This document shows positions 1-64,000 of a stretch of DNA of 64,000 bases, piece by piece. The stretch lies in contig JAOASC010000046.1 of the NCBI GenBank assembly GCA_025210295.1, forward strand, positions 62,001 to 126,000. Direction: 5' to 3'. Position 1 is the stretch's first letter; each line of letters starts with the position of its first letter. The position numbers and the translations under genes are program-made. This DNA comes from Flavobacteriales bacterium (GTDB taxonomy: Bacteria > Bacteroidota > Bacteroidia > Flavobacteriales_D > Parvicellaceae). The notes below the pieces were generated by a model that was not told where the DNA came from, did not search any database, and was given only the letters and a program-made list of their open reading frames with translations.

Positions 1-416
1 AGCTTTATGAGACGCTTAGAGAAGCAATGCGTTCTGACCGTGCTAAACACAACATTATTCCTCCTACTCGTTTTGGTGTAATAGAGTTAACTAGACAACG
101 AGTAAGACCTGTAACTGACATTAAAACAGCAGAAACTTGCCCTACATGTAAAGGAACAGGAGAAGTTGAATCCTCTATTTTAATTATTGATGAAATCGAG
201 AATAGCTTACGCTACCATCTTGAGGAATATAAAGGAAGTGATTTAACATTACAAGTACATCCTTTTATAGAGGCTTACCTTAAACGAGGCTTAAAAAGTA
301 TTCAACGTACTTGGTTTCTAAATCAGAAAAAATGGGTTCCTGTTAAAGGAGTTGCTGACTTCACTTTATTACAATATCAATTTGTAAATTCAAAAAATGA
401 AGTCATAGAACTTTAA
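1..416 (+). CDS. rng: Ribonuclease E/G family protein, C-terminal part (5' end outside window)
   Basis: This is the 3' end of an RNase E/G gene that begins before the window; the reading frame is open from base 3. RNase G/E cleaves single-stranded RNA in rRNA maturation and mRNA decay. The fragment starts just before the conserved segment SDRAKHNIIPPTRFG and continues through ELTRQRVRP and CPTCKGTGE. The last contains the CxxC pair that in E. coli RNase E makes the zinc link between subunits. About 75 residues follow the CxxC, the short tail expected of the RNase G-like Bacteroidota form and not the long degradosome scaffold of RNase E. The gene is followed at 40 bp by coaX on the same strand. 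The family call is firm; RNase E versus G naming is conventional. Confidence 0.88.
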   Translation, partial: LYETLREAMRSDRAKHNIIPPTRFGVIELTRQRVRPVTDIKTAETCPTCKGTGEVESSILIIDEIENSLRYHLEEYKGSDLTLQVHPFIEAYLKRGLKSIQRTWFLNQKKWVPVKGVADFTLLQYQFVNSKNEVIEL

Positions 417-423
417 ATTTCAA

Positions 424-431
424 TATTTTTG
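424..431 (+). promoter_or_regulatory. Candidate Bacteroidetes -7 promoter element for coaX
   Basis: The sequence TATTTTTG matches the Bacteroidetes -7 consensus TAnnTTTG exactly and ends 24 bp before the coaX ATG. It lies after the RNase E/G stop codon, so it would give coaX its own start of transcription near base 436. No clear -33 TTG was seen 19-21 bp upstream, so this rests on one element in AT-rich sequence. Confidence 0.4.
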
Positions 432-455
432 AGTTATAATAGAAACTTTGAAAAT

Positions 456-1187
456 ATGACTCAACTAATCATAGATATAGGCAATACAAGAATAAAGATG
501 CTCTCTTATTCTAACGGAAGCTTTGGCTCGTTAAAGATATTTGAGGACGACAATTTATTTTCTACATACATTAAAGAACGTCAACTACAGCACAATACTA
601 AAGTAATTGTTAGTTCTGTAAGGAATCCTAAAAACACTGCTTCGATTGTTTCTTTATTTTCATCAGTCCTTGTACTTGCTGAGACCACCAAAACTCCAAT
701 CACAAACCAATATAAAACTCCTGCTACCTTAGGACAGGATCGCTTAGCTAATGCAGTAGCAGCATACCACTTAAAGCCCAACCAAAACAACCTCATCATT
801 GATATTGGCACATGTTTAAAGTTTGACTTTATCAATCGCAACAATGAATATCTTGGAGGCAGTATTTCATTGGGTTTTTCAATGCGATATAAATCCCTAC
901 ATACTTTTACTGATAATTTACCGTTATTTGAAAACGAAATAACAAATCAACTGATAGGTAACGATACAAAGTCTTCGATGGTTTCTGGAACATACAAAGG
1001 AATGCTCTCCGAAATCAAGCAATTTATTCAAGACTATGAGTCTAAATATAAACAACTCAATATTTTTTTAACTGGAGGAGATTTATCTTATTTCAAAAAC
1101 GAGGAATTATCACAAAAAAATAGCATATTTGCAGACCCATTACTAACGTTAAAAGGGCTGAAAGTAATTTTAGATTACAATGAATAA
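456..1187 (+). CDS. coaX: Type III pantothenate kinase
   Basis: CoaX phosphorylates pantothenate to 4'-phosphopantothenate, the first step of coenzyme A synthesis in the cytoplasm. It belongs to the ASKHA fold. Visible motifs are the phosphate-binding DIGNT at residues 7-11, GQDR at 93-96, the IDIGT segment at 115-119 with Asp124, GGSISLG at 134-140, and a TGGD motif near residue 214. I place the start at the ATG at 456, giving 243 residues, because the family begins a few residues before DIGNT. A longer reading from a TTG at 429 would add nine residues, and that TTG lies inside a probable promoter element. The 3' end overlaps the start of the next gene by 8 bp, so the two are probably translationally coupled. 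Confidence 0.9.
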   Translation: MTQLIIDIGNTRIKMLSYSNGSFGSLKIFEDDNLFSTYIKERQLQHNTKVIVSSVRNPKNTASIVSLFSSVLVLAETTKTPITNQYKTPATLGQDRLANAVAAYHLKPNQNNLIIDIGTCLKFDFINRNNEYLGGSISLGFSMRYKSLHTFTDNLPLFENEITNQLIGNDTKSSMVSGTYKGMLSEIKQFIQDYESKYKQLNIFLTGGDLSYFKNEELSQKNSIFADPLLTLKGLKVILDYNE

Positions 1188-2517
1188 AATAAACAAATCA
1201 ATTATCATAGCTTGTACTGCTTTTTTCAGCCTGATTGGTTATGGACAAAAATTAAACAACTCTCCTTACACAAGATACGGGTTGGGAGAACTTTCTGAAC
1301 CAACAACAGCTACCTACTTTGGTATGAGTGGTGCAAATGTTGCTTTGGCTGAATTTAATCACCTCAACATCGCCAACCCAGCATCTTATAGTTCATTGAT
1401 TAAGTATAAACCAATATTTGATGTGGGAATTTTTGGAAAAGTCCAAAACTTAAAAACTACCAATGACAACTCTACACAGAGTAATTTTGCATTAAGAAAC
1501 TTTTCATTAGGGATGCCAATTGGTTCTAAAACAGGGGTCGCATTTGGATTAATGCCCTACTCTACTGTTGGTTATGATATTAATTCATATACACTAAATG
1601 AGGGAGACTCTGTTCGATACAATTATGAGGGAAATGGTGGTATTAATAAAGTATTTGTTGGAGTTGGAAGAACGCTTATTAATAAAGGTGATAGTTTAAA
1701 ATTATCTATTGGTGCCAATGCTTCTTATTTATTTGGAACCATTGATCATTCACGTTCTGTTATTTTTGATAACACTACTTTTTATAACTCAAGAATCAAT
1801 GACTTTAAAACCATCAATGGCGTAAACCTTGATTTTGGACTTCAATATAGCCAGCAAATCAATAAAGGTTTAACCCTTGCTTTCGGTATAGACTATACAA
1901 TGAATAACCAATTAAATGTGAGTAAAGATTATTATGCCTATAATTATAAATACTCTACATTTAGTGTGATTGAAACAGAAAAAGATACTGTTGATTTTCA
2001 AGAAAACATCACTGGAAAAATAAACTTACCAACAGGTATTAAAGTTGGGATAGCCGCTACGTTCAACCAAAAATTAACGACGTCACTCCAATATGAGCAA
2101 TCAAACTGGAATGACTATAGCGAACTATACGATGGGATAGAAAATACACCTTCTGAATTAAACAATTCGAGTAAATTATCCTTAGGAGTTGCCTATACTC
2201 CAACATTAATGAAAGATTGGAACAGCAAAAGTAGAAGCATCTTCCAAAAATCAACTTATCGCTTAGGTCTAAAAACTGTAAACACTAATATTGCAATCAA
2301 TAGCACGGTTATTAAAGATTATGGCATAAGTTTTGGTATATCTACACCGTTACTAAGTTCGAGATCTTTTTCTTCAGTTGATTTAGGAATAGATTTAGGA
2401 AAATTAGGAACAACAGACAATAACTTAATAGAAGATAATTACTTTAGATTTTATTTAGGTTTTTCTTTAGCTCCATCAAACTACGATAGATGGTTTAGAA
2501 AACGTAAATATGATTAA
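1180..2517 (+). CDS. Outer-membrane beta-barrel protein, FadL/OmpP1-like
   Basis: A 445-residue secreted protein with an N-terminal signal peptide (hydrophobic core about residues 8-20, cleavage near YGQ). The mature start carries SPYTRYGLGEL and a NIANPASYSSL segment, which resemble the NPA-type motif at the start of FadL/OmpP1-like barrels. The rest alternates short amphipathic strands and polar loops and ends in FRFYLGFSLAPSNYDRWFR, as expected for a barrel with a terminal beta signal. It lies between coaX and a secreted TPR protein in an order I believe is common in Flavobacteriia. The substrate is unknown. I am confident of the barrel, less so of the FadL relation. Confidence 0.7.
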   Translation: MNKINKSIIIACTAFFSLIGYGQKLNNSPYTRYGLGELSEPTTATYFGMSGANVALAEFNHLNIANPASYSSLIKYKPIFDVGIFGKVQNLKTTNDNSTQSNFALRNFSLGMPIGSKTGVAFGLMPYSTVGYDINSYTLNEGDSVRYNYEGNGGINKVFVGVGRTLINKGDSLKLSIGANASYLFGTIDHSRSVIFDNTTFYNSRINDFKTINGVNLDFGLQYSQQINKGLTLAFGIDYTMNNQLNVSKDYYAYNYKYSTFSVIETEKDTVDFQENITGKINLPTGIKVGIAATFNQKLTTSLQYEQSNWNDYSELYDGIENTPSELNNSSKLSLGVAYTPTLMKDWNSKSRSIFQKSTYRLGLKTVNTNIAINSTVIKDYGISFGISTPLLSSRSFSSVDLGIDLGKLGTTDNNLIEDNYFRFYLGFSLAPSNYDRWFRKRKYD

Positions 2518-2538
2518 TAAAATTAAAGCTTAAACAAG

Positions 2539-3834
2539 ATGAAAAATATAATTACATTACTAGGTATTTTAGTTGGAGGTCTTTCTTTTGGACAAGATTG
2601 TGCAAAACAAACTGAACCCAACTGGGGAGAAGATGAAAATGCTGGAAAAGCAGCTGTCTCATTATATTCTGAACCGTTTAAACAAAAGAACTATGCTGAC
2701 GCTAAATTATTTTGGTGGGATGCACAAAAGAAAGCACCAAAGTATAAACCAATTTTATATTCTCATGGAATATACATCTATAAAGATGCGATCAAAAATG
2801 AGAAAGACAAAGTGAAAAAAGCTGCTTTGGCTGATACGGTTTTTATGATTTACGACTTATGGGTTGAAAACTTTGGAGATTGTAATAAAATACAACTAGA
2901 CCGAGGAGCTGACTTAATGAAGTATAAAGGAAAAAAAGAATATGAAGCTGCTTATAATTCAATTAATAAGGGATTAGAAACTTGTGATGATAAAAAAGTA
3001 AAAACAAAATGGATCAATGCTTCTATTTTATCCGCTTTTTATATGGTTAAAAATGAAAAAGCTGAGTGTGATGTTTTATTAAACCAGTATGATAAACTGT
3101 CTAAGATCTGTGATGTTAACATCGCTCAATATGCTGATAATGAAAAGAAAAAAGGATATTACCAAAAAACACAAGCTTACTTAGACAAAAACGTTGCACC
3201 ATGCGCTAGCTGTGATAAATTAGAAGAACTATTTAAACCAAAAGTAGAAGCAGCTCCTAATGACACCGCTTTAATAAAAAAAGCAGTTAAAATGTTAGAC
3301 GGTAGAAAATGTAACTCGAGTGACTTCTACATTGAATTAGCGACTAAAATTCATACTTGGTCTCCATCGGCAGAATCGGCTATAAGCATTGGTAACTATT
3401 GGTATGCACAAAAAGATTATAAAAAAGCTGCTAGCTTTTATGAAGAAGGATTATCATTAACAGAAGATGCTACAGAAAAAGCTAAGCTATATGAAAGATT
3501 AGCTCAAATTGAACTTTCAAGAAGAAGTTATAAATCTGCAGCTTCATACGCTAGAAAGATGGAAGATAAATGCAAAGCAAATGGAATTATAGCTAGAGCT
3601 ATTGCAATGTCTGCAAACTCTTGTGGAAATTCTAAAGTAGAAGTTAGCTATGTTTACTGTTTAGCTATTGACTATGCTAACAAGGCTAAAGGTTGTGTAA
3701 GTTCATCTACAATTTCAGCTTGGAAAAATAGACTAGCTAGTAAATCTGAATTATTCTTAGTTGAAATCACCCCAGGTCAAACGGTTAAAGTTCCATGTTG
3801 GGGAGAAAGCACCAAAGTTAGAGCTATTGACTAA
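2539..3834 (+). CDS. Secreted tetratricopeptide-repeat protein
   Basis: A 431-residue protein with a signal peptide (hydrophobic residues 4-17, cleavage after SFGQ). The mature part is helical and lysine-rich. A clear TPR-type pair lies around residues 285-345 (NYWYAQKDYKKAASFYEEGL, then a second AKLYERLAQIELSRRSYKSA unit), and earlier helices around 40-150 look like degenerate TPRs. Several cysteines (for example the CASC and CNSS segments) suggest disulfides in an exported protein. It sits 21 bp after the barrel gene and 9 bp before lptC, so it is likely a periplasmic or outer-membrane-associated scaffold in envelope assembly. No enzymatic motif is visible and the exact role is unknown. Confidence 0.7.
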   Translation: MKNIITLLGILVGGLSFGQDCAKQTEPNWGEDENAGKAAVSLYSEPFKQKNYADAKLFWWDAQKKAPKYKPILYSHGIYIYKDAIKNEKDKVKKAALADTVFMIYDLWVENFGDCNKIQLDRGADLMKYKGKKEYEAAYNSINKGLETCDDKKVKTKWINASILSAFYMVKNEKAECDVLLNQYDKLSKICDVNIAQYADNEKKKGYYQKTQAYLDKNVAPCASCDKLEELFKPKVEAAPNDTALIKKAVKMLDGRKCNSSDFYIELATKIHTWSPSAESAISIGNYWYAQKDYKKAASFYEEGLSLTEDATEKAKLYERLAQIELSRRSYKSAASYARKMEDKCKANGIIARAIAMSANSCGNSKVEVSYVYCLAIDYANKAKGCVSSSTISAWKNRLASKSELFLVEITPGQTVKVPCWGESTKVRAID

Positions 3835-3843
3835 GCATATCAA

Positions 3844-4431
3844 ATGCAACTAAACAATCTTAATATTTTTAAAAGCATTCTTGTTGTGATGACAGGAATG
3901 CTTTTTTCTTGTAGTAACTCTTTGGAAGAAGTCAACGAGATGGTAGAAAACAATACCAACTTAGGTGAAATCTCTGAAAATGTTACCCTTTATTTTTCTG
4001 ATAAAGGTGTCACTAAAATAAAGTTAGAAGCACCCATACTCAAAAAGATTTCGGTCTACAGTGATGAGCAAGAAGAAAACATTAATACAAATCTAATTTG
4101 CCCTAAAGGGATGCTTGTTACCTTTTATGATTCTGTTGGAACTGAAGAGTCTCAACTTTTTTCCAAGTATGGAAAATTACTTTCAGAGGACCAATATTTA
4201 CTTGTTAGAGATAGTGTTGTTTTCACTAACCCTAAAAAAGAGAAATTAGAAACAGAGTTATTACATATCTTTTTCAATAAAGACAGTATCACCACAGATG
4301 AAGTTGTTAAAATAACAACCAAGGATGGTATTATTATGGGAGAAGGATTAACTTCGAATACCAGTTTTTCGAAATATCAACTACATAAAATAACAGATAG
4401 TCACTATAACTTTAAAGACCCTGAAAAATAA
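3844..4431 (+). CDS. lptC: LPS export protein LptC (lipoprotein)
   Basis: LptC receives lipopolysaccharide from the LptBFG inner-membrane transporter and passes it to LptA in the periplasm. The 195-residue product has a lipoprotein signal with the lipobox ending LFSC (Cys23), as usual for Bacteroidota LptC, where a lipid anchor replaces the transmembrane helix of E. coli. The mature region has the family pattern: NVTLYFSDKGVTKIKLEAP, then a LICPKGMLVTFYD strand and a C-terminal GEGLTSNTSFSKYQLHKI strand typical of the OstA/LptC beta-jellyroll. It lies between the TPR gene and a small membrane protein gene, in one co-directional run. Confidence 0.85.
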   Translation: MQLNNLNIFKSILVVMTGMLFSCSNSLEEVNEMVENNTNLGEISENVTLYFSDKGVTKIKLEAPILKKISVYSDEQEENINTNLICPKGMLVTFYDSVGTEESQLFSKYGKLLSEDQYLLVRDSVVFTNPKKEKLETELLHIFFNKDSITTDEVVKITTKDGIIMGEGLTSNTSFSKYQLHKITDSHYNFKDPEK

Positions 4432-4435
4432 AGCG

Positions 4436-4651
4436 ATGAAAATTCATATACTATTAGAGAAATTCTGGTTTGGAGTAGCCATTCTAACCACTTTATTAAC
4501 CCTCTACCTTATTGTAAAAGATGGCTTTAATGGCGCTAAATTTTACATCTTAATAACTGGTCTTGTCTGGGGAATGTTTCTTGTGAGAAGAGGAATTAGA
4601 AAAAGAATGGATAAATTTGAAAACGAGCAAAAACAAGAAAACAAAAAATAA
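4436..4651 (+). CDS. Small two-helix membrane protein
   Basis: A 71-residue hypothetical protein starting 4 bp after the lptC stop codon. It has two predicted membrane segments (about residues 8-27 and 33-50), then a basic RRGIRKRMDK and a charged, glutamine- and lysine-rich tail. The tight spacing to lptC and the good coding appearance support it as a real gene. I do not recognise a family. A role as a membrane accessory to LptC or to the following CNNM-type protein is conjecture from position only. Confidence 0.6.
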   Translation: MKIHILLEKFWFGVAILTTLLTLYLIVKDGFNGAKFYILITGLVWGMFLVRRGIRKRMDKFENEQKQENKK

Positions 4652-4652
4652 T

Positions 4653-4660
4653 TATATTTG
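4653..4660 (+). promoter_or_regulatory. Candidate -7 promoter element for the CNNM gene
   Basis: TATATTTG matches TAnnTTTG exactly and lies in the 32-bp gap before the gene starting at 4684. It would place the transcript start near base 4665, giving a leader of about 20 bases. No -33 TTG is evident in the A-rich upstream sequence. Confidence 0.45.
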
Positions 4661-4683
4661 CCCTTATCATTATAAATTGAATT

Positions 4684-5961
4684 ATGGACGAAGACTCCGT
4701 CATTTACTTAATATTAATTATCATTACCCTAGCATTTTCAGCTTTCTTTTCAGGAATGGAAATCGCTTTTATATCTGCTAACAGGCTTAAAATTGCTCTT
4801 GATGAAAACCAAGGTGGGATCCGTGCGAACATCTTAGCTAAATTTGCCAAACAACCCTCAAGATTTATTGGAACAATGTTGCTCGGTAACAATGTAGCAA
4901 TTGTTGTTTATGGTATGCTAATGGCCATTGTATTAGATCCGGTGATTGCCCAATATACAGATAGTGCGGTGTTAATCCTCCTATTACAAACAATTATATC
5001 TACATTATTAGTGCTTGTTTTTGCTGAGTTTTTGCCCAAAGCTATTTTTAGGATAAATCCCAATAGAATCATATCTATATTCGCGATCCCCTTACAAATC
5101 ATAAGTATCATTCTTTTACCTTTTACTTTTTTCACAGTAGGTTTAGCCAACCTCATTCTAAAAATATTTATTAAAGACATTGATGAAGATGTAGAAGTTA
5201 TTGCTTTTGAAAAAACTGATTTAGATAGTTATTTAGAAGAAAGTTTAAACAAAACTGACGATCAAGAAGAGTTAGATCATGAAGTAAAAATATTTCACAA
5301 TGCTTTAAACTTTTCTGAAGTTATAGCTAGAGATTGCATGATTCCTCGTAATGAAATTATAGCATTTGAACTAGAGGATGACCTTAATGAATTAAAAGAA
5401 AAGTTTATCGAAACTGGACTTTCTAAAATTTTAATTTATCGCGATACCATCGACAACATCATTGGATACATCCACTCTTATGAGATGTTTAAACACCCTG
5501 AAAATATTAAATCGGCTTTACTCCCTGTTAATATCGTTCCCGAATCTATTACTGCTAATAACATTCTTGAAGAATTAATACAAAAAAATAGAAGTATTGC
5601 CATCGTTATTGATGAATATGGTGGAACAGCTGGGATGATTACCATGGAGGATGTTATTGAGGAGATTTTTGGAGAAATTATAGATGAACATGATTTAGGA
5701 GACATCTCTCACCAACAATTAACCAAAAACAAATTTGAATTCTCAGGAAGAACAGAAATCGATTTCATCAACGACAACTACCCTCTTAACATACCAGAGA
5801 ACGAAGAGTATGAAACGTTAGCGGGGTATATCATCAAACAAATAGAAGAAATCCCAGAACAAGGAGATGTGATAAAAGTAGATAATTATGAAATCACCAT
5901 TCTAGAAGTTTCTCAAGCAAAAATAGAATATGTTTCTTTAGAAAAACTGGAAGATTCCTAA
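4684..5961 (+). CDS. CNNM/CBS domain protein (hemolysin family, CorC/TlyC type)
   Basis: A 425-residue inner-membrane protein of the CNNM (DUF21) family. The N-terminal part holds about four membrane segments (residues 5-25, 65-85, 95-117, 130-158) with the signatures SGMEIAFISANR at 23-34 and FAEFLPK at 113-119. A CBS pair follows (about 205-330, including IPRNEI and a DEYGGTAGMITMEDVIEEIFGE stretch), then the C-terminal CorC/HlyC domain (about 340-420). Family members bind nucleotides through CBS and are implicated in Mg2+ or Co2+ efflux. GldE of gliding bacteria is a relative, but nothing here (no gldD or ssb neighbour) supports calling this copy GldE. It sits downstream of lptC with its own likely promoter. 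Confidence 0.85.
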   Translation: MDEDSVIYLILIIITLAFSAFFSGMEIAFISANRLKIALDENQGGIRANILAKFAKQPSRFIGTMLLGNNVAIVVYGMLMAIVLDPVIAQYTDSAVLILLLQTIISTLLVLVFAEFLPKAIFRINPNRIISIFAIPLQIISIILLPFTFFTVGLANLILKIFIKDIDEDVEVIAFEKTDLDSYLEESLNKTDDQEELDHEVKIFHNALNFSEVIARDCMIPRNEIIAFELEDDLNELKEKFIETGLSKILIYRDTIDNIIGYIHSYEMFKHPENIKSALLPVNIVPESITANNILEELIQKNRSIAIVIDEYGGTAGMITMEDVIEEIFGEIIDEHDLGDISHQQLTKNKFEFSGRTEIDFINDNYPLNIPENEEYETLAGYIIKQIEEIPEQGDVIKVDNYEITILEVSQAKIEYVSLEKLEDS

Positions 5962-6108
5962 GCTATTATTTTTCCATCAACCAACAAGCGAACTTCTTCC
6001 CTCTTTTTTAGTACCCATCCCCCCTTGCATAGAAAAAAGATCAATTAACAGGATGGGCTAACAGAAAAAGAAATCAAGAGGAGTGAGAGGCTGTTGAGTC
6101 TATTTTTA

Positions 6109-6116
6109 TATCTTTG
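6109..6116 (+). promoter_or_regulatory. Candidate -7 promoter element for maeB-ruvA
   Basis: TATCTTTG matches the TAnnTTTG consensus 30 bp upstream of the malic enzyme ATG, in a 185-bp gap that otherwise lacks coding sequence. A TTG at 6094-6096 is only 12 bp upstream, too close for a normal -33 element. Confidence 0.4.
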
Positions 6117-6146
6117 AAGCACTAAATTAGCACACTACACAAGATT

Positions 6147-8411
6147 ATGAAAATAAGAAGAAAAGAGGCGTTAGATTATCATAGTAATGGTAAAAAAGGA
6201 AAAATAGAGGTAACACCTACTAAACCGTACAGTACTCAAAGAGATTTATCATTAGCATATTCTCCAGGAGTAGCAGAACCGTGTATCGAAATTGAAAAAG
6301 ACAGGAGTAAAGTTTATGATTATACAGCTAAAGGCAATTTAGTTGCAGTAATCTCGAACGGAACGGCTGTTTTAGGGTTAGGGAACATAGGACCTGAAGC
6401 CTCCAAACCAGTAATGGAAGGTAAAGGTCTTCTATTCAAAATATATGCCGATCTTGATGTTTTTGATATAGAAGTAGATGCCACTGACATTGATAAATTT
6501 GTAGATACAGTGAAAGCTATTTCACCAACTTTTGGGGGAATAAACTTAGAAGATATTAAAGCACCAGAAGCTTTTGAAATTGAAGAGCGTTTAAAGAAGG
6601 AATTGAATATTCCGATCATGCACGACGACCAACACGGTACAGCAATTATTTCTTCAGCGGCTTTATTAAATGCTTTAGAACTCTGCGGTAAAAACATAGC
6701 AGATATTCAAGTATTAGTTAGTGGAGCTGGAGCAGCAGCAATCTCATGTGCTAAGTTATACATCTCACTTGGAGTTAAGAAAGAAAACATTTTATTATTT
6801 GACTCCAAAGGTCCTATAACAACAAAGCGTAAGAATTTAGATCAACAAAAACAATACTTTGCAATAGATACAAGTATCGAAACACTTGAGGAGGCTTTTA
6901 AGCAAACTGATGTCTTTTTAGGATTATCCAAAGGAGATATTGTGAATAAAGAAATGATTGCTTCGATGCCTCCAAATCCAATTGTTTTTGCTTTAGCGAA
7001 TCCAAATCCAGAAATTTCGTATAAAGATGCAACCAGTGTTCGTGAAGATATTATTATGGCTACTGGACGATCGGATAATCCTAACCAGGTGAATAATGTC
7101 CTTGGATTCCCTTATATTTTTAGAGGAGCTTTAGATGTTAGAGCTACAGGTATCAATGAAGAGATGAAATTAGCCGCTGTTAGAGCGATTGCCGACCTAG
7201 CTAAAGAACCTATTCCTGAAGAGGTTAATGAAGCTTATGACGAAAAGAACCTTTCTTTTGGAAAAGAGCATATTATACCTAAGCCTGTTGACCCTCGTTT
7301 AATCTATTGGGTTTCTCCTGCGGTTGCTCAAGCTGCAATGGATTCGGGGATTGCTCAAGCTCCAATAGAGGATATTGAAGCTTACAAAGAAAAATTAATG
7401 GTCAGATTAGGGCTCGATAACAAGCTGATTAAAAACATTACTGAACGTGCCAAAAGAAATCCTAAAAAGGTGGTTTTTGCTGAAGCTGATCATTACAAAA
7501 TTTTAAAAGCTGCTCAAATAGCTAGAGATGAGGGCATAGCTTTACCTGTTTTATTAGGAAAACGAGAGCGTATTGAACAAATGATTGAAGAGTTTGGACT
7601 TGAGCTTTCAAATTGTGAAATTATTGACCCAAGAGAAGATGCTGAGTTAGAACGTAGAAATAGATATGCCGATCTTTTGTTTGAACATCGCCAAAGAAGA
7701 GGGATGACATTATACGAATGTCGTAAAGCAATGAAAGAAAGAAACTATTTTGGTTCTGCTATGGTCGAAATGGGAGAAGCAGATGCATTAATCTCAGGTT
7801 TAACAAGAAATTATCGAGATACTATCCGACCAGCATTGCAAGTCATTGGAGTTGATGAGGGCATCAACAAAATAGCAGGAATGTATATTTTAATGACCAA
7901 AAAAGGGCCTTACTTTTTTGCAGATACAACAGTAAACCCTAATCCTACAGCAGAAGAAATAGCAGACATTACATTGTTAACCGCTAAAATAGTAAGACGC
8001 TTTAAGGTTCAACCTAGAATAGCTATGCTTTCCTACTCCAACTTTGGCTCTTCGGAGGGAGAAGATTCTATAAAAATGAGAAATGCAACCAAGCTACTTC
8101 ACGAGCGTCATCCTAACTTGATTGTAGATGGAGAAATACAAGCCAATTTTGCGCTTAATAAAGAGTTAATGAATGATTACTTTTCTTTTTCTCAACTAGC
8201 TAATAGAAGTACCAATACATTTATTTTCCCTAATCTATCGGCAGGAAACATTGCCTATAAGATGGTTCAAGAAATGGCCGAGGCCGAGGCAATAGGGCCT
8301 ATCTTAATGGGAATGAAAAAACCTGTTCACGTACTGCAAATAGGTTCTTCTGTTAGAGAAATATTAAACATGGTTACTGTGGCAGTAGCAGATGTTCAAA
8401 CTAGAAAATAA
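6147..8411 (+). CDS. maeB: NADP-dependent malic enzyme with C-terminal phosphotransacetylase-like domain
   Basis: This 754-residue enzyme decarboxylates L-malate to pyruvate and CO2 while reducing NADP+, linking the TCA cycle to pyruvate and NADPH supply. The malic enzyme part (about 1-425) has YSPGVAEPC near 38-46, the metal- and substrate-binding MHDDQHGTAI at about 158-167 and a Rossmann GAGAAAISC near 193. The second half (about 430-750) is a phosphate acetyl/butyryltransferase-like domain, with conserved FADTTVNPNPTAEEIADI and VDGEIQANFALN segments. That domain is usually regulatory and catalytically inactive in MaeB. The length matches the E. coli MaeB type. ruvA starts 5 bp downstream, so the two are co-transcribed. 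Confidence 0.93.
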   Translation: MKIRRKEALDYHSNGKKGKIEVTPTKPYSTQRDLSLAYSPGVAEPCIEIEKDRSKVYDYTAKGNLVAVISNGTAVLGLGNIGPEASKPVMEGKGLLFKIYADLDVFDIEVDATDIDKFVDTVKAISPTFGGINLEDIKAPEAFEIEERLKKELNIPIMHDDQHGTAIISSAALLNALELCGKNIADIQVLVSGAGAAAISCAKLYISLGVKKENILLFDSKGPITTKRKNLDQQKQYFAIDTSIETLEEAFKQTDVFLGLSKGDIVNKEMIASMPPNPIVFALANPNPEISYKDATSVREDIIMATGRSDNPNQVNNVLGFPYIFRGALDVRATGINEEMKLAAVRAIADLAKEPIPEEVNEAYDEKNLSFGKEHIIPKPVDPRLIYWVSPAVAQAAMDSGIAQAPIEDIEAYKEKLMVRLGLDNKLIKNITERAKRNPKKVVFAEADHYKILKAAQIARDEGIALPVLLGKRERIEQMIEEFGLELSNCEIIDPREDAELERRNRYADLLFEHRQRRGMTLYECRKAMKERNYFGSAMVEMGEADALISGLTRNYRDTIRPALQVIGVDEGINKIAGMYILMTKKGPYFFADTTVNPNPTAEEIADITLLTAKIVRRFKVQPRIAMLSYSNFGSSEGEDSIKMRNATKLLHERHPNLIVDGEIQANFALNKELMNDYFSFSQLANRSTNTFIFPNLSAGNIAYKMVQEMAEAEAIGPILMGMKKPVHVLQIGSSVREILNMVTVAVADVQTRK

Positions 8412-8416
8412 AAACT

Positions 8417-9001
8417 ATGATTACACATATAGACGGTATATTAGAAGAAAAAAATCCTGCTTATGCAGTAATTGATGTTAATGGAGTAGGTTATTTCTTA
8501 CACATTACCTTAACTACATTTTCGAATTTACCAGATAAAGGACGTGTTCGACTATTCACTCATTTGTCTATAAGAGAAGATGCTCATACTCTATTTGGAT
8601 TTGGAACCAAAAAAGAACGAGAGATGTACCGTTTATTAATTAGTGTATCTGGAGTTGGTCCAAGTACTGCAAGAATGATACTATCATCTCTTACCTCTGA
8701 TGAGGCAGCACAAGCTATACTTTCAGAAGATGTTAATGCATTTAAACGCGTAAAAGGAATAGGTGCTAAATCTGCTCAAAGAATCATTGTTGACTTAAAA
8801 GATAAAGTAGAAAAAACAGGGCTTGATATTGAAAATATTACTCCTCAAAACAATACTATTAAAATTGAGGCGTTATCTGCCCTAGTCGTTTTAGGAATTG
8901 ATAAAAAGAAAGCTGAGACTAGTATTGATAAAATTTTAGCTAAAGCTGGAAGCGATATTACTGTAGAAGAAGTAATAAAATCAACTCTTAAAGGGATATA
9001 A
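8417..9001 (+). CDS. ruvA: Holliday junction branch migration protein RuvA
   Basis: RuvA binds Holliday junctions as a tetramer and loads the RuvB helicase during recombinational repair. The 194-residue product has the OB-fold domain I (about 1-62, starting MITHIDGILEEK), domain II with two helix-hairpin-helix motifs (GVGPSTARMIL near 75-85 and VKGIGAKSAQRII near 110-122), and the small domain III (about 145-194) that contacts RuvB. The length is normal. It follows maeB by 5 bp and precedes sprA, an order I recall from Flavobacterium genomes. No ruvB or ruvC is in the window. Confidence 0.95.
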   Translation: MITHIDGILEEKNPAYAVIDVNGVGYFLHITLTTFSNLPDKGRVRLFTHLSIREDAHTLFGFGTKKEREMYRLLISVSGVGPSTARMILSSLTSDEAAQAILSEDVNAFKRVKGIGAKSAQRIIVDLKDKVEKTGLDIENITPQNNTIKIEALSALVVLGIDKKKAETSIDKILAKAGSDITVEEVIKSTLKGI

Positions 9002-9035
9002 AAACAAATAAAATAGTAGAATAGACAATTTATTT

Positions 9036-9043
9036 TATTTTTG
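9036..9043 (+). promoter_or_regulatory. Candidate -7 promoter element for sprA
   Basis: TATTTTTG, an exact TAnnTTTG match, lies 30 bp upstream of the TTG start of sprA and after the ruvA stop. It predicts a transcript start near base 9048 and a leader of about 25 bases. No convincing -33 element is visible. Confidence 0.45.
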
Positions 9044-9073
9044 CCGTTTATACTTTATAATTTTTAACATTTT

Positions 9074-12000
9074 TTGAGAGAATCCAATCACATATTATTG
9101 ACCACAACCAACTGGATTGTAGTATTACTTTTGTGTATAACTGTTCAATCTGTTGTAGCTCAAGAAGATAGTACTAATCTTATTTACCCCATGCAAGATG
9201 GTTACGATCCTACTCAATCTGGTGGAAGTTTAATTGACTTCGACGATCCTCTTAACCTTAATTATGATGTACAATATGACCCAGTAACAGGTAAATATGT
9301 ATTTACATCTAAAGTTGGGGAAGACATTAACTATCGTCCAACCAGTTCAATGACACTTGAGGAGTATCTACAATACCAAAACAATCAATCCATGGATAAA
9401 TATTGGAAAGATCGTGTGGATGAACAGGTGCAAGAAGCTAGAGAACAGAATAGTGACAACAGTAATTTTAGACCTAAAATTAATGCGGGTAAAGGTGTTC
9501 GTAAAATCTTTGGAAGTGATTTTATTGAGATTAGACCACAAGGTAGTGCTGAGCTAAGTTTTGGATTGAATATCTCTAAAACCGAAAACCCTATTATTCC
9601 TGTAAAACAAAGAAGAATTACAACATTTGATTTTGATCAACAGATTCAAATGAATTTAACAGGAAAGATAGGAGACTTAATGCAAATTGGGTTTAACTAT
9701 AATACAGAAGCAACCTTTGATTTTGATAATAAATTAAAATTAGACTACTCTGGAGAAGAAGATGATATTATCCAAAAAATTGAAGCTGGTAATGTTAGTA
9801 TGCCACTAAATAGCTCTTTAATTACAGGATCACAAAGTTTATTTGGAATTAAAACGGAGTTAAAATTCGGTCGATTAACCACTACTACAGTATTGTCTCA
9901 GCAAAAAGGTGAAAAGAAAGAAATCGAAGTTGCTGGAGGAGCTCAAGTAAATGAATTTGAGCTATTCGCTGACAATTATGAAGAAAACAGACATTACTTT
10001 TTAAACTATCATTTTTATGATAATTATGATGCTTCTTTAACCACTCTCCCTGTAGTTACATCTGGAATACAAATCCAAAGAATGGAGGTTTGGATTACCA
10101 ATAGAACAAATGACTACGATGAAACAAGAAATATCATCGCATTTACCGATTTAGGAGAAAGTAACCAAACGAATATGGAAAATCCTTCTTGGAATACCAA
10201 TTCTCCATCAATACCAGACAATTCTCATAATGCACTATACAACAGTGTGAATTCTAACCAAGGAATAAGAGACTATGCTTCTGCTTCAAATATATTATCT
10301 GGGCCACAATACAATATGAGTCAAAGTGTAGAATATGAAAAGCTTCAAAATGCACGACTATTAACCTCTAACGAATATTCATACAATGCGCTACTGGGAT
10401 TCATTTCCTTAAATCAGTCACTCAATAACGATGAAGTACTAGCCGTTGCTTATCAATATACCTATAATGGTAACACCTATCAAGTAGGAGAATTTTCAAC
10501 AGATGGTATTGCTGGACAAGATGCTCTTTATCTAAAACTTCTAAAGTCGACAGTTAGGAACCCTAAAAAGAAACTATGGGACTTGATGATGAAAAATGTT
10601 TATTCATTAGGAGCCTATCAAGTGGATCAAGAAAATTTCAGACTGGATATCGTATACACTAACCCTAGTAATGGTATTGATATCAATTATATTCCTAAAC
10701 AACAAGTAGAGACCAAGTTGTTAACTCAACTCATTCAATTGGATCGTTTGGATCAGCAACAACGTCCATACTCCGATGGTGTATTTGACTTTGTTCCTGT
10801 AAGTTCAAGTAATGGCGTAATCAGTAACGCAGGAACTATCAACCCTAGGAATGGTAGGGTTTATTTTACTACTGTAGAACCTTTTGGTAAGACTTTAGAC
10901 ACACAACTGGCAAATGCTGGAGTATCCCAAAATGTGAGGAACACCATTGTTTTTAGTCCGCTATATGACAGTACTGTAACAGCTGCTCGACAAATACCTG
11001 AACTTAACCGATTTAAAATAAAGGGAACTTATCAATCTTCTGTTAGTTCTGAGATTTCATTAAATGCCCTTAATATACCAGAAGGTTCTGTTGTTGTAAC
11101 TGCAGGAGGTAGAGTTTTACAAGAAGGGACACACTATACTGTTGATTACAACCTTGGACGTGTCAAAATTCTTGATGATGGAATTTTAAGCTCTGGTACT
11201 CCAATAAAAATTGCTTTAGAAAGTAACTCTTTATTCAGTATTCAAACCAAATCATTGATAGGAACGCATTTTGACTATAGAATTAATAAGAATGCAAATA
11301 TAGGTGCTACAGTCATGCACCTTACTGAAAAACCGCTAACCCAAAAAGTAAATATTGGAGATGAACCTATTTCTAATACCATGTTAGGGCTTGATGGAGG
11401 TTTTAAACGAGAAGCACCAATATTAACCAAACTAGTCGATAAAATCCCTTTGATTAATACAAAAGAAAAATCAAGCATCAGCTTTAGTGGAGAAGTTGCA
11501 GCTCTTATTCCTGGGCACAATAGAGCTATTGGAGACGAAGGGAACTCCTACATAGACGCCTTTGAGGGGAGTCAATCTGCAATTGATATTCGTTCATACA
11601 ACACATGGGTTTTAGCTTCGACTCCGCAAGGACAACAAGATTTATTTCCAGAAGGTGAGGCCTATAATGACTTAATATACGGAAAAAATAGAGCTCGAAT
11701 TGCTTGGCATGTCGTTGATCCTTTGTTTCTAAATAATAATAGTCAAACTCCCGATTATATTAAGGATAGTGATATCCAAAAAGACAACAGAACAAGACAA
11801 GTACTTGTAAGTGAGGTTTTTCCTAACCAACAGTTAGGAACAGGGCAGCTAACCAACATCCCAGTATTTGACTTAAATTACTACCCTTCAGAGCGTGGTC
11901 CATATAACTTTGATGCAACTCCAAACGCAATTTCTGCCGGGGCAAACCCTAGTACAGGGGGATTGAATGATCCAGCTTCTAGATGGGGAGGAATTATGCG

Positions 12001-15000
12001 TCCACTAACAACAAATGATTTTGAAGCAGCTAATGTAGAGTTTATTCAATTTTGGATGATGGATCCTTTTAGTAGTACAACTTCTAACAGTGAGGGTGAA
12101 CCAGCGTCGAATGAAGATTCTCCTAATACTACAGGTGGAGATCTCTATTTTAACTTAGGTAATATTTCAGAAGATATCTTAAAAGATGGACAAAAATCTT
12201 TTGAAAATGGACTTCCAGCAGATGGTGTATATGATCCACAAACGCTCACCACTACAGAATGGGGAAGGATACCAACAACTCAAGTTATTGTGAATGCTTT
12301 CGATAACGACCCTAATAATCGTGTTAACCAAGATGTTGGATTAGATGGACTTATCGATGCAGAAGAAAGTAATTTCTTTTCAGATTTTATTAATGAAATT
12401 AGTGGAATTGTAACTAATCCAACAGCTTTACAAGAAATTTTAGATGATCCCTCTTCTGATGATTATAACTATTTCTTAGACGATGATTATGACGCGCAAC
12501 AAGTAGATATTTTAGAACGTTATAAGAAGTTTAACAACCCTGAAGGTAATTCTCCATCTTCTGAAACGTCTGCAACTTTAAATGCTGATGGTTATCCAAC
12601 TTCTGCCACTACCCTACCAAATGTTGAAGATATAAATAGGGACAATAACTTGAATGAAACAGAAAGCTATTTTCAATATAAAGTAAGTATGCGTCCCCAG
12701 GATATGGTTGTTGGAAAGAACTTTATTACAGATAGAATTTTAGCTACAGACAACAACAGTAACAAACAAGTTTATTGGTACCAATTTAGAATTCCAATTA
12801 GAGAGTACCAGAAAAAAGTAAACGATATTCAGGACTTTAGAGCAATTCGTTTTATGAGAATGTTTATGCATGGCTGGTCGCAAGAAGCTGTTTTACGTTT
12901 TGCACGATTAGACTTAATTAGAGGTCAGTGGCGAACTTATCAAGGGAATATGCTTTCTCCAGGAGAATATATCCAAGGAGAAGAATCGAACACTTCATTT
13001 GTTATTAATGCTGTAAACATTGAGCAAAATGGTAGTCGTGAGCCTATTCATTATGTTTTACCTGATGGAATTCAAAGACAAGTGAATTATCAAACAGCAA
13101 ACTTAGCTCAATTGAACGAGCAATCTTTAGTTTTAGACGTTTGTGGTTTACAAGATGGTGATGCTAGGGCTGCATTTAAAAATGTTGGTTTTGATGTAAG
13201 AAATTATAATAAAATTGAAATGTTTGTTCATGGTGAAAAGAACAATGAATTCGATGATGTCAAAGATGGTGATGCTACAGTTTTTGTCCGGTTAGGGACG
13301 GATTTTGTAAATAATTACTATGAGTATGAAATGCCACTAAAATTAAGTCCATGGAATAATCATACTCCTGAATCTGTTTGGCCAACTGAGAACAACATGG
13401 TGATTAACTTGGCTAACATCAAACAAGTAAAAAAGAATAGAAATGCTGCTAATTTCTCTACCTTTACGCGTTATACGGAGCGTGACCCATCTGATAATAC
13501 AAGAAATATTTCTGTAATAGGTAATCCTAATCTTCAAAACCTAAAAACCATTATGATTGGGGTTAGAAACCCTAAAAAAGATGACCCTACAAATTTAGGA
13601 ACGAATGATGATGGGTTAGAAAAATGTATTGAAGTTTGGGTAAATGAATTAAGACTGACTGATTTTAACCAACAAGGAGGATGGGCTACTATTGGTAGGT
13701 TGAATGCGCAATTAGCTGACTTTGCTGATGTTTCCCTTTCAGGAAATTATTCTACTCCATACTTTGGAAGTATAGAACAACGTGTAGGAGAAAGGCAACA
13801 GGAATATGTTTATGGAGTTGATGCCTCTACCACTGTTCAGCTAGGTAAGTTTTTTGGAAACAAAACTGGTTTACAACTTCCAATGTATATGGGCTATTCC
13901 AACAATACCATCAAACCGCTGTACGATCCATTAAATCCAGATTTGAATTTTGAAAAAAATCCAGAAGAAACTGACGAAGAGTGGCAAGAACGCTTTAGAA
14001 ATGGAAGTAATATCACTGAACGTAAATCTTTAAACTTCACCAATGTTCGTCTTGACCCTTCAGCCAAGAAAGAAAAAGATCCTAAAAAAGTGAAAAAACC
14101 TCGTTTTTATGATGTGAAAAACATTTCGGCATCTTATTCATACAATGAGATTACACACGTAGACATTAATACTCAATTAGATCGAAAAGTAAGTTATCTT
14201 GGAGGGCTGACTTATGGATTTAGTAATTCTCCTAAGCCTTGGGAACCATTTAAAAGGAATAAGCTTTTTAGAAAATCGAAATGGCTAAGACCCATTAAAG
14301 ATTTCAACCTTTATTTTGCGCCTAAAAAGCTAGGATTTAGAACAACGATGGACCGTACTTACAATGAGTATGAAATTCGTAGTAATATTGAAGGTGGTTT
14401 AACTATTCCTAACTATACAAAAACCTTTAATTGGGATAGAAACTACGACTTTAAATATGATCTAACCAAAAGTTTAAAATTTGATTTTACAGCATCCAAT
14501 AGAGCATTTATTAATGATCCCTATGGTAAAGTAGATTATGGAGCTTTTGGTTATAATAGAGAATCTGCTACCGATTCCGTTCAAACAAGTTTAAGAAATT
14601 TTGGAGAAACGATGAATTACGGTCATTCTATTAAAGTGTCTTATAAATGGCCTTTAAATAAATTCCCAATTACCGACTGGATTTCATTAAACACAAGATA
14701 TTCGGCTGATTTTGATTGGACCCAAGCACCTCTAGCTTTTAGTGATGTTGGAAATGTTGTCCAAAACTCAAGGCAAATACAATGGAATGGGAAATTGAAC
14801 ATGACCAATTTGTACAATAAAGTTCCTTATTTCAAAAAAATCAATCAAAAGTCGAACAGAAGACGTCCTACTTCTAGAAGAAGTGTTGGCCAAAAGAAAA
14901 AAACAGAAGAGGACGATAAAGGCAAAAAGAAAGAGGATAAAGAACAAAATAAATTTAACATCTTAGAAGAAACTGCCAAAATTTTAATGTCGCTAAAGAA

Positions 15001-16369
15001 TGTCTCAGGAACCTACGCAACTAATGATGGAATATTACTTCCTGGATTTGCTAATCGAACGGATATTTTAGGATTAGATGAAAATTTTCAAGGCCAATCT
15101 TGGGAATTTGTAACAGGAGGCTTCCAAGAGATGGATATTTTTGGGAGACCAACATCTTTTAATTATGCAGAAACAGCTTATACAAATGGTTGGTTAGTAG
15201 ATACGACTAAGTTTGGATTAATTAACACTCAACACCTTGTAACCCATTCAGAGAAGTTAAATTTAAAAGCTACTTTAAAACCTATTAAAGGATTTAGAAT
15301 TGATTTAACAGCCAATTACAATATTGCAACCAGAAATACTTCTAATCTTGGTGTTAATGGCAATGAATTTAGACATTTAAATCAACAGTTTAATGGTTCA
15401 TATAGCCGTTCAATCATTACATGGAATACTGCATTTGTTAGAGACAAAGGAGACAATAGCGATGATTTACAAAATATAACCTTTGACAATTTAAGAGCGA
15501 TCAGACCAGAAGTTTCTCACCTTATAGCAGGAACTAATGCACATTCAGACACAACTTCAGCTGAAAGCAGTTATGCAGGGGGGTACAATGGTGCTCAGCA
15601 AGATGTTGTCATTGGAGCGTTTTTAGCAGCTTATACTGGTCAAAATGTTAATGAAAAGAGTACCAATCCATTTAGAAAAATGCCATTGCCAAACTGGAGA
15701 ATCTCGTATGATGGATTATCTAAGATTAAATGGGTTAAGAAGTATGTCAGAACACTATCTTTTACACATGCTTATCGTTCTAACTTTAATATGGGGAACT
15801 ATACTACAAATTTAGGTTTTGAAAGTGATCAGCTTGGAGCAACAGAACTAGATATGGCTGGAAATTTCATCAGTGAAAAACAAATACTAAATGTTGCTAT
15901 TACAGAACAATTCCAACCATTATTAGGAGCCAATTTAACCTTAAAAAATGGAGTAAAAGGAAAACTTGAAATAAAGAAAGATAGAAATATTGCATTGAGC
16001 TTATCCAACAATCAAATTACAGAAATTAAAGGAAGTGAATTGGTTATTGGTTCAGGATATATTTTTAAGAAATTACAATTGCCGTTTAAATTTAACGGAA
16101 AGAAAATTGACCCTAGTGACCTTAATTTAGATTTAAGTATTTCTATTAGGGATAATAAGACTATAACTCGTAAAATTATAGAGAATCAAAACCAAGCAAC
16201 TGCTGGACAAAATATGATTTCGATCAAATTTAATGGACAATATAATCTTAGTAAAAACTTAATGATTAGAGCCTATTATGATCGAGTAGTAAATACCCCT
16301 GTAATTTCTACGTCATTCCCTACAGCAAATACAAAAGCTGGATTTGCATTAAGGTTTATGTTACAGTAA
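9074..16369 (+). CDS. sprA: SprA, T9SS outer-membrane translocon channel
   Basis: SprA (Sov in Porphyromonas) is the giant outer-membrane barrel through which T9SS cargo leaves the cell; it is also needed for gliding in Flavobacterium. At 2,431 residues it is close to the roughly 2,400 of known SprA proteins. The N-terminus has a signal peptide (hydrophobic residues about 14-27, cleavage after VVAQ). Family-like features include early barrel strands around FRPKINAGKGVRKIFG and EIRPQGSAELSFGLNIS, repeated LINLANIKQ- and VWVNELRLTDF-type segments, and a C-terminal strand AGFALRFMLQ. The start must be the TTG at 9074: an in-frame TAA lies at 9065-9067 and the first in-frame ATG is beyond the signal peptide. 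A lysine- and glutamate-rich linker lies near residues 1925-1960. A T9SS cargo gene follows 133 bp downstream. Confidence 0.93.
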   Translation: MRESNHILLTTTNWIVVLLLCITVQSVVAQEDSTNLIYPMQDGYDPTQSGGSLIDFDDPLNLNYDVQYDPVTGKYVFTSKVGEDINYRPTSSMTLEEYLQYQNNQSMDKYWKDRVDEQVQEAREQNSDNSNFRPKINAGKGVRKIFGSDFIEIRPQGSAELSFGLNISKTENPIIPVKQRRITTFDFDQQIQMNLTGKIGDLMQIGFNYNTEATFDFDNKLKLDYSGEEDDIIQKIEAGNVSMPLNSSLITGSQSLFGIKTELKFGRLTTTTVLSQQKGEKKEIEVAGGAQVNEFELFADNYEENRHYFLNYHFYDNYDASLTTLPVVTSGIQIQRMEVWITNRTNDYDETRNIIAFTDLGESNQTNMENPSWNTNSPSIPDNSHNALYNSVNSNQGIRDYASASNILSGPQYNMSQSVEYEKLQNARLLTSNEYSYNALLGFISLNQSLNNDEVLAVAYQYTYNGNTYQVGEFSTDGIAGQDALYLKLLKSTVRNPKKKLWDLMMKNVYSLGAYQVDQENFRLDIVYTNPSNGIDINYIPKQQVETKLLTQLIQLDRLDQQQRPYSDGVFDFVPVSSSNGVISNAGTINPRNGRVYFTTVEPFGKTLDTQLANAGVSQNVRNTIVFSPLYDSTVTAARQIPELNRFKIKGTYQSSVSSEISLNALNIPEGSVVVTAGGRVLQEGTHYTVDYNLGRVKILDDGILSSGTPIKIALESNSLFSIQTKSLIGTHFDYRINKNANIGATVMHLTEKPLTQKVNIGDEPISNTMLGLDGGFKREAPILTKLVDKIPLINTKEKSSISFSGEVAALIPGHNRAIGDEGNSYIDAFEGSQSAIDIRSYNTWVLASTPQGQQDLFPEGEAYNDLIYGKNRARIAWHVVDPLFLNNNSQTPDYIKDSDIQKDNRTRQVLVSEVFPNQQLGTGQLTNIPVFDLNYYPSERGPYNFDATPNAISAGANPSTGGLNDPASRWGGIMRPLTTNDFEAANVEFIQFWMMDPFSSTTSNSEGEPASNEDSPNTTGGDLYFNLGNISEDILKDGQKSFENGLPADGVYDPQTLTTTEWGRIPTTQVIVNAFDNDPNNRVNQDVGLDGLIDAEESNFFSDFINEISGIVTNPTALQEILDDPSSDDYNYFLDDDYDAQQVDILERYKKFNNPEGNSPSSETSATLNADGYPTSATTLPNVEDINRDNNLNETESYFQYKVSMRPQDMVVGKNFITDRILATDNNSNKQVYWYQFRIPIREYQKKVNDIQDFRAIRFMRMFMHGWSQEAVLRFARLDLIRGQWRTYQGNMLSPGEYIQGEESNTSFVINAVNIEQNGSREPIHYVLPDGIQRQVNYQTANLAQLNEQSLVLDVCGLQDGDARAAFKNVGFDVRNYNKIEMFVHGEKNNEFDDVKDGDATVFVRLGTDFVNNYYEYEMPLKLSPWNNHTPESVWPTENNMVINLANIKQVKKNRNAANFSTFTRYTERDPSDNTRNISVIGNPNLQNLKTIMIGVRNPKKDDPTNLGTNDDGLEKCIEVWVNELRLTDFNQQGGWATIGRLNAQLADFADVSLSGNYSTPYFGSIEQRVGERQQEYVYGVDASTTVQLGKFFGNKTGLQLPMYMGYSNNTIKPLYDPLNPDLNFEKNPEETDEEWQERFRNGSNITERKSLNFTNVRLDPSAKKEKDPKKVKKPRFYDVKNISASYSYNEITHVDINTQLDRKVSYLGGLTYGFSNSPKPWEPFKRNKLFRKSKWLRPIKDFNLYFAPKKLGFRTTMDRTYNEYEIRSNIEGGLTIPNYTKTFNWDRNYDFKYDLTKSLKFDFTASNRAFINDPYGKVDYGAFGYNRESATDSVQTSLRNFGETMNYGHSIKVSYKWPLNKFPITDWISLNTRYSADFDWTQAPLAFSDVGNVVQNSRQIQWNGKLNMTNLYNKVPYFKKINQKSNRRRPTSRRSVGQKKKTEEDDKGKKKEDKEQNKFNILEETAKILMSLKNVSGTYATNDGILLPGFANRTDILGLDENFQGQSWEFVTGGFQEMDIFGRPTSFNYAETAYTNGWLVDTTKFGLINTQHLVTHSEKLNLKATLKPIKGFRIDLTANYNIATRNTSNLGVNGNEFRHLNQQFNGSYSRSIITWNTAFVRDKGDNSDDLQNITFDNLRAIRPEVSHLIAGTNAHSDTTSAESSYAGGYNGAQQDVVIGAFLAAYTGQNVNEKSTNPFRKMPLPNWRISYDGLSKIKWVKKYVRTLSFTHAYRSNFNMGNYTTNLGFESDQLGATELDMAGNFISEKQILNVAITEQFQPLLGANLTLKNGVKGKLEIKKDRNIALSLSNNQITEIKGSELVIGSGYIFKKLQLPFKFNGKKIDPSDLNLDLSISIRDNKTITRKIIENQNQATAGQNMISIKFNGQYNLSKNLMIRAYYDRVVNTPVISTSFPTANTKAGFALRFMLQ

Positions 16370-16502
16370 TTATCCTTATTTCTTCCTAATTTATTCTTAA
16401 TAATAGTATTTTTATCAAAAACTTAACAAGTTTTAGAATAAATTCTTTTATTTTTACTTATTAGATAGATTTTACCCCACAAGAGAACTAATACCTACGA
16501 CT

Positions 16503-19500
16503 ATGATAAAAAATATTACACTTATAATTGTCTCATTATTATTTTTAATCAGTGCTCAAACAAGTGCTCAAACAGTCTATAATAGTGCCAATACAGGAAA
16601 CTGGAATGTCGCTGCTACATGGCAGATTACCACTTATATTTTTGTACCGACTCCTTTTCCACATTTCGTACCGGTTACTGCTCCAGCAACAACCCCTCCT
16701 ACTGCTACAGATTATGTATCGATTAATGATGGGCACACGGTAACTGCAGCAGCCAATGCTAACGCAGCATCCGTAACGGTATATTCCACCTCTACACTTA
16801 CACCAGCTAAACTTATTTTAAATTCAGGTGTAACGTTAACTACCGACAGTTTATATTTATATCCAACTGGTGATGGAAACTCTTCTCTTGATAATGATGG
16901 GACAATTAATACTTCTAAAGTTGAGCTTAACACTTCTAATGCTGCAGCATTAGCAACATTGACGAATAATGGAGCAATAACAACTACGCAATCTGTATTT
17001 AATGAAGCTACTGGTACAGCCAATTTAACCATTAATTCAGGGGGGACTTATACCACAAGTACATTCACCACAAATAATACAGCAGCTGCAAATACCATCA
17101 TCGATCTATCATCAGGGACAGGGGTATTTGAAACTTCAAACTCTTTTTCGGGTAATGACCTTACGCTGACAGGAGGAAGTGCTGGTAGTGTTGTTAGGTT
17201 CGCTGGTACTGCTGCCATTACAATTCCTGCTGCTACGACAACTTTTGTTTTTGATAACATTGAAATTTCGAATACCACAGGTGCTTCCATCAATGCACAA
17301 TTAACGGCTTCTAATTTCAATGGGAGTATTAGTACAATAGGAAGTGGAATTTTTAATTTGAACAACTTTGACATTGCTGTTCCTGGAGACATCAATAATG
17401 CAGGAACAATCAATGCGAATGCTAATATAGATTTAGCTGGAGATTTTATTTCAAGCGGTACATTTACTTCTTCTGGATCTAATATTAATTTAGAAGGTGA
17501 TTGGAATAATACAGGAACATATACTCATCAAAGTGGAGATATTGTAACACTAGATGGAACTAGCGCTGGCGCTTCAATTATCGGTAACAACAATTTTTAT
17601 GAATTAGTGATTAATAAATCAGGGCAGACTGTTAGTGTTCCTTCTGGTAACCAAGATATTACAAGTATATTAGATTTAGATGCTGGAACTTTTAACGTTT
17701 CTGCTGGAGCTAATGTAACCCTATTGAGTAGTGCTAGTGGTACTGCGCAATTAGATGTCATTGAAGCAGGTGCTACATATACTGGAGATCTAGTCGTACA
17801 ACGTTTTTTAGCGATGGGCAATGATGGATGGAGAGAGCTTACCTCTCCTGTAACAAGTACAACTTTAGCTAACTGGCAAGACGATGGAGTCATTTTAACA
17901 GGTTTTACAGGAGCCGATTATGATGCTTCAAATTGGTATGGGTGGATTAACTCTTGGACCTATAGCGAACCAAGTGCTTCTGGAACAAAGGATAATGGTT
18001 GGACTGCTGCGACTAGCAATACCAATCCTACTGCTTTTACTAACGGTCATCGAATATATATCGGAACTGGAAACACGACTTTATCAGTGAAAGGAGCTCC
18101 TAATAATGGCTTTACATTGGCTAATGTAACCAATGGAGGAAGTGGTTCTGGAGATGATCAAAATGGTTGGAACCTTATTGGTAACCCCTACCCATGTACT
18201 ATTGACTGGAATACACTAACACCTGTAAGTGTAGATGCTGCTTATTGGATTTGGAATGCAACTGCTGGAAATTATGGAGTCTATCAAACTGGAGCTGGAT
18301 CAGGTACTAATGGAGTTGACAATCATATTGCACATAGTCAAGCGTTTTGGGTACATGCATCAGCAGCAAGTGGTTTCTTAATTTTTTCTGAAACGAGTAA
18401 AGTAAGAAATGATAAAGCATTTGTTAAAAGTAGTAACAATGATGAATTTGTAAGAATAAAGTTATCTGGAGCAGTTAACTCATACTCTGATGAAGCAATC
18501 CTTACGTTTAATCAAAATGCAACAGCACAATATGATGCTGGGATTGATCAAAATAAGTTATTTACCGAACTTACCCAGGCAGCGCCAAGTTTAGCTATCA
18601 CTACAACGGACAACTATAATTTATCAATTGCTGGGGTTAATGAATTTATGAGCACAACAATTCCTCTGAAAGCTTATGCTGGTGACAGTGCTCATGGGAA
18701 TTATACCATTGAATTTGATTTCCCGGAAAACACCTTAATCAACTCATGTGTAACCCTAGAAGACTTAGAAACAGGTATCATTACAGACTTGAAGACAACT
18801 CCAGCTTATAGTTTTGTTACAACTGCAAGTTCTCCACAAGATCGTTTCTTAATTCATATTACCTCGCCTTTTGAGTCTACTGTATTATCTCCTTCATGTG
18901 CTAACCTAACTGATGGTTCTATTGAAATAGAAGGAGCTAACGTTAACGGTAACACATTTACATTAGCTAACAGTTCTGGAGTGATTACCTCTGTTGTTGC
19001 TACTGGTAGTCAAATTTCTTTTGAAGATCTTCCTAGTGGAGATTATACGGTAACTTCATCTCAAAGCTCTGCATGTGGATATAATAGTTTAAATATCACG
19101 ATTACTAATCCGCAGGAAGTTATTGCAAGTTTTGAACTTAATAGCGCTACTATTTATCTTGATGATAACGCCACAATTACTCCACAAAATAATTCTACAG
19201 GCGATAACTATTCTTGGGATTTTGGTGATGGGAATATTAGTTTTGATGAAAATCCATCGCATACTTATAGTGCACCGGGTACTTACACGATTACATTAAC
19301 AGTTGAAAGCAATGGTTGTGAATCAACATTTACTTCGACTATAGAAGTTAAAGCTACAACATCAATAGAAGACTTAACAGCTAATAAGTTTGAAGTAATT
19401 AGTTTCGATAGCTATATCACTGTTAATTTTAAAGCGTTACTAACTAATGCTACTCTTTCGATTACTGACCTTAGTGGAAAACAAGTTTACAGTCAATCAA

Positions 19501-19610
19501 TTAATGGCAATACAATTTCTATAAATACTGATCAATATGCTAATGGAAGCTATTTGATTAATGTATACAGCAATCAAGAAGTATATACTAAGAAAGTTAT
19601 CATTCAATAA
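16503..19610 (+). CDS. T9SS type A cargo with PKD domain (large secreted surface protein)
   Basis: A 1,035-residue exported protein. The signal peptide (residues 1-22, ending SAQ) is followed by a NWNVAATW segment and TDYVSINDGHTVT, as in the N-terminal regions of many Bacteroidota surface proteins with a beta-helix. A long alanine-, threonine- and asparagine-rich repeat region follows (about 60-430; INNAGTINANAN, NNTGTYTHQSGD). The middle (about 430-640) resembles a domain with NGWNLIGNPYPC. A PKD domain lies at about 875-948 (YSWDFGDGN and HTYSAPGTYTITLTV). The C-terminal 75 residues form a type A sorting domain (LSITDLSGKQVYSQ, YANGSYLINVYS, final KKVIIQ). It is presumably exported by the T9SS encoded just upstream. 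Ligand and function are unknown. A strong terminator follows. Confidence 0.82.
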   Translation: MIKNITLIIVSLLFLISAQTSAQTVYNSANTGNWNVAATWQITTYIFVPTPFPHFVPVTAPATTPPTATDYVSINDGHTVTAAANANAASVTVYSTSTLTPAKLILNSGVTLTTDSLYLYPTGDGNSSLDNDGTINTSKVELNTSNAAALATLTNNGAITTTQSVFNEATGTANLTINSGGTYTTSTFTTNNTAAANTIIDLSSGTGVFETSNSFSGNDLTLTGGSAGSVVRFAGTAAITIPAATTTFVFDNIEISNTTGASINAQLTASNFNGSISTIGSGIFNLNNFDIAVPGDINNAGTINANANIDLAGDFISSGTFTSSGSNINLEGDWNNTGTYTHQSGDIVTLDGTSAGASIIGNNNFYELVINKSGQTVSVPSGNQDITSILDLDAGTFNVSAGANVTLLSSASGTAQLDVIEAGATYTGDLVVQRFLAMGNDGWRELTSPVTSTTLANWQDDGVILTGFTGADYDASNWYGWINSWTYSEPSASGTKDNGWTAATSNTNPTAFTNGHRIYIGTGNTTLSVKGAPNNGFTLANVTNGGSGSGDDQNGWNLIGNPYPCTIDWNTLTPVSVDAAYWIWNATAGNYGVYQTGAGSGTNGVDNHIAHSQAFWVHASAASGFLIFSETSKVRNDKAFVKSSNNDEFVRIKLSGAVNSYSDEAILTFNQNATAQYDAGIDQNKLFTELTQAAPSLAITTTDNYNLSIAGVNEFMSTTIPLKAYAGDSAHGNYTIEFDFPENTLINSCVTLEDLETGIITDLKTTPAYSFVTTASSPQDRFLIHITSPFESTVLSPSCANLTDGSIEIEGANVNGNTFTLANSSGVITSVVATGSQISFEDLPSGDYTVTSSQSSACGYNSLNITITNPQEVIASFELNSATIYLDDNATITPQNNSTGDNYSWDFGDGNISFDENPSHTYSAPGTYTITLTVESNGCESTFTSTIEVKATTSIEDLTANKFEVISFDSYITVNFKALLTNATLSITDLSGKQVYSQSINGNTISINTDQYANGSYLINVYSNQEVYTKKVIIQ

Positions 19611-19632
19611 AAGATCATTCAACATGATTATC

Positions 19633-19663
19633 AAAAAGGGCATATTCATTATGCCCTTTTTTT
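19633..19663 (+). terminator. Rho-independent terminator after the PKD cargo gene
   Basis: An 11-bp inverted repeat (AAAAAGGGCAT and its complement) encloses a 7-base loop and runs into a T tract. It begins 23 bp after the stop codon of the cargo gene. Confidence 0.85.
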
Positions 19664-20043
19664 GTATGGATAAAACTTTCCCCTCTTAATAGGTTGGTAA
19701 AACTTCTTGCACAAAACAGTCTATTTCTAAGGTAATAGCGTAATTCAATTTGAAGCCCCATATATTGTTACACCAGCTATTAAGCTTTCAAAGAAATACA
19801 TCTTTGCTTTGATATTATGGTCGAAAGCACCTTGTTTAATCCCCTAAAAAGCACTACTGGAACCAACCAAGCAGACACCAAGAGATAAAAAGGAAAAGAA
19901 GAAAAATAATTTTCTAACTCTACTTGTTTTAGTGTTTTAGAAAATAACTCAAAATCTGGCGGAGAAATTCGGTTGATTAGAATAACCTCCAAAAGGATGA
20001 AAGTAACAGTAAGCTAATGACCATTCCGCTATAAAATATTTCA
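19664..20043 (+). other. Intergenic stretch with no convincing gene
   Basis: About 380 bases between two terminators. The only open frame of note is a 70-codon minus-strand frame at 19780-19992 with no recognisable family, no good start context and a mixed hydrophobic composition. I see no tRNA, repeat or insertion-sequence end. It could be decayed DNA or hold an unrecognised small RNA. Confidence 0.5.
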
Positions 20044-20082
20044 TCAAAAAAAAACCTTTAGAATAAAGAATTCTAAAGGTTT
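20044..20082 (-). terminator. Rho-independent terminator after the POT transporter gene
   Basis: A perfect 12-bp inverted repeat (AAACCTTTAGAA and its complement, 20052-20063 and 20071-20082) with a 7-base loop. Read on the minus strand it is followed by a run of T, 25 bp beyond the stop codon of the 690-residue transporter. Confidence 0.85.
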
Positions 20083-20106
20083 ATGATCATGCTATTTTTT
20101 AACGTA

Positions 20107-22179
20107 TTATTTAATACCGTGCATTAACTTTTTAATCAATGGGTTAATCAGAAGTATTAACACACCTGCTACAGCAGGAACAATAGTAAAAATCAAAAAG
20201 AAAGTTGACAGTGAATAATTCTCTGTAATATTTTCTATTTGCCCTCCTAATACAGCTGCCAATTTATTTCCAATTGCGATTGCTAAGTACCACATACCAA
20301 ACATAAATGCGATCATTCTTGCAGGAACAAGCTTTGATACGTATGATAACCCAACTGGAGATAGACAAAGCTCTCCTAGAGTATGGAACAAGTAAGCAAA
20401 AACGAGCCACCATAACGACACTTTAGTTCCAGCATCAACATTTGACCCCATTGACAACAATCCAAAGCCTACAGCCATAATAATTAATCCTACTGCATAT
20501 TTTACAGGAGCAGAAGGGTTGTATTTAGATTCCCATATCTTTGAAATCATTGAGGCAAAGACAATGATAAAGAAAGAGTTTAAGATACTAAACCAAGAAG
20601 TTGTAATTTCAACCTCTCCTCCATCTTTTAATTCTAATACTTTTGCTTGTATTAATCCATTACTCACATTATTTTGTTCTGCATACTCTTTATTCTTCTT
20701 TACACGAATATCATCTGCATAACCAAAACTTGTCATTTTAGCATCTTTTGCTGCTAGGAAGATTTCTTGTCCAACAGTAAAGTCTTTTAGTTCACCAATA
20801 GAAACCGTATCAGATGAAATTGTTGCCCCCTCTGGAGCGGTTTGATCTATGGTTAATGGTTTAACTGTTTTTACCTCTTTCCCGTCTTTCTGTTCAACTA
20901 ATTCGTAAATTGGATAAGTAACGTTATAAGATTTTGTATTCCAATCTCTATTTAACATCCATCCCGCTACAGCCCAAACTCCAGCAAAACAAATAATTAA
21001 TACAATATTTGCCCCAGGTATCTTTTTTCCAGTTCTTTTAGCTAATAAAAACAACACATAAGATATAAACACTAACGGAACTATCGTTAACAACGCATTG
21101 ATAATATTGAATGTCGTTGCTGCGTTTCCTGTTAAAACTCGTTGTACTGAATCACGTGCGAAAATCACCAGAGATGAGGCTCCTTGCTCAAAGGACATCC
21201 AGAAAAATATGGTGAAAAATGCAAAAATGACAAAAGCAATCATTCGATCACGTGTTACTTTAGCATAGCGTGAAATCCTCGAAAAAACAAGATATAAAAA
21301 GAGGGCCAAACCTATCAATACTACGAAATATTGACCTGCTAATTCACCGACTTTGAATGGAAACATATCAAATCCTCCGATTTTTGAAATAGGATCATTA
21401 AAAGCATATAACAGTCCTATGATTGTAACAATTACAATTAATACTGTATCTACCATTGTAAATGGATTTCTTTTGTCTTCACCTTCTAACTCAGCTGTAT
21501 TTTGTTCTGCTTCAGCTGCCTTAATTGCGGTACGATCTGGAACTTCTCCAATTTTTCCGAACAAAGGTTTAGACAACCAGAATTGTAGTGTTCCTAATAA
21601 CATAAACACTCCAGCTAAACCAAATCCATAACTCCAACCAACTTTCTCAGCGATATATCCACACAACATCATTCCAAAGAAAGCTCCTGCATTTACTCCC
21701 ATATAAAAGATCGTATAAGCACCGTCCTTTTTCTCTGGTAAATCTTTATACATCTCGGAAATAATAGAAGTCATTGTTGGTTTAAAGAAACCTGTTCCAA
21801 TGACTAGTAATCCTAAACCTACATATAGCGAGAGTTCTGTCTCAAAAGCCATGGAAGCATGCCCTAAGGTCATAATAATGGCTCCTACCACAACTGCCCA
21901 TCTATATCCAATATATTTATCTGCTATGATTCCCCCTAAAATTGGTGTTAAATACAATAACATTGCATAAGTACCAAACAGTGCTGTTGCATTGTCTGCT
22001 GTCCACTCCCAACCAGGATTGTAACCAACTGCTGCAATCGTTAAGAAATTAATTAATAAAACCCTCATTCCATAGAATGAAAATCGCTCCCACATCTCAG
22101 TAAAAAATAGGACAAATAACCCTGCTGGATGCCCTAAAACTTGTGACTCAAAAAACTTAGAATTTTGTTGTTCTGCCAT
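20107..22179 (-). CDS. POT family proton-coupled peptide transporter, long form
   Basis: A 690-residue inner-membrane MFS protein of the POT/PTR2 family, which imports di- and tripeptides with protons. It has the family ExxER motif (Glu28, Glu31, Arg32) in TEMWERFSFYGMR and the second signature FYMGVNAGAFFGMM in the fifth helix region. The usual length is near 500 residues. The excess lies between the helix with FFWMSFEQGASS and the one with SWFSILNSFFIIVF (TM7 and TM8), where two extra hydrophobic segments and a soluble region of about 115 residues (roughly 408-526) are inserted. That loop should face the periplasm. A paralogue is encoded 30 bp upstream, and the two probably form an operon. 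Confidence 0.88.
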   Translation of the reverse strand: MAEQQNSKFFESQVLGHPAGLFVLFFTEMWERFSFYGMRVLLINFLTIAAVGYNPGWEWTADNATALFGTYAMLLYLTPILGGIIADKYIGYRWAVVVGAIIMTLGHASMAFETELSLYVGLGLLVIGTGFFKPTMTSIISEMYKDLPEKKDGAYTIFYMGVNAGAFFGMMLCGYIAEKVGWSYGFGLAGVFMLLGTLQFWLSKPLFGKIGEVPDRTAIKAAEAEQNTAELEGEDKRNPFTMVDTVLIVIVTIIGLLYAFNDPISKIGGFDMFPFKVGELAGQYFVVLIGLALFLYLVFSRISRYAKVTRDRMIAFVIFAFFTIFFWMSFEQGASSLVIFARDSVQRVLTGNAATTFNIINALLTIVPLVFISYVLFLLAKRTGKKIPGANIVLIICFAGVWAVAGWMLNRDWNTKSYNVTYPIYELVEQKDGKEVKTVKPLTIDQTAPEGATISSDTVSIGELKDFTVGQEIFLAAKDAKMTSFGYADDIRVKKNKEYAEQNNVSNGLIQAKVLELKDGGEVEITTSWFSILNSFFIIVFASMISKIWESKYNPSAPVKYAVGLIIMAVGFGLLSMGSNVDAGTKVSLWWLVFAYLFHTLGELCLSPVGLSYVSKLVPARMIAFMFGMWYLAIAIGNKLAAVLGGQIENITENYSLSTFFLIFTIVPAVAGVLILLINPLIKKLMHGIK

Positions 22180-22209
22180 TATATAAATTAAGAAATATTT
22201 TTATTAAAA

Positions 22210-23922
22210 TTAGTTACTCGATTCCATTACCTCATCATCTTCAGCACCATGAGTTAATCTTTTTAGAGGTTTTAACAATAAGATGACTAAAACTCCAAAA
22301 ACAGCTGTTAAAATGAAAATAAAAAGGAAAATATCGTGTTCTTTTTTCGTCTGAATTTCGTCAATAATGAAATCAGCTTCATAATTTTTTCCATCTCCTT
22401 TATTTTCTTTTATTTTTTTCGCTTCAAAATCTTTTTCAAACGAAAACTTTGCATGATATGGAGCTGCACTTGTAGCATTTTCTGCAATTAAAATTGCTTT
22501 TATCTCAGCTTCACTTTCTGCTTCAGTAAAACCAATTGAATTCTTAATTGATTTTCCTGTTTCATAATCTAAAATATTCAATTCTTCATTCTCAACAAAA
22601 ATATTTGCTTTGACTTGGAATGATTCATCATCAGCAATTTTTGAAACAATACTATCGTTGGTTGCCAACTCTCCAGCTTGATAAAAAATTTCTACAGGTT
22701 CACTTTGTGAAGCTTCACCAATTGTTCCTGCTAACTTATTCCCGAATCCAGTTGCTGCAAAATAAACTCCCATCATAATTGACGCGTATTTTACTGGCGC
22801 CAATTTGGTAATAAATGATAATGCTGTTGGTGAAGCGCATAACTCTCCAATTGTATGTAATAAGTAAGCAAAAGTTAACCACCAAAAAGAAGCGGTACCA
22901 AACTCAATTTTCCCAGCTTCATTAGATGCGAATACCATTAATAAGAAACCTAATCCCATGATGATTGTTCCCACAGCCATTTTTAGTAAAGTAGAAGTTT
23001 CCTTTCCTTTTAATTTTCTATTCGCCCAAAAACCAGCTACTGCTGTTCCAAAAATGACAATAAATGCTGCATTAAACGATTGAAACCATGTTGCTGGCAT
23101 TTCCCATCCTAGAATAGAAGTATTAATTTTTTCATTGGCATAGATATTCAAAAGTCCACCAGCTTGTTCAAATGCTCCCCAAAATACAATGATGATTAAG
23201 AAAGAAAGAATCAAAACAATCATTCGGTCTTTTTCAACTTTAGTCAGTGGCTTTTTCATGACCTCTGAACTTTCTTCGGAAGCTCCTAAGAAATTTCCTA
23301 CATGCTCTAAATATTTTTGTCCTCTAATGTAAACCAATAGCCCTAAAAGCATTCCGATACCTGCTAACCCAAATCCATAATGCCAGCCAATTTTTTCTCC
23401 AACATAACCTACGATAATAGCAGATAAAAACGCTCCAATATTAATTCCTATATAGAATATAGTAAAACCTTTATCTCTTCTAAGGTCTCCTTGTTTATAC
23501 AATCCACCGACCATAGTAGAAATATTTGGTTTCAGCATCCCTACCCCAAAAATAATAAGTCCTAGCCCTGTAAAAAATGCCCATTCATACTCTACTGCCA
23601 TGATTCCATGACCTAAACAGAGTATAATAGCTCCATACAATACTGATTTTTTTTGTCCTAAAAACTTATCGGCAATAATTCCTCCAGGAATAGACATCAC
23701 ATAAACCAACATCGTATACCAACCATAAAGAGCTAAGGCTTCTGCTTTGGTCCAACCTAAACCTCCATCTCCTAAACTCGTTGATATATACAATACCAAT
23801 AAAGCTCTCATTCCGTAGTAACTAAAACGTTCCCACATTTCTGTAAAAAACAAAACATATAGTCCAACTGGGTGACCAAATATTTGCTTTTCTTGCATAC
23901 CTCTCTCAGCTACCGTACTCAT
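22210..23922 (-). CDS. POT family proton-coupled peptide transporter, paralogue
   Basis: A 570-residue paralogue of the neighbouring transporter, with the same ExxER motif (Glu28, Glu31, Arg32) in TEMWERFSYYGMR and FYIGINIGAFLSAII in the fifth-helix region. TM7 and TM8 are joined by a normal short loop (FEQAGGLLNIYANEK to TWFQSFNAAF). The excess length is instead before the last helix, where about 130 mostly charged residues (roughly 396-526) are inserted, again on the predicted periplasmic side. The N-terminus has a second possible start at Met9, but the first ATG is used here. Peptides are the likely substrate; individual specificities cannot be read from sequence. Confidence 0.88.
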   Translation of the reverse strand: MSTVAERGMQEKQIFGHPVGLYVLFFTEMWERFSYYGMRALLVLYISTSLGDGGLGWTKAEALALYGWYTMLVYVMSIPGGIIADKFLGQKKSVLYGAIILCLGHGIMAVEYEWAFFTGLGLIIFGVGMLKPNISTMVGGLYKQGDLRRDKGFTIFYIGINIGAFLSAIIVGYVGEKIGWHYGFGLAGIGMLLGLLVYIRGQKYLEHVGNFLGASEESSEVMKKPLTKVEKDRMIVLILSFLIIIVFWGAFEQAGGLLNIYANEKINTSILGWEMPATWFQSFNAAFIVIFGTAVAGFWANRKLKGKETSTLLKMAVGTIIMGLGFLLMVFASNEAGKIEFGTASFWWLTFAYLLHTIGELCASPTALSFITKLAPVKYASIMMGVYFAATGFGNKLAGTIGEASQSEPVEIFYQAGELATNDSIVSKIADDESFQVKANIFVENEELNILDYETGKSIKNSIGFTEAESEAEIKAILIAENATSAAPYHAKFSFEKDFEAKKIKENKGDGKNYEADFIIDEIQTKKEHDIFLFIFILTAVFGVLVILLLKPLKRLTHGAEDDEVMESSN

Positions 23923-24072
23923 AATTTTATATTCTTGGATTTTTTTAAGTGTTCGAAAATAATATTTTTTTACGACACTTGATATTTATATTCTTATTTT
24001 ATTGAACAGCTTTAATGTAAGCCATTTAACTGCTCTAAGTAATATTTATTGTTTTTATAATTCTAAAAATAA

Positions 24073-25461
24073 TTAAGGGAATTTAATTCCTCTATAATTT
24101 CCTACTGCTACTTTGGGAATATTTGAACCATAATAACTATTAATTACACGAATAAATTCGTTAGCAACTACTGCATACCCTCTTGGGTTTGGATGAATTC
24201 CATCTAGAGAAAACGTTCCTCCCTCAATGTAAGAGATGTTCATATCAATTCCATCAAAAGTAAAGCCAGCAGATAAATTATTCATATAGTTATACATATC
24301 TACTACTGGATACCCATAACTACCAGCAATATTTCTGATACTAGTGTTTAATGTTATTGTGTGAGATTGAGCAATGATTACTTCTTCTTCATCTAATACA
24401 TCATAATTTGAGAAAGGGACAGCTTGTGAGTGCCCATCTCCATCAGTTATACTCGCTGATGCATGTAATAGAATATAATCTTTATCGGTTGCTTCTCTAA
24501 CAGTTCCATCGTTTTCGGTGATCCATACTTCGGTATAATTATAATCTGCTTTTAATTTCTCAACCGTAAAGGTTGTTACAAAAGGGATTGAAGTTACATT
24601 TGGCAATGTAGCACAAACACCATCTGCCCCCATTTGACTAAATGCACTGATAATGTCATTGTATTTAGACTCAAACTCTGCGGCATCAGATAAAGCATTT
24701 AAATCAACACTCAAACCTATAGTTGAATTTTCTACAACATTTGGAACTCCTCCATTAACAACATATCCTAAGACATCATTATTCCCCAACCAACAAGTAA
24801 AGAATGTAGCATTACTTGATTCAACATGGTCTAAATACTCTCTAGGAGTTCCTCCTACATTACCTAAAATAGGAACATTAACTTCTGCTTCTCCAAAATC
24901 TAAGAAACGAGAAAAAGGATTTCCTTCTTCTTGAAACGAACCAACCAATGGAATAGAAATATCTAAGCCACCTAAAATAATTGCATTGGTTGTATTATCA
25001 TCAGGATAAGAATTGACACATTGAATGAGTTTAACACCAGCTATTCCAAGATTATTATACTTTTGATTTTTTTCTGCTGTTCCCCAATTCTCCCAACTCG
25101 GATCTTCTAAGATACTACCAGAAACAGTAGGGTCATTCGCTGAAATAGGTTTTAATTCTCCATTAATATTAGCTAAATGCATATATCCAGAACCTCTACC
25201 TCTCGCTATGGGTTGTTTAAACTCCCCCATATTGGTTTGAACCTTTTTCATTTGTTGAGCAATGATAGCTGGATAAGACATTGACTGTCCCTCTTCATAC
25301 AATCCTCCATCTTGATAACCTTGAGTTAAAGAGTTCCCCACAGAGATATAATTTTTAAAATCTGTTGTTCCATTGGTTCTTTCTACTGTATCAAATGCTG
25401 TTTTTTTACAACTAGAAAACAATCCTAATCCAATCGCTACTATGTAAATTGTGTTTTTCAT
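24073..25461 (-). CDS. SGNH/GDSL-type hydrolase lipoprotein
   Basis: A 462-residue lipoprotein with a signal ending in the lipobox LFSSC (Cys18). The catalytic block I is SVGNSLTQG with the nucleophile Ser44. A GNND segment ([11 protein letters not shown]) matches block III, and the C-terminal [17 protein letters not shown], near residue 418, supplies the catalytic Asp and His. These proteins are esterases or lipases. I chose the ATG at 25461: the longer frame to 25521 runs into the upstream barrel gene and would bury the lipoprotein signal. The gene follows a FadL-type barrel by 10 bp, suggesting a lipid-hydrolysing lipoprotein working with an outer-membrane fatty-acid channel. Confidence 0.82.
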
Positions 25462-25471
25462 CGTTTCTATT

Positions 25472-26734
25472 TTATTTAATTTCAGTTTCTTTCTCTTTTC
25501 CTTTAAGCTTAATGGTAGCACTTATACTCAAAACATTGATACTTCTGTTATACTTATATTCAAAACCTGCGGTTCCTGCTGCGGTTTCTCCTGAATAATT
25601 TTGAGGAATGTAAGATAAATCCAATTCAATATTATCTGAAATATTCGCTCCTAAACCAAATGTTGGAGCCATGTGTGTACGCTCTGGAGCCTCTGGACTC
25701 ACATTATTTTCTTCTGTAGGAGTTTGATCGTGATAAACCCCTGCTCTAAAGTAAATTTTGTTCATTTTAAACTCAACCCCAAATCGATGTGCCGAAGCAT
25801 TGGTCCAGTTTTTAGGTGTTTTAGAATCTGGTGTGGCTTCATTTTCAAAATCAAAAGCTAAAGTATCGTAACTCGACCAACCGTTTAATGCATAGTCGTA
25901 TAAGAATGTGATTTCATTTTTTTCACTTAACTTATAATTTAGAGCTAAACCAGCTGTAGTCACACTTGGCAAACTTAATTTACCACTAAACTTGGTGCTT
26001 TCTGGAAAAGTTTCCAATAAAGAAGGTGGAATATCGGTAAAAGTTGCTGTCCCATCATCAATAGACAAATTAATTCCAGAACGATAATCTGCTCCAATGC
26101 TCAATGTCACTTTTTCTGTTTCTACCAGTTTAGAGAATAATCCAACATTAAAACTAAAGCTATTTGCTCCACCTTCTAATCTGGCTTTTCCATATTCGGC
26201 AGCACTTCCAGTAAGAGGTACAGCTTTTTCATAACTAAAAGCTCCTGTTGTATATACACCTCCTAATCCCACACTTAGCTTTTCGTGTATTTTATAGGCT
26301 ACAGTAGGTTGAAACATAAAAGTTCTTAAACCTATATTTTGAACGATATATCTCCCTTGCCAATCATCCTCAAAAGAAGAGCTATTTCCAAACTGGTTAT
26401 TTAAACCAAAACCTACAGATAATTTTTCTGTTAACTGACCACTGTAATAAAAGTAAATTGGAGTCGACATTTTAGTGGTTAAATCAATATTATCATAAGC
26501 CTCAGTTTGTAAAGATATCGAGGGATGAATGGTATTAAAACCTAAACTAAATTGATGTCCTCTATTGTTAACTAAACCACCTGGGTTAAAGAATGCTGTA
26601 GCTGGACCATGAGCCAAACCTACATAAGCTCCTCCTAATGCTACAGAACGAATCCCTTGAAGGTTGACTTGAAAGCCTCCTGCATAAGCCGCAAAACTTG
26701 ATAACGCTAATACAGAAAAAAGTATTTTTTTCAT
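25472..26734 (-). CDS. OmpP1/FadL-type outer-membrane transporter
   Basis: A 420-residue barrel with signal peptide (residues 1-18, ending AYA). The mature N-terminus [23 protein letters not shown] and the segment [10 protein letters not shown] match the hatch and NPA-like motif of FadL/TodX transporters, which move long-chain fatty acids or other hydrophobic compounds across the outer membrane. Later strands such as [19 protein letters not shown], the [23 protein letters not shown] segment and the C-terminal [15 protein letters not shown] fit the family. It is the first gene of a pair with the GDSL lipoprotein. The upstream 91-bp gap contains CGAATATA, a near match to the -7 element on this strand. 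Confidence 0.85.
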
Positions 26735-26825
26735 AATATTTGAATAAAATTAAGTTCTCGAATATACAATAAAAAAATGAAGTTTAACTACCTATCTACC
26801 TAATCCTTATATTGATACCTCTTTA

Positions 26826-27449
26826 TTATAGTTCGCCTAATGCCTCAATAACATCTTGAATAGAACCGTATGAATTTTGGAGACAGTCCTTAATTTCATC
26901 TTGTGTCTTCCAAGCCACTTCTGTAATTCCCTCTTCAATTTGAGGTTGAAATTGACCTTCTCCGTCATAACTCATCAAAAACCAATGATTTTCCTTTAAG
27001 ACGTTTTTCCCTTTGTACTCATAAGTATGATAAGTAACCGATATTTTTTTTACTATTTTAGGCTGAACAATTCCGCACTCTTCTTCAACTTCCCTAATTG
27101 CACAAGCTTCAATAGTTTCATTGTTATCTAAGTGCCCCTTGGGTAAATCCCACTTTTCATTTCTATAGATCATTAACACGTTGCTTTTTTTGTTAAAAAC
27201 AACTCCACCTCCTGCTATTCTATGTTGAAAATTGGATTTAAAAAATAACCACAATTCCTCTACATTTTCAGTAATAAAAACAAGTTTATCTATGTTTTGA
27301 TCTTTAAAATCTAAAATTTTCGTTAAAACAACATTAAATTCCCCTTTTTGTACTTTGTATATTTTTGTTTGCTCTACAAAAATATTTTTAATTTCTGGGG
27401 CTTTTTTTGCAAAATAAACTGCTAATGAATCTATAAAAACTTTGTACAT
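26826..27449 (-). CDS. Nudix hydrolase
   Basis: A 207-residue cytoplasmic protein with a perfect Nudix box at residues 105-127: GHLDNNE, then REVEEECGI (pattern Gx5Ex7REUxEExGU). Nudix enzymes hydrolyse nucleoside diphosphates linked to another moiety. The roughly 75-residue N-terminal part before the Nudix fold is not a domain I recognise. I use the ATG at 27449, not the frame-extending start at 27512, which would overlap the divergent pyrE gene by 56 bp. With this start, the two start codons are separated by 7 bp. Substrate unknown. Confidence 0.82.
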   Translation of the reverse strand: MYKVFIDSLAVYFAKKAPEIKNIFVEQTKIYKVQKGEFNVVLTKILDFKDQNIDKLVFITENVEELWLFFKSNFQHRIAGGGVVFNKKSNVLMIYRNEKWDLPKGHLDNNETIEACAIREVEEECGIVQPKIVKKISVTYHTYEYKGKNVLKENHWFLMSYDGEGQFQPQIEEGITEVAWKTQDEIKDCLQNSYGSIQDVIEALGEL

Positions 27450-27452
27450 TTG
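27445..27452 (+). promoter_or_regulatory. Candidate -7 promoter element for pyrE, abutting the start codon
   Basis: TACATTTG is an exact TAnnTTTG match whose last base is 4 bp before the pyrE ATG and which overlaps the Nudix start codon on the other strand. Transcription starting the usual few bases downstream would begin at or next to the ATG, giving a leaderless or nearly leaderless pyrE message. No clear -33 TTG was found at normal spacing. Confidence 0.4.
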
Positions 27453-27456
27453 CTTT

Positions 27457-28098
27457 ATGAATAATAGAATTGAATCGGAGTTAAAGGTAGCAGAATTTTT
27501 GCTACAAATCAAAGCTGTAAAGCTAACGCCCTCGACACCAATAACTTGGGCTTCAGGATGGAAATCTCCAATCTATTGTGATAATCGCAAGACATTATCT
27601 TATCCACAAATAAGAACATACATTAGACAACAATTTGTTGACCTCATTACTGATGAATTTGGGAAACCTGATGTAATCGCTGGTGTTGCAACTGGTGGTA
27701 TAGCAATGGGGGCCTTGGTAGCTCAAGATTTAGGTATTCCATTTGTTTATGTTCGTTCATCAGCTAAGGCTCATGGGCTAACTAATCAAATAGAAGGTGT
27801 TTTAGAGCAAGGACAATCTGTTGTGGTTTTAGAGGACTTAGTTTCTACAGGAAATAGTAGTTTAACTGCTGTAAAGGCTCTTAAAGAAGCTGGAGCTACC
27901 ATAAAGGGTATGGCTGCTATTTTTACCTATGGGTTTGCTATAGCTGAAGAAAATTTTAAAGCTGCAAATTGTAAGTTAGCTACATTGACGAACTATGATA
28001 GCTTATTACAACAAGCATTAAACACTCGTTTTGTAAAAGACGAAGAAATTGATGCGCTAAAAGATTGGAGAAAATCCCCTAGTACATGGGACAAATAA
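27457..28098 (+). CDS. pyrE: Orotate phosphoribosyltransferase
   Basis: PyrE joins orotate and PRPP to make orotidine 5'-phosphate in pyrimidine synthesis. The 213-residue product has the type I PRTase PRPP-binding motif VVVLEDLVSTGNS at 122-134, the flexible catalytic loop with SSAKAHGLTN around 101-110, and DVIAGVATGGIAMGALVA at 72-89. The length is normal. I take the ATG at 27457; an upstream TTG at 27442 in the same frame would overlap the divergent Nudix start. A strong terminator follows the stop codon. Confidence 0.93.
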   Translation: MNNRIESELKVAEFLLQIKAVKLTPSTPITWASGWKSPIYCDNRKTLSYPQIRTYIRQQFVDLITDEFGKPDVIAGVATGGIAMGALVAQDLGIPFVYVRSSAKAHGLTNQIEGVLEQGQSVVVLEDLVSTGNSSLTAVKALKEAGATIKGMAAIFTYGFAIAEENFKAANCKLATLTNYDSLLQQALNTRFVKDEEIDALKDWRKSPSTWDK

Positions 28099-28119
28099 TT
28101 AGGACGAATAATTGATCAT

Positions 28120-28153
28120 AAAAAAAAAGCTCAACTAATGTTGAGCTTTTTTT
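28120..28153. terminator. Bidirectional Rho-independent terminator between pyrE and the receptor gene
   Basis: GCTCAAC and GTTGAGC (28129-28135 and 28140-28146) form a stem with a 4-base loop, flanked by an A run on the left and a T run on the right. It can therefore terminate the convergent pyrE (+) and receptor (-) transcripts. Confidence 0.88.
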
Positions 28154-28166
28154 ATGACTATTTTTA

Positions 28167-30584
28167 TTAGAATTCCTCTCCTTTTACTGTTTTAATTTTA
28201 TCTTGATGATTGTAATTATTAAGCCTTAAAGCTATTGACAGTGCTATTTCAGGCCATCTAGGCTCTGCTAATCGATATGAATATAAGGCTGCTGTTTCTA
28301 CCCATGTCTCTCTTCTCATCGAGTTTAACGCATTTCTAAACTGTAGCGCTCCAGAAAGCCTGTTTTGCCAAAAATCTTTTTTAACAGCCAAATCCAGTGT
28401 AAAAAAACCATTTGTTCTTCCCTGTGCTGTTGCAATAGCACTGGTATACCTAGAAATAGCTTGAACTTTCCAATCTTTCTTTAAATTAAAGGTATTTGAT
28501 AATCTAAGATTATATGAAAATGATTCTCTTTCAAACGTTTCATTACTTAATACTCCACTTATTTGATAGTAAAAACTATTGACTCCCAAATCTACTCCCC
28601 ACCACTTTAGCAAGCGTTTTCTATAAGAAAGCTCAAGCCCTAATGAATTGGAAATTCCTGCATTAACTGGTCGCTTAATGATTACCGTAGAATCATACGC
28701 CTCTTGAATTCTTTCGATTGTATTTATTGTATTTCGATAATAAAGCTCCAATGAAAAACTTCCTTTTTTTAAATTTTTGATCCAGCCCAATTCATAGGAT
28801 TGAATATATTCTGGTAATAAATCAGGGTTTCCCTGCCTAACAGTATAGGGATCTTCCCATGATATAAAAGGCTCTAAATTCCAGCTTCTTGGACGTTGTA
28901 TTCTTCTTGAAAAATTAGCTTTTAATTGATCCTTTTTATTTAACTTATATGAAAAATGAGCTGAAGGAAACCAGTCTAATCGCTCTATATCAGTATTACT
29001 ATTTAAAGTTTCCATATAAATATTTCTATCCGTATACTCTGACCTCAATCCGAACTGATACCCTAATTTAGATTGGTATTCACCACTATAGATTGCATAC
29101 CCAGCATATACATTTTGGATATAATCCACATCTGTTGAAAACAGGGGTAACTTTACATATTCTCCTGTCGATGTATTTAACTCATAAGAGTCCTGATCGT
29201 CTTTATTATTTCCAAAATCTGATCTTAGCCCTAACTTAAATTTAGCTTTTCCTTTTAATGGTTTTTCGTAATCAACATTTACCCTATACATTTGAGAAGG
29301 CCCAACTTCTGTTGATTGATTCCCTTGGACTCTTAACTCATTTTCATCAAAACTTTCTGTAAGCGCATCCTCATCACCGTCATGTAAGTTATATACTGCT
29401 GTTACGTTAACTCGATGTTCTTTATCTCCTCCTATTAAATGTTCGTACCCTGCACTAGCTGTTGCTCCAAAAAACTGTCGCAAGGTTCTTTCTTTATTCG
29501 TATACTTATTGGTTAACATGTTATTACTATACTCCAAAAAGTCATAATTGGCAGCAGCATTAAACTGTCTTTGATTCCCATTCACTCCTAATGAAAATGA
29601 ATTTTTTCTATTGGGACTCCATTCAAGAGCAGCATTTATACCATAGTTTGTACTAAAAAAACGATGCAATCCCTCTGAATTTACTTGTGATATATTTTCA
29701 TCATAGGTAATAATTCTTTCTTGGGTAATGTCTCTATACCTATTACGATTTCTAAAATTCCCTCCTACATTCAATTTTATTTTATTCTTATTAACACTTA
29801 CCAAAAAGTCTCCGCCATAATTGTTAAATGTTGCCCCATTCAAATTTATTAATGTGCTTATTCCTTCTAATTTATTCTTCTTTAGAATAACATTAATAAT
29901 TCCACTTGTTCCTTCTGCATTATATTTAGCTGATGGATTGGTAATGATTTCTATATCTTTAATATTACTTGCAGGTATTAATTGTAATGCTTCTGAGGCT
30001 TCCAAAGGAGAGGGTTTATTATCGATTAATAATGTAAATCCTGCGCTTCCTCTCAAACTCACATTTCCATCCATATCAACTGTTATTGAAGGAATATTTT
30101 CTAACACCTCAATTGCCGTTGCAGATGCTACTGTATTCATATCTTCTACATTAACCACTTTTTTATCTATTTCATAAACAATTTGCGGTCTATCTACGAT
30201 AACCTCAACATCTTCCAAGACCTCTTGATCTGGTGAGAGTATGACTTTATTGAAATCAATATTCAATTGATTAGGCCCTAACAGTATATTTCGTTTAAAT
30301 GTATTTTTATATCCAATAAATGAGAACCTTAAATAATATTTTCCCAACGGTAGCTCTTTTAAATAAAACTCGCCTTTAGTATCTGTTATTTGACCTGTAA
30401 CTAATGACGAATCTTTCTCTTTAAACAAAGCAACGGTAACATATTCCATTGCTTTTTGAGTTTCTGAGTCGATAACTTTCCCTGTTATTTCTCCCCCTCC
30501 TTTACCCTTTATAGGACCTCCAGATCTTTGCCCAATCATAAAAAGGCTACTGAACAGAAAAAACAAAACCGTTATCTTTTTCAT
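28167..30584 (-). CDS. TonB-dependent-receptor-like outer-membrane protein with carboxypeptidase-regulatory N-domain
   Basis: An 805-residue outer-membrane protein. After the signal peptide (1-18) comes a glycine-rich GGPIKGKGGGEITG stretch, a carboxypeptidase-regulatory-like beta-sandwich (about 32-115; ITGKVIDSETQKAMEYVTVAL), a plug domain (about 140-245; VASATAIEVLENIPSI and the typical SLRGSAGFTLLIDNKP), and a barrel to the end (about 260-805). The call is the Outer-membrane beta-barrel_3 type often annotated as TonB-dependent receptor. I cannot see a clear TonB box, and substrate is unknown. The start codon overlaps the stop of the beta-helix cargo gene by 4 bp (ATGA), so translation is coupled. 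Confidence 0.85.
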   Translation of the reverse strand: MKKITVLFFLFSSLFMIGQRSGGPIKGKGGGEITGKVIDSETQKAMEYVTVALFKEKDSSLVTGQITDTKGEFYLKELPLGKYYLRFSFIGYKNTFKRNILLGPNQLNIDFNKVILSPDQEVLEDVEVIVDRPQIVYEIDKKVVNVEDMNTVASATAIEVLENIPSITVDMDGNVSLRGSAGFTLLIDNKPSPLEASEALQLIPASNIKDIEIITNPSAKYNAEGTSGIINVILKKNKLEGISTLINLNGATFNNYGGDFLVSVNKNKIKLNVGGNFRNRNRYRDITQERIITYDENISQVNSEGLHRFFSTNYGINAALEWSPNRKNSFSLGVNGNQRQFNAAANYDFLEYSNNMLTNKYTNKERTLRQFFGATASAGYEHLIGGDKEHRVNVTAVYNLHDGDEDALTESFDENELRVQGNQSTEVGPSQMYRVNVDYEKPLKGKAKFKLGLRSDFGNNKDDQDSYELNTSTGEYVKLPLFSTDVDYIQNVYAGYAIYSGEYQSKLGYQFGLRSEYTDRNIYMETLNSNTDIERLDWFPSAHFSYKLNKKDQLKANFSRRIQRPRSWNLEPFISWEDPYTVRQGNPDLLPEYIQSYELGWIKNLKKGSFSLELYYRNTINTIERIQEAYDSTVIIKRPVNAGISNSLGLELSYRKRLLKWWGVDLGVNSFYYQISGVLSNETFERESFSYNLRLSNTFNLKKDWKVQAISRYTSAIATAQGRTNGFFTLDLAVKKDFWQNRLSGALQFRNALNSMRRETWVETAALYSYRLAEPRWPEIALSIALRLNNYNHQDKIKTVKGEEF

Positions 30585-32308
30585 TTTAGGATTAATTTTT
30601 GGAAACCAAAATCTGTTTTGACTAGGTAAACTCCTTTTTTATAGCTTGATAAATCAATAAAATTGAGTTTCTCCTGTGTATTAAAGACCTTTACTCCCAG
30701 CTGGTTATATATTGTGATACTTGTTGGATGGTCAAAATTAACAATTGATGCTGAGGGATTAGGATAAATACTTAATTTCTTTTCTGAAAAATTGTTAATT
30801 GCAAGATGTTGGTTGCTTTTACAAACTGTTTTTACTGGAGTATCATAACGTTGTTTACTTGGAATATCCTCGACATTATAAACTGCTGGTGCACCACAAA
30901 AAGGGAATTGTGCAGCAGATAAAAAGTCTGGTTGTTGAGCTAAATACAATGATGTAGGAAACATCGAATTTGTTCCAACGGGTTTTATTACCCCTTTCAC
31001 GTTATTTCCGTACTCAAAATGGCCATTACCAAACAACAAATAATTACCTAGAAATGTTGTTGTATTGGTGATTTCGTTCCCTACAAAACTACAACTATCA
31101 GTTGGGACTCCATTATTCATAAAAATACCATAAAGGTTTGCCCGATTCCTAAAAAACATATTATAAGGTCCATTAGCTCCATGCGAATCATCAATCACGA
31201 TGTTTTGCCCTATATTTCCTTCAAATAAATTAGCATACACATAATTTCCATGCAAAACCATATCACCTGCCGAGTTGCTAGGTAAAGCGACACCTGTCCA
31301 AAAAGGATCTAAAGAATAATTATAACCAAACACATTTCCATTGCTTCCTCCTTGTAGAAGCATACTGTGTCTGAGGTGCTCAAAAATATTATTTTCTACT
31401 AAACATTCTCCTGATGCATACATGGCTACCACTCCATATCCTGCTCCTCCACCTCCATAATCAAATGCATGATGAAAATATGAATCTGCAACGTAGATAT
31501 TTGAAGAACGAATCAAATTAATATGTGAATAATTACAGTTTTCGCTTTCGATCCCTTTTACCCAACAATTGATTGCGTAGTTGAATCGGACATTTGCACA
31601 ATGTACCGTTTGGGTATCTTTTCTGACTATTTTTAAGCATTCAAGTCCTGCATTTTTTATAGGGGTAATTTTTTTTATATAGGGCGACTTTATCAAGGGA
31701 TAATTCGTTCTGATTTTACTATTCAAAAACAAAGAGTCACCATTTAGACTATCTATTTCCACAATTTGCCCTACAGTATTTAAAGACCAACTACTTGTAA
31801 TCAAATTGGAATCATTTTTAAGTAGCTGGATATAATCTCCACTGTTTAAACCTGTATTTCCATTAGTATTTAAAACGATTTTATCGTCGAAAGTTGCTGC
31901 ATTTGCAGACAAATTGAGTGCATTTGAACTAACACTACCGCTCATCGAGATCAAATCAGTTTCATTAGAATCAAGCTTAAAAGTAAGTACAGTATGGTTA
32001 GCCCCCTGTCCTTTTAACAATACATTAGATGGTAACACTAAAGGGTCTGTAAGGTAAAAGTTACCATTAGGGATAATCACTACAGTTGGTGGATTATTTA
32101 CCGCATTTAATGCTTGTTGAAAAGCCTGGTCATTGAGTGTAACACCATCTCCAACTGCACCATAATCGGATAAGAATACTGTATCATTAAAATTTACTTC
32201 GGTTTTCAACCCAGCTTTATTCCATTCAAATATTCTTTGGGTTGGTATAACTTGAGCATTTGCTATCCCAATGGATAACAATGCAATTAGGGTAATCATT
32301 TTTCTCAT
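30581..32308 (-). CDS. Right-handed beta-helix T9SS type A cargo (pectate-lyase-superfamily fold)
   Basis: A 575-residue secreted protein with a signal peptide (1-19, ending NAQ). Residues 46-70 (FLSDYGAVGDGVTLNDQAFQ) match the N-terminal signature of the pectate lyase 3/tailspike beta-helix family, and the region to about residue 500 has helix-like repeats (NNIFEHLRHSMLLQGGSNGNVF, YVYANLFEGNIGQNIVIDDSHG). The last 70 residues are a type A T9SS sorting domain with KKLSIYPNPSASIVNF and a final GFQKLILK. The fold suggests polysaccharide binding or cleavage, but catalytic residues cannot be assigned. The gene lies between a methyltransferase (4 bp) and the receptor gene (4-bp overlap). Confidence 0.8.
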   Translation of the reverse strand: MRKMITLIALLSIGIANAQVIPTQRIFEWNKAGLKTEVNFNDTVFLSDYGAVGDGVTLNDQAFQQALNAVNNPPTVVIIPNGNFYLTDPLVLPSNVLLKGQGANHTVLTFKLDSNETDLISMSGSVSSNALNLSANAATFDDKIVLNTNGNTGLNSGDYIQLLKNDSNLITSSWSLNTVGQIVEIDSLNGDSLFLNSKIRTNYPLIKSPYIKKITPIKNAGLECLKIVRKDTQTVHCANVRFNYAINCWVKGIESENCNYSHINLIRSSNIYVADSYFHHAFDYGGGGAGYGVVAMYASGECLVENNIFEHLRHSMLLQGGSNGNVFGYNYSLDPFWTGVALPSNSAGDMVLHGNYVYANLFEGNIGQNIVIDDSHGANGPYNMFFRNRANLYGIFMNNGVPTDSCSFVGNEITNTTTFLGNYLLFGNGHFEYGNNVKGVIKPVGTNSMFPTSLYLAQQPDFLSAAQFPFCGAPAVYNVEDIPSKQRYDTPVKTVCKSNQHLAINNFSEKKLSIYPNPSASIVNFDHPTSITIYNQLGVKVFNTQEKLNFIDLSSYKKGVYLVKTDFGFQKLILK

Positions 32309-32312
32309 AAAG

Positions 32313-33011
32313 TTAACGTGTTATTTTTACTAAAAAATTATAATTTGCTTCTATTATTACTTCCATGTTTAAGTTCATTTTATTGCATACATCTTTTAAC
32401 TTTTCTTGATCAATATACAACCAGTTGAACCAGCCTGTTTCAGAATTTTTATATTTCATTTGATAGGCTACTTCTCCCAAATATCCCTCGTTTTCTTCAC
32501 TATAATCTTCCCCTTCAATTAAATAGATTAAATCGGTAGAATCTAATAATATTTGCCCACCATCTTTTAGTAGCCTCAAACATTTATTAAAAAATTCGGG
32601 CAAACCTTCTAAGGTTCCTGCGATTCCTATTCCATTCATCAAAAACAATAAGGTATCAAACTTTTTATGCTCTTCTAAGGTATAAAAGTTAGAACAAACC
32701 ACCTCTTTAACCCCTTGCTTTTTCATGGCTTCAGCTGCTCCTTCAGAGACATCTAAAGCATAGGTTTCTATTCCTTTATCTTGCAACCAAAGCGCATGGC
32801 TACCAGCTCCAGCTCCTACATCTAAAACGGTTCCCTTACAAAGACTTAAAGCTATTTGCTCAACCTTAGGCATTTCATCATAGGCTCTAAACAAATAATC
32901 AACGGGGATCACATCTTGTTCTGTAATAGAACAAAACACTTCTATTTCTTCTCCTCTAACTCCCTCCATAAAAGTTAGACATGCATTACCTAAAGGGTCT
33001 TCTTTTTTCAT
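32313..33011 (-). CDS. Class I SAM-dependent methyltransferase
   Basis: A 232-residue cytoplasmic protein with the SAM-binding motif TVLDVGAGAGSHALWL at 61-76, followed by an acidic strand-2 end (YALDVSEGA) and a motif near FDTLLFLMNGIGIAGTL. The second half has GGQILLDSTDLIYL and DGEDY-type acidic loops. The methylated substrate cannot be told; the fold is that of small-molecule methyltransferases. It is the first gene of a run with the beta-helix cargo and the receptor. Confidence 0.82.
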   Translation of the reverse strand: MKKEDPLGNACLTFMEGVRGEEIEVFCSITEQDVIPVDYLFRAYDEMPKVEQIALSLCKGTVLDVGAGAGSHALWLQDKGIETYALDVSEGAAEAMKKQGVKEVVCSNFYTLEEHKKFDTLLFLMNGIGIAGTLEGLPEFFNKCLRLLKDGGQILLDSTDLIYLIEGEDYSEENEGYLGEVAYQMKYKNSETGWFNWLYIDQEKLKDVCNKMNLNMEVIIEANYNFLVKITR

Positions 33012-33033
33012 CGATCATTAACTTATAAAAACA

Positions 33034-33069
33034 GAAAAACTCGAAGCATAAATAAACTTCGAGTTTTTC
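33034..33069 (-). terminator. Rho-independent terminator after the SiaC homologue
   Basis: A 13-bp inverted repeat (GAAAAACTCGAAG and its complement, 33034-33046 and 33057-33069) with a 10-base loop. On the minus strand it ends in a T run, 19 bp beyond the stop codon of the gene at 33089. Confidence 0.85.
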
Positions 33070-33088
33070 AATTCTATTTTAGTATCAA

Positions 33089-33484
33089 TTAATCTGGTAT
33101 TTCAACAAAATTAAATTCCACATCTAACATATCTTCAAATTCTTCTCCAGCATCTAACATATCTTCATCCATTTCATCATAGTGCCAGTTAATGTTTAAG
33201 GTTACATTCCCAGGCTCAGCTATTTTTCCTAATTTTAAGATAATATCCATGATATACTTCGCTGATGAAGAGTTAAAATACTCTAATTTAAAATTTGCAT
33301 TTAAGGTAACATCTCCAGCCGATTGAACATAGCTCTCATAATCATTCAACCAATTCATTACAGGCTGAAAAAACTTCTGAACATCTTCAGGTCTTGAATC
33401 TCCTTCAAATTCTAATGCATGTGTTGTATGATCTAATACTATTTTTGGAGTATTCTCCGTTAATTCTAGTTTTAATGCTTCCAT
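33089..33484 (-). CDS. siaC: SiaC-family regulatory phosphoprotein (DUF1987)
   Basis: A 131-residue cytoplasmic protein of the SiaC/DUF1987 family. In Pseudomonas SiaC is a phospho-switch: dephosphorylated SiaC activates the diguanylate cyclase SiaD, and the SiaB kinase phosphorylates it. The family signature FNSSSAKYI lies at residues 70-78, and Ser72 stands where the phosphorylated Thr (Thr68 in the Pseudomonas protein, from memory) is found. The N-terminal IVLDHTTHALEFEGDSRPED and a C-terminal acidic tail with EEFEDMLDVEFNFVEIPD complete the family pattern. The SiaB homologue is encoded 11 bp upstream. No SiaD-type GGDEF gene is in the window. Confidence 0.82.
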   Translation of the reverse strand: MEALKLELTENTPKIVLDHTTHALEFEGDSRPEDVQKFFQPVMNWLNDYESYVQSAGDVTLNANFKLEYFNSSSAKYIMDIILKLGKIAEPGNVTLNINWHYDEMDEDMLDAGEEFEDMLDVEFNFVEIPD

Positions 33485-33495
33485 TTTTATTTGTT

Positions 33496-34041
33496 TTATG
33501 CAAGTATGTCTACTCTAAGAGTAAAAAAATGTTTGTCTTTTATATGTTTATCAAAATTATATTGTAATTGACTCCCAGACTTCATCGCCATATCGATCAA
33601 TCCTAATCCTGCACCACCTTTATCTGATATAGTAGCTTCTTTTATCATCTCTCTATACCTGAGTTTTAACATCTCAGCATTCATAGCATTAACTTCTTCT
33701 ATACGAGCTTTAATAGGCTCTACATCTGAAGATTTAACTACATTTCCTACTACTACAGAAAAGCCCGCTTCTTCTTGTAAAAGGGTAAAAACTCCTTCAT
33801 TTAAATGCTCGTCTTCTATCGTTGGTTTGCTAGTATGTCTATGTACATTTTCTAAGCACTCTACAAGTACTTTGTATGTTTTTTTTGCAGCCCTTTTTTT
33901 ATCTTGATATAAAGAAAGTTCTTTCTTTATATCAGTCAACAAAGTATTTACTAGTTTATAATTAAACTCCCCATGGAAAACATAAATAACTTTCCCATTG
34001 GTCATCAAATTAAAAATATCTAATATACTCTGTGCTTTCAT
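33496..34041 (-). CDS. siaB: SiaB-family protein kinase (HATPase_c fold)
   Basis: A 181-residue kinase of the SiaB/DUF6272 family, which in Pseudomonas phosphorylates SiaC. It has a histidine-kinase-like ATP fold: an N box in ENVHRHT at 64-70 and a G box in DKGGAGLGLIDMA at 140-152. The start at 34041 is chosen over a longer frame to 34095 because the longer frame would overlap the stress-protein gene by 32 bp. The 34041 start has AGGAAGA about 13 bp upstream and fits family length. The pairing with the SiaC homologue is the strongest support for the call. No SiaA-type PP2C phosphatase is visible here. Confidence 0.82.
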   Translation of the reverse strand: MKAQSILDIFNLMTNGKVIYVFHGEFNYKLVNTLLTDIKKELSLYQDKKRAAKKTYKVLVECLENVHRHTSKPTIEDEHLNEGVFTLLQEEAGFSVVVGNVVKSSDVEPIKARIEEVNAMNAEMLKLRYREMIKEATISDKGGAGLGLIDMAMKSGSQLQYNFDKHIKDKHFFTLRVDILA

Positions 34042-34063
34042 TCTTTTTTTTCTTCCTAAAGGT

Positions 34064-34891
34064 TTATCTAGTAAAAACACTTCCTGAATTCCCAATATAA
34101 ACAGGGTTTACACAAAGCACAGGAATTTGGCTCTTGTTCGTAATTATTTCTTGTTCATAATTACTCAACATTCCAATTAAAGAGTTCTTTTGTAAATTCA
34201 TAATAGAAATCAAATCTGCATCTACCTCATTTGCAACCTCTAACATTTGCTCTACAAAATCTCCTTTTTTCTTCGAAATATGAGTAGTATTTCTTACTCC
34301 TCTCTCTTTAAGATATTTTTTAGCCCAAGCAATATTTCCATTTAACTTGTGAATTAAAAATTCATCCGTCTCTTTAGGTGTTACAATATGAACTTCCGAA
34401 TCAAAGTATTGCGCCATATCAGCAACAACCTCTAACTTTTGCTTTGTTTCATTATGCAAATCTAATGGAGCAATAATACAATCATATCCAGATTCTTTCA
34501 TCACTTGCTTCTGAACAACCACAAAAGGCACAGTTGAATTGGTGATTACTTTTAGTGCATTACTACCTGTAATTCTTTGCCATCCACTAGCTCCATGAGT
34601 TCCCATAACAATTAATGAAGCATTCACTTCATTGGCAGCATCTCCAATATCATCAAATATATTTCCAACTTTTACCAGTTTCGAAACTTCTACATCTCCT
34701 TCAATGCTTTTCGCTAACTTCAATTCTTCTTCTAATTTTTCATTAGCTGAATGAATTTCAGACTCCCCCTTCACCACATGTAATATTACAACCGAAGTAT
34801 TGATTGTCTTTGCCAATTCAACAGCATGATTTATAGCTGTATGAGCAACTTCAGTGAAATCTGTTGGTACTAAAATTGGTTTTGTACTCAT
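34064..34891 (-). CDS. Tandem universal stress protein (UspA)
   Basis: A 275-residue cytoplasmic protein with two UspA-like domains. The first (about 1-135) has the start ILVPTDFTEVAHTAINHAVELA and the ATP-binding-type loop MGTHGASGWQRITGSNALKV, which has eight residues, not the canonical nine, between the GxxG and GS parts, a spacing I have seen in other Bacteroidota. The second domain (about 140-270) keeps the fold (IIAPLDLHNETKQKLEVVADMA) but its loop region (NLQKNSLIGMLSNYEQEI) lacks the glycine motif, so it probably does not bind ATP. It lies 22 bp upstream of the siaB homologue, so it is likely co-transcribed with siaB-siaC. Confidence 0.85.
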   Translation of the reverse strand: MSTKPILVPTDFTEVAHTAINHAVELAKTINTSVVILHVVKGESEIHSANEKLEEELKLAKSIEGDVEVSKLVKVGNIFDDIGDAANEVNASLIVMGTHGASGWQRITGSNALKVITNSTVPFVVVQKQVMKESGYDCIIAPLDLHNETKQKLEVVADMAQYFDSEVHIVTPKETDEFLIHKLNGNIAWAKKYLKERGVRNTTHISKKKGDFVEQMLEVANEVDADLISIMNLQKNSLIGMLSNYEQEIITNKSQIPVLCVNPVYIGNSGSVFTR

Positions 34892-35003
34892 CTATATAAA
34901 ATTTCTATTTTTTACTTAGTTTTATTTTCCTGCGTAATATTAATTATTTTTATCGAGCTATGCAAGGCTTCTCGACATTTAGATAGCAAAAACATGCTTA
35001 TTT

Positions 35004-35402
35004 TTAGTTTTTAAAAATTCCTCTTTTATTAATTTTTAAAATTTTCATTAAGGCTTTAATTTCGATCAATGTATAGACAAAAAACCATAAAAAAACATGT
35101 AATAATGCCTGAGTTTTTGAAATTTCAAAAGCTGTTTTTAACCAATAGATATATCCCAAAAAAGTAAAAAACTTAATGGAAGCAATTCCTATATACACCA
35201 CCCACACACGATCATAGTTTTTAACTGATTTCTTAGCGATAATCCAATTCGTTAGTACTAGAAAAACAAGATAAAAGAGGTGTAAACAGACAATAAAGCT
35301 TAAACTGACCTTAATTGCTAATAAATAATTAATTAGGATATGAACTAAACAAATCAGAACTCCTATTCCCCCTAATTTCATGGAAGAGTATATTTTTTCC
35401 AT
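35004..35402 (-). CDS. Small four-helix membrane protein, DUF6168-like
   Basis: A 132-residue protein with four hydrophobic segments (about residues 9-28, 33-53, 67-87 and 99-118) and a basic C-terminus (KALMKILKINKRGIFKN). The Bacteroidota ATP synthase accessory region usually contains bactofilin, AtpZ, a DUF6168 membrane protein, then atpB. This gene is in the DUF6168 slot, beginning 1 bp after the AtpZ stop codon. I have not matched the sequence itself, so the family name rests on size, topology and position. Confidence 0.6.
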   Translation of the reverse strand: MEKIYSSMKLGGIGVLICLVHILINYLLAIKVSLSFIVCLHLFYLVFLVLTNWIIAKKSVKNYDRVWVVYIGIASIKFFTFLGYIYWLKTAFEISKTQALLHVFLWFFVYTLIEIKALMKILKINKRGIFKN

Positions 35403-35403
35403 C

Positions 35404-35601
35404 TTATTTCTTCATCATGTTAATGGCTTCTTTGATCACCAAATACATTCCAACAAAAACACCTAATAAGGAAAACAAAATAGTATATAATTTCCCCTCC
35501 TCTCCATCAAGATAGATTCCTAACAAAGCTCCTCCTCCTATAATGAAGATCATTTGAAAAGCTACAGAAGTAAATTTTAAGTATTTATTGGTGCTCTTCA
35601 T
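35404..35601 (-). CDS. atpZ: AtpZ/AtpI-family protein
   Basis: A 65-residue membrane protein with two helices (about 9-28 and 37-57) and the family loop LLGIYLDGEEGK, followed by TILFSLLGVFVGMYLVIKEA. AtpZ and AtpI are accessory proteins of F-type ATP synthase, linked to Mg2+ or Ca2+ transport and c-ring assembly. The gene abuts the bactofilin gene (stop and start adjacent) and the DUF6168-like gene. None of the ATP synthase structural genes are in this window. Confidence 0.85.
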   Translation of the reverse strand: MKSTNKYLKFTSVAFQMIFIIGGGALLGIYLDGEEGKLYTILFSLLGVFVGMYLVIKEAINMMKK

Positions 35602-36033
35602 TTAAGCGACAACTTCCTCTTCTTTTCTTTCTTTATTTTCTATAGATTTTTTAGATGGCGAAACTCCACCCATACTACAAGTTACAGCAAAAATTGCTCC
35701 TGGCTCAATCGCTAGTTTACCTGTTATGACGTCTCCCTCTACTTTTGCTGTTGACTTTAAAGAAAGTAACTCCCCTACTTTCATTGATCCTTTTACATGA
35801 CCTTCTATCTCAGCATTCTGACAAACAACATCGCCTTTAATAACTCCAGATACACCTACAACTAACCTCCCTTTGGTGGTAATCGTACCTTTTACCTCTC
35901 CATCTATTCTAATATTGCTCTCAGAAGAAATACTCCCTTCAATACTTGTCCCTTCAACTATTCTATTTAATCTTTCTGGAGAATTTAAATTACCCATTCT
36001 ACTTTTTGTGTTATCGTTATTATTTTTAAACAT
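35602..36033 (-). CDS. Bactofilin (polymer-forming cytoskeletal protein)
   Basis: A 143-residue cytoskeletal protein. The core (about 25-115) is the bactofilin beta-helix, with its repeated turns visible: GSISSESNIRIDGEVKGTI, GRLVVGVSGVIKGDVVC, AEIEGHVKGSMKV and STAKVEGDVITGKL. Short polar tails flank it, including a charged C-terminus (KSIENKERKEEEVV). Bactofilins form filaments at the membrane and guide shape, stalk formation or motility. The promoter at 36050-36083 would drive this gene and, by tight spacing, atpZ and the DUF6168-like gene. Confidence 0.9.
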   Translation of the reverse strand: MFKNNNDNTKSRMGNLNSPERLNRIVEGTSIEGSISSESNIRIDGEVKGTITTKGRLVVGVSGVIKGDVVCQNAEIEGHVKGSMKVGELLSLKSTAKVEGDVITGKLAIEPGAIFAVTCSMGGVSPSKKSIENKERKEEEVVA

Positions 36034-36049
36034 AAGCCATGCTTTTGTA

Positions 36050-36083
36050 CAAATATACTTTATTTAGTGTAATTTATCAAAAA
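36050..36083 (-). promoter_or_regulatory. Promoter for bactofilin-atpZ (-33 and -7 elements)
   Basis: On the minus strand TATATTTG (36050-36057) matches TAnnTTTG. A TTTTTG element (36078-36083) precedes it with a 20-bp spacer, the usual distance for the Bacteroidetes -33 TTG. The start of transcription would fall near 36045, about 12 bases before the ATG. This is the best two-element promoter I saw in the window. Confidence 0.6.
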
Positions 36084-36100
36084 CGTGTGGGATCGTACTT

Positions 36101-38470
36101 TTATTGTTTGCCTATCACTTTAACTATTTTCTTTTGTTCTGACTGAACTTCTAAATAATAAACTCCTGTAGGATAATCTTCTATAGAGATGATCGTTTCT
36201 CCTGTTTCATTGTAAAAGCTATTCATTAACTTTCCACCAGCATTGTATATGTTAACTTGATAAACAACTGAACTAGGAATATTAATCGTTATCTTATCGG
36301 ATGTTGGGTTGGGATAAACTGTAACAACTTCTTGATCAAAAGTTTCTTTTCCCATAAAACCGACGTATACTAAAAGCGTATCAACTGTTGAACAATGACC
36401 AACAGTACCTGTTAACGTTACATAATACGCCCCAGGAAATAAAAATTCATGATATGGAATACTATAATTAGCAGTTGTACCATCTCCAAAGTCCCAAGTG
36501 TAACTTGAAGCATTGGAAGCCCCTACACCAAACTGAATACCATCTCCTGTATTGATTGAAGATGCATTAGCAGAAATATCAACTACAGGTAATGGAAGAA
36601 CTGTTACTGGAACGTCAATCCTATTGCTGCATTCTCCATTTATTCCTGTAACAGAAATCACTTCGTTTGCTGTTGCTGTATGATTAACCAGTGATATTGT
36701 TTGGCCATCACTCCATAGATAGTCTGTTGCTCCACTTGCTTCCAACATAAACTCCTCGCCTAAACAAACTTCAATTGTTGTTGGCGAAACAGCCAAGTTA
36801 ACATCTTCATCAACGACAACCATTGTTCCCAATGTATCCTTACAACCATAAGCATCTGTTAAAACGACTTCATAATATGTATCTGTATTGGGAAACACAG
36901 TTTGACTGGATGCTGTAGCTGTTCCATTGCTCCACTCATATAGAACTGGAGTCACACTATTCACATATAAGGTTGTGGAATTTCCTATACAAACATGTTG
37001 CGTGTCTGTAATTGACGCATCTATTGAATGCTCGACAACTGGTATTGAAATACTTACCTCACAATTCCCATTATATCCATAAGCGATGATTGAATCCGCC
37101 CCAAAAGGTGTATTCACAATAGTATTGGCTACTGTATCTCCGTTGCTCCATAAATATGTTGTTGCTCCTGATGAACTAATTGCTATTGAATCTCCCCTAC
37201 ACAAATCGATAGCACTTACAGATGTTGTCAAACTAGGATAATCATTTACTTCAATCGTTACATTTAAAGCTTCTGTACAACCATACACATCGGTTACAGC
37301 TACATTATATTGAGTTGTAACAACTGGAGAAAGACTATGAATAGAATCATTGGACAATCCATTATCCCAATTAAAACTTAATTGCTCTCCTGTTGCATTA
37401 ACTTCTAATACCGCTCCATCCCCACTACATATTGTTGTATCTTGATTAATCGTAGCAACAACACCTCCTGTATTGGTAATTATAATTGTATCGGCAGATT
37501 CGCAACCTCTGCTATCAATTACTTTTGTTTGATATACTCCCTCATCTAAATTGGTAAATTGATTGGTTCCTACAAAAGTGAGTCCTTCATCAATACTATA
37601 TTGATAAGGACCTACTCCATTACTTGTCGTTATTGTAAACACTCCATTCGTATCGTTACAGGTTTCGTGTGTCACTCCTGTAATTGAAGAAGCTATATTC
37701 TCATCTCCCACAACAAAATCTACCGTTTCGTTACATCCATTAATGTCGCTACATTGTAATTGATAATTCCCTGGTGTTAGCTGAGTATATGAATAAGTTC
37801 CTGTTGCTGTTTGGATACTTACATTATTATCTATTGAAAAAGTATAATTATCTGGCCCACCAAATGTAACCACAGCAGTCCCCATGATCCCTGAACATTG
37901 AACAGGTGTAGTCACTACTGAGGGGTCTATATGTGATTTTGTGATGGTAAAACTAGCATCTTCGACACATCCATTGGCATCTTTTATTTTATAAGAATAT
38001 GAACCTACATCTAACTGCTGAAAAAAGTTAATCGAATTATAAGTAGCTCCACCATCGCTGCTATAGGTATAGGGTGCCACACCTCTTGATGGTATAATAT
38101 TGACTGACCCTGCCACATAGTCATAGCAAGTTTGTTGAACAATTGAACCTGAAAATTCCATTGGAGTATAATTCAGTGTAACACCATAAATCCAACTTTC
38201 ACAATTATCTGCTGTTAGAATTCTTACATTATACGTTCCTGCAGAAAGTCCTGTAAAAATATTACTTGTTTGTGTATTCCAACCTCCAATTCCATATTCA
38301 TAAGGTCCTGTTCCTCCTGATGCCAACACTTCTATTTGTCCTGAATTCCCATCACAACCAGGTTCGGTTATCACAACAGTACCTGTAGCTTGTGTACATT
38401 GAGCTAAAGCTACATTAATCATCAAAAAAAACAGCAATATGGCACTTACTAAACACTTCATAACGCGCAT
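36101..38470 (-). CDS. T9SS type A cargo with SprB-like repeats and PKD domain
   Basis: A 789-residue secreted protein. After the signal peptide (ending ALAQ) come about four repeats resembling the SprB repeat (25-335), each with a GTGPYEYGIGGW-like strand and a GLSAGTYNVRILTADNC-like strand. Then come Ig-like units (about 338-620; SGATTYLWSNGD and SGATDYLWSDGQ) and a PKD domain (about 627-700; TWDFGDGTTANYS). The C-terminal 85 residues form a type A sorting domain with VYPNPTSDKITINIP and a final QKKIVKVIGKQ. SprB is the adhesin of gliding; this protein shares its repeat type but is far shorter. The start codon overlaps the stop of the upstream type B cargo gene by 1 bp (TAATG). A second Met at residue 4 could also start translation. 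Confidence 0.82.
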   Translation of the reverse strand: MRVMKCLVSAILLFFLMINVALAQCTQATGTVVITEPGCDGNSGQIEVLASGGTGPYEYGIGGWNTQTSNIFTGLSAGTYNVRILTADNCESWIYGVTLNYTPMEFSGSIVQQTCYDYVAGSVNIIPSRGVAPYTYSSDGGATYNSINFFQQLDVGSYSYKIKDANGCVEDASFTITKSHIDPSVVTTPVQCSGIMGTAVVTFGGPDNYTFSIDNNVSIQTATGTYSYTQLTPGNYQLQCSDINGCNETVDFVVGDENIASSITGVTHETCNDTNGVFTITTSNGVGPYQYSIDEGLTFVGTNQFTNLDEGVYQTKVIDSRGCESADTIIITNTGGVVATINQDTTICSGDGAVLEVNATGEQLSFNWDNGLSNDSIHSLSPVVTTQYNVAVTDVYGCTEALNVTIEVNDYPSLTTSVSAIDLCRGDSIAISSSGATTYLWSNGDTVANTIVNTPFGADSIIAYGYNGNCEVSISIPVVEHSIDASITDTQHVCIGNSTTLYVNSVTPVLYEWSNGTATASSQTVFPNTDTYYEVVLTDAYGCKDTLGTMVVVDEDVNLAVSPTTIEVCLGEEFMLEASGATDYLWSDGQTISLVNHTATANEVISVTGINGECSNRIDVPVTVLPLPVVDISANASSINTGDGIQFGVGASNASSYTWDFGDGTTANYSIPYHEFLFPGAYYVTLTGTVGHCSTVDTLLVYVGFMGKETFDQEVVTVYPNPTSDKITINIPSSVVYQVNIYNAGGKLMNSFYNETGETIISIEDYPTGVYYLEVQSEQKKIVKVIGKQ

Positions 38471-41400
38471 TATTTTAAGAGATTAATATGACCTTTATAC
38501 TCATGCATTTCTCCAAAAACGTCTTTACAAATTATTTTATAGACATAAGTATCTTGTTGCGACAAATTTGATTTATGAGTACCATCCCATCCTTCACCTA
38601 ACGTTGTTGTATAATAAATTTGATCTCCCCATCGATCAAAAATAAACAATTCAAATCCGTCCTCTACAATTCCATAAGATTTTAAATTAAACACATCATT
38701 TTCCCCATCTCCATTGGGTGTAAAAGTATTGGGAACGTATACACTAATAACAGGTGTAACGCTGATTCCTTGAACTGTTGTATCCATACAATTGTTATTG
38801 GTATAAGCGACCAATGTAATATAGTAAGTCCCAGTATCAGCATACCAATGTACTGGTTCAAAATCGAATCCTTTTGCTCCATCTCCAAAATCCCAAACAT
38901 AGCCATCACTACCTATTGAAGTATTCTCCATCAAAAATTCCGATTCATACATATTTTCTTGTAATTCTGTCGGCGAAAATATTGCTAATGGATTATGGTA
39001 AACGGTAATGTAGTCCTGCAAGCTCAAGGTGTCTTTACAGCCTAAGTCATTTTGTGTAATCATTCTCACGTCAAAACTGATATCTTCTGTGTTGCTTTTA
39101 TTGGTGAAGCAAACATTTGGAGAGGCTTCTGTTAACGTGTCTCCATTCTCAAAATGCCATAGGTAATTAACTATACTTGAGGAATTAGCAATCGATAAAT
39201 CTGTAAACTGTACACAATGCTCATCACACCCCTCTGGCGCATCTACTATAAACTTTGAAAGAGGTGCTGCATTTACAGTGACTGGAGCTGAATATACATT
39301 GACACAATTATAATTTGAAACAGCTGTTAACACGACTTGATACACCCCTGCTTCATCGAAAACATGTGATGGATTTGCAAATGATGATGTTTCGTCACCA
39401 AAATTCCATGTGTAACCAACTATTGATCCTCCTGATATTGTTGATAGGTTTTGGAATTGTGTAGGCGGTTCATTTTCACAAATTGTATTAGCTGAAAAAC
39501 TTGCTATTGGTTCAGGATATACTGAGATAACTATTGTTGTATCGTTAACACATCCATTATTTGATGTCGCTATGATGGAAACATTATAATCTCCTGCGGT
39601 AGTAAAAGTATGAATGGGATTATTGATACTCACCAAAGCCGAACCATCATCAAAATTATAGATAGGGTTATTTAACACATCAGGAGCAACTACTTGTGAA
39701 AGGTTTGTAAATTGTACTGGTGTATTCACACAGATATTTTCTCCTGCAAAAGCAGCTCTAGGCATAGGATGAGGCCTATATTGAATCATGGTATCATCCA
39801 CACATCCATGGTTTGTCGTTACTTTTAAATAAACATCGTAGGTCGACAAAAATGGATAAATATCTACAGGGTATTGATGACTCGGATGTTCTACATTTCC
39901 ATAAGTATGATCTCCAAAATGCCATTCCCATTGAGCAATATTTCCAGACGACACTGTGGCTGCTGATGTAAATTGCAGACTTTCATTGTGGCATTCTATT
40001 GGATTAGTAAAATCTGCTACTGGTAAGGGATTAACAGTTACTAATTGTGTATCTACAGAATCTTGACAAGAATTTGTGGCGGTAACGACTAGTTTAACAG
40101 GATAGCCTCCATCAGTTAAATATAGATTTTCCGGAGATGAAAGCAAGGAACTATTTCCATCTGCAAAATCCCATTCTACATTGGTGATACTTCCTACTGA
40201 GGTCGTACTGTTATTTTCAAATTCTGTTACTTCTCCCAGACATACATCGTTTGCTGAAAAGGCTGCTACAACAGTTTGAACTCCCACAGTTACCTCAACA
40301 GAATCTACCGTAGGCACAGGGCATCGATTATCAGCATAAACACATTTATATGTTCCTGGCATTAATCCACCAACGCTATCTGTATTGGCCACCAAACCAT
40401 TTCCAGACCAAACATAAGTATAACTTGGCACTCCTCCTGTGAGATTCAATTTGATACTTCCTGAAGCTGTATTGTTACAAGATGGAACTATTTCTGGATT
40501 GGTTTCAAAAATACATGGTGGGATATTAAAACTAACTTCACTTACATGTCCTGGTCCGCAAACTGCAAAATTTTGGTTAAACTCATTAAAAACTAAATCA
40601 TAAACGGCTCCATTAGTTGCCCTAAAATCCAATTGATTAAAATTATTATCCAACAGATAAACCCCATCTGTCGACCCGATTAACAAATATCCACATGAAG
40701 TGATATAAATTCCTCCACAACCACCTTTCGACCCATTGGGCACGGCTTTTTGGCCTACTAAAGCTCCTGTTAATTTATTCACTTTAGCTATTGTTGCTCC
40801 ATTGTGTAAAAACAAGAAATCACCTAATTTAGCCATACCATTATACCCCTGCATTCCTGCATATCCACTTGCATATCCGAATGGAATTGGCGATGGATAT
40901 GTTGCAATCGAAGTATTCGCAGCACTCCAATGGTGTATGGTAGCCGGGTTAGAAGCGACTGTAAAAACATCTCCATTATCATCTACTACGCCTGAATGTG
41001 GATCATAACAACAGCTCCCACCTCCATTATAATTTAATAAAGCTCCAGTTGCTGCATCAATTGTCGCAAAACCACTTACACTATGTCTTTTACCTGTAAG
41101 TGAATAGACTTGCCCATAACATTCATTTAAAACAAAACGCCAACACTCTGCGATACCTCCACTACTCCAAAGAAAATTCCCTCCAGCATCATAGGCTATA
41201 CTATTGGTTCCAATTACAGCATTAAAAAAGCAATCTCCTGTAGAGCTTGTTAACATATCTCCATATAATCCACTTCCAGTAGTTACGGAATGTAACAACG
41301 TTCCAGCTGGATCATATTTTTCTAAACGAAATGCTGAACTTGTCACATAATGGTTTCCCCATTGATCAATTCCATTATCAACAGGAGGACCTCCATTTAA

Positions 41401-42204
41401 TCCAGGAACAGCAATTAAAGGATCTATAACTATTGTTTCTTGTGCAGGAACAATATCGAAACCTACAACATTGTTTTGAGATAAATAAAATGAAGATTTT
41501 ACTGGAGTTTTATCTTCTAACAAGTAAGATATAGGCGCATTTTCTACCAACTTCCCTTTGATTGTCTCTACGACAATATTTCCAGCTATCATTTCTTGTT
41601 TCGCACCATCATAACGATAGTTAATCTGACTCAAGTCAGCATGGGGCTGAACTATTAAGTTGTACTTTATTTCTCCTTGATTTTCGGTAAAGAAATACTC
41701 TGCATCAACCCCTTCATAAAGGTTCTTTATCGTCATCTTCTTATACCCCTTACAAAAAATAGTTTTCCCTTTTTGGCGCTCTTCCCAATCAACAGCATAC
41801 CCATATTTTACTGTAGACAACTCCTCTACTTCTATTGTTGCATTAGGATTAGCATTAAGCCAATTTAGAACAACATATTGATATGTTGGTTTAAACTTCT
41901 CCTTTTCTCTCTCTTCTTCTTCTTCAGACTTAAACCCTCCTTTCTCAGCTTCTCTTTTTTCCTCTTCTAACCATTCCTTGTCATGCCTTTCTATAAAGCG
42001 ATAAACAAGTTGGTTCTTTTGGATTAATACCAATGTTTGGTTATCAACACAATACTCAAAGTCTTGATATGCTTTGGGTAGTTCATGATTGAATTGTTTT
42101 TTATTTTCGATAAAAACTTTTTGTTCAAATGGAGTCGCTTCATATTGACCTAACACACTACCCCATCCCAACAGCAACCACACAAAGCCTATAAAATATT
42201 TCAT
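38470..42204 (-). CDS. T9SS type B cargo with DUF7948-like N-domain and six PKD domains
   Basis: A 1,244-residue secreted protein. A signal peptide (1-19) precedes a domain (about 25-260) with FEQKVFIENKKQFNHELPK and NPNATIEVEE, resembling the DUF7948 domain of gliding-associated proteins. A beta-propeller-like middle (about 265-560) follows, then a SprB-like repeat near 580-640, then six PKD units of about 84 residues (645-1150; EWDFADGNSS, TWNFGDETSS and VWDFGDGAKG are their WDFGDG cores). The last 90 residues are the type B (gliding motility-associated C-terminal) sorting domain, with VPNTFTPNGDGENDVF, LFIFDRWGDQIY and a final YKGHINLLK. Surface attachment by a T9SS route is expected; ligand unknown. 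Confidence 0.85.
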   Translation of the reverse strand: MKYFIGFVWLLLGWGSVLGQYEATPFEQKVFIENKKQFNHELPKAYQDFEYCVDNQTLVLIQKNQLVYRFIERHDKEWLEEEKREAEKGGFKSEEEEEREKEKFKPTYQYVVLNWLNANPNATIEVEELSTVKYGYAVDWEERQKGKTIFCKGYKKMTIKNLYEGVDAEYFFTENQGEIKYNLIVQPHADLSQINYRYDGAKQEMIAGNIVVETIKGKLVENAPISYLLEDKTPVKSSFYLSQNNVVGFDIVPAQETIVIDPLIAVPGLNGGPPVDNGIDQWGNHYVTSSAFRLEKYDPAGTLLHSVTTGSGLYGDMLTSSTGDCFFNAVIGTNSIAYDAGGNFLWSSGGIAECWRFVLNECYGQVYSLTGKRHSVSGFATIDAATGALLNYNGGGSCCYDPHSGVVDDNGDVFTVASNPATIHHWSAANTSIATYPSPIPFGYASGYAGMQGYNGMAKLGDFLFLHNGATIAKVNKLTGALVGQKAVPNGSKGGCGGIYITSCGYLLIGSTDGVYLLDNNFNQLDFRATNGAVYDLVFNEFNQNFAVCGPGHVSEVSFNIPPCIFETNPEIVPSCNNTASGSIKLNLTGGVPSYTYVWSGNGLVANTDSVGGLMPGTYKCVYADNRCPVPTVDSVEVTVGVQTVVAAFSANDVCLGEVTEFENNSTTSVGSITNVEWDFADGNSSLLSSPENLYLTDGGYPVKLVVTATNSCQDSVDTQLVTVNPLPVADFTNPIECHNESLQFTSAATVSSGNIAQWEWHFGDHTYGNVEHPSHQYPVDIYPFLSTYDVYLKVTTNHGCVDDTMIQYRPHPMPRAAFAGENICVNTPVQFTNLSQVVAPDVLNNPIYNFDDGSALVSINNPIHTFTTAGDYNVSIIATSNNGCVNDTTIVISVYPEPIASFSANTICENEPPTQFQNLSTISGGSIVGYTWNFGDETSSFANPSHVFDEAGVYQVVLTAVSNYNCVNVYSAPVTVNAAPLSKFIVDAPEGCDEHCVQFTDLSIANSSSIVNYLWHFENGDTLTEASPNVCFTNKSNTEDISFDVRMITQNDLGCKDTLSLQDYITVYHNPLAIFSPTELQENMYESEFLMENTSIGSDGYVWDFGDGAKGFDFEPVHWYADTGTYYITLVAYTNNNCMDTTVQGISVTPVISVYVPNTFTPNGDGENDVFNLKSYGIVEDGFELFIFDRWGDQIYYTTTLGEGWDGTHKSNLSQQDTYVYKIICKDVFGEMHEYKGHINLLK

Positions 42205-42309
42205 AGCTACTTGATATTTAGTTCTCTAAGCTAACGAAAAATAAAATATGTAGTTGCTTTTTTATATCAATAATTCAGGAAAAACACTCACTTAGGAGAG
42301 TTATTTAAC

Positions 42310-45300
42310 TTATTCATCTATATTACAGTCTTTATCATTAGATTTAAAGACATTTCTGAGCTTACACCACAATTCTTTGAAAGTGCTAAAATTTTCTTGA
42401 TAAAACACACCAACCCCCTGTGTATTAGCGCTATTATCTGCGCTTGAAATATCAAATTCATTGGATTTATTAAAAGCATGAACCCTCACATTACCTTTAT
42501 CATTCAATTGATATTCTACATCAACATCTCCAATAAAATTATTCGTTGACTCCTCTGTACTACTTCCATTGGTTCCACTTGAAACTCCTAGGTTGGTGGA
42601 AATCGTTAATTTATCATTCAACAACTGTGTTGACAAAGCTAAAGCCACCTCATTGTTACTAATTTCATCACCTGGTCGGTAATTGAATCCCACATCGAAA
42701 TCATCTGTAAAATTAGACAACATATTACTCAATTGATTGGATAACATTTCACTAGTTGTTGCTCCCAAGACTCCTGAATTGGCTGTTGCTGAAACGGCAT
42801 CTACTCTTGGTAAAAATTTATTTAAAATCAACAATGAAAATACTTGGCGATTCATTTCTGTTGGTGTACTTACCAAATTGGCCAATATACTTTTAGCATT
42901 TTCATCACTTCTAGGTAAGCTCACATTAAAGTCGATGTTTGGGTTAAATAAACTATTCGTTAGGTTCATCTCACAATCCACCGCAACTTTTTGACGATAT
43001 AAATCTCTTTCACTTTCTGGCATAATATCATACAAACTTGCTTTTAAAGGGTAAATAGCTGTTAAGTTAACATCTGCATCATAAGGGTTACCATACCAAC
43101 TAATTGTTCCCCCTTCTTTTACATTAAACTTCTTATTGATAAAATCTCGAAGCGTAAAGAGGTAACTTCCTTCTTTAACGGTATAGTTTCCAAACATGTA
43201 AAAATCATAAAATTGATCAATATACATATCTATATGCCCTGAGCCTGTTCCCCGCATTGCATCCCCTACAACATCATCAAACACCAATTGAATTTCGGCA
43301 TCTTCTGTAATATCTAAACTTAAGTTCAAGTTAACCCCATCTAAATCAACTTCATATTCTTCTTCATTTTCATTGACATCAACAAAAGTTATAAAATCTT
43401 CTAGCACAACTTCTTCTGACCCATACAAAGGCAGCGTTACGTTGGTTCCTTTTTCAGATTTAGCATTAACTGTAATTTCCAAAACTTTCTCATAATTGAT
43501 GGATACATCTCCTGTAGCAAAAGCATTTCCATAGTACAAGTTATTTTGTTCATAGTTGGTATTCATCACCAAAAAAGGAGCATCAAAAAAGGCGAAGAAA
43601 TCATAACTATAATTTTTAAAATTTTCATGAAAAAACGACCCAATTAATATTGCCTCACTTCCAAACTTATCTTTTACGGTGAGTGCTTCTAGCCCTATTA
43701 AATCTTCTTCTATTTTTATTGGGCCATTAGTGTAATAGGTTGTATTCAACATTTCGATGGTAACCTCAGCGCTATCTAGCAACAGGTCTCCTTTTAATTG
43801 AGGAGCCTTGAGCTCACCTTTAACCAACAATTCCCCTTTTAACTTTCCTTTCAAATGCTGTAATGTTGAAGGTAAGAACACGTTAACAAACGCTAAATTT
43901 GTTTCTTGAAAAGCCAAAATCATATCTAAATTATCGTATTCCTTTTTAGGATAGTAATACCCTTGAACTAATTCTAAGTCTTGAATTCCATCTTCTCTTT
44001 TTAGATTTCCCAGAAGCTCTATCCTATTTTCTACTTCATTCCAATTAGAATTTAATTCTACATCTCCAACTAGCTCTTTATTAATTGTTAAATCGTCGAC
44101 CCATGAATAAGCATCAAAAAACAAATCATTATAAACGTCTGAAACAAATCCTGATAAATTAACTACTCCCTCTAACATTAATGCACTATCTCCATTATTA
44201 AGAACATTATTTAAATTACTCAACTCAAAGCTCCCTAACTCAAAATTTAATTGATCAATTGGTTTTTCTGAAACTTTACCATTTAATCGTATTGTTTGAT
44301 ACTCATTGTGTGCTACTAGATTATCGACCTTTATAGCTGTGGTATCAATTGATATATTAGCGATACGTTGTATTTCCCAACGCCCTACTTTTTCGGCAAA
44401 GAAAACAGATGGCAACACTTCTGTTTCAAAATGATGCGGACTTAATACATACCCATCGACATCTATATGCCCCCAATATGAAGAATCAGGGCTACCCCAT
44501 AATACTGCTGAAGCTACATTATCTTGGTATGCTTTTGCCTGTATTTCTACATTTTCAATAAAGCGACCTTGAACAGGAATTAGCGTGTCGATTGTTAAAT
44601 CAAAAATATAGAATGGATCAAACCCTGCTATTTTTCTGGTGGTATCCAATTGAACTCCTCTGAATTCGATGTTATTATATTTTACATAATCTGATTGAAA
44701 TGCCAATTCTAACAAATCGTCATTGCTTTGATATTCACAACTCATTTTTGTTTCATTTGAAACAGATAAAGCAGGATAAAACAACTCTGTTAACATTGAT
44801 AAATCATTCACTTTTAAGTTTAAATCAAAATATTGGTTGGCCATTTCTGTTCGTTCCTCCTCTGTAAAAATAGAGGGCAGTATTTTTGCTCCTAACCCGT
44901 ATAAACTTTGAGGCAATGAATCTAAGCTATAATCTCCTCTCATACTTAATTCGGCAAACTGAGCAAAAACATCTATACTATGAAATCTAGTGTTACTCTG
45001 TGATTCAAAAAGAATTGAATCAAAATAATAGTTTTTACCATTTTCAAAATAAGAAATATCATTAAAATGGACATACCCTGAAAACTCGTCTAAATTACTT
45101 CCAAAACCATTCGCATCAACATTAACAGATACGATTGCATTGGTTCTATTTTGAATCAAATTCAAAGCTTCTAAATCAACTTTTTGAAGGTCTGCTTCAA
45201 AATTAAACTGGACGGGCTTTTGGTTTAAGTCTACAATACCATCAAACGAAAAATCAATATTTTTATCTTTCATCCCTACGTTTCCATTAAATGATGAATT

Positions 45301-46785
45301 CTTAAAATCTCCTTTTAGTGCAATATTTTTATAGTGATACCCTCTGAATTCTAAAGATGGAGCCTCACCTTCTATAAATAAGTTCAAATCACTTAAAGAT
45401 GTTCCCTTTCCATCGATCTTAAGGTTGGTTGATATCGCTCCTAAGTCACTCATACCACTCAGGTCTCCCAATGCTAACATTGATGTATTTAAGACTCCTT
45501 TGTACCCCAATTTATTTTGCTCATCAATTGAGCACAGCAAATCTGCTTCTACAGCTCCAATATCAGAAGCTATATCTAAATTCATTTTAAAATCATTATA
45601 AAAACCGTCTATAACACCAGAGAGGTTTACAACACCTAAACTATTTAGCTGTTCTGGTAACTCTAAATCATTTTTTAAGCCTAAAGACTTAAAATCAATC
45701 AATTCCAAATCTTTACGATAGGTCTGCACTTCATTGATATCAATATAGAAAAGTGCTTCATCTAGGTAGGGCAACCCTTTCATTTCTGCATTACAACTAA
45801 GGAATGTATTGGAGGTCAAACCTACAAACAAATGCTTCAAATCTAATTCATTGACAGGCCCAAAAACTTCCCCTTTAAGTGTTACAGTATTACTCATTTT
45901 TTTAAAAACAGGAGCGAAATACGAAAGGTCTTTCATGTTTAATTGCGACGACTGAATATCCCCTTTCATTACAACTGCATTTACAAAATCTCTAAAATCC
46001 TTATAATCGTGATAAGACAATGTTATTTGATTGGCATTAATATCAGAAGCTGGAGTTAAAATTTCTAGCTGCTTTACCTCTATCAAATTAGGGGTAATCA
46101 ATACAAAGGCTGATAAGTTTTCTGATACAAAACCTGATTTTTCGTTGAATGTCAACTTTTCCAAAGAAAAACGAGTTGTTTCTTGATGATTTTGCAAATC
46201 CTTAACAACTCCATTTAGATCTGTTATACCTATATGTTTATAGTCTATACCGTATGATTTTTGAGCAACATTCCAATCATTGTAAGAGAAATTTACATGA
46301 GTTAAACGAATATCATCTGCTAAGAACTTAAAAGGAGTTGTTTTTTCATCTTTTTTTTCTGTCCTTTTAAAGTATTCGATCAAGAATTGCAAATTAAGCT
46401 TTTCTTGCTCCTTATATTTCTGCAATTTAACTGTAGCATCTACCAAATCAACAGTGTTGAGTACTACTAATTTATTTTGAATACTGTACTCTTTTACATT
46501 GGCAATAACTGTATTGGCATACAGTAAAGTATCTCCTTCCTGATCTTCAATGTACACCCCTTCGGCTTTAACATAATGTAAACCATTTATTCTTATGTTA
46601 TCGATATGCACTTCTGCATTGAGCTCTTGGCTAAGATAATTGGTTGCTTGCTGAGCTACTTTTCGTTGAAAGGCCTCAGACTGAATTGCAAAAGAACAAA
46701 ACACCAAAAAGAAAAAGAGCAACTCAAGGGTATATCCGAGCGTTCTTTTACTATAGATGAGTATATTTTTAATATTTTTGTGCAA
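42310..46785 (-). CDS. tamB: TamB-type translocation/assembly module protein
   Basis: A 1,491-residue envelope protein of the TamB/AsmA-like family, thought to bridge inner and outer membranes and carry lipids or assist barrel assembly. An N-terminal membrane anchor (about 17-36, ELLFFFLVFCSFAIQ) follows basic residues. A long repetitive beta-rich body, with many strands of the GDLS or LKGEVFGP type, is typical. The C-terminal TamB (DUF490) domain (about 1000-1440) has KEGGTISWYGNPYDADVNLTA and a PNIDFNVSLPRSDENAKSI segment. The start is a TTG at 46785: a TAA lies directly upstream in frame and the anchor is just inside. The divergent tsaD ATG is 24 bp away. Confidence 0.85.
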   Translation of the reverse strand: MHKNIKNILIYSKRTLGYTLELLFFFLVFCSFAIQSEAFQRKVAQQATNYLSQELNAEVHIDNIRINGLHYVKAEGVYIEDQEGDTLLYANTVIANVKEYSIQNKLVVLNTVDLVDATVKLQKYKEQEKLNLQFLIEYFKRTEKKDEKTTPFKFLADDIRLTHVNFSYNDWNVAQKSYGIDYKHIGITDLNGVVKDLQNHQETTRFSLEKLTFNEKSGFVSENLSAFVLITPNLIEVKQLEILTPASDINANQITLSYHDYKDFRDFVNAVVMKGDIQSSQLNMKDLSYFAPVFKKMSNTVTLKGEVFGPVNELDLKHLFVGLTSNTFLSCNAEMKGLPYLDEALFYIDINEVQTYRKDLELIDFKSLGLKNDLELPEQLNSLGVVNLSGVIDGFYNDFKMNLDIASDIGAVEADLLCSIDEQNKLGYKGVLNTSMLALGDLSGMSDLGAISTNLKIDGKGTSLSDLNLFIEGEAPSLEFRGYHYKNIALKGDFKNSSFNGNVGMKDKNIDFSFDGIVDLNQKPVQFNFEADLQKVDLEALNLIQNRTNAIVSVNVDANGFGSNLDEFSGYVHFNDISYFENGKNYYFDSILFESQSNTRFHSIDVFAQFAELSMRGDYSLDSLPQSLYGLGAKILPSIFTEEERTEMANQYFDLNLKVNDLSMLTELFYPALSVSNETKMSCEYQSNDDLLELAFQSDYVKYNNIEFRGVQLDTTRKIAGFDPFYIFDLTIDTLIPVQGRFIENVEIQAKAYQDNVASAVLWGSPDSSYWGHIDVDGYVLSPHHFETEVLPSVFFAEKVGRWEIQRIANISIDTTAIKVDNLVAHNEYQTIRLNGKVSEKPIDQLNFELGSFELSNLNNVLNNGDSALMLEGVVNLSGFVSDVYNDLFFDAYSWVDDLTINKELVGDVELNSNWNEVENRIELLGNLKREDGIQDLELVQGYYYPKKEYDNLDMILAFQETNLAFVNVFLPSTLQHLKGKLKGELLVKGELKAPQLKGDLLLDSAEVTIEMLNTTYYTNGPIKIEEDLIGLEALTVKDKFGSEAILIGSFFHENFKNYSYDFFAFFDAPFLVMNTNYEQNNLYYGNAFATGDVSINYEKVLEITVNAKSEKGTNVTLPLYGSEEVVLEDFITFVDVNENEEEYEVDLDGVNLNLSLDITEDAEIQLVFDDVVGDAMRGTGSGHIDMYIDQFYDFYMFGNYTVKEGSYLFTLRDFINKKFNVKEGGTISWYGNPYDADVNLTAIYPLKASLYDIMPESERDLYRQKVAVDCEMNLTNSLFNPNIDFNVSLPRSDENAKSILANLVSTPTEMNRQVFSLLILNKFLPRVDAVSATANSGVLGATTSEMLSNQLSNMLSNFTDDFDVGFNYRPGDEISNNEVALALSTQLLNDKLTISTNLGVSSGTNGSSTEESTNNFIGDVDVEYQLNDKGNVRVHAFNKSNEFDISSADNSANTQGVGVFYQENFSTFKELWCKLRNVFKSNDKDCNIDE
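46773..46780 (+). promoter_or_regulatory. Candidate -7 promoter element for tsaD, inside the tamB 5' end
   Basis: TATTTTTG matches TAnnTTTG and ends 29 bp before the tsaD ATG. It lies within the first codons of the divergent tamB gene, so the two transcripts would overlap at their 5' ends. No -33 TTG at normal spacing was seen. Confidence 0.4.
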
Positions 46786-46809
46786 TTAAAACCGCTTTAC
46801 AATCAAACA

Positions 46810-47841
46810 ATGAACAAAGATAACATCATTCTTGGGATAGAATCAAGTTGCGATGATACTTCTGCTGCTATTATTTTAAACGATAAAATGCTTTCAAATA
46901 TTACTGCTGGCCAAGAAGTTCATGAAATGTATGGAGGAGTGGTTCCTGAATTAGCCTCTAGAGCTCACCAACAAAACATTGTTCCAGTTATTCAAGCGGC
47001 TTTAAACAAGGCCAATATTGAACTCAATGACTTAACTGCTATTGCATTTACAAAAGGACCTGGATTACTTGGTTCGCTTTTGGTAGGTGCTTCTTTTGCG
47101 AAATCTTTGAGTCTAGGATTAAATATTCCTTTGATTGGTGTTAACCACATGAAAGGACATATTCTCGCTCACTTTATACAAGAAGAAGGTAAAGAAAAAG
47201 CGGTACCTCAATTTCCTTTTATCTGCCTAACAGTTTCTGGTGGACATACACAACTTGTTAAAGTTACGGCACCTTTAGAAATGGAAGTTATTGGAGAAAC
47301 GATTGATGACGCTGCTGGAGAAGCATTTGACAAAGCTGCTAAATTATTAGGTCTTCCATACCCTGGAGGCCCTTTAATTGATAAACATGCCCAAAAGGGA
47401 AATCCAGACAGGTTTACTTTTACGTTTCCTAAAACCACGGGATACAACTACAGTTTTAGTGGTTTAAAAACTCAGTTTATGAATTTTCTAAAAAAGGAAC
47501 TCTCTAAAGACGAATCCTTTATTGAGCATAATCTGAATGATATTTGTGCTTCTTATCAAGCTCACATCATCAACTACCTCTTTAAGAAACTAAAAAAAGC
47601 TGCTTTTGACCACAACATTCATCAGATAGCTATAGCGGGTGGGGTATCTGCCAACAGCCGCTTAAGAAATGAACTAAAACGACTTGGAACAAAGCATGCT
47701 TGGAAAACTTTCATTCCAGATTTCCAATACTGCACAGACAATGCAGGGATGATTGCTATTACAGGTTATTATCAATATTTAAATCAAGACTTTAGTACCC
47801 AGGCTACAACTCCTAATGCAAGACTAAAAGTCAATGAATAA
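46810..47841 (+). CDS. tsaD: tRNA N6-adenosine threonylcarbamoyltransferase TsaD
   Basis: TsaD transfers the threonylcarbamoyl group to A37 of tRNAs that read ANN codons, acting with TsaB and TsaE. The 343-residue protein has the N-terminal GIESSCDDTSAAI at 9-21, the metal-binding HMKGH (His113 and His117), SGGHT at 143-147, and the C-terminal CTDNAGMIA with the metal ligand Asp310. I take the ATG at 46810 because the family starts a few residues before ILGIESS; a longer frame from 46606 would overlap tamB by 180 bp. The stop codon is 1 bp from the stop of the convergent T9SS cargo gene. Confidence 0.94.
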   Translation: MNKDNIILGIESSCDDTSAAIILNDKMLSNITAGQEVHEMYGGVVPELASRAHQQNIVPVIQAALNKANIELNDLTAIAFTKGPGLLGSLLVGASFAKSLSLGLNIPLIGVNHMKGHILAHFIQEEGKEKAVPQFPFICLTVSGGHTQLVKVTAPLEMEVIGETIDDAAGEAFDKAAKLLGLPYPGGPLIDKHAQKGNPDRFTFTFPKTTGYNYSFSGLKTQFMNFLKKELSKDESFIEHNLNDICASYQAHIINYLFKKLKKAAFDHNIHQIAIAGGVSANSRLRNELKRLGTKHAWKTFIPDFQYCTDNAGMIAITGYYQYLNQDFSTQATTPNARLKVNE

Positions 47842-47842
47842 A

Positions 47843-50746
47843 CTATCTTTTTAGCTCAACTGAGCCTTTAAAGATTTGCTCCTCTCCATCTTTGGTTAAT
47901 TTTAGGGTATAAAAATATGTTCCATCAACAACTTCTTCTCCTATTTTCAAGCTGGTAGTATTAGATTGACCAATCCAATTATTTTGATAGGGTGTTGCTT
48001 GGTAAACAACATCTCCCCAACGATTAAAAATCACCAACTCGCTGTGATCAAAAGCTTGTAACTCTAAAATTTCAAACACATCATTCCAACCATCGCTATT
48101 AGGCGAAAAAGCTGACGGGATTTTCAATTGATGTGTCACATTTAAAAACAACGTATCAGCATTAACACATCCGTTTGACATATTAGTCATTACAATTGTT
48201 ATGTCGTGTTCATTTTCATCGAAGAATGTATAATTAAACACTGAGTCTTCAGTTAGGTATTGCCCATCTATATACCATACAAAAGTATTGGTATCACCAA
48301 CATAAGAATAGATATTTTCTACAAACGTATAAATTGACTCATCCCAAGCTATTGCTCCATTCAAAAGAATATTCACTATTGGTTTAACGGTATCCATTGA
48401 CACTAAAAGAGAATCTACTGTTACACATTGATTCAATGAATTGGTAATTGTCGCCACATAAGTTCCAGCTGAATCAACCAATGGGCTATCAGTGGAATTT
48501 CCAAATAAAATATTCCCATCAACTGTTGTCCACTCGAAAAGATAATATGGATTTTGAGGATTGATAAAAGCGGTTAAAAACACCATTGGGTAACTACAAT
48601 TCAAGATCGTATCTTGGTAATTAAAATTAGGCTTTACAGTATCTAGAGTTACCACCAAACTATCTCTAGACAAACAACCAGTATTTAAATCTTCTGATTC
48701 TAAGACGTAAGTTCCAACGCTATCAATATAAACAAACAAGGAATCGCTATTCCCTAGTATTATTCCGTTAGTTGTACTCCAAGAATTGGCATAATAAATC
48801 CCATGATCGGAAAGGCTTCCATCCAACATTACACTATCTCCTGAACAATTAATCGTCGTATCAAGCCCTGCATAAGTATATGGTATTGGATGAACTAAAT
48901 GACTATAAACAATACTGTCTGCACAACCTAAGTTAGAAACCACTTTAAGTTCTACTTGATAAGTTCCAGGTTGGCTATAAATATAATTGGTTGACGGAAC
49001 AGTACTCCCACCTCCATTTCCAAAGTCCCAAGACCAAGAAACAATCGTATCACTTGTTGCAATAATTGAAGAGTCCAAAAAGAAACTGGTATCCATTAGA
49101 CATACTGTTTCTTGATAAAAGTTAGCTGTAGGTTTGTTTTTTACAACTACATCTTGATATAGTGTATCTGAAAGGGTTCCACATACAGAAATTAGCATAA
49201 CCTGTTGATTTAAACCATAGGTCGTATCTAAAACGAATAGTAAAGTATCTCCACTAGAAAGGGTTCCTACATTACTACTTTCCCAGTAAAAACATCCCAC
49301 AGAGCTTGCGGTTTGATTATAAAACTTCAACGTATCTCCATGACAGCCCACTGTATCATTATAAGCCCATTGCGGATTGATTGAAGTACAGACTGAACAA
49401 ATTGTATTCTCATTAACTGCTGGTGCATCTTCTATTACAGGTGGAGAATACACTTGAACATTTGAAGTTATTATTTGTGATGCAGTTGTTGGATTTAATG
49501 GAGTTGTTACTGTACTAGTTGTCATATCTATTGATGTATATGGTGCATTGACAAATGAACAACCACAATTCCCTACACTATCCGTCTTAATAAACATCGG
49601 ATCGTATTCATTGTCAACACCACAAGCAGACAAATTATTATTATAGTTCATTGACAACACATAACCTCCGTCTTTGGCAATCACATCTACTCCTCTATCG
49701 CACCCAGCTTGCCCATAGGAATTTGCCCATTCAAAATTACCATTATCGTCTATTTTCAATAGTACAGCATCTCTTCCTCCATTGGTATAACTTTCACTTG
49801 TACCAACTATGGCATAACCTCCAGCGGGAGAAACTAACACTCCTTCTGACCAATCGTTACTTGGGCCACCGTAAGACTTAGACCATTCTACATTTCCTAA
49901 GGAATCTAATTTTACGACTAAGATATCTCTTCCCCCAGCTGTTAATCCAGCTTGATCGGTTGATCCAGTCATCAAATACCCTCCATCTAACGTAGGCGTT
50001 CCCTCTGTATCCCAATACCCACCTTCAACACCTGGTGTTCCATAAGCATTCATCCAGATTACATTACCTTGCAAATCTGTTTTGATCACCATCAAATCTC
50101 TACTTCCAGCTCCGAATGAAGTTGTTATCCCTCCTATATAAATATGAGTCGGAGCCGCATGAACAGAACACAAATTATCTTCTCCTGCCCCTCCAAAAGC
50201 CTTACTCCACTGATGATTCCCTGTGCTAGAATAACTTGACACTACAGCATCCCAACCTCCATAAGGGAATCCTGTAGTAGAACCGCTTACTATAATCTGA
50301 TTAGAGACTTCGGTTACCCAATGTGCATAATCATTTGAATTTCCATTCAAGTTGTTCCAAACGGTAATCCATTGTTGGTTCCCATTCGCATCTAATTTTT
50401 GCAATAAATAATCATATCCATCTCCTCCATCTGAATCATACAAGCCAGAAACTAACACGCCCCCATCTTGGGCTTCAATTACTTTTCTTCCACCATCAGA
50501 TCCTGCCGAACCGTATGTTTTATACCACATCAACTCGCCACAAGTATTCAGTTTATAAACATAGTTATCACAAGCTCCTGCAAGTCCTCCATTATGCTGT
50601 CCAGTACCTACAAACCCTCCATCATTGGTTGGAGCCAACCCTAAACCTCCAGTCATTCCTGGAAAATTAAACGATCGAACATATTGAGCTCTAGTCGTCC
50701 CAACAAGAAAACTAAATAAAACTAATAAACAATAATACTTATTCAT
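47843..50746 (-). CDS. T9SS type B cargo, propeller-like N-domain, one PKD domain
   Basis: A 967-residue secreted protein. A signal peptide (ending RAQ) leads into a repeating N-terminal region (about 25-400) of units such as YVYKLNTCGELMWYKTYG and KLDANGNQQWITVW, which looks like a seven-bladed propeller. A cysteine-bearing linker follows (about 400-535; CTSINPQWAYNDTVGCHGD), then one PKD domain (about 538-622; WSWDFGNGGG), Ig-like modules (to about 870) and a type B sorting domain (873-967) with IPSAFSPNSDGWNDVF and LVIFNRWGDVVY. It is a clear paralogue of the 1,376-residue cargo upstream over roughly the first 560 residues. A small secreted protein gene lies between them in the same operon. 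Confidence 0.85.
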   Translation of the reverse strand: MNKYYCLLVLFSFLVGTTRAQYVRSFNFPGMTGGLGLAPTNDGGFVGTGQHNGGLAGACDNYVYKLNTCGELMWYKTYGSAGSDGGRKVIEAQDGGVLVSGLYDSDGGDGYDYLLQKLDANGNQQWITVWNNLNGNSNDYAHWVTEVSNQIIVSGSTTGFPYGGWDAVVSSYSSTGNHQWSKAFGGAGEDNLCSVHAAPTHIYIGGITTSFGAGSRDLMVIKTDLQGNVIWMNAYGTPGVEGGYWDTEGTPTLDGGYLMTGSTDQAGLTAGGRDILVVKLDSLGNVEWSKSYGGPSNDWSEGVLVSPAGGYAIVGTSESYTNGGRDAVLLKIDDNGNFEWANSYGQAGCDRGVDVIAKDGGYVLSMNYNNNLSACGVDNEYDPMFIKTDSVGNCGCSFVNAPYTSIDMTTSTVTTPLNPTTASQIITSNVQVYSPPVIEDAPAVNENTICSVCTSINPQWAYNDTVGCHGDTLKFYNQTASSVGCFYWESSNVGTLSSGDTLLFVLDTTYGLNQQVMLISVCGTLSDTLYQDVVVKNKPTANFYQETVCLMDTSFFLDSSIIATSDTIVSWSWDFGNGGGSTVPSTNYIYSQPGTYQVELKVVSNLGCADSIVYSHLVHPIPYTYAGLDTTINCSGDSVMLDGSLSDHGIYYANSWSTTNGIILGNSDSLFVYIDSVGTYVLESEDLNTGCLSRDSLVVTLDTVKPNFNYQDTILNCSYPMVFLTAFINPQNPYYLFEWTTVDGNILFGNSTDSPLVDSAGTYVATITNSLNQCVTVDSLLVSMDTVKPIVNILLNGAIAWDESIYTFVENIYSYVGDTNTFVWYIDGQYLTEDSVFNYTFFDENEHDITIVMTNMSNGCVNADTLFLNVTHQLKIPSAFSPNSDGWNDVFEILELQAFDHSELVIFNRWGDVVYQATPYQNNWIGQSNTTSLKIGEEVVDGTYFYTLKLTKDGEEQIFKGSVELKR

Positions 50747-50757
50747 CTATACACCTC

Positions 50758-51114
50758 TTATTCATTGATTAACTTCATCACCTCGTCATAATCTTCTTTG
50801 ACTATTAACTCTACAATATTCTCGGTTGGAAAATAAATTTCTTTTACCACTTGATAAAATTCATTTGAAGTAGAATCTGAGTAATTTTTAGCCTTAAACA
50901 ACATGTATGTTTTGTTGTCTGTTTTTGTTAGCTTAATTTTCTTTTTCATTTCAAGCTCTTGAGGCAAAAGCACACTAAAATGGGGACAATCTAAAATATC
51001 ACTTTTAACTTTCATTAAAACATACCCCTCATTATCTGCTTCCTGAGCAATTGTTTGCATCCCTGCAAATACAAATGCTAAAACTGTCATTAATTTAAAA
51101 ATTTTATTCATCAT
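50758..51114 (-). CDS. Small secreted protein between two T9SS cargo genes
   Basis: A 118-residue protein with a signal peptide (1-22, cleavage after TIAQ). The mature part is charged, with a CPHFSVLLPQELEMKKK segment containing the only mature cysteine, and a C-terminal EIYFPTENIVELIVKEDYDEVMKLINE stretch listed here only as a position near residues 90-118. I do not recognise a family. It lies 6 bp after one giant cargo gene and 11 bp before the other, so all three are probably co-transcribed. It might be a periplasmic partner of the cargo, but nothing in its sequence proves this. Confidence 0.65.
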   Translation of the reverse strand: MMNKIFKLMTVLAFVFAGMQTIAQEADNEGYVLMKVKSDILDCPHFSVLLPQELEMKKKIKLTKTDNKTYMLFKAKNYSDSTSNEFYQVVKEIYFPTENIVELIVKEDYDEVMKLINE

Positions 51115-51120
51115 TTTATC

Positions 51121-54100
51121 TTATCTAAATAGTGAAACATCTCCTTTATAAACCTTATTCTCTCCATTAAATGAAGTTTGTAAATACCACATATAAACCC
51201 CTTCTACTGCTGGTTTCTCATGTATTGTACCATCCCAACCTACATTTTGGTTATTGGTTTCAAATACTTTTTTCCCCCAACGATCATACACTGTAAAATA
51301 CATTGCTTGGGCATAACCTCTAACAAAAAGCTCATCATTCTCCCCATCTCCATTTGGAGAAAAAGCAGATGGAACAAATATATTCTCAATAGGCAGAACA
51401 ATTAATTGATGATATACGGTATTGGGGCAACCAATATCGTTATATACAGTCAACGAAATATTATAAACTCCTGTATCTTGATAGTCATGAGCTGGATCAT
51501 AATGAATACTATCCAAAGTTCCATCAGCGAAATCCCAAACCCATGATACGGCATCTACACTTAAATTTGTAAATGTAATATTCGGCTCTTGGACTGTTGT
51601 TGTAGAAGGTGTTAGCTCAAAATCTGCCGTTGGAAACGGATAAGTCGTAATCAATGCTGGCTTCACAATCGTGTCATAGCATCCCTCAGTATTTTGAACA
51701 ATCAAAGTTACATCATAAGTTCCTGCTCCTTCATAACAATACCCTACATATTTACTTGATCCTTCACCTAAACTATTTTCAAATTGCCAATTCCAGTCTG
51801 CAATTCCTAAGCTATCGTTTGAAATACTATTAAAAGTAACACAAAGTGGCGCACAACCTTCTGTTGTATCTTGTAAAAAATATGCTGTTGGTTTATGATA
51901 AACTTGAACTGTTTGTGTTAGACTATCCTGACAATTCAAATCAGACGTTACGATTAACTGTACATCATATATCCCATGACTTGGATAATGAAAACTTGGA
52001 TTTTCCTGTGTTGACATCGAATTTTGAGTATCTCCGAAACTCCATGAGTACCCAACATTACTTCCACTTACAATTGTTGAATTATTGGTAAAAGTAATTG
52101 GTTGTTCATTGATACAAGCATTTGATGTTGTAAAATTAACATTTGGCAAAGGGTGTACGACCACTGTTTGAACTAATGTATCTCTACAATCATTATTTGA
52201 GATTGTAATCAACGAAACATCAAATGTTCCACTAGTTTGGTAAACATGAAATGTTGAAGAATCTGTATTTACATTAGATCCATCTCCAAAATCCCATTGA
52301 CGTACGGGGATATTGTCTGGTGCATTGATGATTGACAAATCACTCACATTCACTGTATCTGTTAAACACAAATTTGAAAGGTTAAAGACGGAATTTGGCA
52401 TTGGATAAACCGTTATCGAATCCACTAATGTATCCCTACATCCATTGTCTGAAATAGTAACTAAAGACACCTCATAATTACCATTACTTGAATAATAATG
52501 GGTATCATTTTCTTGCATACTTCCATTTCCATCACCATAGGTCCATTCCCAACCAATAATATTATCTGGAGCATTTATTGTTGATGTACTGTTATACGCA
52601 TACTCTTCTGCGATACATTGATTCATTATAGAAAAATTAGCCTGCGGCATTGGATATACGACTAAAGGCAACGCTAGTGTATCATAACAATTATTATTAG
52701 AGGTTGTAATTAATGTAACTTGATAAGTTCCATCATTGGAATAATGATGACTTTCATTTTGGTTAAGTCCTCCGTTTCCATCACCAAAGTTCCAATTCCA
52801 TGCTGTAATTGAATCAGGGCCATTTATTGTTGACAAGTCACCAAAACTAAATGTATCTATTTGACATTGGTTGACTAATGAAAAATTAGTGAGTGGCACA
52901 GGATATATCACAACCGAATCTCTTAAGGTATCTGAACAACCATGGTTACTGGTTGTTAGGAGTGTAATTTCGTAAGCCCCATCTAAAGCGTATAAATGAG
53001 CATTATTTTGCTGATTACTGGTCTGTCCGTCTCCATAGCTCCATTCCCAAGCATTAATGAGGTCTGGCGCATTGATTGTAGAAAGGTCATTTAAAGCTAA
53101 ACTATCATATAGACATTCATTTGTCAAGGTAAAATTAGTCTGTGGCATCGGGTATACGACTACAGTATCTATTAAGGTATCTGCACAAAAATTATTACTT
53201 ACTGTGACTAATTTCACTTCGTAGGATCCATCAGCAGCATAAGTATGATAGACATCTTCTCCTAATTCAAAATTCCCATCACCAAAATCCCAAGCCCATC
53301 CAACAATCGCGTCTGTTGCAGTAATTGTTGATGCATTTTCAAAAAACAAAGAATCAATTAAACATTCATTCGATAAATTTGCCATGGCTTGTGGCATTGG
53401 AAACTTTGTTATGGTACTTGTCATGGTATCCGCACAACCGTGATTAGTTGCCACGATTAATTCAACTAAATAATCCCCTTCAGAAGCATAGAGATGATTG
53501 TCATTTGCATTAGTACTGCTAGTTCCATCTCCATAATCCCATTGCCATGAAACGATATTTTCAATATTTACTGAAGAATTATCAACAAATAATGTTGTAT
53601 CACTTAAACAGGTATTGGGAATAAGAAAATTTGCTTGAGGCTGTACAATTGTTACGCGTTGTTTCAGTGTATCAACAGTATTTCCACACACAGAAATCAA
53701 TGCTACATCTTGGGTTAATCCCTGAGTAGAGTCTAAAACGAATAATATTGTATCTCCATTTGAAGAGTAGTTGACTGTATTATCCCAATAAAAGCAACCA
53801 ACAGAACTGGCTGTAGTATTGTAAAATTTTAACGTATCTCCATGACAACCTATCGTATCGTTATAGCCCCATTGTGGGGTTACATTACTACAAACGGTAC
53901 ATATTGTATTCTCCGTAATATTAGGGTTATCAACAATAATTGGCGGGGACTCTATATGTAAGTTTGGTGTAATGTATTGGGTTGCTACCACCGTATCTAT
54001 TGCTGTTGTAACGATACTAGCTGTAACATCCATAGAAGCATAAGGAGCATTAATGAATGAGCATCCACAGTTCCCAAGGCTATCTGTTTTAATAAACATT

Positions 54101-55251
54101 GGATCATATTCATTATTTACTCCACACCCTGCTAATGAATTATTATAATTCATAGACAAAACATAACCTCCATCTTTTGCCATTACATCTACCCCTCTAT
54201 CACAGCCAGCTTGTCCGTATGAATTAGCCCATTGAAAATTTCCAACACTATCCACTTTTAGTAAAGATGCATCTCTTCCTCCATTTGTATAGCTATGACT
54301 TGTTGCAACAACGGCATAACCTCCATCAGGGGATAATACTAGACCTTCAGACCAATCATTATTGGGTCCTCCGTAGGTTTTTGCCCATTCAACTACTCCT
54401 GTAGAATCTAACTTAATCAGTAGAATATCCATTCCTCCGGCTGTTAATCCTGCTGTATTCGTTGAACCTGTCATTAAGTAACCTCCATCTGGTGTTGGCA
54501 ACCCTTCGGTATCCCAATACCCTCCCTCATTACCTGTAGTACCATAGGCATTCATCCACATCACATTTCCTCCAAATCCTACCTTTGTAACGAATAGGTC
54601 TCTATTTCCAGAACCAAAAGATGCTGTAATTCCTCCTGCAATTACTCCATCTTGCACTGCATGGATTGAACAGAAGTTGTCTTCTCCTCCACCTCCAAAG
54701 GCTTTAGTCCATTGATGTACACCTCCTAGGGTGTAACTAGAAATTACAGCATTCCATCCACCCCAAGGGTGTGCATTAGTGGAACCACTGACAAAAATAT
54801 TTGATGGTGTTTCTTCCACCCAATGTGCGTAATCTCCGCTATTAGCAGCAGTATTATTCCATACCGTTAACCAAGTTTGATTTCCGTTAGCGTCTAATTT
54901 TTGTAAAAAATAATCATATCCATTCCCTCCATCAGAATCAAACAACCCTGCGACCAACAACCCTCCATCGATAGATTCTACCACTTTTCTTCCTCCATCA
55001 CTTCCAGCGGTACCATAGGTTTTGTACCACAATAATTCTCCACAAGTATTGAGTTTATATACGTAAGAATCACAGCCTCCACCAGCAGCGCCGTTATGTT
55101 GACCTGTACCAACAAAACCTCCACTAGCTGTAGGTGCAAGTCCCAACCCTCCCGTCATATTCGGGTAGTAAAAAGACCTCACATACTGACTTGTAGCAGA
55201 TATAACTATCAACAAACTTATTGTAACTAGAAAGCTTTTACTTATGTACAT
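51121..55251 (-). CDS. T9SS type B cargo, propeller-like N-domain and nine-unit PKD array
   Basis: A 1,376-residue secreted protein and the larger paralogue of the cargo encoded downstream. The signal peptide (about 1-21) and propeller-like N-domain (about 25-400; YVYKLNTCGELLWYKTYG) match the paralogue closely, as does the linker with CSNVTPQWGYNDTIGCHGD. From about residue 538 to 1288 it carries nine PKD-like units of about 83 residues (cores such as WAWDFGDGN, WEWSYGDGQ, WNWNFGDGN). The type B sorting domain is at 1289-1376, with VPSAFSPNGDGENDELF and VYDRWGKKVF. It is the first gene of the three-gene operon. It would be a long surface-displayed filament-like protein. Confidence 0.86.
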   Translation of the reverse strand: MYISKSFLVTISLLIVISATSQYVRSFYYPNMTGGLGLAPTASGGFVGTGQHNGAAGGGCDSYVYKLNTCGELLWYKTYGTAGSDGGRKVVESIDGGLLVAGLFDSDGGNGYDYFLQKLDANGNQTWLTVWNNTAANSGDYAHWVEETPSNIFVSGSTNAHPWGGWNAVISSYTLGGVHQWTKAFGGGGEDNFCSIHAVQDGVIAGGITASFGSGNRDLFVTKVGFGGNVMWMNAYGTTGNEGGYWDTEGLPTPDGGYLMTGSTNTAGLTAGGMDILLIKLDSTGVVEWAKTYGGPNNDWSEGLVLSPDGGYAVVATSHSYTNGGRDASLLKVDSVGNFQWANSYGQAGCDRGVDVMAKDGGYVLSMNYNNSLAGCGVNNEYDPMFIKTDSLGNCGCSFINAPYASMDVTASIVTTAIDTVVATQYITPNLHIESPPIIVDNPNITENTICTVCSNVTPQWGYNDTIGCHGDTLKFYNTTASSVGCFYWDNTVNYSSNGDTILFVLDSTQGLTQDVALISVCGNTVDTLKQRVTIVQPQANFLIPNTCLSDTTLFVDNSSVNIENIVSWQWDYGDGTSSTNANDNHLYASEGDYLVELIVATNHGCADTMTSTITKFPMPQAMANLSNECLIDSLFFENASTITATDAIVGWAWDFGDGNFELGEDVYHTYAADGSYEVKLVTVSNNFCADTLIDTVVVYPMPQTNFTLTNECLYDSLALNDLSTINAPDLINAWEWSYGDGQTSNQQNNAHLYALDGAYEITLLTTSNHGCSDTLRDSVVIYPVPLTNFSLVNQCQIDTFSFGDLSTINGPDSITAWNWNFGDGNGGLNQNESHHYSNDGTYQVTLITTSNNNCYDTLALPLVVYPMPQANFSIMNQCIAEEYAYNSTSTINAPDNIIGWEWTYGDGNGSMQENDTHYYSSNGNYEVSLVTISDNGCRDTLVDSITVYPMPNSVFNLSNLCLTDTVNVSDLSIINAPDNIPVRQWDFGDGSNVNTDSSTFHVYQTSGTFDVSLITISNNDCRDTLVQTVVVHPLPNVNFTTSNACINEQPITFTNNSTIVSGSNVGYSWSFGDTQNSMSTQENPSFHYPSHGIYDVQLIVTSDLNCQDSLTQTVQVYHKPTAYFLQDTTEGCAPLCVTFNSISNDSLGIADWNWQFENSLGEGSSKYVGYCYEGAGTYDVTLIVQNTEGCYDTIVKPALITTYPFPTADFELTPSTTTVQEPNITFTNLSVDAVSWVWDFADGTLDSIHYDPAHDYQDTGVYNISLTVYNDIGCPNTVYHQLIVLPIENIFVPSAFSPNGDGENDELFVRGYAQAMYFTVYDRWGKKVFETNNQNVGWDGTIHEKPAVEGVYMWYLQTSFNGENKVYKGDVSLFR
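51388..53640 (-). repeat. Nine tandem PKD-unit coding repeats
   Basis: Within the 1,376-residue cargo gene, nine units of about 250 bp each encode PKD domains. Units two to six are most alike (beginning PQANF, PQTNF or PLTNF, with cores ending YPM or YPV), suggesting recent internal duplication; the last two are more divergent. Boundaries are estimated from the P-x-x-x-F unit starts. Confidence 0.75.
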
Positions 55252-55390
55252 GGGAAGAAGATAAAATCAAAACACACCTTATTATTGCTACGCAATTTAC
55301 AATAATTCTAATTTAAAATCCAAAAAAACAATTAAAAACAGTTGATAGCTCGTTACTTAGTTCCTGCCCCAACAAAAAGTATTTTCTTCA

Positions 55391-56515
55391 CTAAAGCTTA
55401 TCTACTGAAGTCACTTTTCTTGGCTCAAAATTTTCTTGTCTTGAAATTTTACCTTGTGCTTTAGCTTTTTCATTTCGTTCAATCGTGTGTCCAGGACGAG
55501 ACCATTTAATTTGAGTTTTTTCCTCAGGTTTATCTCTAAAAGAAGTCTTAACCTCAGGTTTATCTCCTTTTTTATAAGCTTTCATTGGTTTCAACCCTAA
55601 GATATTAAACAATTCCATATCTGAAGTAAATTCTGGATTAGGTGTTGTTAACAGTTTTTCACCTGCAAAAATAGAATTTGCTCCTGCCATAAAACAAAGG
55701 GCTTGTCCTTCTTCACTCATCTCAGTTCTTCCAGCAGACAATCTTACAGCCGATTGAGGTACTACAATTCTTGTTGTAGCAATCATACGTACCATATCCC
55801 AAATAGGAACTGTTTTTTGATCTTCTAAGGGAGTACCTTCAACTGCGACTAAAGCATTGATCGGAATAGATTCTGGTTGAGGCTTCATCAAAGCCAATGT
55901 ATAGAGCATTCCAATTCTATCCTCATCTGTTTCTCCCATTCCAATAATACCTCCAGAACAAACTGTTAAACTAGCTTTTCTAGCATTGTCAATCGTTTTT
56001 AAACGATCTTCATAACCTCTTGTTGAAATGACTTCTTTATAATATTCTTCCGAAGAATCTATATTGTGATTATAAGCATATAAACCAGCATCTGCTAATC
56101 TTTGTGCCTGATTTTCCGTTAGCATTCCCAATGTACAGCAAACTTCCATGTCCATTTTATTGACGCTACTCACCATTTCTAGTACTTGATCAAAATCTTC
56201 ATCATCTTTTACATTACGCCAGGCTGCTCCCATACAAACCCTAGAGGAACCATTATTTTTAGCCTCTTCAGCCAAATCTACGACCTCTTTTAATGACATT
56301 AAATCATTCCCCTCAATATTGGTATGATACCTTGCTGCTTGGGGGCAATAACCACAGTCTTCTGGACAACCATCTGTTTTGATAGACAACAAGGTACTTA
56401 CTTGTACCTCTCTCGGGTCATGGAATTGACGATGCACTGTTGCTGCTTCATATAAAAGCTCAAGTAATGGTTTATTATATACTGCTTTAATTTCTTCTTT
56501 TGTCCAGTTTTTCAT
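55391..56515 (-). CDS. bioB: Biotin synthase
   Basis: BioB inserts sulfur into dethiobiotin to make biotin, using two SAM molecules. The 374-residue product has the radical-SAM cluster cysteines Cys50, Cys54 and Cys57 (CPEDCGYC), and cysteines that match the [2Fe-2S] ligands (Cys94 in RVCMGAAWR, a Cys in EVCCTLGM and one in [12 protein letters not shown]), with the Arg of [10 protein letters not shown]. The E. coli enzyme is near 346 residues; here a lysine-rich C-terminal tail (about 312-374) adds length. No other biotin genes are nearby. A -7-like element lies upstream. Confidence 0.93.
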
Positions 56516-56542
56516 GATATGTGTATGTGTGTTTTATTGGAT

Positions 56543-56550
56543 CAAAGATA
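56543..56550 (-). promoter_or_regulatory. Candidate -7 promoter element for bioB
   Basis: On the minus strand TATCTTTG matches TAnnTTTG, 28 bp upstream of the bioB ATG, in the 75-bp gap after the thioesterase gene. It would give bioB its own transcript start near 56538. No -33 TTG is seen at the usual distance. Confidence 0.4.
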
Positions 56551-56590
56551 ACACTTCTCCTTTTTTATGCTAACATTCTTAAAATGATTC

Positions 56591-57010
56591 TTATAACTTA
56601 TTAGCTGGATAAGCGTTTAACGTAGCTGTTGCTATTGCTACCAACTCCTGATTTTGATTAAAAATTTCACCTTTACAAACAATTATTCTATTCCCCTCAC
56701 TAATCACTTCTCCTACACCTCTTAACTCATCGCCCTCAAACACAGGTTTTAGGTAATTAATTTTAAACTCAACTGTTGAAACCACTTTATTTTTCAAGGA
56801 TGATACTGATAAAGCTGTGACTCCTACAACAGCATCCATCATTCCAGCTAATGCTCCTCCATGCATGGCTTTTGAAGTTGCTAACAGTTTTTGGGTAACC
56901 AATAGCTTATAAACCACCTCCCCTGGCTTAACGATTGTGTATGTCATATTAAACAGCCGACCAAACTCATTCGTTTTATTATATGCTTCTATAATTTTAT
57001 TCATAATCAT
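56591..57010 (-). CDS. Hotdog-fold thioesterase (PaaI-like)
   Basis: A 139-residue protein of the hotdog thioesterase family. The conserved HGGALAGMMDAVVG lies at 50-63, and STVEFKINYLKPVFEGDEL near 86-105 is the typical second strand pair. These enzymes hydrolyse acyl-CoA or similar thioesters; substrate is unknown. The start overlaps the 3' end of the glycosyltransferase gene by 14 bp, so translation may be coupled. Two Met codons at 1 and 3 leave the exact start open. Confidence 0.8.
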   Translation of the reverse strand: MIMNKIIEAYNKTNEFGRLFNMTYTIVKPGEVVYKLLVTQKLLATSKAMHGGALAGMMDAVVGVTALSVSSLKNKVVSTVEFKINYLKPVFEGDELRGVGEVISEGNRIIVCKGEIFNQNQELVAIATATLNAYPANKL

Positions 57011-58910
57011 CTAAAATAGGCTCATACAAACTATATTGAATAGGGTTTCCTTGCCTCAGCTGAACCTGATATTCCTGAAGCCAAAAATCACCTTTATCTT
57101 TATTCCACAAGTAAGTAGTAACCTCCACATTTTTAGTTGGTAAATGAACTCCTGAGAGCTCAATAGTTTTATAAATGGTCTTTTTATCACTACTCTTTAT
57201 AAAATCGGCTGAACTAACTACTGAATAGTTAATTACAGAATCCTTATACTTTAATGCTGTTACTAAATACAATGCTTTTTCTTCCAAATGACTATAAGTA
57301 ACTTTAATATCAAGCACATCATTTCTATGCTTTAATGCAGCATCTAAATTAAAGGCTATTTGAGGTCCCCATTCTTTTTCTTTCTTCAACAAACCTCCTT
57401 TGGCATCATATAGTAAATCGACATTATTCCAACCTTTTTGGCTAGCTTTAAAATTGTTTTTCAATTCAAAATATGGCATTAAGTCATCTTCGTTTTTCTC
57501 CTTACTAAACACATATAGGTTACTTGCGTAATAATCTTTTTTCTCAATACAATAAGGGTAATACTCTTTGATCATCTGAACAATTTCTGGAGCAGCATAA
57601 GCAACACCTCCATATACAAAATATGGCGTTTTACTATTTCCAACCATTTCTTGTACTTGATCTAAACCAATGTTACTAGATACTCCTTGCAAATAATTCA
57701 CAAAAGAGAAACTCCATTGATATTTGTCTTTGTAAAATTGGTTTATTCTTGGATGATTAGCAATTAACACTGTACTTTGGTTTCTCTCTGACAAGGATTC
57801 TATGTCTTTTAAAAACTGTAAATGACGTGTCTGATATAACACTCGATAATGCTGTCTATTTTTTATCAGTGTAACACTATTTACCAACAGTACTGCGATT
57901 ACTAGCGCCCCAATTACTTTTGAACTTATTTTTTGGGGAAACCAACCAAAAGCTAAAAAGAAAAAATAAGGAACAGTAAAAATCAACATGGAATACTGTA
58001 TGACAGGATTAACATAGATTGAATAAAGCAGACCAACACTTAGAGGGGTTAAAAACCACAACCAACTTATTTTATAAAACACCCCCCATTTTTCTTTCCA
58101 CTTATAAAGCGCTCCCACTCCAAAAACAACCAAAGCCAAACAATAACTTTCTATAGAAAAATGGAATATATATTTAATATAATTTAGCGGGAACAAAGGA
58201 GATGGTTTACTCAACCAACCGTCCAAACCTCCTTGACCTAACTGATAAAAGAAAATTGATAAATGTGGTAAATATAAGATAAACACCAACAAGCCGGCCA
58301 ATACATATCCAAGCAACTGTTTACCTTTGAGCATAAACAATCCAGTAAAACCAACTACAGCTACAAATAACAGGCTAAAATGGTGGTTATATGCACATAA
58401 AGCTGAGAATGACACATATCCTAAATAAACCCAAAACGTTTGTTTCCCCTTAATTAACAACGTCCAAAAATAAACCATCAACAAGCCTAAAAACAACCCA
58501 CTAATATACGGTCGAATAATCACACTGTAGGTTAATGTATATTGAATTGTAGCAATATATGCTGCTGTAATTAGCCCGACATTTTGGTTAAACCATAATT
58601 TGCCAACTTTATACATCAAAGGAATTGACAAACTCCCCATCAGTACAAACGGGAGCTTTAACCACAATTCATTTTCCCCTACTAATTGAACATACCACCA
58701 TAAAAAAACTTGGATTCCTGCTGGGTGCGTATCACCAATTTGTACACCAATTTTTAAGACTTCATCAAATGTTTCAAATCTTGTCCGAAAAAGAGCACTA
58801 AACTCATCGTGCATAAAAGGCATATCATAGAGGTGATAAAGTCTTAAAAACACACCAACTACAATAATTAGCGATAATAAAATTGATTGATACTCTAATT
58901 TATTCAGCAC
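56997..58910 (-). CDS. GT39-type membrane glycosyltransferase
   Basis: A 637-residue inner-membrane protein of the ArnT/PMT-like GT-C superfamily, which transfers sugars from polyprenyl phosphates on the periplasmic side. The first loop has the DE motif (Asp35, Glu36 in PFMHDEFSALFRTRF). About ten membrane segments follow (to about residue 350), with NHH near residue 175 in a typical loop. The C-terminal third (about 360-637) is soluble and periplasmic. The start is a GTG at 58910, 4 bp after the aminotransferase stop codon. It probably acts on the glycan made by the cluster upstream. Confidence 0.78.
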   Translation of the reverse strand: MLNKLEYQSILLSLIIVVGVFLRLYHLYDMPFMHDEFSALFRTRFETFDEVLKIGVQIGDTHPAGIQVFLWWYVQLVGENELWLKLPFVLMGSLSIPLMYKVGKLWFNQNVGLITAAYIATIQYTLTYSVIIRPYISGLFLGLLMVYFWTLLIKGKQTFWVYLGYVSFSALCAYNHHFSLLFVAVVGFTGLFMLKGKQLLGYVLAGLLVFILYLPHLSIFFYQLGQGGLDGWLSKPSPLFPLNYIKYIFHFSIESYCLALVVFGVGALYKWKEKWGVFYKISWLWFLTPLSVGLLYSIYVNPVIQYSMLIFTVPYFFFLAFGWFPQKISSKVIGALVIAVLLVNSVTLIKNRQHYRVLYQTRHLQFLKDIESLSERNQSTVLIANHPRINQFYKDKYQWSFSFVNYLQGVSSNIGLDQVQEMVGNSKTPYFVYGGVAYAAPEIVQMIKEYYPYCIEKKDYYASNLYVFSKEKNEDDLMPYFELKNNFKASQKGWNNVDLLYDAKGGLLKKEKEWGPQIAFNLDAALKHRNDVLDIKVTYSHLEEKALYLVTALKYKDSVINYSVVSSADFIKSSDKKTIYKTIELSGVHLPTKNVEVTTYLWNKDKGDFWLQEYQVQLRQGNPIQYSLYEPILDDYE

Positions 58911-58914
58911 GTCG

Positions 58915-60057
58915 TCAACTTTCTATTTTGTAAAAATTATGGATTTCCTGAATAACTAAATCTTGCTCTTCTTGGGTTAAATCGTAAAAAAATGGCAACC
59001 TTAAAAGATGATGTTCAAAATAATCAGACATAGCTAAAGATCGTCCATCGTGTTTCTCTTTGTAAAAAGGGCTTTTGTGTAAACTCAAATAATGAAACAC
59101 AGACAATATACCTTTTGTTTTCAGATAATTAATTAATGCTGTTCGTTTTTCAAAGCTCTCGCAAAGCACGTAAAACATGTGTGCATTATTCGTTGAATGC
59201 TCTAAATGGATAGGTAACTTCAGCTTTCCTTGGACCTCTAAAGCGTGCAACCCTTTATAGTAACTCTGCCAAATTTCTTTTCTCCTATTTTGAATATCTT
59301 CAATATTTTCTAATTGGGCATACAAAAATGCTGCAACAACTTCGGAGGGCAAATAAGAAGAACCTACATCAACCCAACCGTATTTATTTACCTCACCTCT
59401 AAAGAAAGCTGAACGATTGGTTCCTTTCTCCCATATTACTTCAGCACGTTCAAATAATTGATCATCATTAACAACTAACATTCCTCCTTCTCCACTGATA
59501 ATATTTTTAGTTTCATGAAAAGAAAATGTAGCCAAATGACCTATACTCCCCAAAGGTTTTCCTTTATAATAAGAGTCTACTGCTTGCGCGGCATCTTCTA
59601 CCACAAACAAGTTGTACTTTTCCGCCAATCGCATAATCTCATCCATATCGCAAGCCATACCAGCATAGTGGACAGGGACAATAGCTTTGGTCTTACTGGT
59701 GATTAAGGCTTCTATTTTAGAAACATCCATATTCGGATGATTGGGTAAGCTATCTGCAAAAACAATTTTTGCTCCTCTCAAAACAAATGCATTTGCTGTA
59801 CTGACAAAAGTATAAGATGGTATAATCACTTCATCCCCTGGTTCTATCCCAATTAAAATTGAAGACATTTCCAAAGCATCAGTACAACTAGATGTTAACA
59901 GACAATTCTTAAACCCATATTTTTCTTGAAAGAACTGATGACTTTTCTTTGTAAACACACCATTACCTGACAAATGCAACGATTTTACTGCTTCGTAGAT
60001 ATAATGTGTTTCTTTACCTGTTAAATGTGGTTTATTGAACCCTATTTTCATTTTCAT
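58915..60057 (-). CDS. wecE: DegT/DnrJ/EryC1/StrS aminotransferase, WecE/RffA type
   Basis: A 380-residue PLP enzyme. It starts IGFNKPHLTGKETHYI and has the SFHETKN motif, whose Lys184 forms the Schiff base with PLP. VVEDAAQAVDSYYKGKPLG (Asp155, Gln158) and TSSCTDALEMS are further family motifs. The HETKN form is typical of WecE/RffA, dTDP-4-dehydro-6-deoxyglucose aminotransferase, which makes dTDP-4-amino-4,6-dideoxygalactose. The genes for the dTDP-glucose steps (rmlA, rmlB) are not in the window. It lies 4 bp from the GT39 gene. The sugar product is inferred from motif similarity. Confidence 0.83.
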   Translation of the reverse strand: MKMKIGFNKPHLTGKETHYIYEAVKSLHLSGNGVFTKKSHQFFQEKYGFKNCLLTSSCTDALEMSSILIGIEPGDEVIIPSYTFVSTANAFVLRGAKIVFADSLPNHPNMDVSKIEALITSKTKAIVPVHYAGMACDMDEIMRLAEKYNLFVVEDAAQAVDSYYKGKPLGSIGHLATFSFHETKNIISGEGGMLVVNDDQLFERAEVIWEKGTNRSAFFRGEVNKYGWVDVGSSYLPSEVVAAFLYAQLENIEDIQNRRKEIWQSYYKGLHALEVQGKLKLPIHLEHSTNNAHMFYVLCESFEKRTALINYLKTKGILSVFHYLSLHKSPFYKEKHDGRSLAMSDYFEHHLLRLPFFYDLTQEEQDLVIQEIHNFYKIES

Positions 60058-60160
60058 TCCTTATCCAATTTGTTCATTCTTAATACACCAGCTAAACCTT
60101 ACAGCTCAACATTTTTTTCTGAGAATTGCTATTCTTTTTTAGAACGATAAAAATTTAAAC

Positions 60161-61081
60161 TTAAGTTTTTAAAATGGCAATACCAAACCCTTCTTTACCA
60201 TAACCATTTCCTGTGTACAGCATATAACGCTCTCCTTTATAATCAAATACACAAGGATAACTAATCATATCACTATCCCAACTATCATCTGGTGATACAT
60301 CTATTCCTACTTGATCATCTTTCCTAATCCACTTTATACCGTCATCTGATTCAGCATACCCAATTCTATATTGATCTGATCGTTCACTAGCCCTGTATGA
60401 ATACCACATTTTATACTTCTCCTGATCTTTGACAACCCAAGGCTTGGATAAAGCATACTCTCCTTTATGTTCAAGCCCCACAACAATTTGATTGGTTCTT
60501 TTCCAATTTACACCATCATTAGACTCAGCATATTTAAACACATGATTCATCGCCGACTGCTCCTCTCCCCAAGATAGATTAGACCCATACCACATTTTAT
60601 ATACTCCTTCATCAAATAAAACACAAGGGTAAGATATTGAAAAAGGATCCTCATCACTTCGATCCATAATTGGAGCTTTGCTTACTTTTTCAAATTTATG
60701 TTGCTCTTTATTTAATTTCGCTAATCCTATCGTATTCAACCATGGAACAGTAACTTTTAGGTTCCAGCCTAAATAATACAAATATTCTTCTCCCTCTATT
60801 TCCTGAAAGCAGCTCATTACTACACCAGAATCATCAAACAAGCCTAATTCGCCTGGTGTCAAAACTGGTTCTTTAGAGATATTAACTATTTGAAAATCAT
60901 TTTCAAAATCCAAATCTAAATAAGCGATATAACTTTTAGACATTTTATCTCGACAAGTAAAAAACACACGACATGTACCATCTTCAAGTTCTTTAAAAAC
61001 AGGATTAGCTCCATGAGAAAACATCCAATCACTATGATTTTCAGCTTTAAAAATGTGTTTTATTTTAATCCATTTCATCAT
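60161..61081 (-). CDS. Glycosidase-like five-bladed beta-propeller protein
   Basis: A 306-residue protein with repeated blades of the GH43/GH32/GH130 propeller class: HGANPVFKELEDGTCRVFFTC, ISYPCVLFDEGVYKMWYGS, ALSKPWVVKDQEKYKMWYS and ISYPCVFDYKGERYMLYTG. Recurrent acidic residues (DDSG, DEDPFS) may be catalytic or binding. No signal peptide is visible, so it is probably cytoplasmic, unlike most glycosidases. It overlaps the acetyltransferase gene by 4 bp, inside a glycan cluster. Its role could be sugar trimming, phosphorolysis or binding; a firm function cannot be read from sequence. Confidence 0.7.
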   Translation of the reverse strand: MMKWIKIKHIFKAENHSDWMFSHGANPVFKELEDGTCRVFFTCRDKMSKSYIAYLDLDFENDFQIVNISKEPVLTPGELGLFDDSGVVMSCFQEIEGEEYLYYLGWNLKVTVPWLNTIGLAKLNKEQHKFEKVSKAPIMDRSDEDPFSISYPCVLFDEGVYKMWYGSNLSWGEEQSAMNHVFKYAESNDGVNWKRTNQIVVGLEHKGEYALSKPWVVKDQEKYKMWYSYRASERSDQYRIGYAESDDGIKWIRKDDQVGIDVSPDDSWDSDMISYPCVFDYKGERYMLYTGNGYGKEGFGIAILKT

Positions 61082-61737
61082 AAAGAAACTTCATCACTTT
61101 TTTTGGAGAGCTGAGTACTTCTAGGCGGCACATAAATCCCTAATTCTTCTGTATCTTTGGCTATAACAGCCCCAGCCCCTAATAATGTTTTTGAAGCAAT
61201 TCTCACCTTATGAGCTAACGTAGCATTAACCCCCAAGAAACAATTTGACTCAACAACACAATGTCCAGATATAACAACATGTGAACTAACAAAGTTATGA
61301 TCTTCAATGATAGAGTGATGACCAATATGGTTACCACTCCATAAGGTTACATTCTTTCCTATTTTAACATACGGTTGTATAGTATTATCTTCTAGTATAA
61401 AGCAGTTATCTCCACATTCAAACTGAGATAAATAAGAGCATTTTGAACTAATATAAGATACCAGCTCATAACCTTTTTCTTTGGCTAAAAAATACTTTTG
61501 CTCTCTAATTTCGTTCATTTTAGCATAACTCAATGCAATAAACATCTTAAAGGCATCGGGTGGATAAACTTTTTCCACTTCATCAAATGGAATAAGCGGC
61601 AAACCTTCATACTCATCACTATTAATGTAATCTCTATCTACAGTAAACGCAATAACTTCATGTTCGCTGTCATTATCAAAATAATACTTTGCTAACTGAG
61701 CAATATCACCTGTTCCAAACAAAACTATCTTTGCCAT
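61078..61737 (-). CDS. NeuD/PglD-type sugar O- or N-acetyltransferase
   Basis: A 219-residue protein with an N-terminal Rossmann-like nucleotide-binding part (about 1-85; KIVLFGTGDIAQLAKYYF) and a C-terminal left-handed beta-helix of hexapeptide repeats (about 95-205; FILEDNTIQPYVKIGKNVTL, GVNATLAHKVRIASKTLLGAGAVI). This is the architecture of NeuD and PglD, which acetylate bacterial amino sugars. The probable catalytic histidine region is around GNHIGHHSIIEDH. It lies beside a WecE-type aminotransferase, so acetylation of the 4-amino sugar is a reasonable inference. Confidence 0.8.
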   Translation of the reverse strand: MAKIVLFGTGDIAQLAKYYFDNDSEHEVIAFTVDRDYINSDEYEGLPLIPFDEVEKVYPPDAFKMFIALSYAKMNEIREQKYFLAKEKGYELVSYISSKCSYLSQFECGDNCFILEDNTIQPYVKIGKNVTLWSGNHIGHHSIIEDHNFVSSHVVISGHCVVESNCFLGVNATLAHKVRIASKTLLGAGAVIAKDTEELGIYVPPRSTQLSKKSDEVSL

Positions 61738-62354
61738 TATTTTCTTATAATTATTGTAAATTCATATAATTCGTAATCATGCAAAAGTGCTACATTTTTG
61801 GATATATTCTTTTTGCAAAAATCAAACACTTCTAGAGGGTTTGCATAATAGAGGTAATCTTTTTTATACTCTTCATCAGAATATGAGGTTAAAATATTAA
61901 ACGACAGCCCCTTTCTTGCCAATCCACTCATCTTCAACACTGTATCGTAAATATATTTTTTCCATACCTCTTCTTCTTCTTTTAGTTTAACATTAAAAAT
62001 CCCATTGGCGATAACATAATCGGATATTTTTAAGGCTTCTGCATTGGAAAAAAATTGGAGATTACTTTTAGTATGCAACTCTTTTCCTTTTTTTATCATC
62101 TCTTCTGAGATATCAAATCCGGTATAGTCAAAACTATATTTTGAAGAGTTTAGATACTCAATTAAAGATCCAAAACCACATCCATAATCAAGCAAAGAAA
62201 AATGTTTATCGTCCGCTATCAATTTTGTCAATTGCTCAAACCTTAAGAAATGAGAAGCTTTACCATTCCAATCAACCCCTTGACTCGTAGCCCCATGCTC
62301 CCTTACTTTTTCAGAATAATATTGTTCTACTTTACTTTCTATTCTACCGCTCAT
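61737..62354 (-). CDS. Class I SAM-dependent methyltransferase in the glycan cluster
   Basis: A 205-residue cytoplasmic protein with SAM motif I FSLLDYGCGFGSLIEYL at 52-68, the acidic FDISEEMIKKGKEL after strand 2, and ADYVIANGIFNVKL-like later motif. The family is a small-molecule methyltransferase. Start and stop overlap neighbours by 4 bp and 1 bp, so it is tightly coupled in the cluster. The target is probably a sugar or a related precursor, which is inference. Confidence 0.78.
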   Translation of the reverse strand: MSGRIESKVEQYYSEKVREHGATSQGVDWNGKASHFLRFEQLTKLIADDKHFSLLDYGCGFGSLIEYLNSSKYSFDYTGFDISEEMIKKGKELHTKSNLQFFSNAEALKISDYVIANGIFNVKLKEEEEVWKKYIYDTVLKMSGLARKGLSFNILTSYSDEEYKKDYLYYANPLEVFDFCKKNISKNVALLHDYELYEFTIIIRK

Positions 62355-63295
62355 GACTTATTTTCCGTTTTTCTATCAAATACAAACTGAGGTCTTCCTT
62401 TTACTTGCTCAAACATTTTTCCTAAATACACCCCCAAAACTCCTATTGAAACGAGTATTACCCCCAAAGAAAAAGAAAGCAACACCACAATACTGGCCCA
62501 TCCTGATTGATAACTTGATATAAAATAAGATATTATAATATAAACCCCTCCTAAAAAAGAGAAAAATGACACGAAGCCTCCAAAATAAATACTTAATCGC
62601 AATAACTTTTCAGATTGGTATAATATAGCCACTCCTGCGTGTTTTATCAATTTCTTAAAAGTATATGACGATTCCCCCTCAAAACGTTGATTATGCTCAA
62701 TTTCTACATAACCAGAACTAAACCCTAACCATCTTAAGACCAAAAGATAGTGAAATTGGTAATCATTATAGTCATTAAAGGCTTTAACTACTTTTTTTGA
62801 AATAAGGCTATAAGCCCCAACATTTTTATCTGCTTCCAAACTCTTATTTTCCAATAGAAAATTTAAAACCAAATTAAATAAAACTGCTGTTATATTTTTA
62901 AATTTAGAATGGCTTCTTTTTTTCTTGTATGTATATACAATATCGTTGCCCTCGTAATACTTTTCTACAAGCTCTTTAATATACTTAGGGTTATCTTGCA
63001 AATCACAATCCATGACAATGGCTACATCTCCTGTGCAAACAGAAAGCCCTGCTTTAATCGCTGCGTGCTGCCCAAAGTTTCTACTTAACTTATAACCAAA
63101 AACTTTATTTCTCTGTTGAGCCACCTCAACAATCTGCTCCCAAGATTTATCTGGACTTGCATCTTCTACCAAAATAATTTCATAATCACACCCAATAACT
63201 TTTACCCCTTCTTCAATTTGAGCGACCAATTCATTCACTATTTTTTCAGCCCCATATACGGGACTTACTATAGATATTTTGGATATTTTTTGCAT
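62351..63295 (-). CDS. Glycosyltransferase family 2, polyprenyl-phosphate sugar synthase type
   Basis: A 314-residue GT2 enzyme. The GT-A fold has SIVSPVYGAEKIVNELV near 8-24, the DxD motif in VMDCDLQDNP (Asp96, Asp98), and QRFEGESSYTFKKL near 204-217, typical of dolichol-phosphate mannose synthase-like and GtrB enzymes. Two C-terminal membrane segments follow (about 233-258 and 266-290). Such enzymes load a sugar onto polyprenyl phosphate for use by a GT-C transferase like the GT39 protein in this cluster. The 3' end overlaps the methyltransferase gene by 4 bp. Confidence 0.87.
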   Translation of the reverse strand: MQKISKISIVSPVYGAEKIVNELVAQIEEGVKVIGCDYEIILVEDASPDKSWEQIVEVAQQRNKVFGYKLSRNFGQHAAIKAGLSVCTGDVAIVMDCDLQDNPKYIKELVEKYYEGNDIVYTYKKKRSHSKFKNITAVLFNLVLNFLLENKSLEADKNVGAYSLISKKVVKAFNDYNDYQFHYLLVLRWLGFSSGYVEIEHNQRFEGESSYTFKKLIKHAGVAILYQSEKLLRLSIYFGGFVSFFSFLGGVYIIISYFISSYQSGWASIVVLLSFSLGVILVSIGVLGVYLGKMFEQVKGRPQFVFDRKTENKS

Positions 63296-63298
63296 TTA

Positions 63299-63997
63299 TT
63301 AACCTTTAAAACTTTTCATATTCTGCTTGGCCCCTTCAACGCCCTCATTAAATATTAAGTCTAAAATTGTCACTCCATGCTCAAAAGCTCCGTACTGCTG
63401 TGAATACTCTGGATAACCTGAATAATCAAACCAGTGTACCTGAACACCTTTTGCTTCAAACAAACCAACGTCCATATAAGCTTTGGCTGCTGGTCCTGAA
63501 TAATAATCTGTAACTTTTAAATCTAAACACACATTTAATAACTTCTCTGTTTTATCTCCCTGCAAATTCAAGTCTTTGGAGAAAATGATTTCTGTTTCAA
63601 TCCCCAATAACTTACAAATTTCATCAATAAATATGACGTTTACATCACTTAGCATTTCAAAATTGCAATTTAAGTATATTTTTTCGAAAATATCTTTATA
63701 CTCATTAAAAAAAGGAGCTTTTCCATATACTTGCTTCAGTAATTGCCAATGTTTTTTTCCCCAATCTTGATCACTAATTAAAGTTTCATTAATCTTTTGG
63801 TTGAATTTTCCTTTAACACTAACTGGAATGCTCATCCATTTCAAACCATTAGCGGTCTTTATTTTATTACGATTCCTCCAATCCCTCTTCGTATACTGCA
63901 TTTCATCATACACCACAAATACATCTACTGAATTAATTGCATCAAAATACCCCTTCCAAGGGATATAATTTGACTGAGTAATTATTGCTTTTTTCAT
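63299..63997 (-). CDS. WbqC family protein
   Basis: A 232-residue protein of the WbqC family, found in O-antigen and other glycan clusters. It starts KKAIITQSNYIPWKGYFDAI, the usual family beginning, and has DEMQYTKRDWRNRNKIKTANG and SGPAAKAYMDVGLFEAKGVQVHWFDY as the conserved middle and C-terminal blocks (only positions about 31-50 and 168-195 are meant). The biochemical function of the family is not clear; a role in modifying an amino sugar is often assumed. The gene is complete, its ATG being 3 bp from the window edge, and the cluster may continue upstream. Confidence 0.85.
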   Translation of the reverse strand: MKKAIITQSNYIPWKGYFDAINSVDVFVVYDEMQYTKRDWRNRNKIKTANGLKWMSIPVSVKGKFNQKINETLISDQDWGKKHWQLLKQVYGKAPFFNEYKDIFEKIYLNCNFEMLSDVNVIFIDEICKLLGIETEIIFSKDLNLQGDKTEKLLNVCLDLKVTDYYSGPAAKAYMDVGLFEAKGVQVHWFDYSGYPEYSQQYGAFEHGVTILDLIFNEGVEGAKQNMKSFKG

Positions 63998-64000
63998 TTC

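Follow-up and report, generated by a model that had tools for sequence, protein, structure and literature searches.

Partner switches of the SpoIIAA/RsbV-RsbW-RsbU/P type are built from a kinase, a STAS-like phosphoprotein and a PP2C phosphatase. Universal stress proteins (Usp) are widespread, with partners that are mostly unknown. In Pseudomonas aeruginosa, SiaB phosphorylates SiaC at T68, SiaA reverses this modification, and SiaC binds and activates the diguanylate cyclase SiaD (PMC7647112, PMC8457831). Phosphorylation of Thr68 was demonstrated experimentally, and the nearest fold to SiaC outside its own family is that of an anti-sigma factor antagonist (PMC7647112).

A locus of a Flavobacteriales bacterium brings these elements together in an unusual combination, as genes for a SiaB-SiaC pair follow a gene for a tandem Usp. 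The window, i.e. the whole 64-kb stretch of DNA that was analyzed, corresponds to positions 62001-126000 of contig C46 in a 4.2-Mb assembly (48 contigs, 95% complete). Usp, SiaB and SiaC are encoded in this order on the minus strand, with all three genes within 22 bp of each other, and are presumably co-transcribed:

34064..34891, minus strand: tandem universal stress protein of 275 aa, the first gene of the operon (PF00582, two stretches)
33496..34041, minus strand: SiaB-family serine/threonine kinase of 181 aa (NF038262 above the curated cut-off; PF19788)
33089..33484, minus strand: SiaC phosphoprotein of 131 aa with a predicted STAS-like fold (PF09345; 6kko/6k4f by sequence)
33034..33069, minus strand: intrinsic-terminator-like hairpin of 14 pairs with a T-rich tail at the end of the operon (pattern scan)

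The intergenic gaps amount to 22 bp between Usp and SiaB and 11 bp between SiaB and SiaC, with the ATG at 34041 taken as the SiaB start. This codon appears to be the best choice, because an ORF beginning at TTG 34095 would overlap Usp. The pattern scan returned two terminator-like sites in the 4-kb region versus 1.3 expected; hence, the argument is the position of the hairpin rather than the number of sites. The trio described in an earlier note on this DNA is thus borne out in its coordinates, gene identities, spacing of at most 22 bp and single terminator-like hairpin. Its wording "fused in an operon" applies to the operon-like layout, but not to the proteins, which are encoded by three adjacent, separate genes. 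Since five genomes of the genus retain the block (80-89% identity for SiaB, 82-88% for SiaC and 76-84% for Usp), the arrangement is beyond chance; in a sixth member, G033, Usp is cut by a contig end.

Both switch proteins are recognizable members of their families. SiaB passes the NF038262 cut-off (E 1.6e-39, 135.3 bits versus 85), matches PF19788 (E 3e-33) as well as P. aeruginosa SiaB (6kko_A, E 4e-12) and contains the N and G boxes that had been attributed to it (E61/N65 and G142-G147). SiaC matches PF09345 (E 6e-34, 116.7 bits versus a cut-off of 24.5). The P. aeruginosa-type equivalog models are both missed, with 76.6 versus 225 bits for SiaB (NF038264) and 77.8 versus 150 for SiaC (NF038265). 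The decisive residues are located as follows:

33847..33861, minus strand: SiaB N box, E61-CLE-N65, likewise conserved in P. aeruginosa SiaB and in every relative aligned
33601..33618, minus strand: SiaB G box, GGAGLG (residues 142-147), which corresponds in the alignment to SGAGLG in the P. aeruginosa protein
33269..33271, minus strand: codon of SiaC Ser72, the predicted phosphosite and equivalent of P. aeruginosa Thr68 (alignment and predicted model)

Ser72 had previously been put forward as the switch residue, and this assignment stands: the alignment pairs it with the phosphosite Thr68 of the P. aeruginosa protein (phosphopeptide LLYLNTSSIK), it is invariant among eight aligned sequences and, in the predicted SiaC model (pLDDT 83.5), is the first residue of helix 2 (72-89), so that the modelled protein combines a STAS-like fold with a Ser/Thr at the N-terminus of this helix. 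The closest solved folds to the model are all SiaC entries (7e6g, 6kkp, 6kko and 6k4f; TM 0.75-0.81), and its PDB matches include SiaC-SiaB and SiaC-SiaD complexes.

The genome encodes four SiaB and seven SiaC matches in total. A second SiaB-SiaC pair adjoins a cytidylate-kinase-like gene in most genera of the family (e.g. L073 and L075; L032:8662-10383 in the genome itself) and is possibly a conserved, core SiaBC module. The SiaC paralogue on contig C33 (L033:8775-9167) carries Ile at the Thr68-equivalent position (YFNIVSSKR), and the only clear RsbW-like HATPase of the genome is encoded 3.7 kb away from it. On contig C45 (L034:8829-19001, L039:1503-4649), a lone SiaC heads a T9SS-type gene run with a CHU_C/HYR protein, PorP/SprF and a PD40/PKD protein, which ends with a propeller-Y_Y_Y-SpoIIE phosphatase. 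The type IX secretion cluster is hence enclosed between a SiaC and a PP2C, which may hint at outputs other than c-di-GMP. In addition, a tandem pair of SiaB domains is encoded within one and the same ORF (about 310-380 aa) in members of the family and of others of the order (L091:5410, L092:5531, L094:5868, L216:756, L300:1354), often followed by SiaC.

The most evident departure from the Pseudomonas module concerns its output. The earlier note had described the pair as lacking SiaD and suggested an output other than c-di-GMP, and both statements extend from the window, in which neither GGDEF nor PP2C is encoded, to the entire assembly: a whole-genome profile search, in which control genomes gave matches, found no GGDEF domain (assembly 95% complete) and thus no SiaD-type protein. 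This makes c-di-GMP very unlikely as the output; as far as the assembly reaches, a diguanylate cyclase can be excluded as the output in this genome, and across the order such an output would be atypical. SiaC (scored at E 1e-25 or better) is present in 104 of 199 genomes of the order, while GGDEF exceeds the cut-off in merely five of the 199, all of them SiaC-bearing, which leaves 99 of the 104 without any GGDEF. The only GGDEF of the genus lies in G030 (contamination 7%) on a 5-kb contig (L291, G030:C457) together with a ribosomal L28 gene unlike that of the genome under study. As judged from sequence, this foreign-looking L28 marks the contig as likely contamination, and the gene was set aside. 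In the cited work, the role known for SiaC is to activate a diguanylate cyclase; with none present, SiaC must serve another job here, and the same puzzle is posed by nearly all sampled SiaC-bearing genomes of the order, in which no such cyclase was found. The output of the switch is therefore probably not c-di-GMP and different from that in Pseudomonas. However, PP2C-SiaB-SiaC operons without SiaD are common in Bacteroidota, also in other families and classes (G254, G351, G330, G338), and as such operons are ordinary, the missing SiaD does not distinguish the locus. Its less ordinary part is Usp.

The second component reported as missing, SiaA, has to be viewed differently. While no PP2C is encoded in the operon or the window, 36 SpoIIE/PP2C matches are distributed over the 4.2-Mb genome, which rules out that SiaA-type phosphatases are missing from it and speaks against the claim "without SiaA" beyond the locus itself. 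High numbers of PP2Cs are a common feature of genomes in the family. The closest relatives of the window pair outside the genus are found in the sister genus (g8; 47-50% identity for SiaB, 54-60% for SiaC), where a TPR-TM-PAS-SpoIIE(PP2C) protein of about 790 aa is encoded directly upstream of SiaB, by its domains a sensor-linked phosphatase in the SiaA position. A protein with the same TPR-TM-PAS-PP2C architecture is encoded on contig C26 of the genome under study (L095:5879-8248), and closely related proteins occur in the genus. Over their full length, this protein and the g8 operon PP2C are reciprocal best matches, with 27-33% identity over about 750 aa (27% to G029, 31% to G026 and 33% to G027), and the next matches in g8 and in this genome cover little beyond the PP2C catalytic domain. 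In a tree of 83 PP2C domains, the C26 protein was not resolved as an orthologue of the g8 SiaA; hence, with reciprocal-best full-length matching as its sole backing, it is a candidate, albeit the best one, for a phosphatase that might act on the window SiaC in trans.

Usp itself is assigned by its match to PF00582 (106 bits) in two tandem domains, and its relatives by profile are MJ0577 (1mjh) and 3loq. Its first domain contains a glycine motif:

34562..34603, minus strand: MJ0577-like motif of Usp domain 1, G97-x2-G100-x8-G109-S110 (sequence)

With G-x2-G-x8-G-S in place of the usual G-x2-G-x9-G-S/T, this motif is short by one residue. Across 29 orthologues, conservation reaches 95% or more at G97, G109 and S110 but stays below 95% at G100, and domain 2 is devoid of this motif. 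Although shortened, the motif renders an ATP- or energy-linked input from Usp to SiaB or SiaC plausible, and Usp might act as the stress sensor that feeds the SiaBC switch.

The history of the locus bears on this possibility. Orthologues of Usp are encoded in 38 of 39 genomes of the family (47-84% identity) and are clearly distinct from a second Usp paralogue. Two genes upstream of Usp in the window belong to its ancestral context among the nine genera (g1, the genus under study, to g9):

35602..36033, minus strand: bactofilin (PF04519), the ancestral upstream neighbour of Usp, with the order bactofilin-Usp in g1-g5, g7 and g8
35004..35402, minus strand: small membrane protein, encoded between the genes for bactofilin and Usp, without a match in a Pfam search; a similar-sized ORF occupies the same place in g1, g2, g4 and g8

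In g3, g4, g5 and g7, the order is bactofilin-Usp-lysS, with small membrane proteins after bactofilin in some; g2 and g8 keep bactofilin beside Usp, and the downstream genes differ. As SiaBC fills the slot downstream of Usp within this ancestral context in g1, it was SiaBC that moved next to Usp rather than Usp to SiaBC. Usp adjoins SiaBC again in g6 (G014), where SiaB-SiaC-Usp is accompanied by a convergent PP2C, and in g9 (three genomes), where Usp and a SiaB-PP2C-SiaC operon are divergently oriented; bactofilin is absent from the stretches read around Usp in both. The linked pairs represent three subfamilies, in which g1 groups with g8, g6 with g2, and the g9 SiaB with a pair on contig C24 of the genome under study. 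Three fully independent linkages would follow at face value, yet the Usp tree groups g6 with g9 as its sister, so that there may have been two rather than three. The count was therefore toned down to at least two, with three being probable. In a rough model assuming 3-7 SiaBC loci among 2500-3500 genes, the chance of at least two adjacencies in about six further contexts is ~1e-4 (4e-5 to 5e-4), which weakens to ~0.01-0.03 if there was a single further linkage event. The co-occurrence of Usp with siaBC, which the earlier note had proposed to look for across Bacteroidota, holds within the family, in five genomes of the genus and again in g6 and g9, but neither in the six other genera nor at SiaC loci in other families of the order (0 of 43, with 1.5-3.5 kb read on each side); it hence looks like a family trait. 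Recurrent, separate linkage suggests a functional coupling of Usp and SiaBC.

The main rival to a modulatory role is that Usp is merely co-expressed, i.e. that SiaBC inserted behind a stress-inducible Usp and uses its promoter, with no molecular contact between the proteins and a PP2C acting in trans as usual. This is a serious possibility, if one that we rather doubt. It agrees well with the ancestral position beside bactofilin that Usp keeps in most of g1, with SiaBC sitting where other genera have lysS or other genes, and with the six of nine genera (g2-g5, g7 and g8) in which Usp is not linked to SiaBC, so that any coupling is not obligatory. Mere co-expression is harder to reconcile with g6 and g9, where the same Usp orthologue adjoins SiaBC of other subfamilies after having left bactofilin, with genus member G032, where the Usp-SiaB-SiaC block stays intact without bactofilin upstream, and with G030, from which the Usp orthologue and the window-type SiaBC pair are absent together.

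It is improbable that the window pair lacks a dedicated output and instead signals by cross-talk to the one RsbW-like HATPase or to some other partner-switch branch of the genome. The seven SiaC, four SiaB and 36 PP2C matches, along with a clear HATPase_c_2 protein encoded close to SiaC on C33, would provide the parts, but in the SiaB tree as well as in the SiaC tree the window proteins fall with those of g8 into a subfamily of their own, which suggests specificity. Highly improbable, and rejected here, is that Usp replaces SiaA by antagonizing SiaB or by standing in for the phosphatase in a module without one: although in g8 a PP2C gene sits directly upstream of SiaB, as Usp does in the window, SiaBC moved behind a Usp that in g1 still has bactofilin as its ancestral neighbour rather than Usp entering a SiaA slot, g6 and g9 have PP2Cs next to their Usp-SiaBC genes, 36 PP2C matches remain in the genome, and Usp proteins are not known to be phosphatases.

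The reading that we prefer, and which we consider evenly poised, is a SiaBC switch that is modulated by Usp, served by a PP2C acting in trans and directed to an output other than c-di-GMP. SiaB would phosphorylate Ser72 of SiaC at the expense of ATP, a chemistry transferred from P. aeruginosa, and one of the many SpoIIE/PP2C proteins, for which the C26 TPR-TM-PAS-PP2C is the best candidate, would dephosphorylate it in trans. The parts for these kinase and phosphatase steps are present as kinase motifs, phosphosite, predicted fold and PP2Cs elsewhere in the genome. Depending on its phosphorylation state, SiaC may then bind or not bind an output protein that is not a GGDEF diguanylate cyclase; as the assembly holds no GGDEF, this step must use another partner. 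Usp, conceivably an ATP- or stress-responsive partner, would most likely tune SiaB, i.e. the kinase side, or hold SiaC, and the energy or stress state would set the switch through Usp. More broadly, and more tentatively, Usp could be a dedicated input component of SiaBC-type Ser/Thr switches with a non-c-di-GMP output in one Flavobacteriales-type family, a generalization that falls somewhat short of an even prospect. If true, this would provide a defined signalling partner for Usp proteins, about whose molecular targets little is known. One Usp orthologue recurrently linked to three SiaBC subfamilies offers concrete proteins with which to test for the output of SiaC and for partners of Usp.

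Among the papers searched, none ties Usp to PP2C partner switching, DUF1987/DUF6272 is mentioned only in the SiaC-SiaD paper, and there is no report of the Usp operon, the repeated Usp-SiaBC linkage or the near-total absence of GGDEF from SiaC-bearing genomes of the order. The switch itself is of an already known kind. With SiaABCD of P. aeruginosa (PMC7647112, PMC8457831; 6kko, 6k4f, 7e6g), it shares the N and G boxes of SiaB, the adjacency of SiaB and SiaC, the phosphosite at the start of helix 2 and, according to the model, the SiaC fold. It differs in that the genome is devoid of SiaD or any GGDEF, the operon lacks a PP2C (with a candidate in trans) and starts with Usp, the phosphosite is Ser instead of Thr, and both SiaB and SiaC remain below the curated cut-offs of the equivalog models. 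The logic of kinase, STAS-like phosphoprotein and PP2C is also that of SpoIIAA/RsbV-RsbW-RsbU/P, although SiaB and SiaC are separate families and the locus has no sigma factor or anti-sigma partner. The PP2C-SiaB-SiaC operons of g8 and other Bacteroidota families have the same order of SiaB and SiaC, with orthologous proteins (47-60% identity in g8) and likewise no GGDEF above the cut-off in g8, but start with a sensor-linked SpoIIE phosphatase where the window has Usp. Finally, the bactofilin-Usp loci of the family share the orthologous Usp, the upstream bactofilin and, in several genera, the small membrane proteins, yet they continue with lysS, ruvB or other genes, whereas the window continues with SiaBC.
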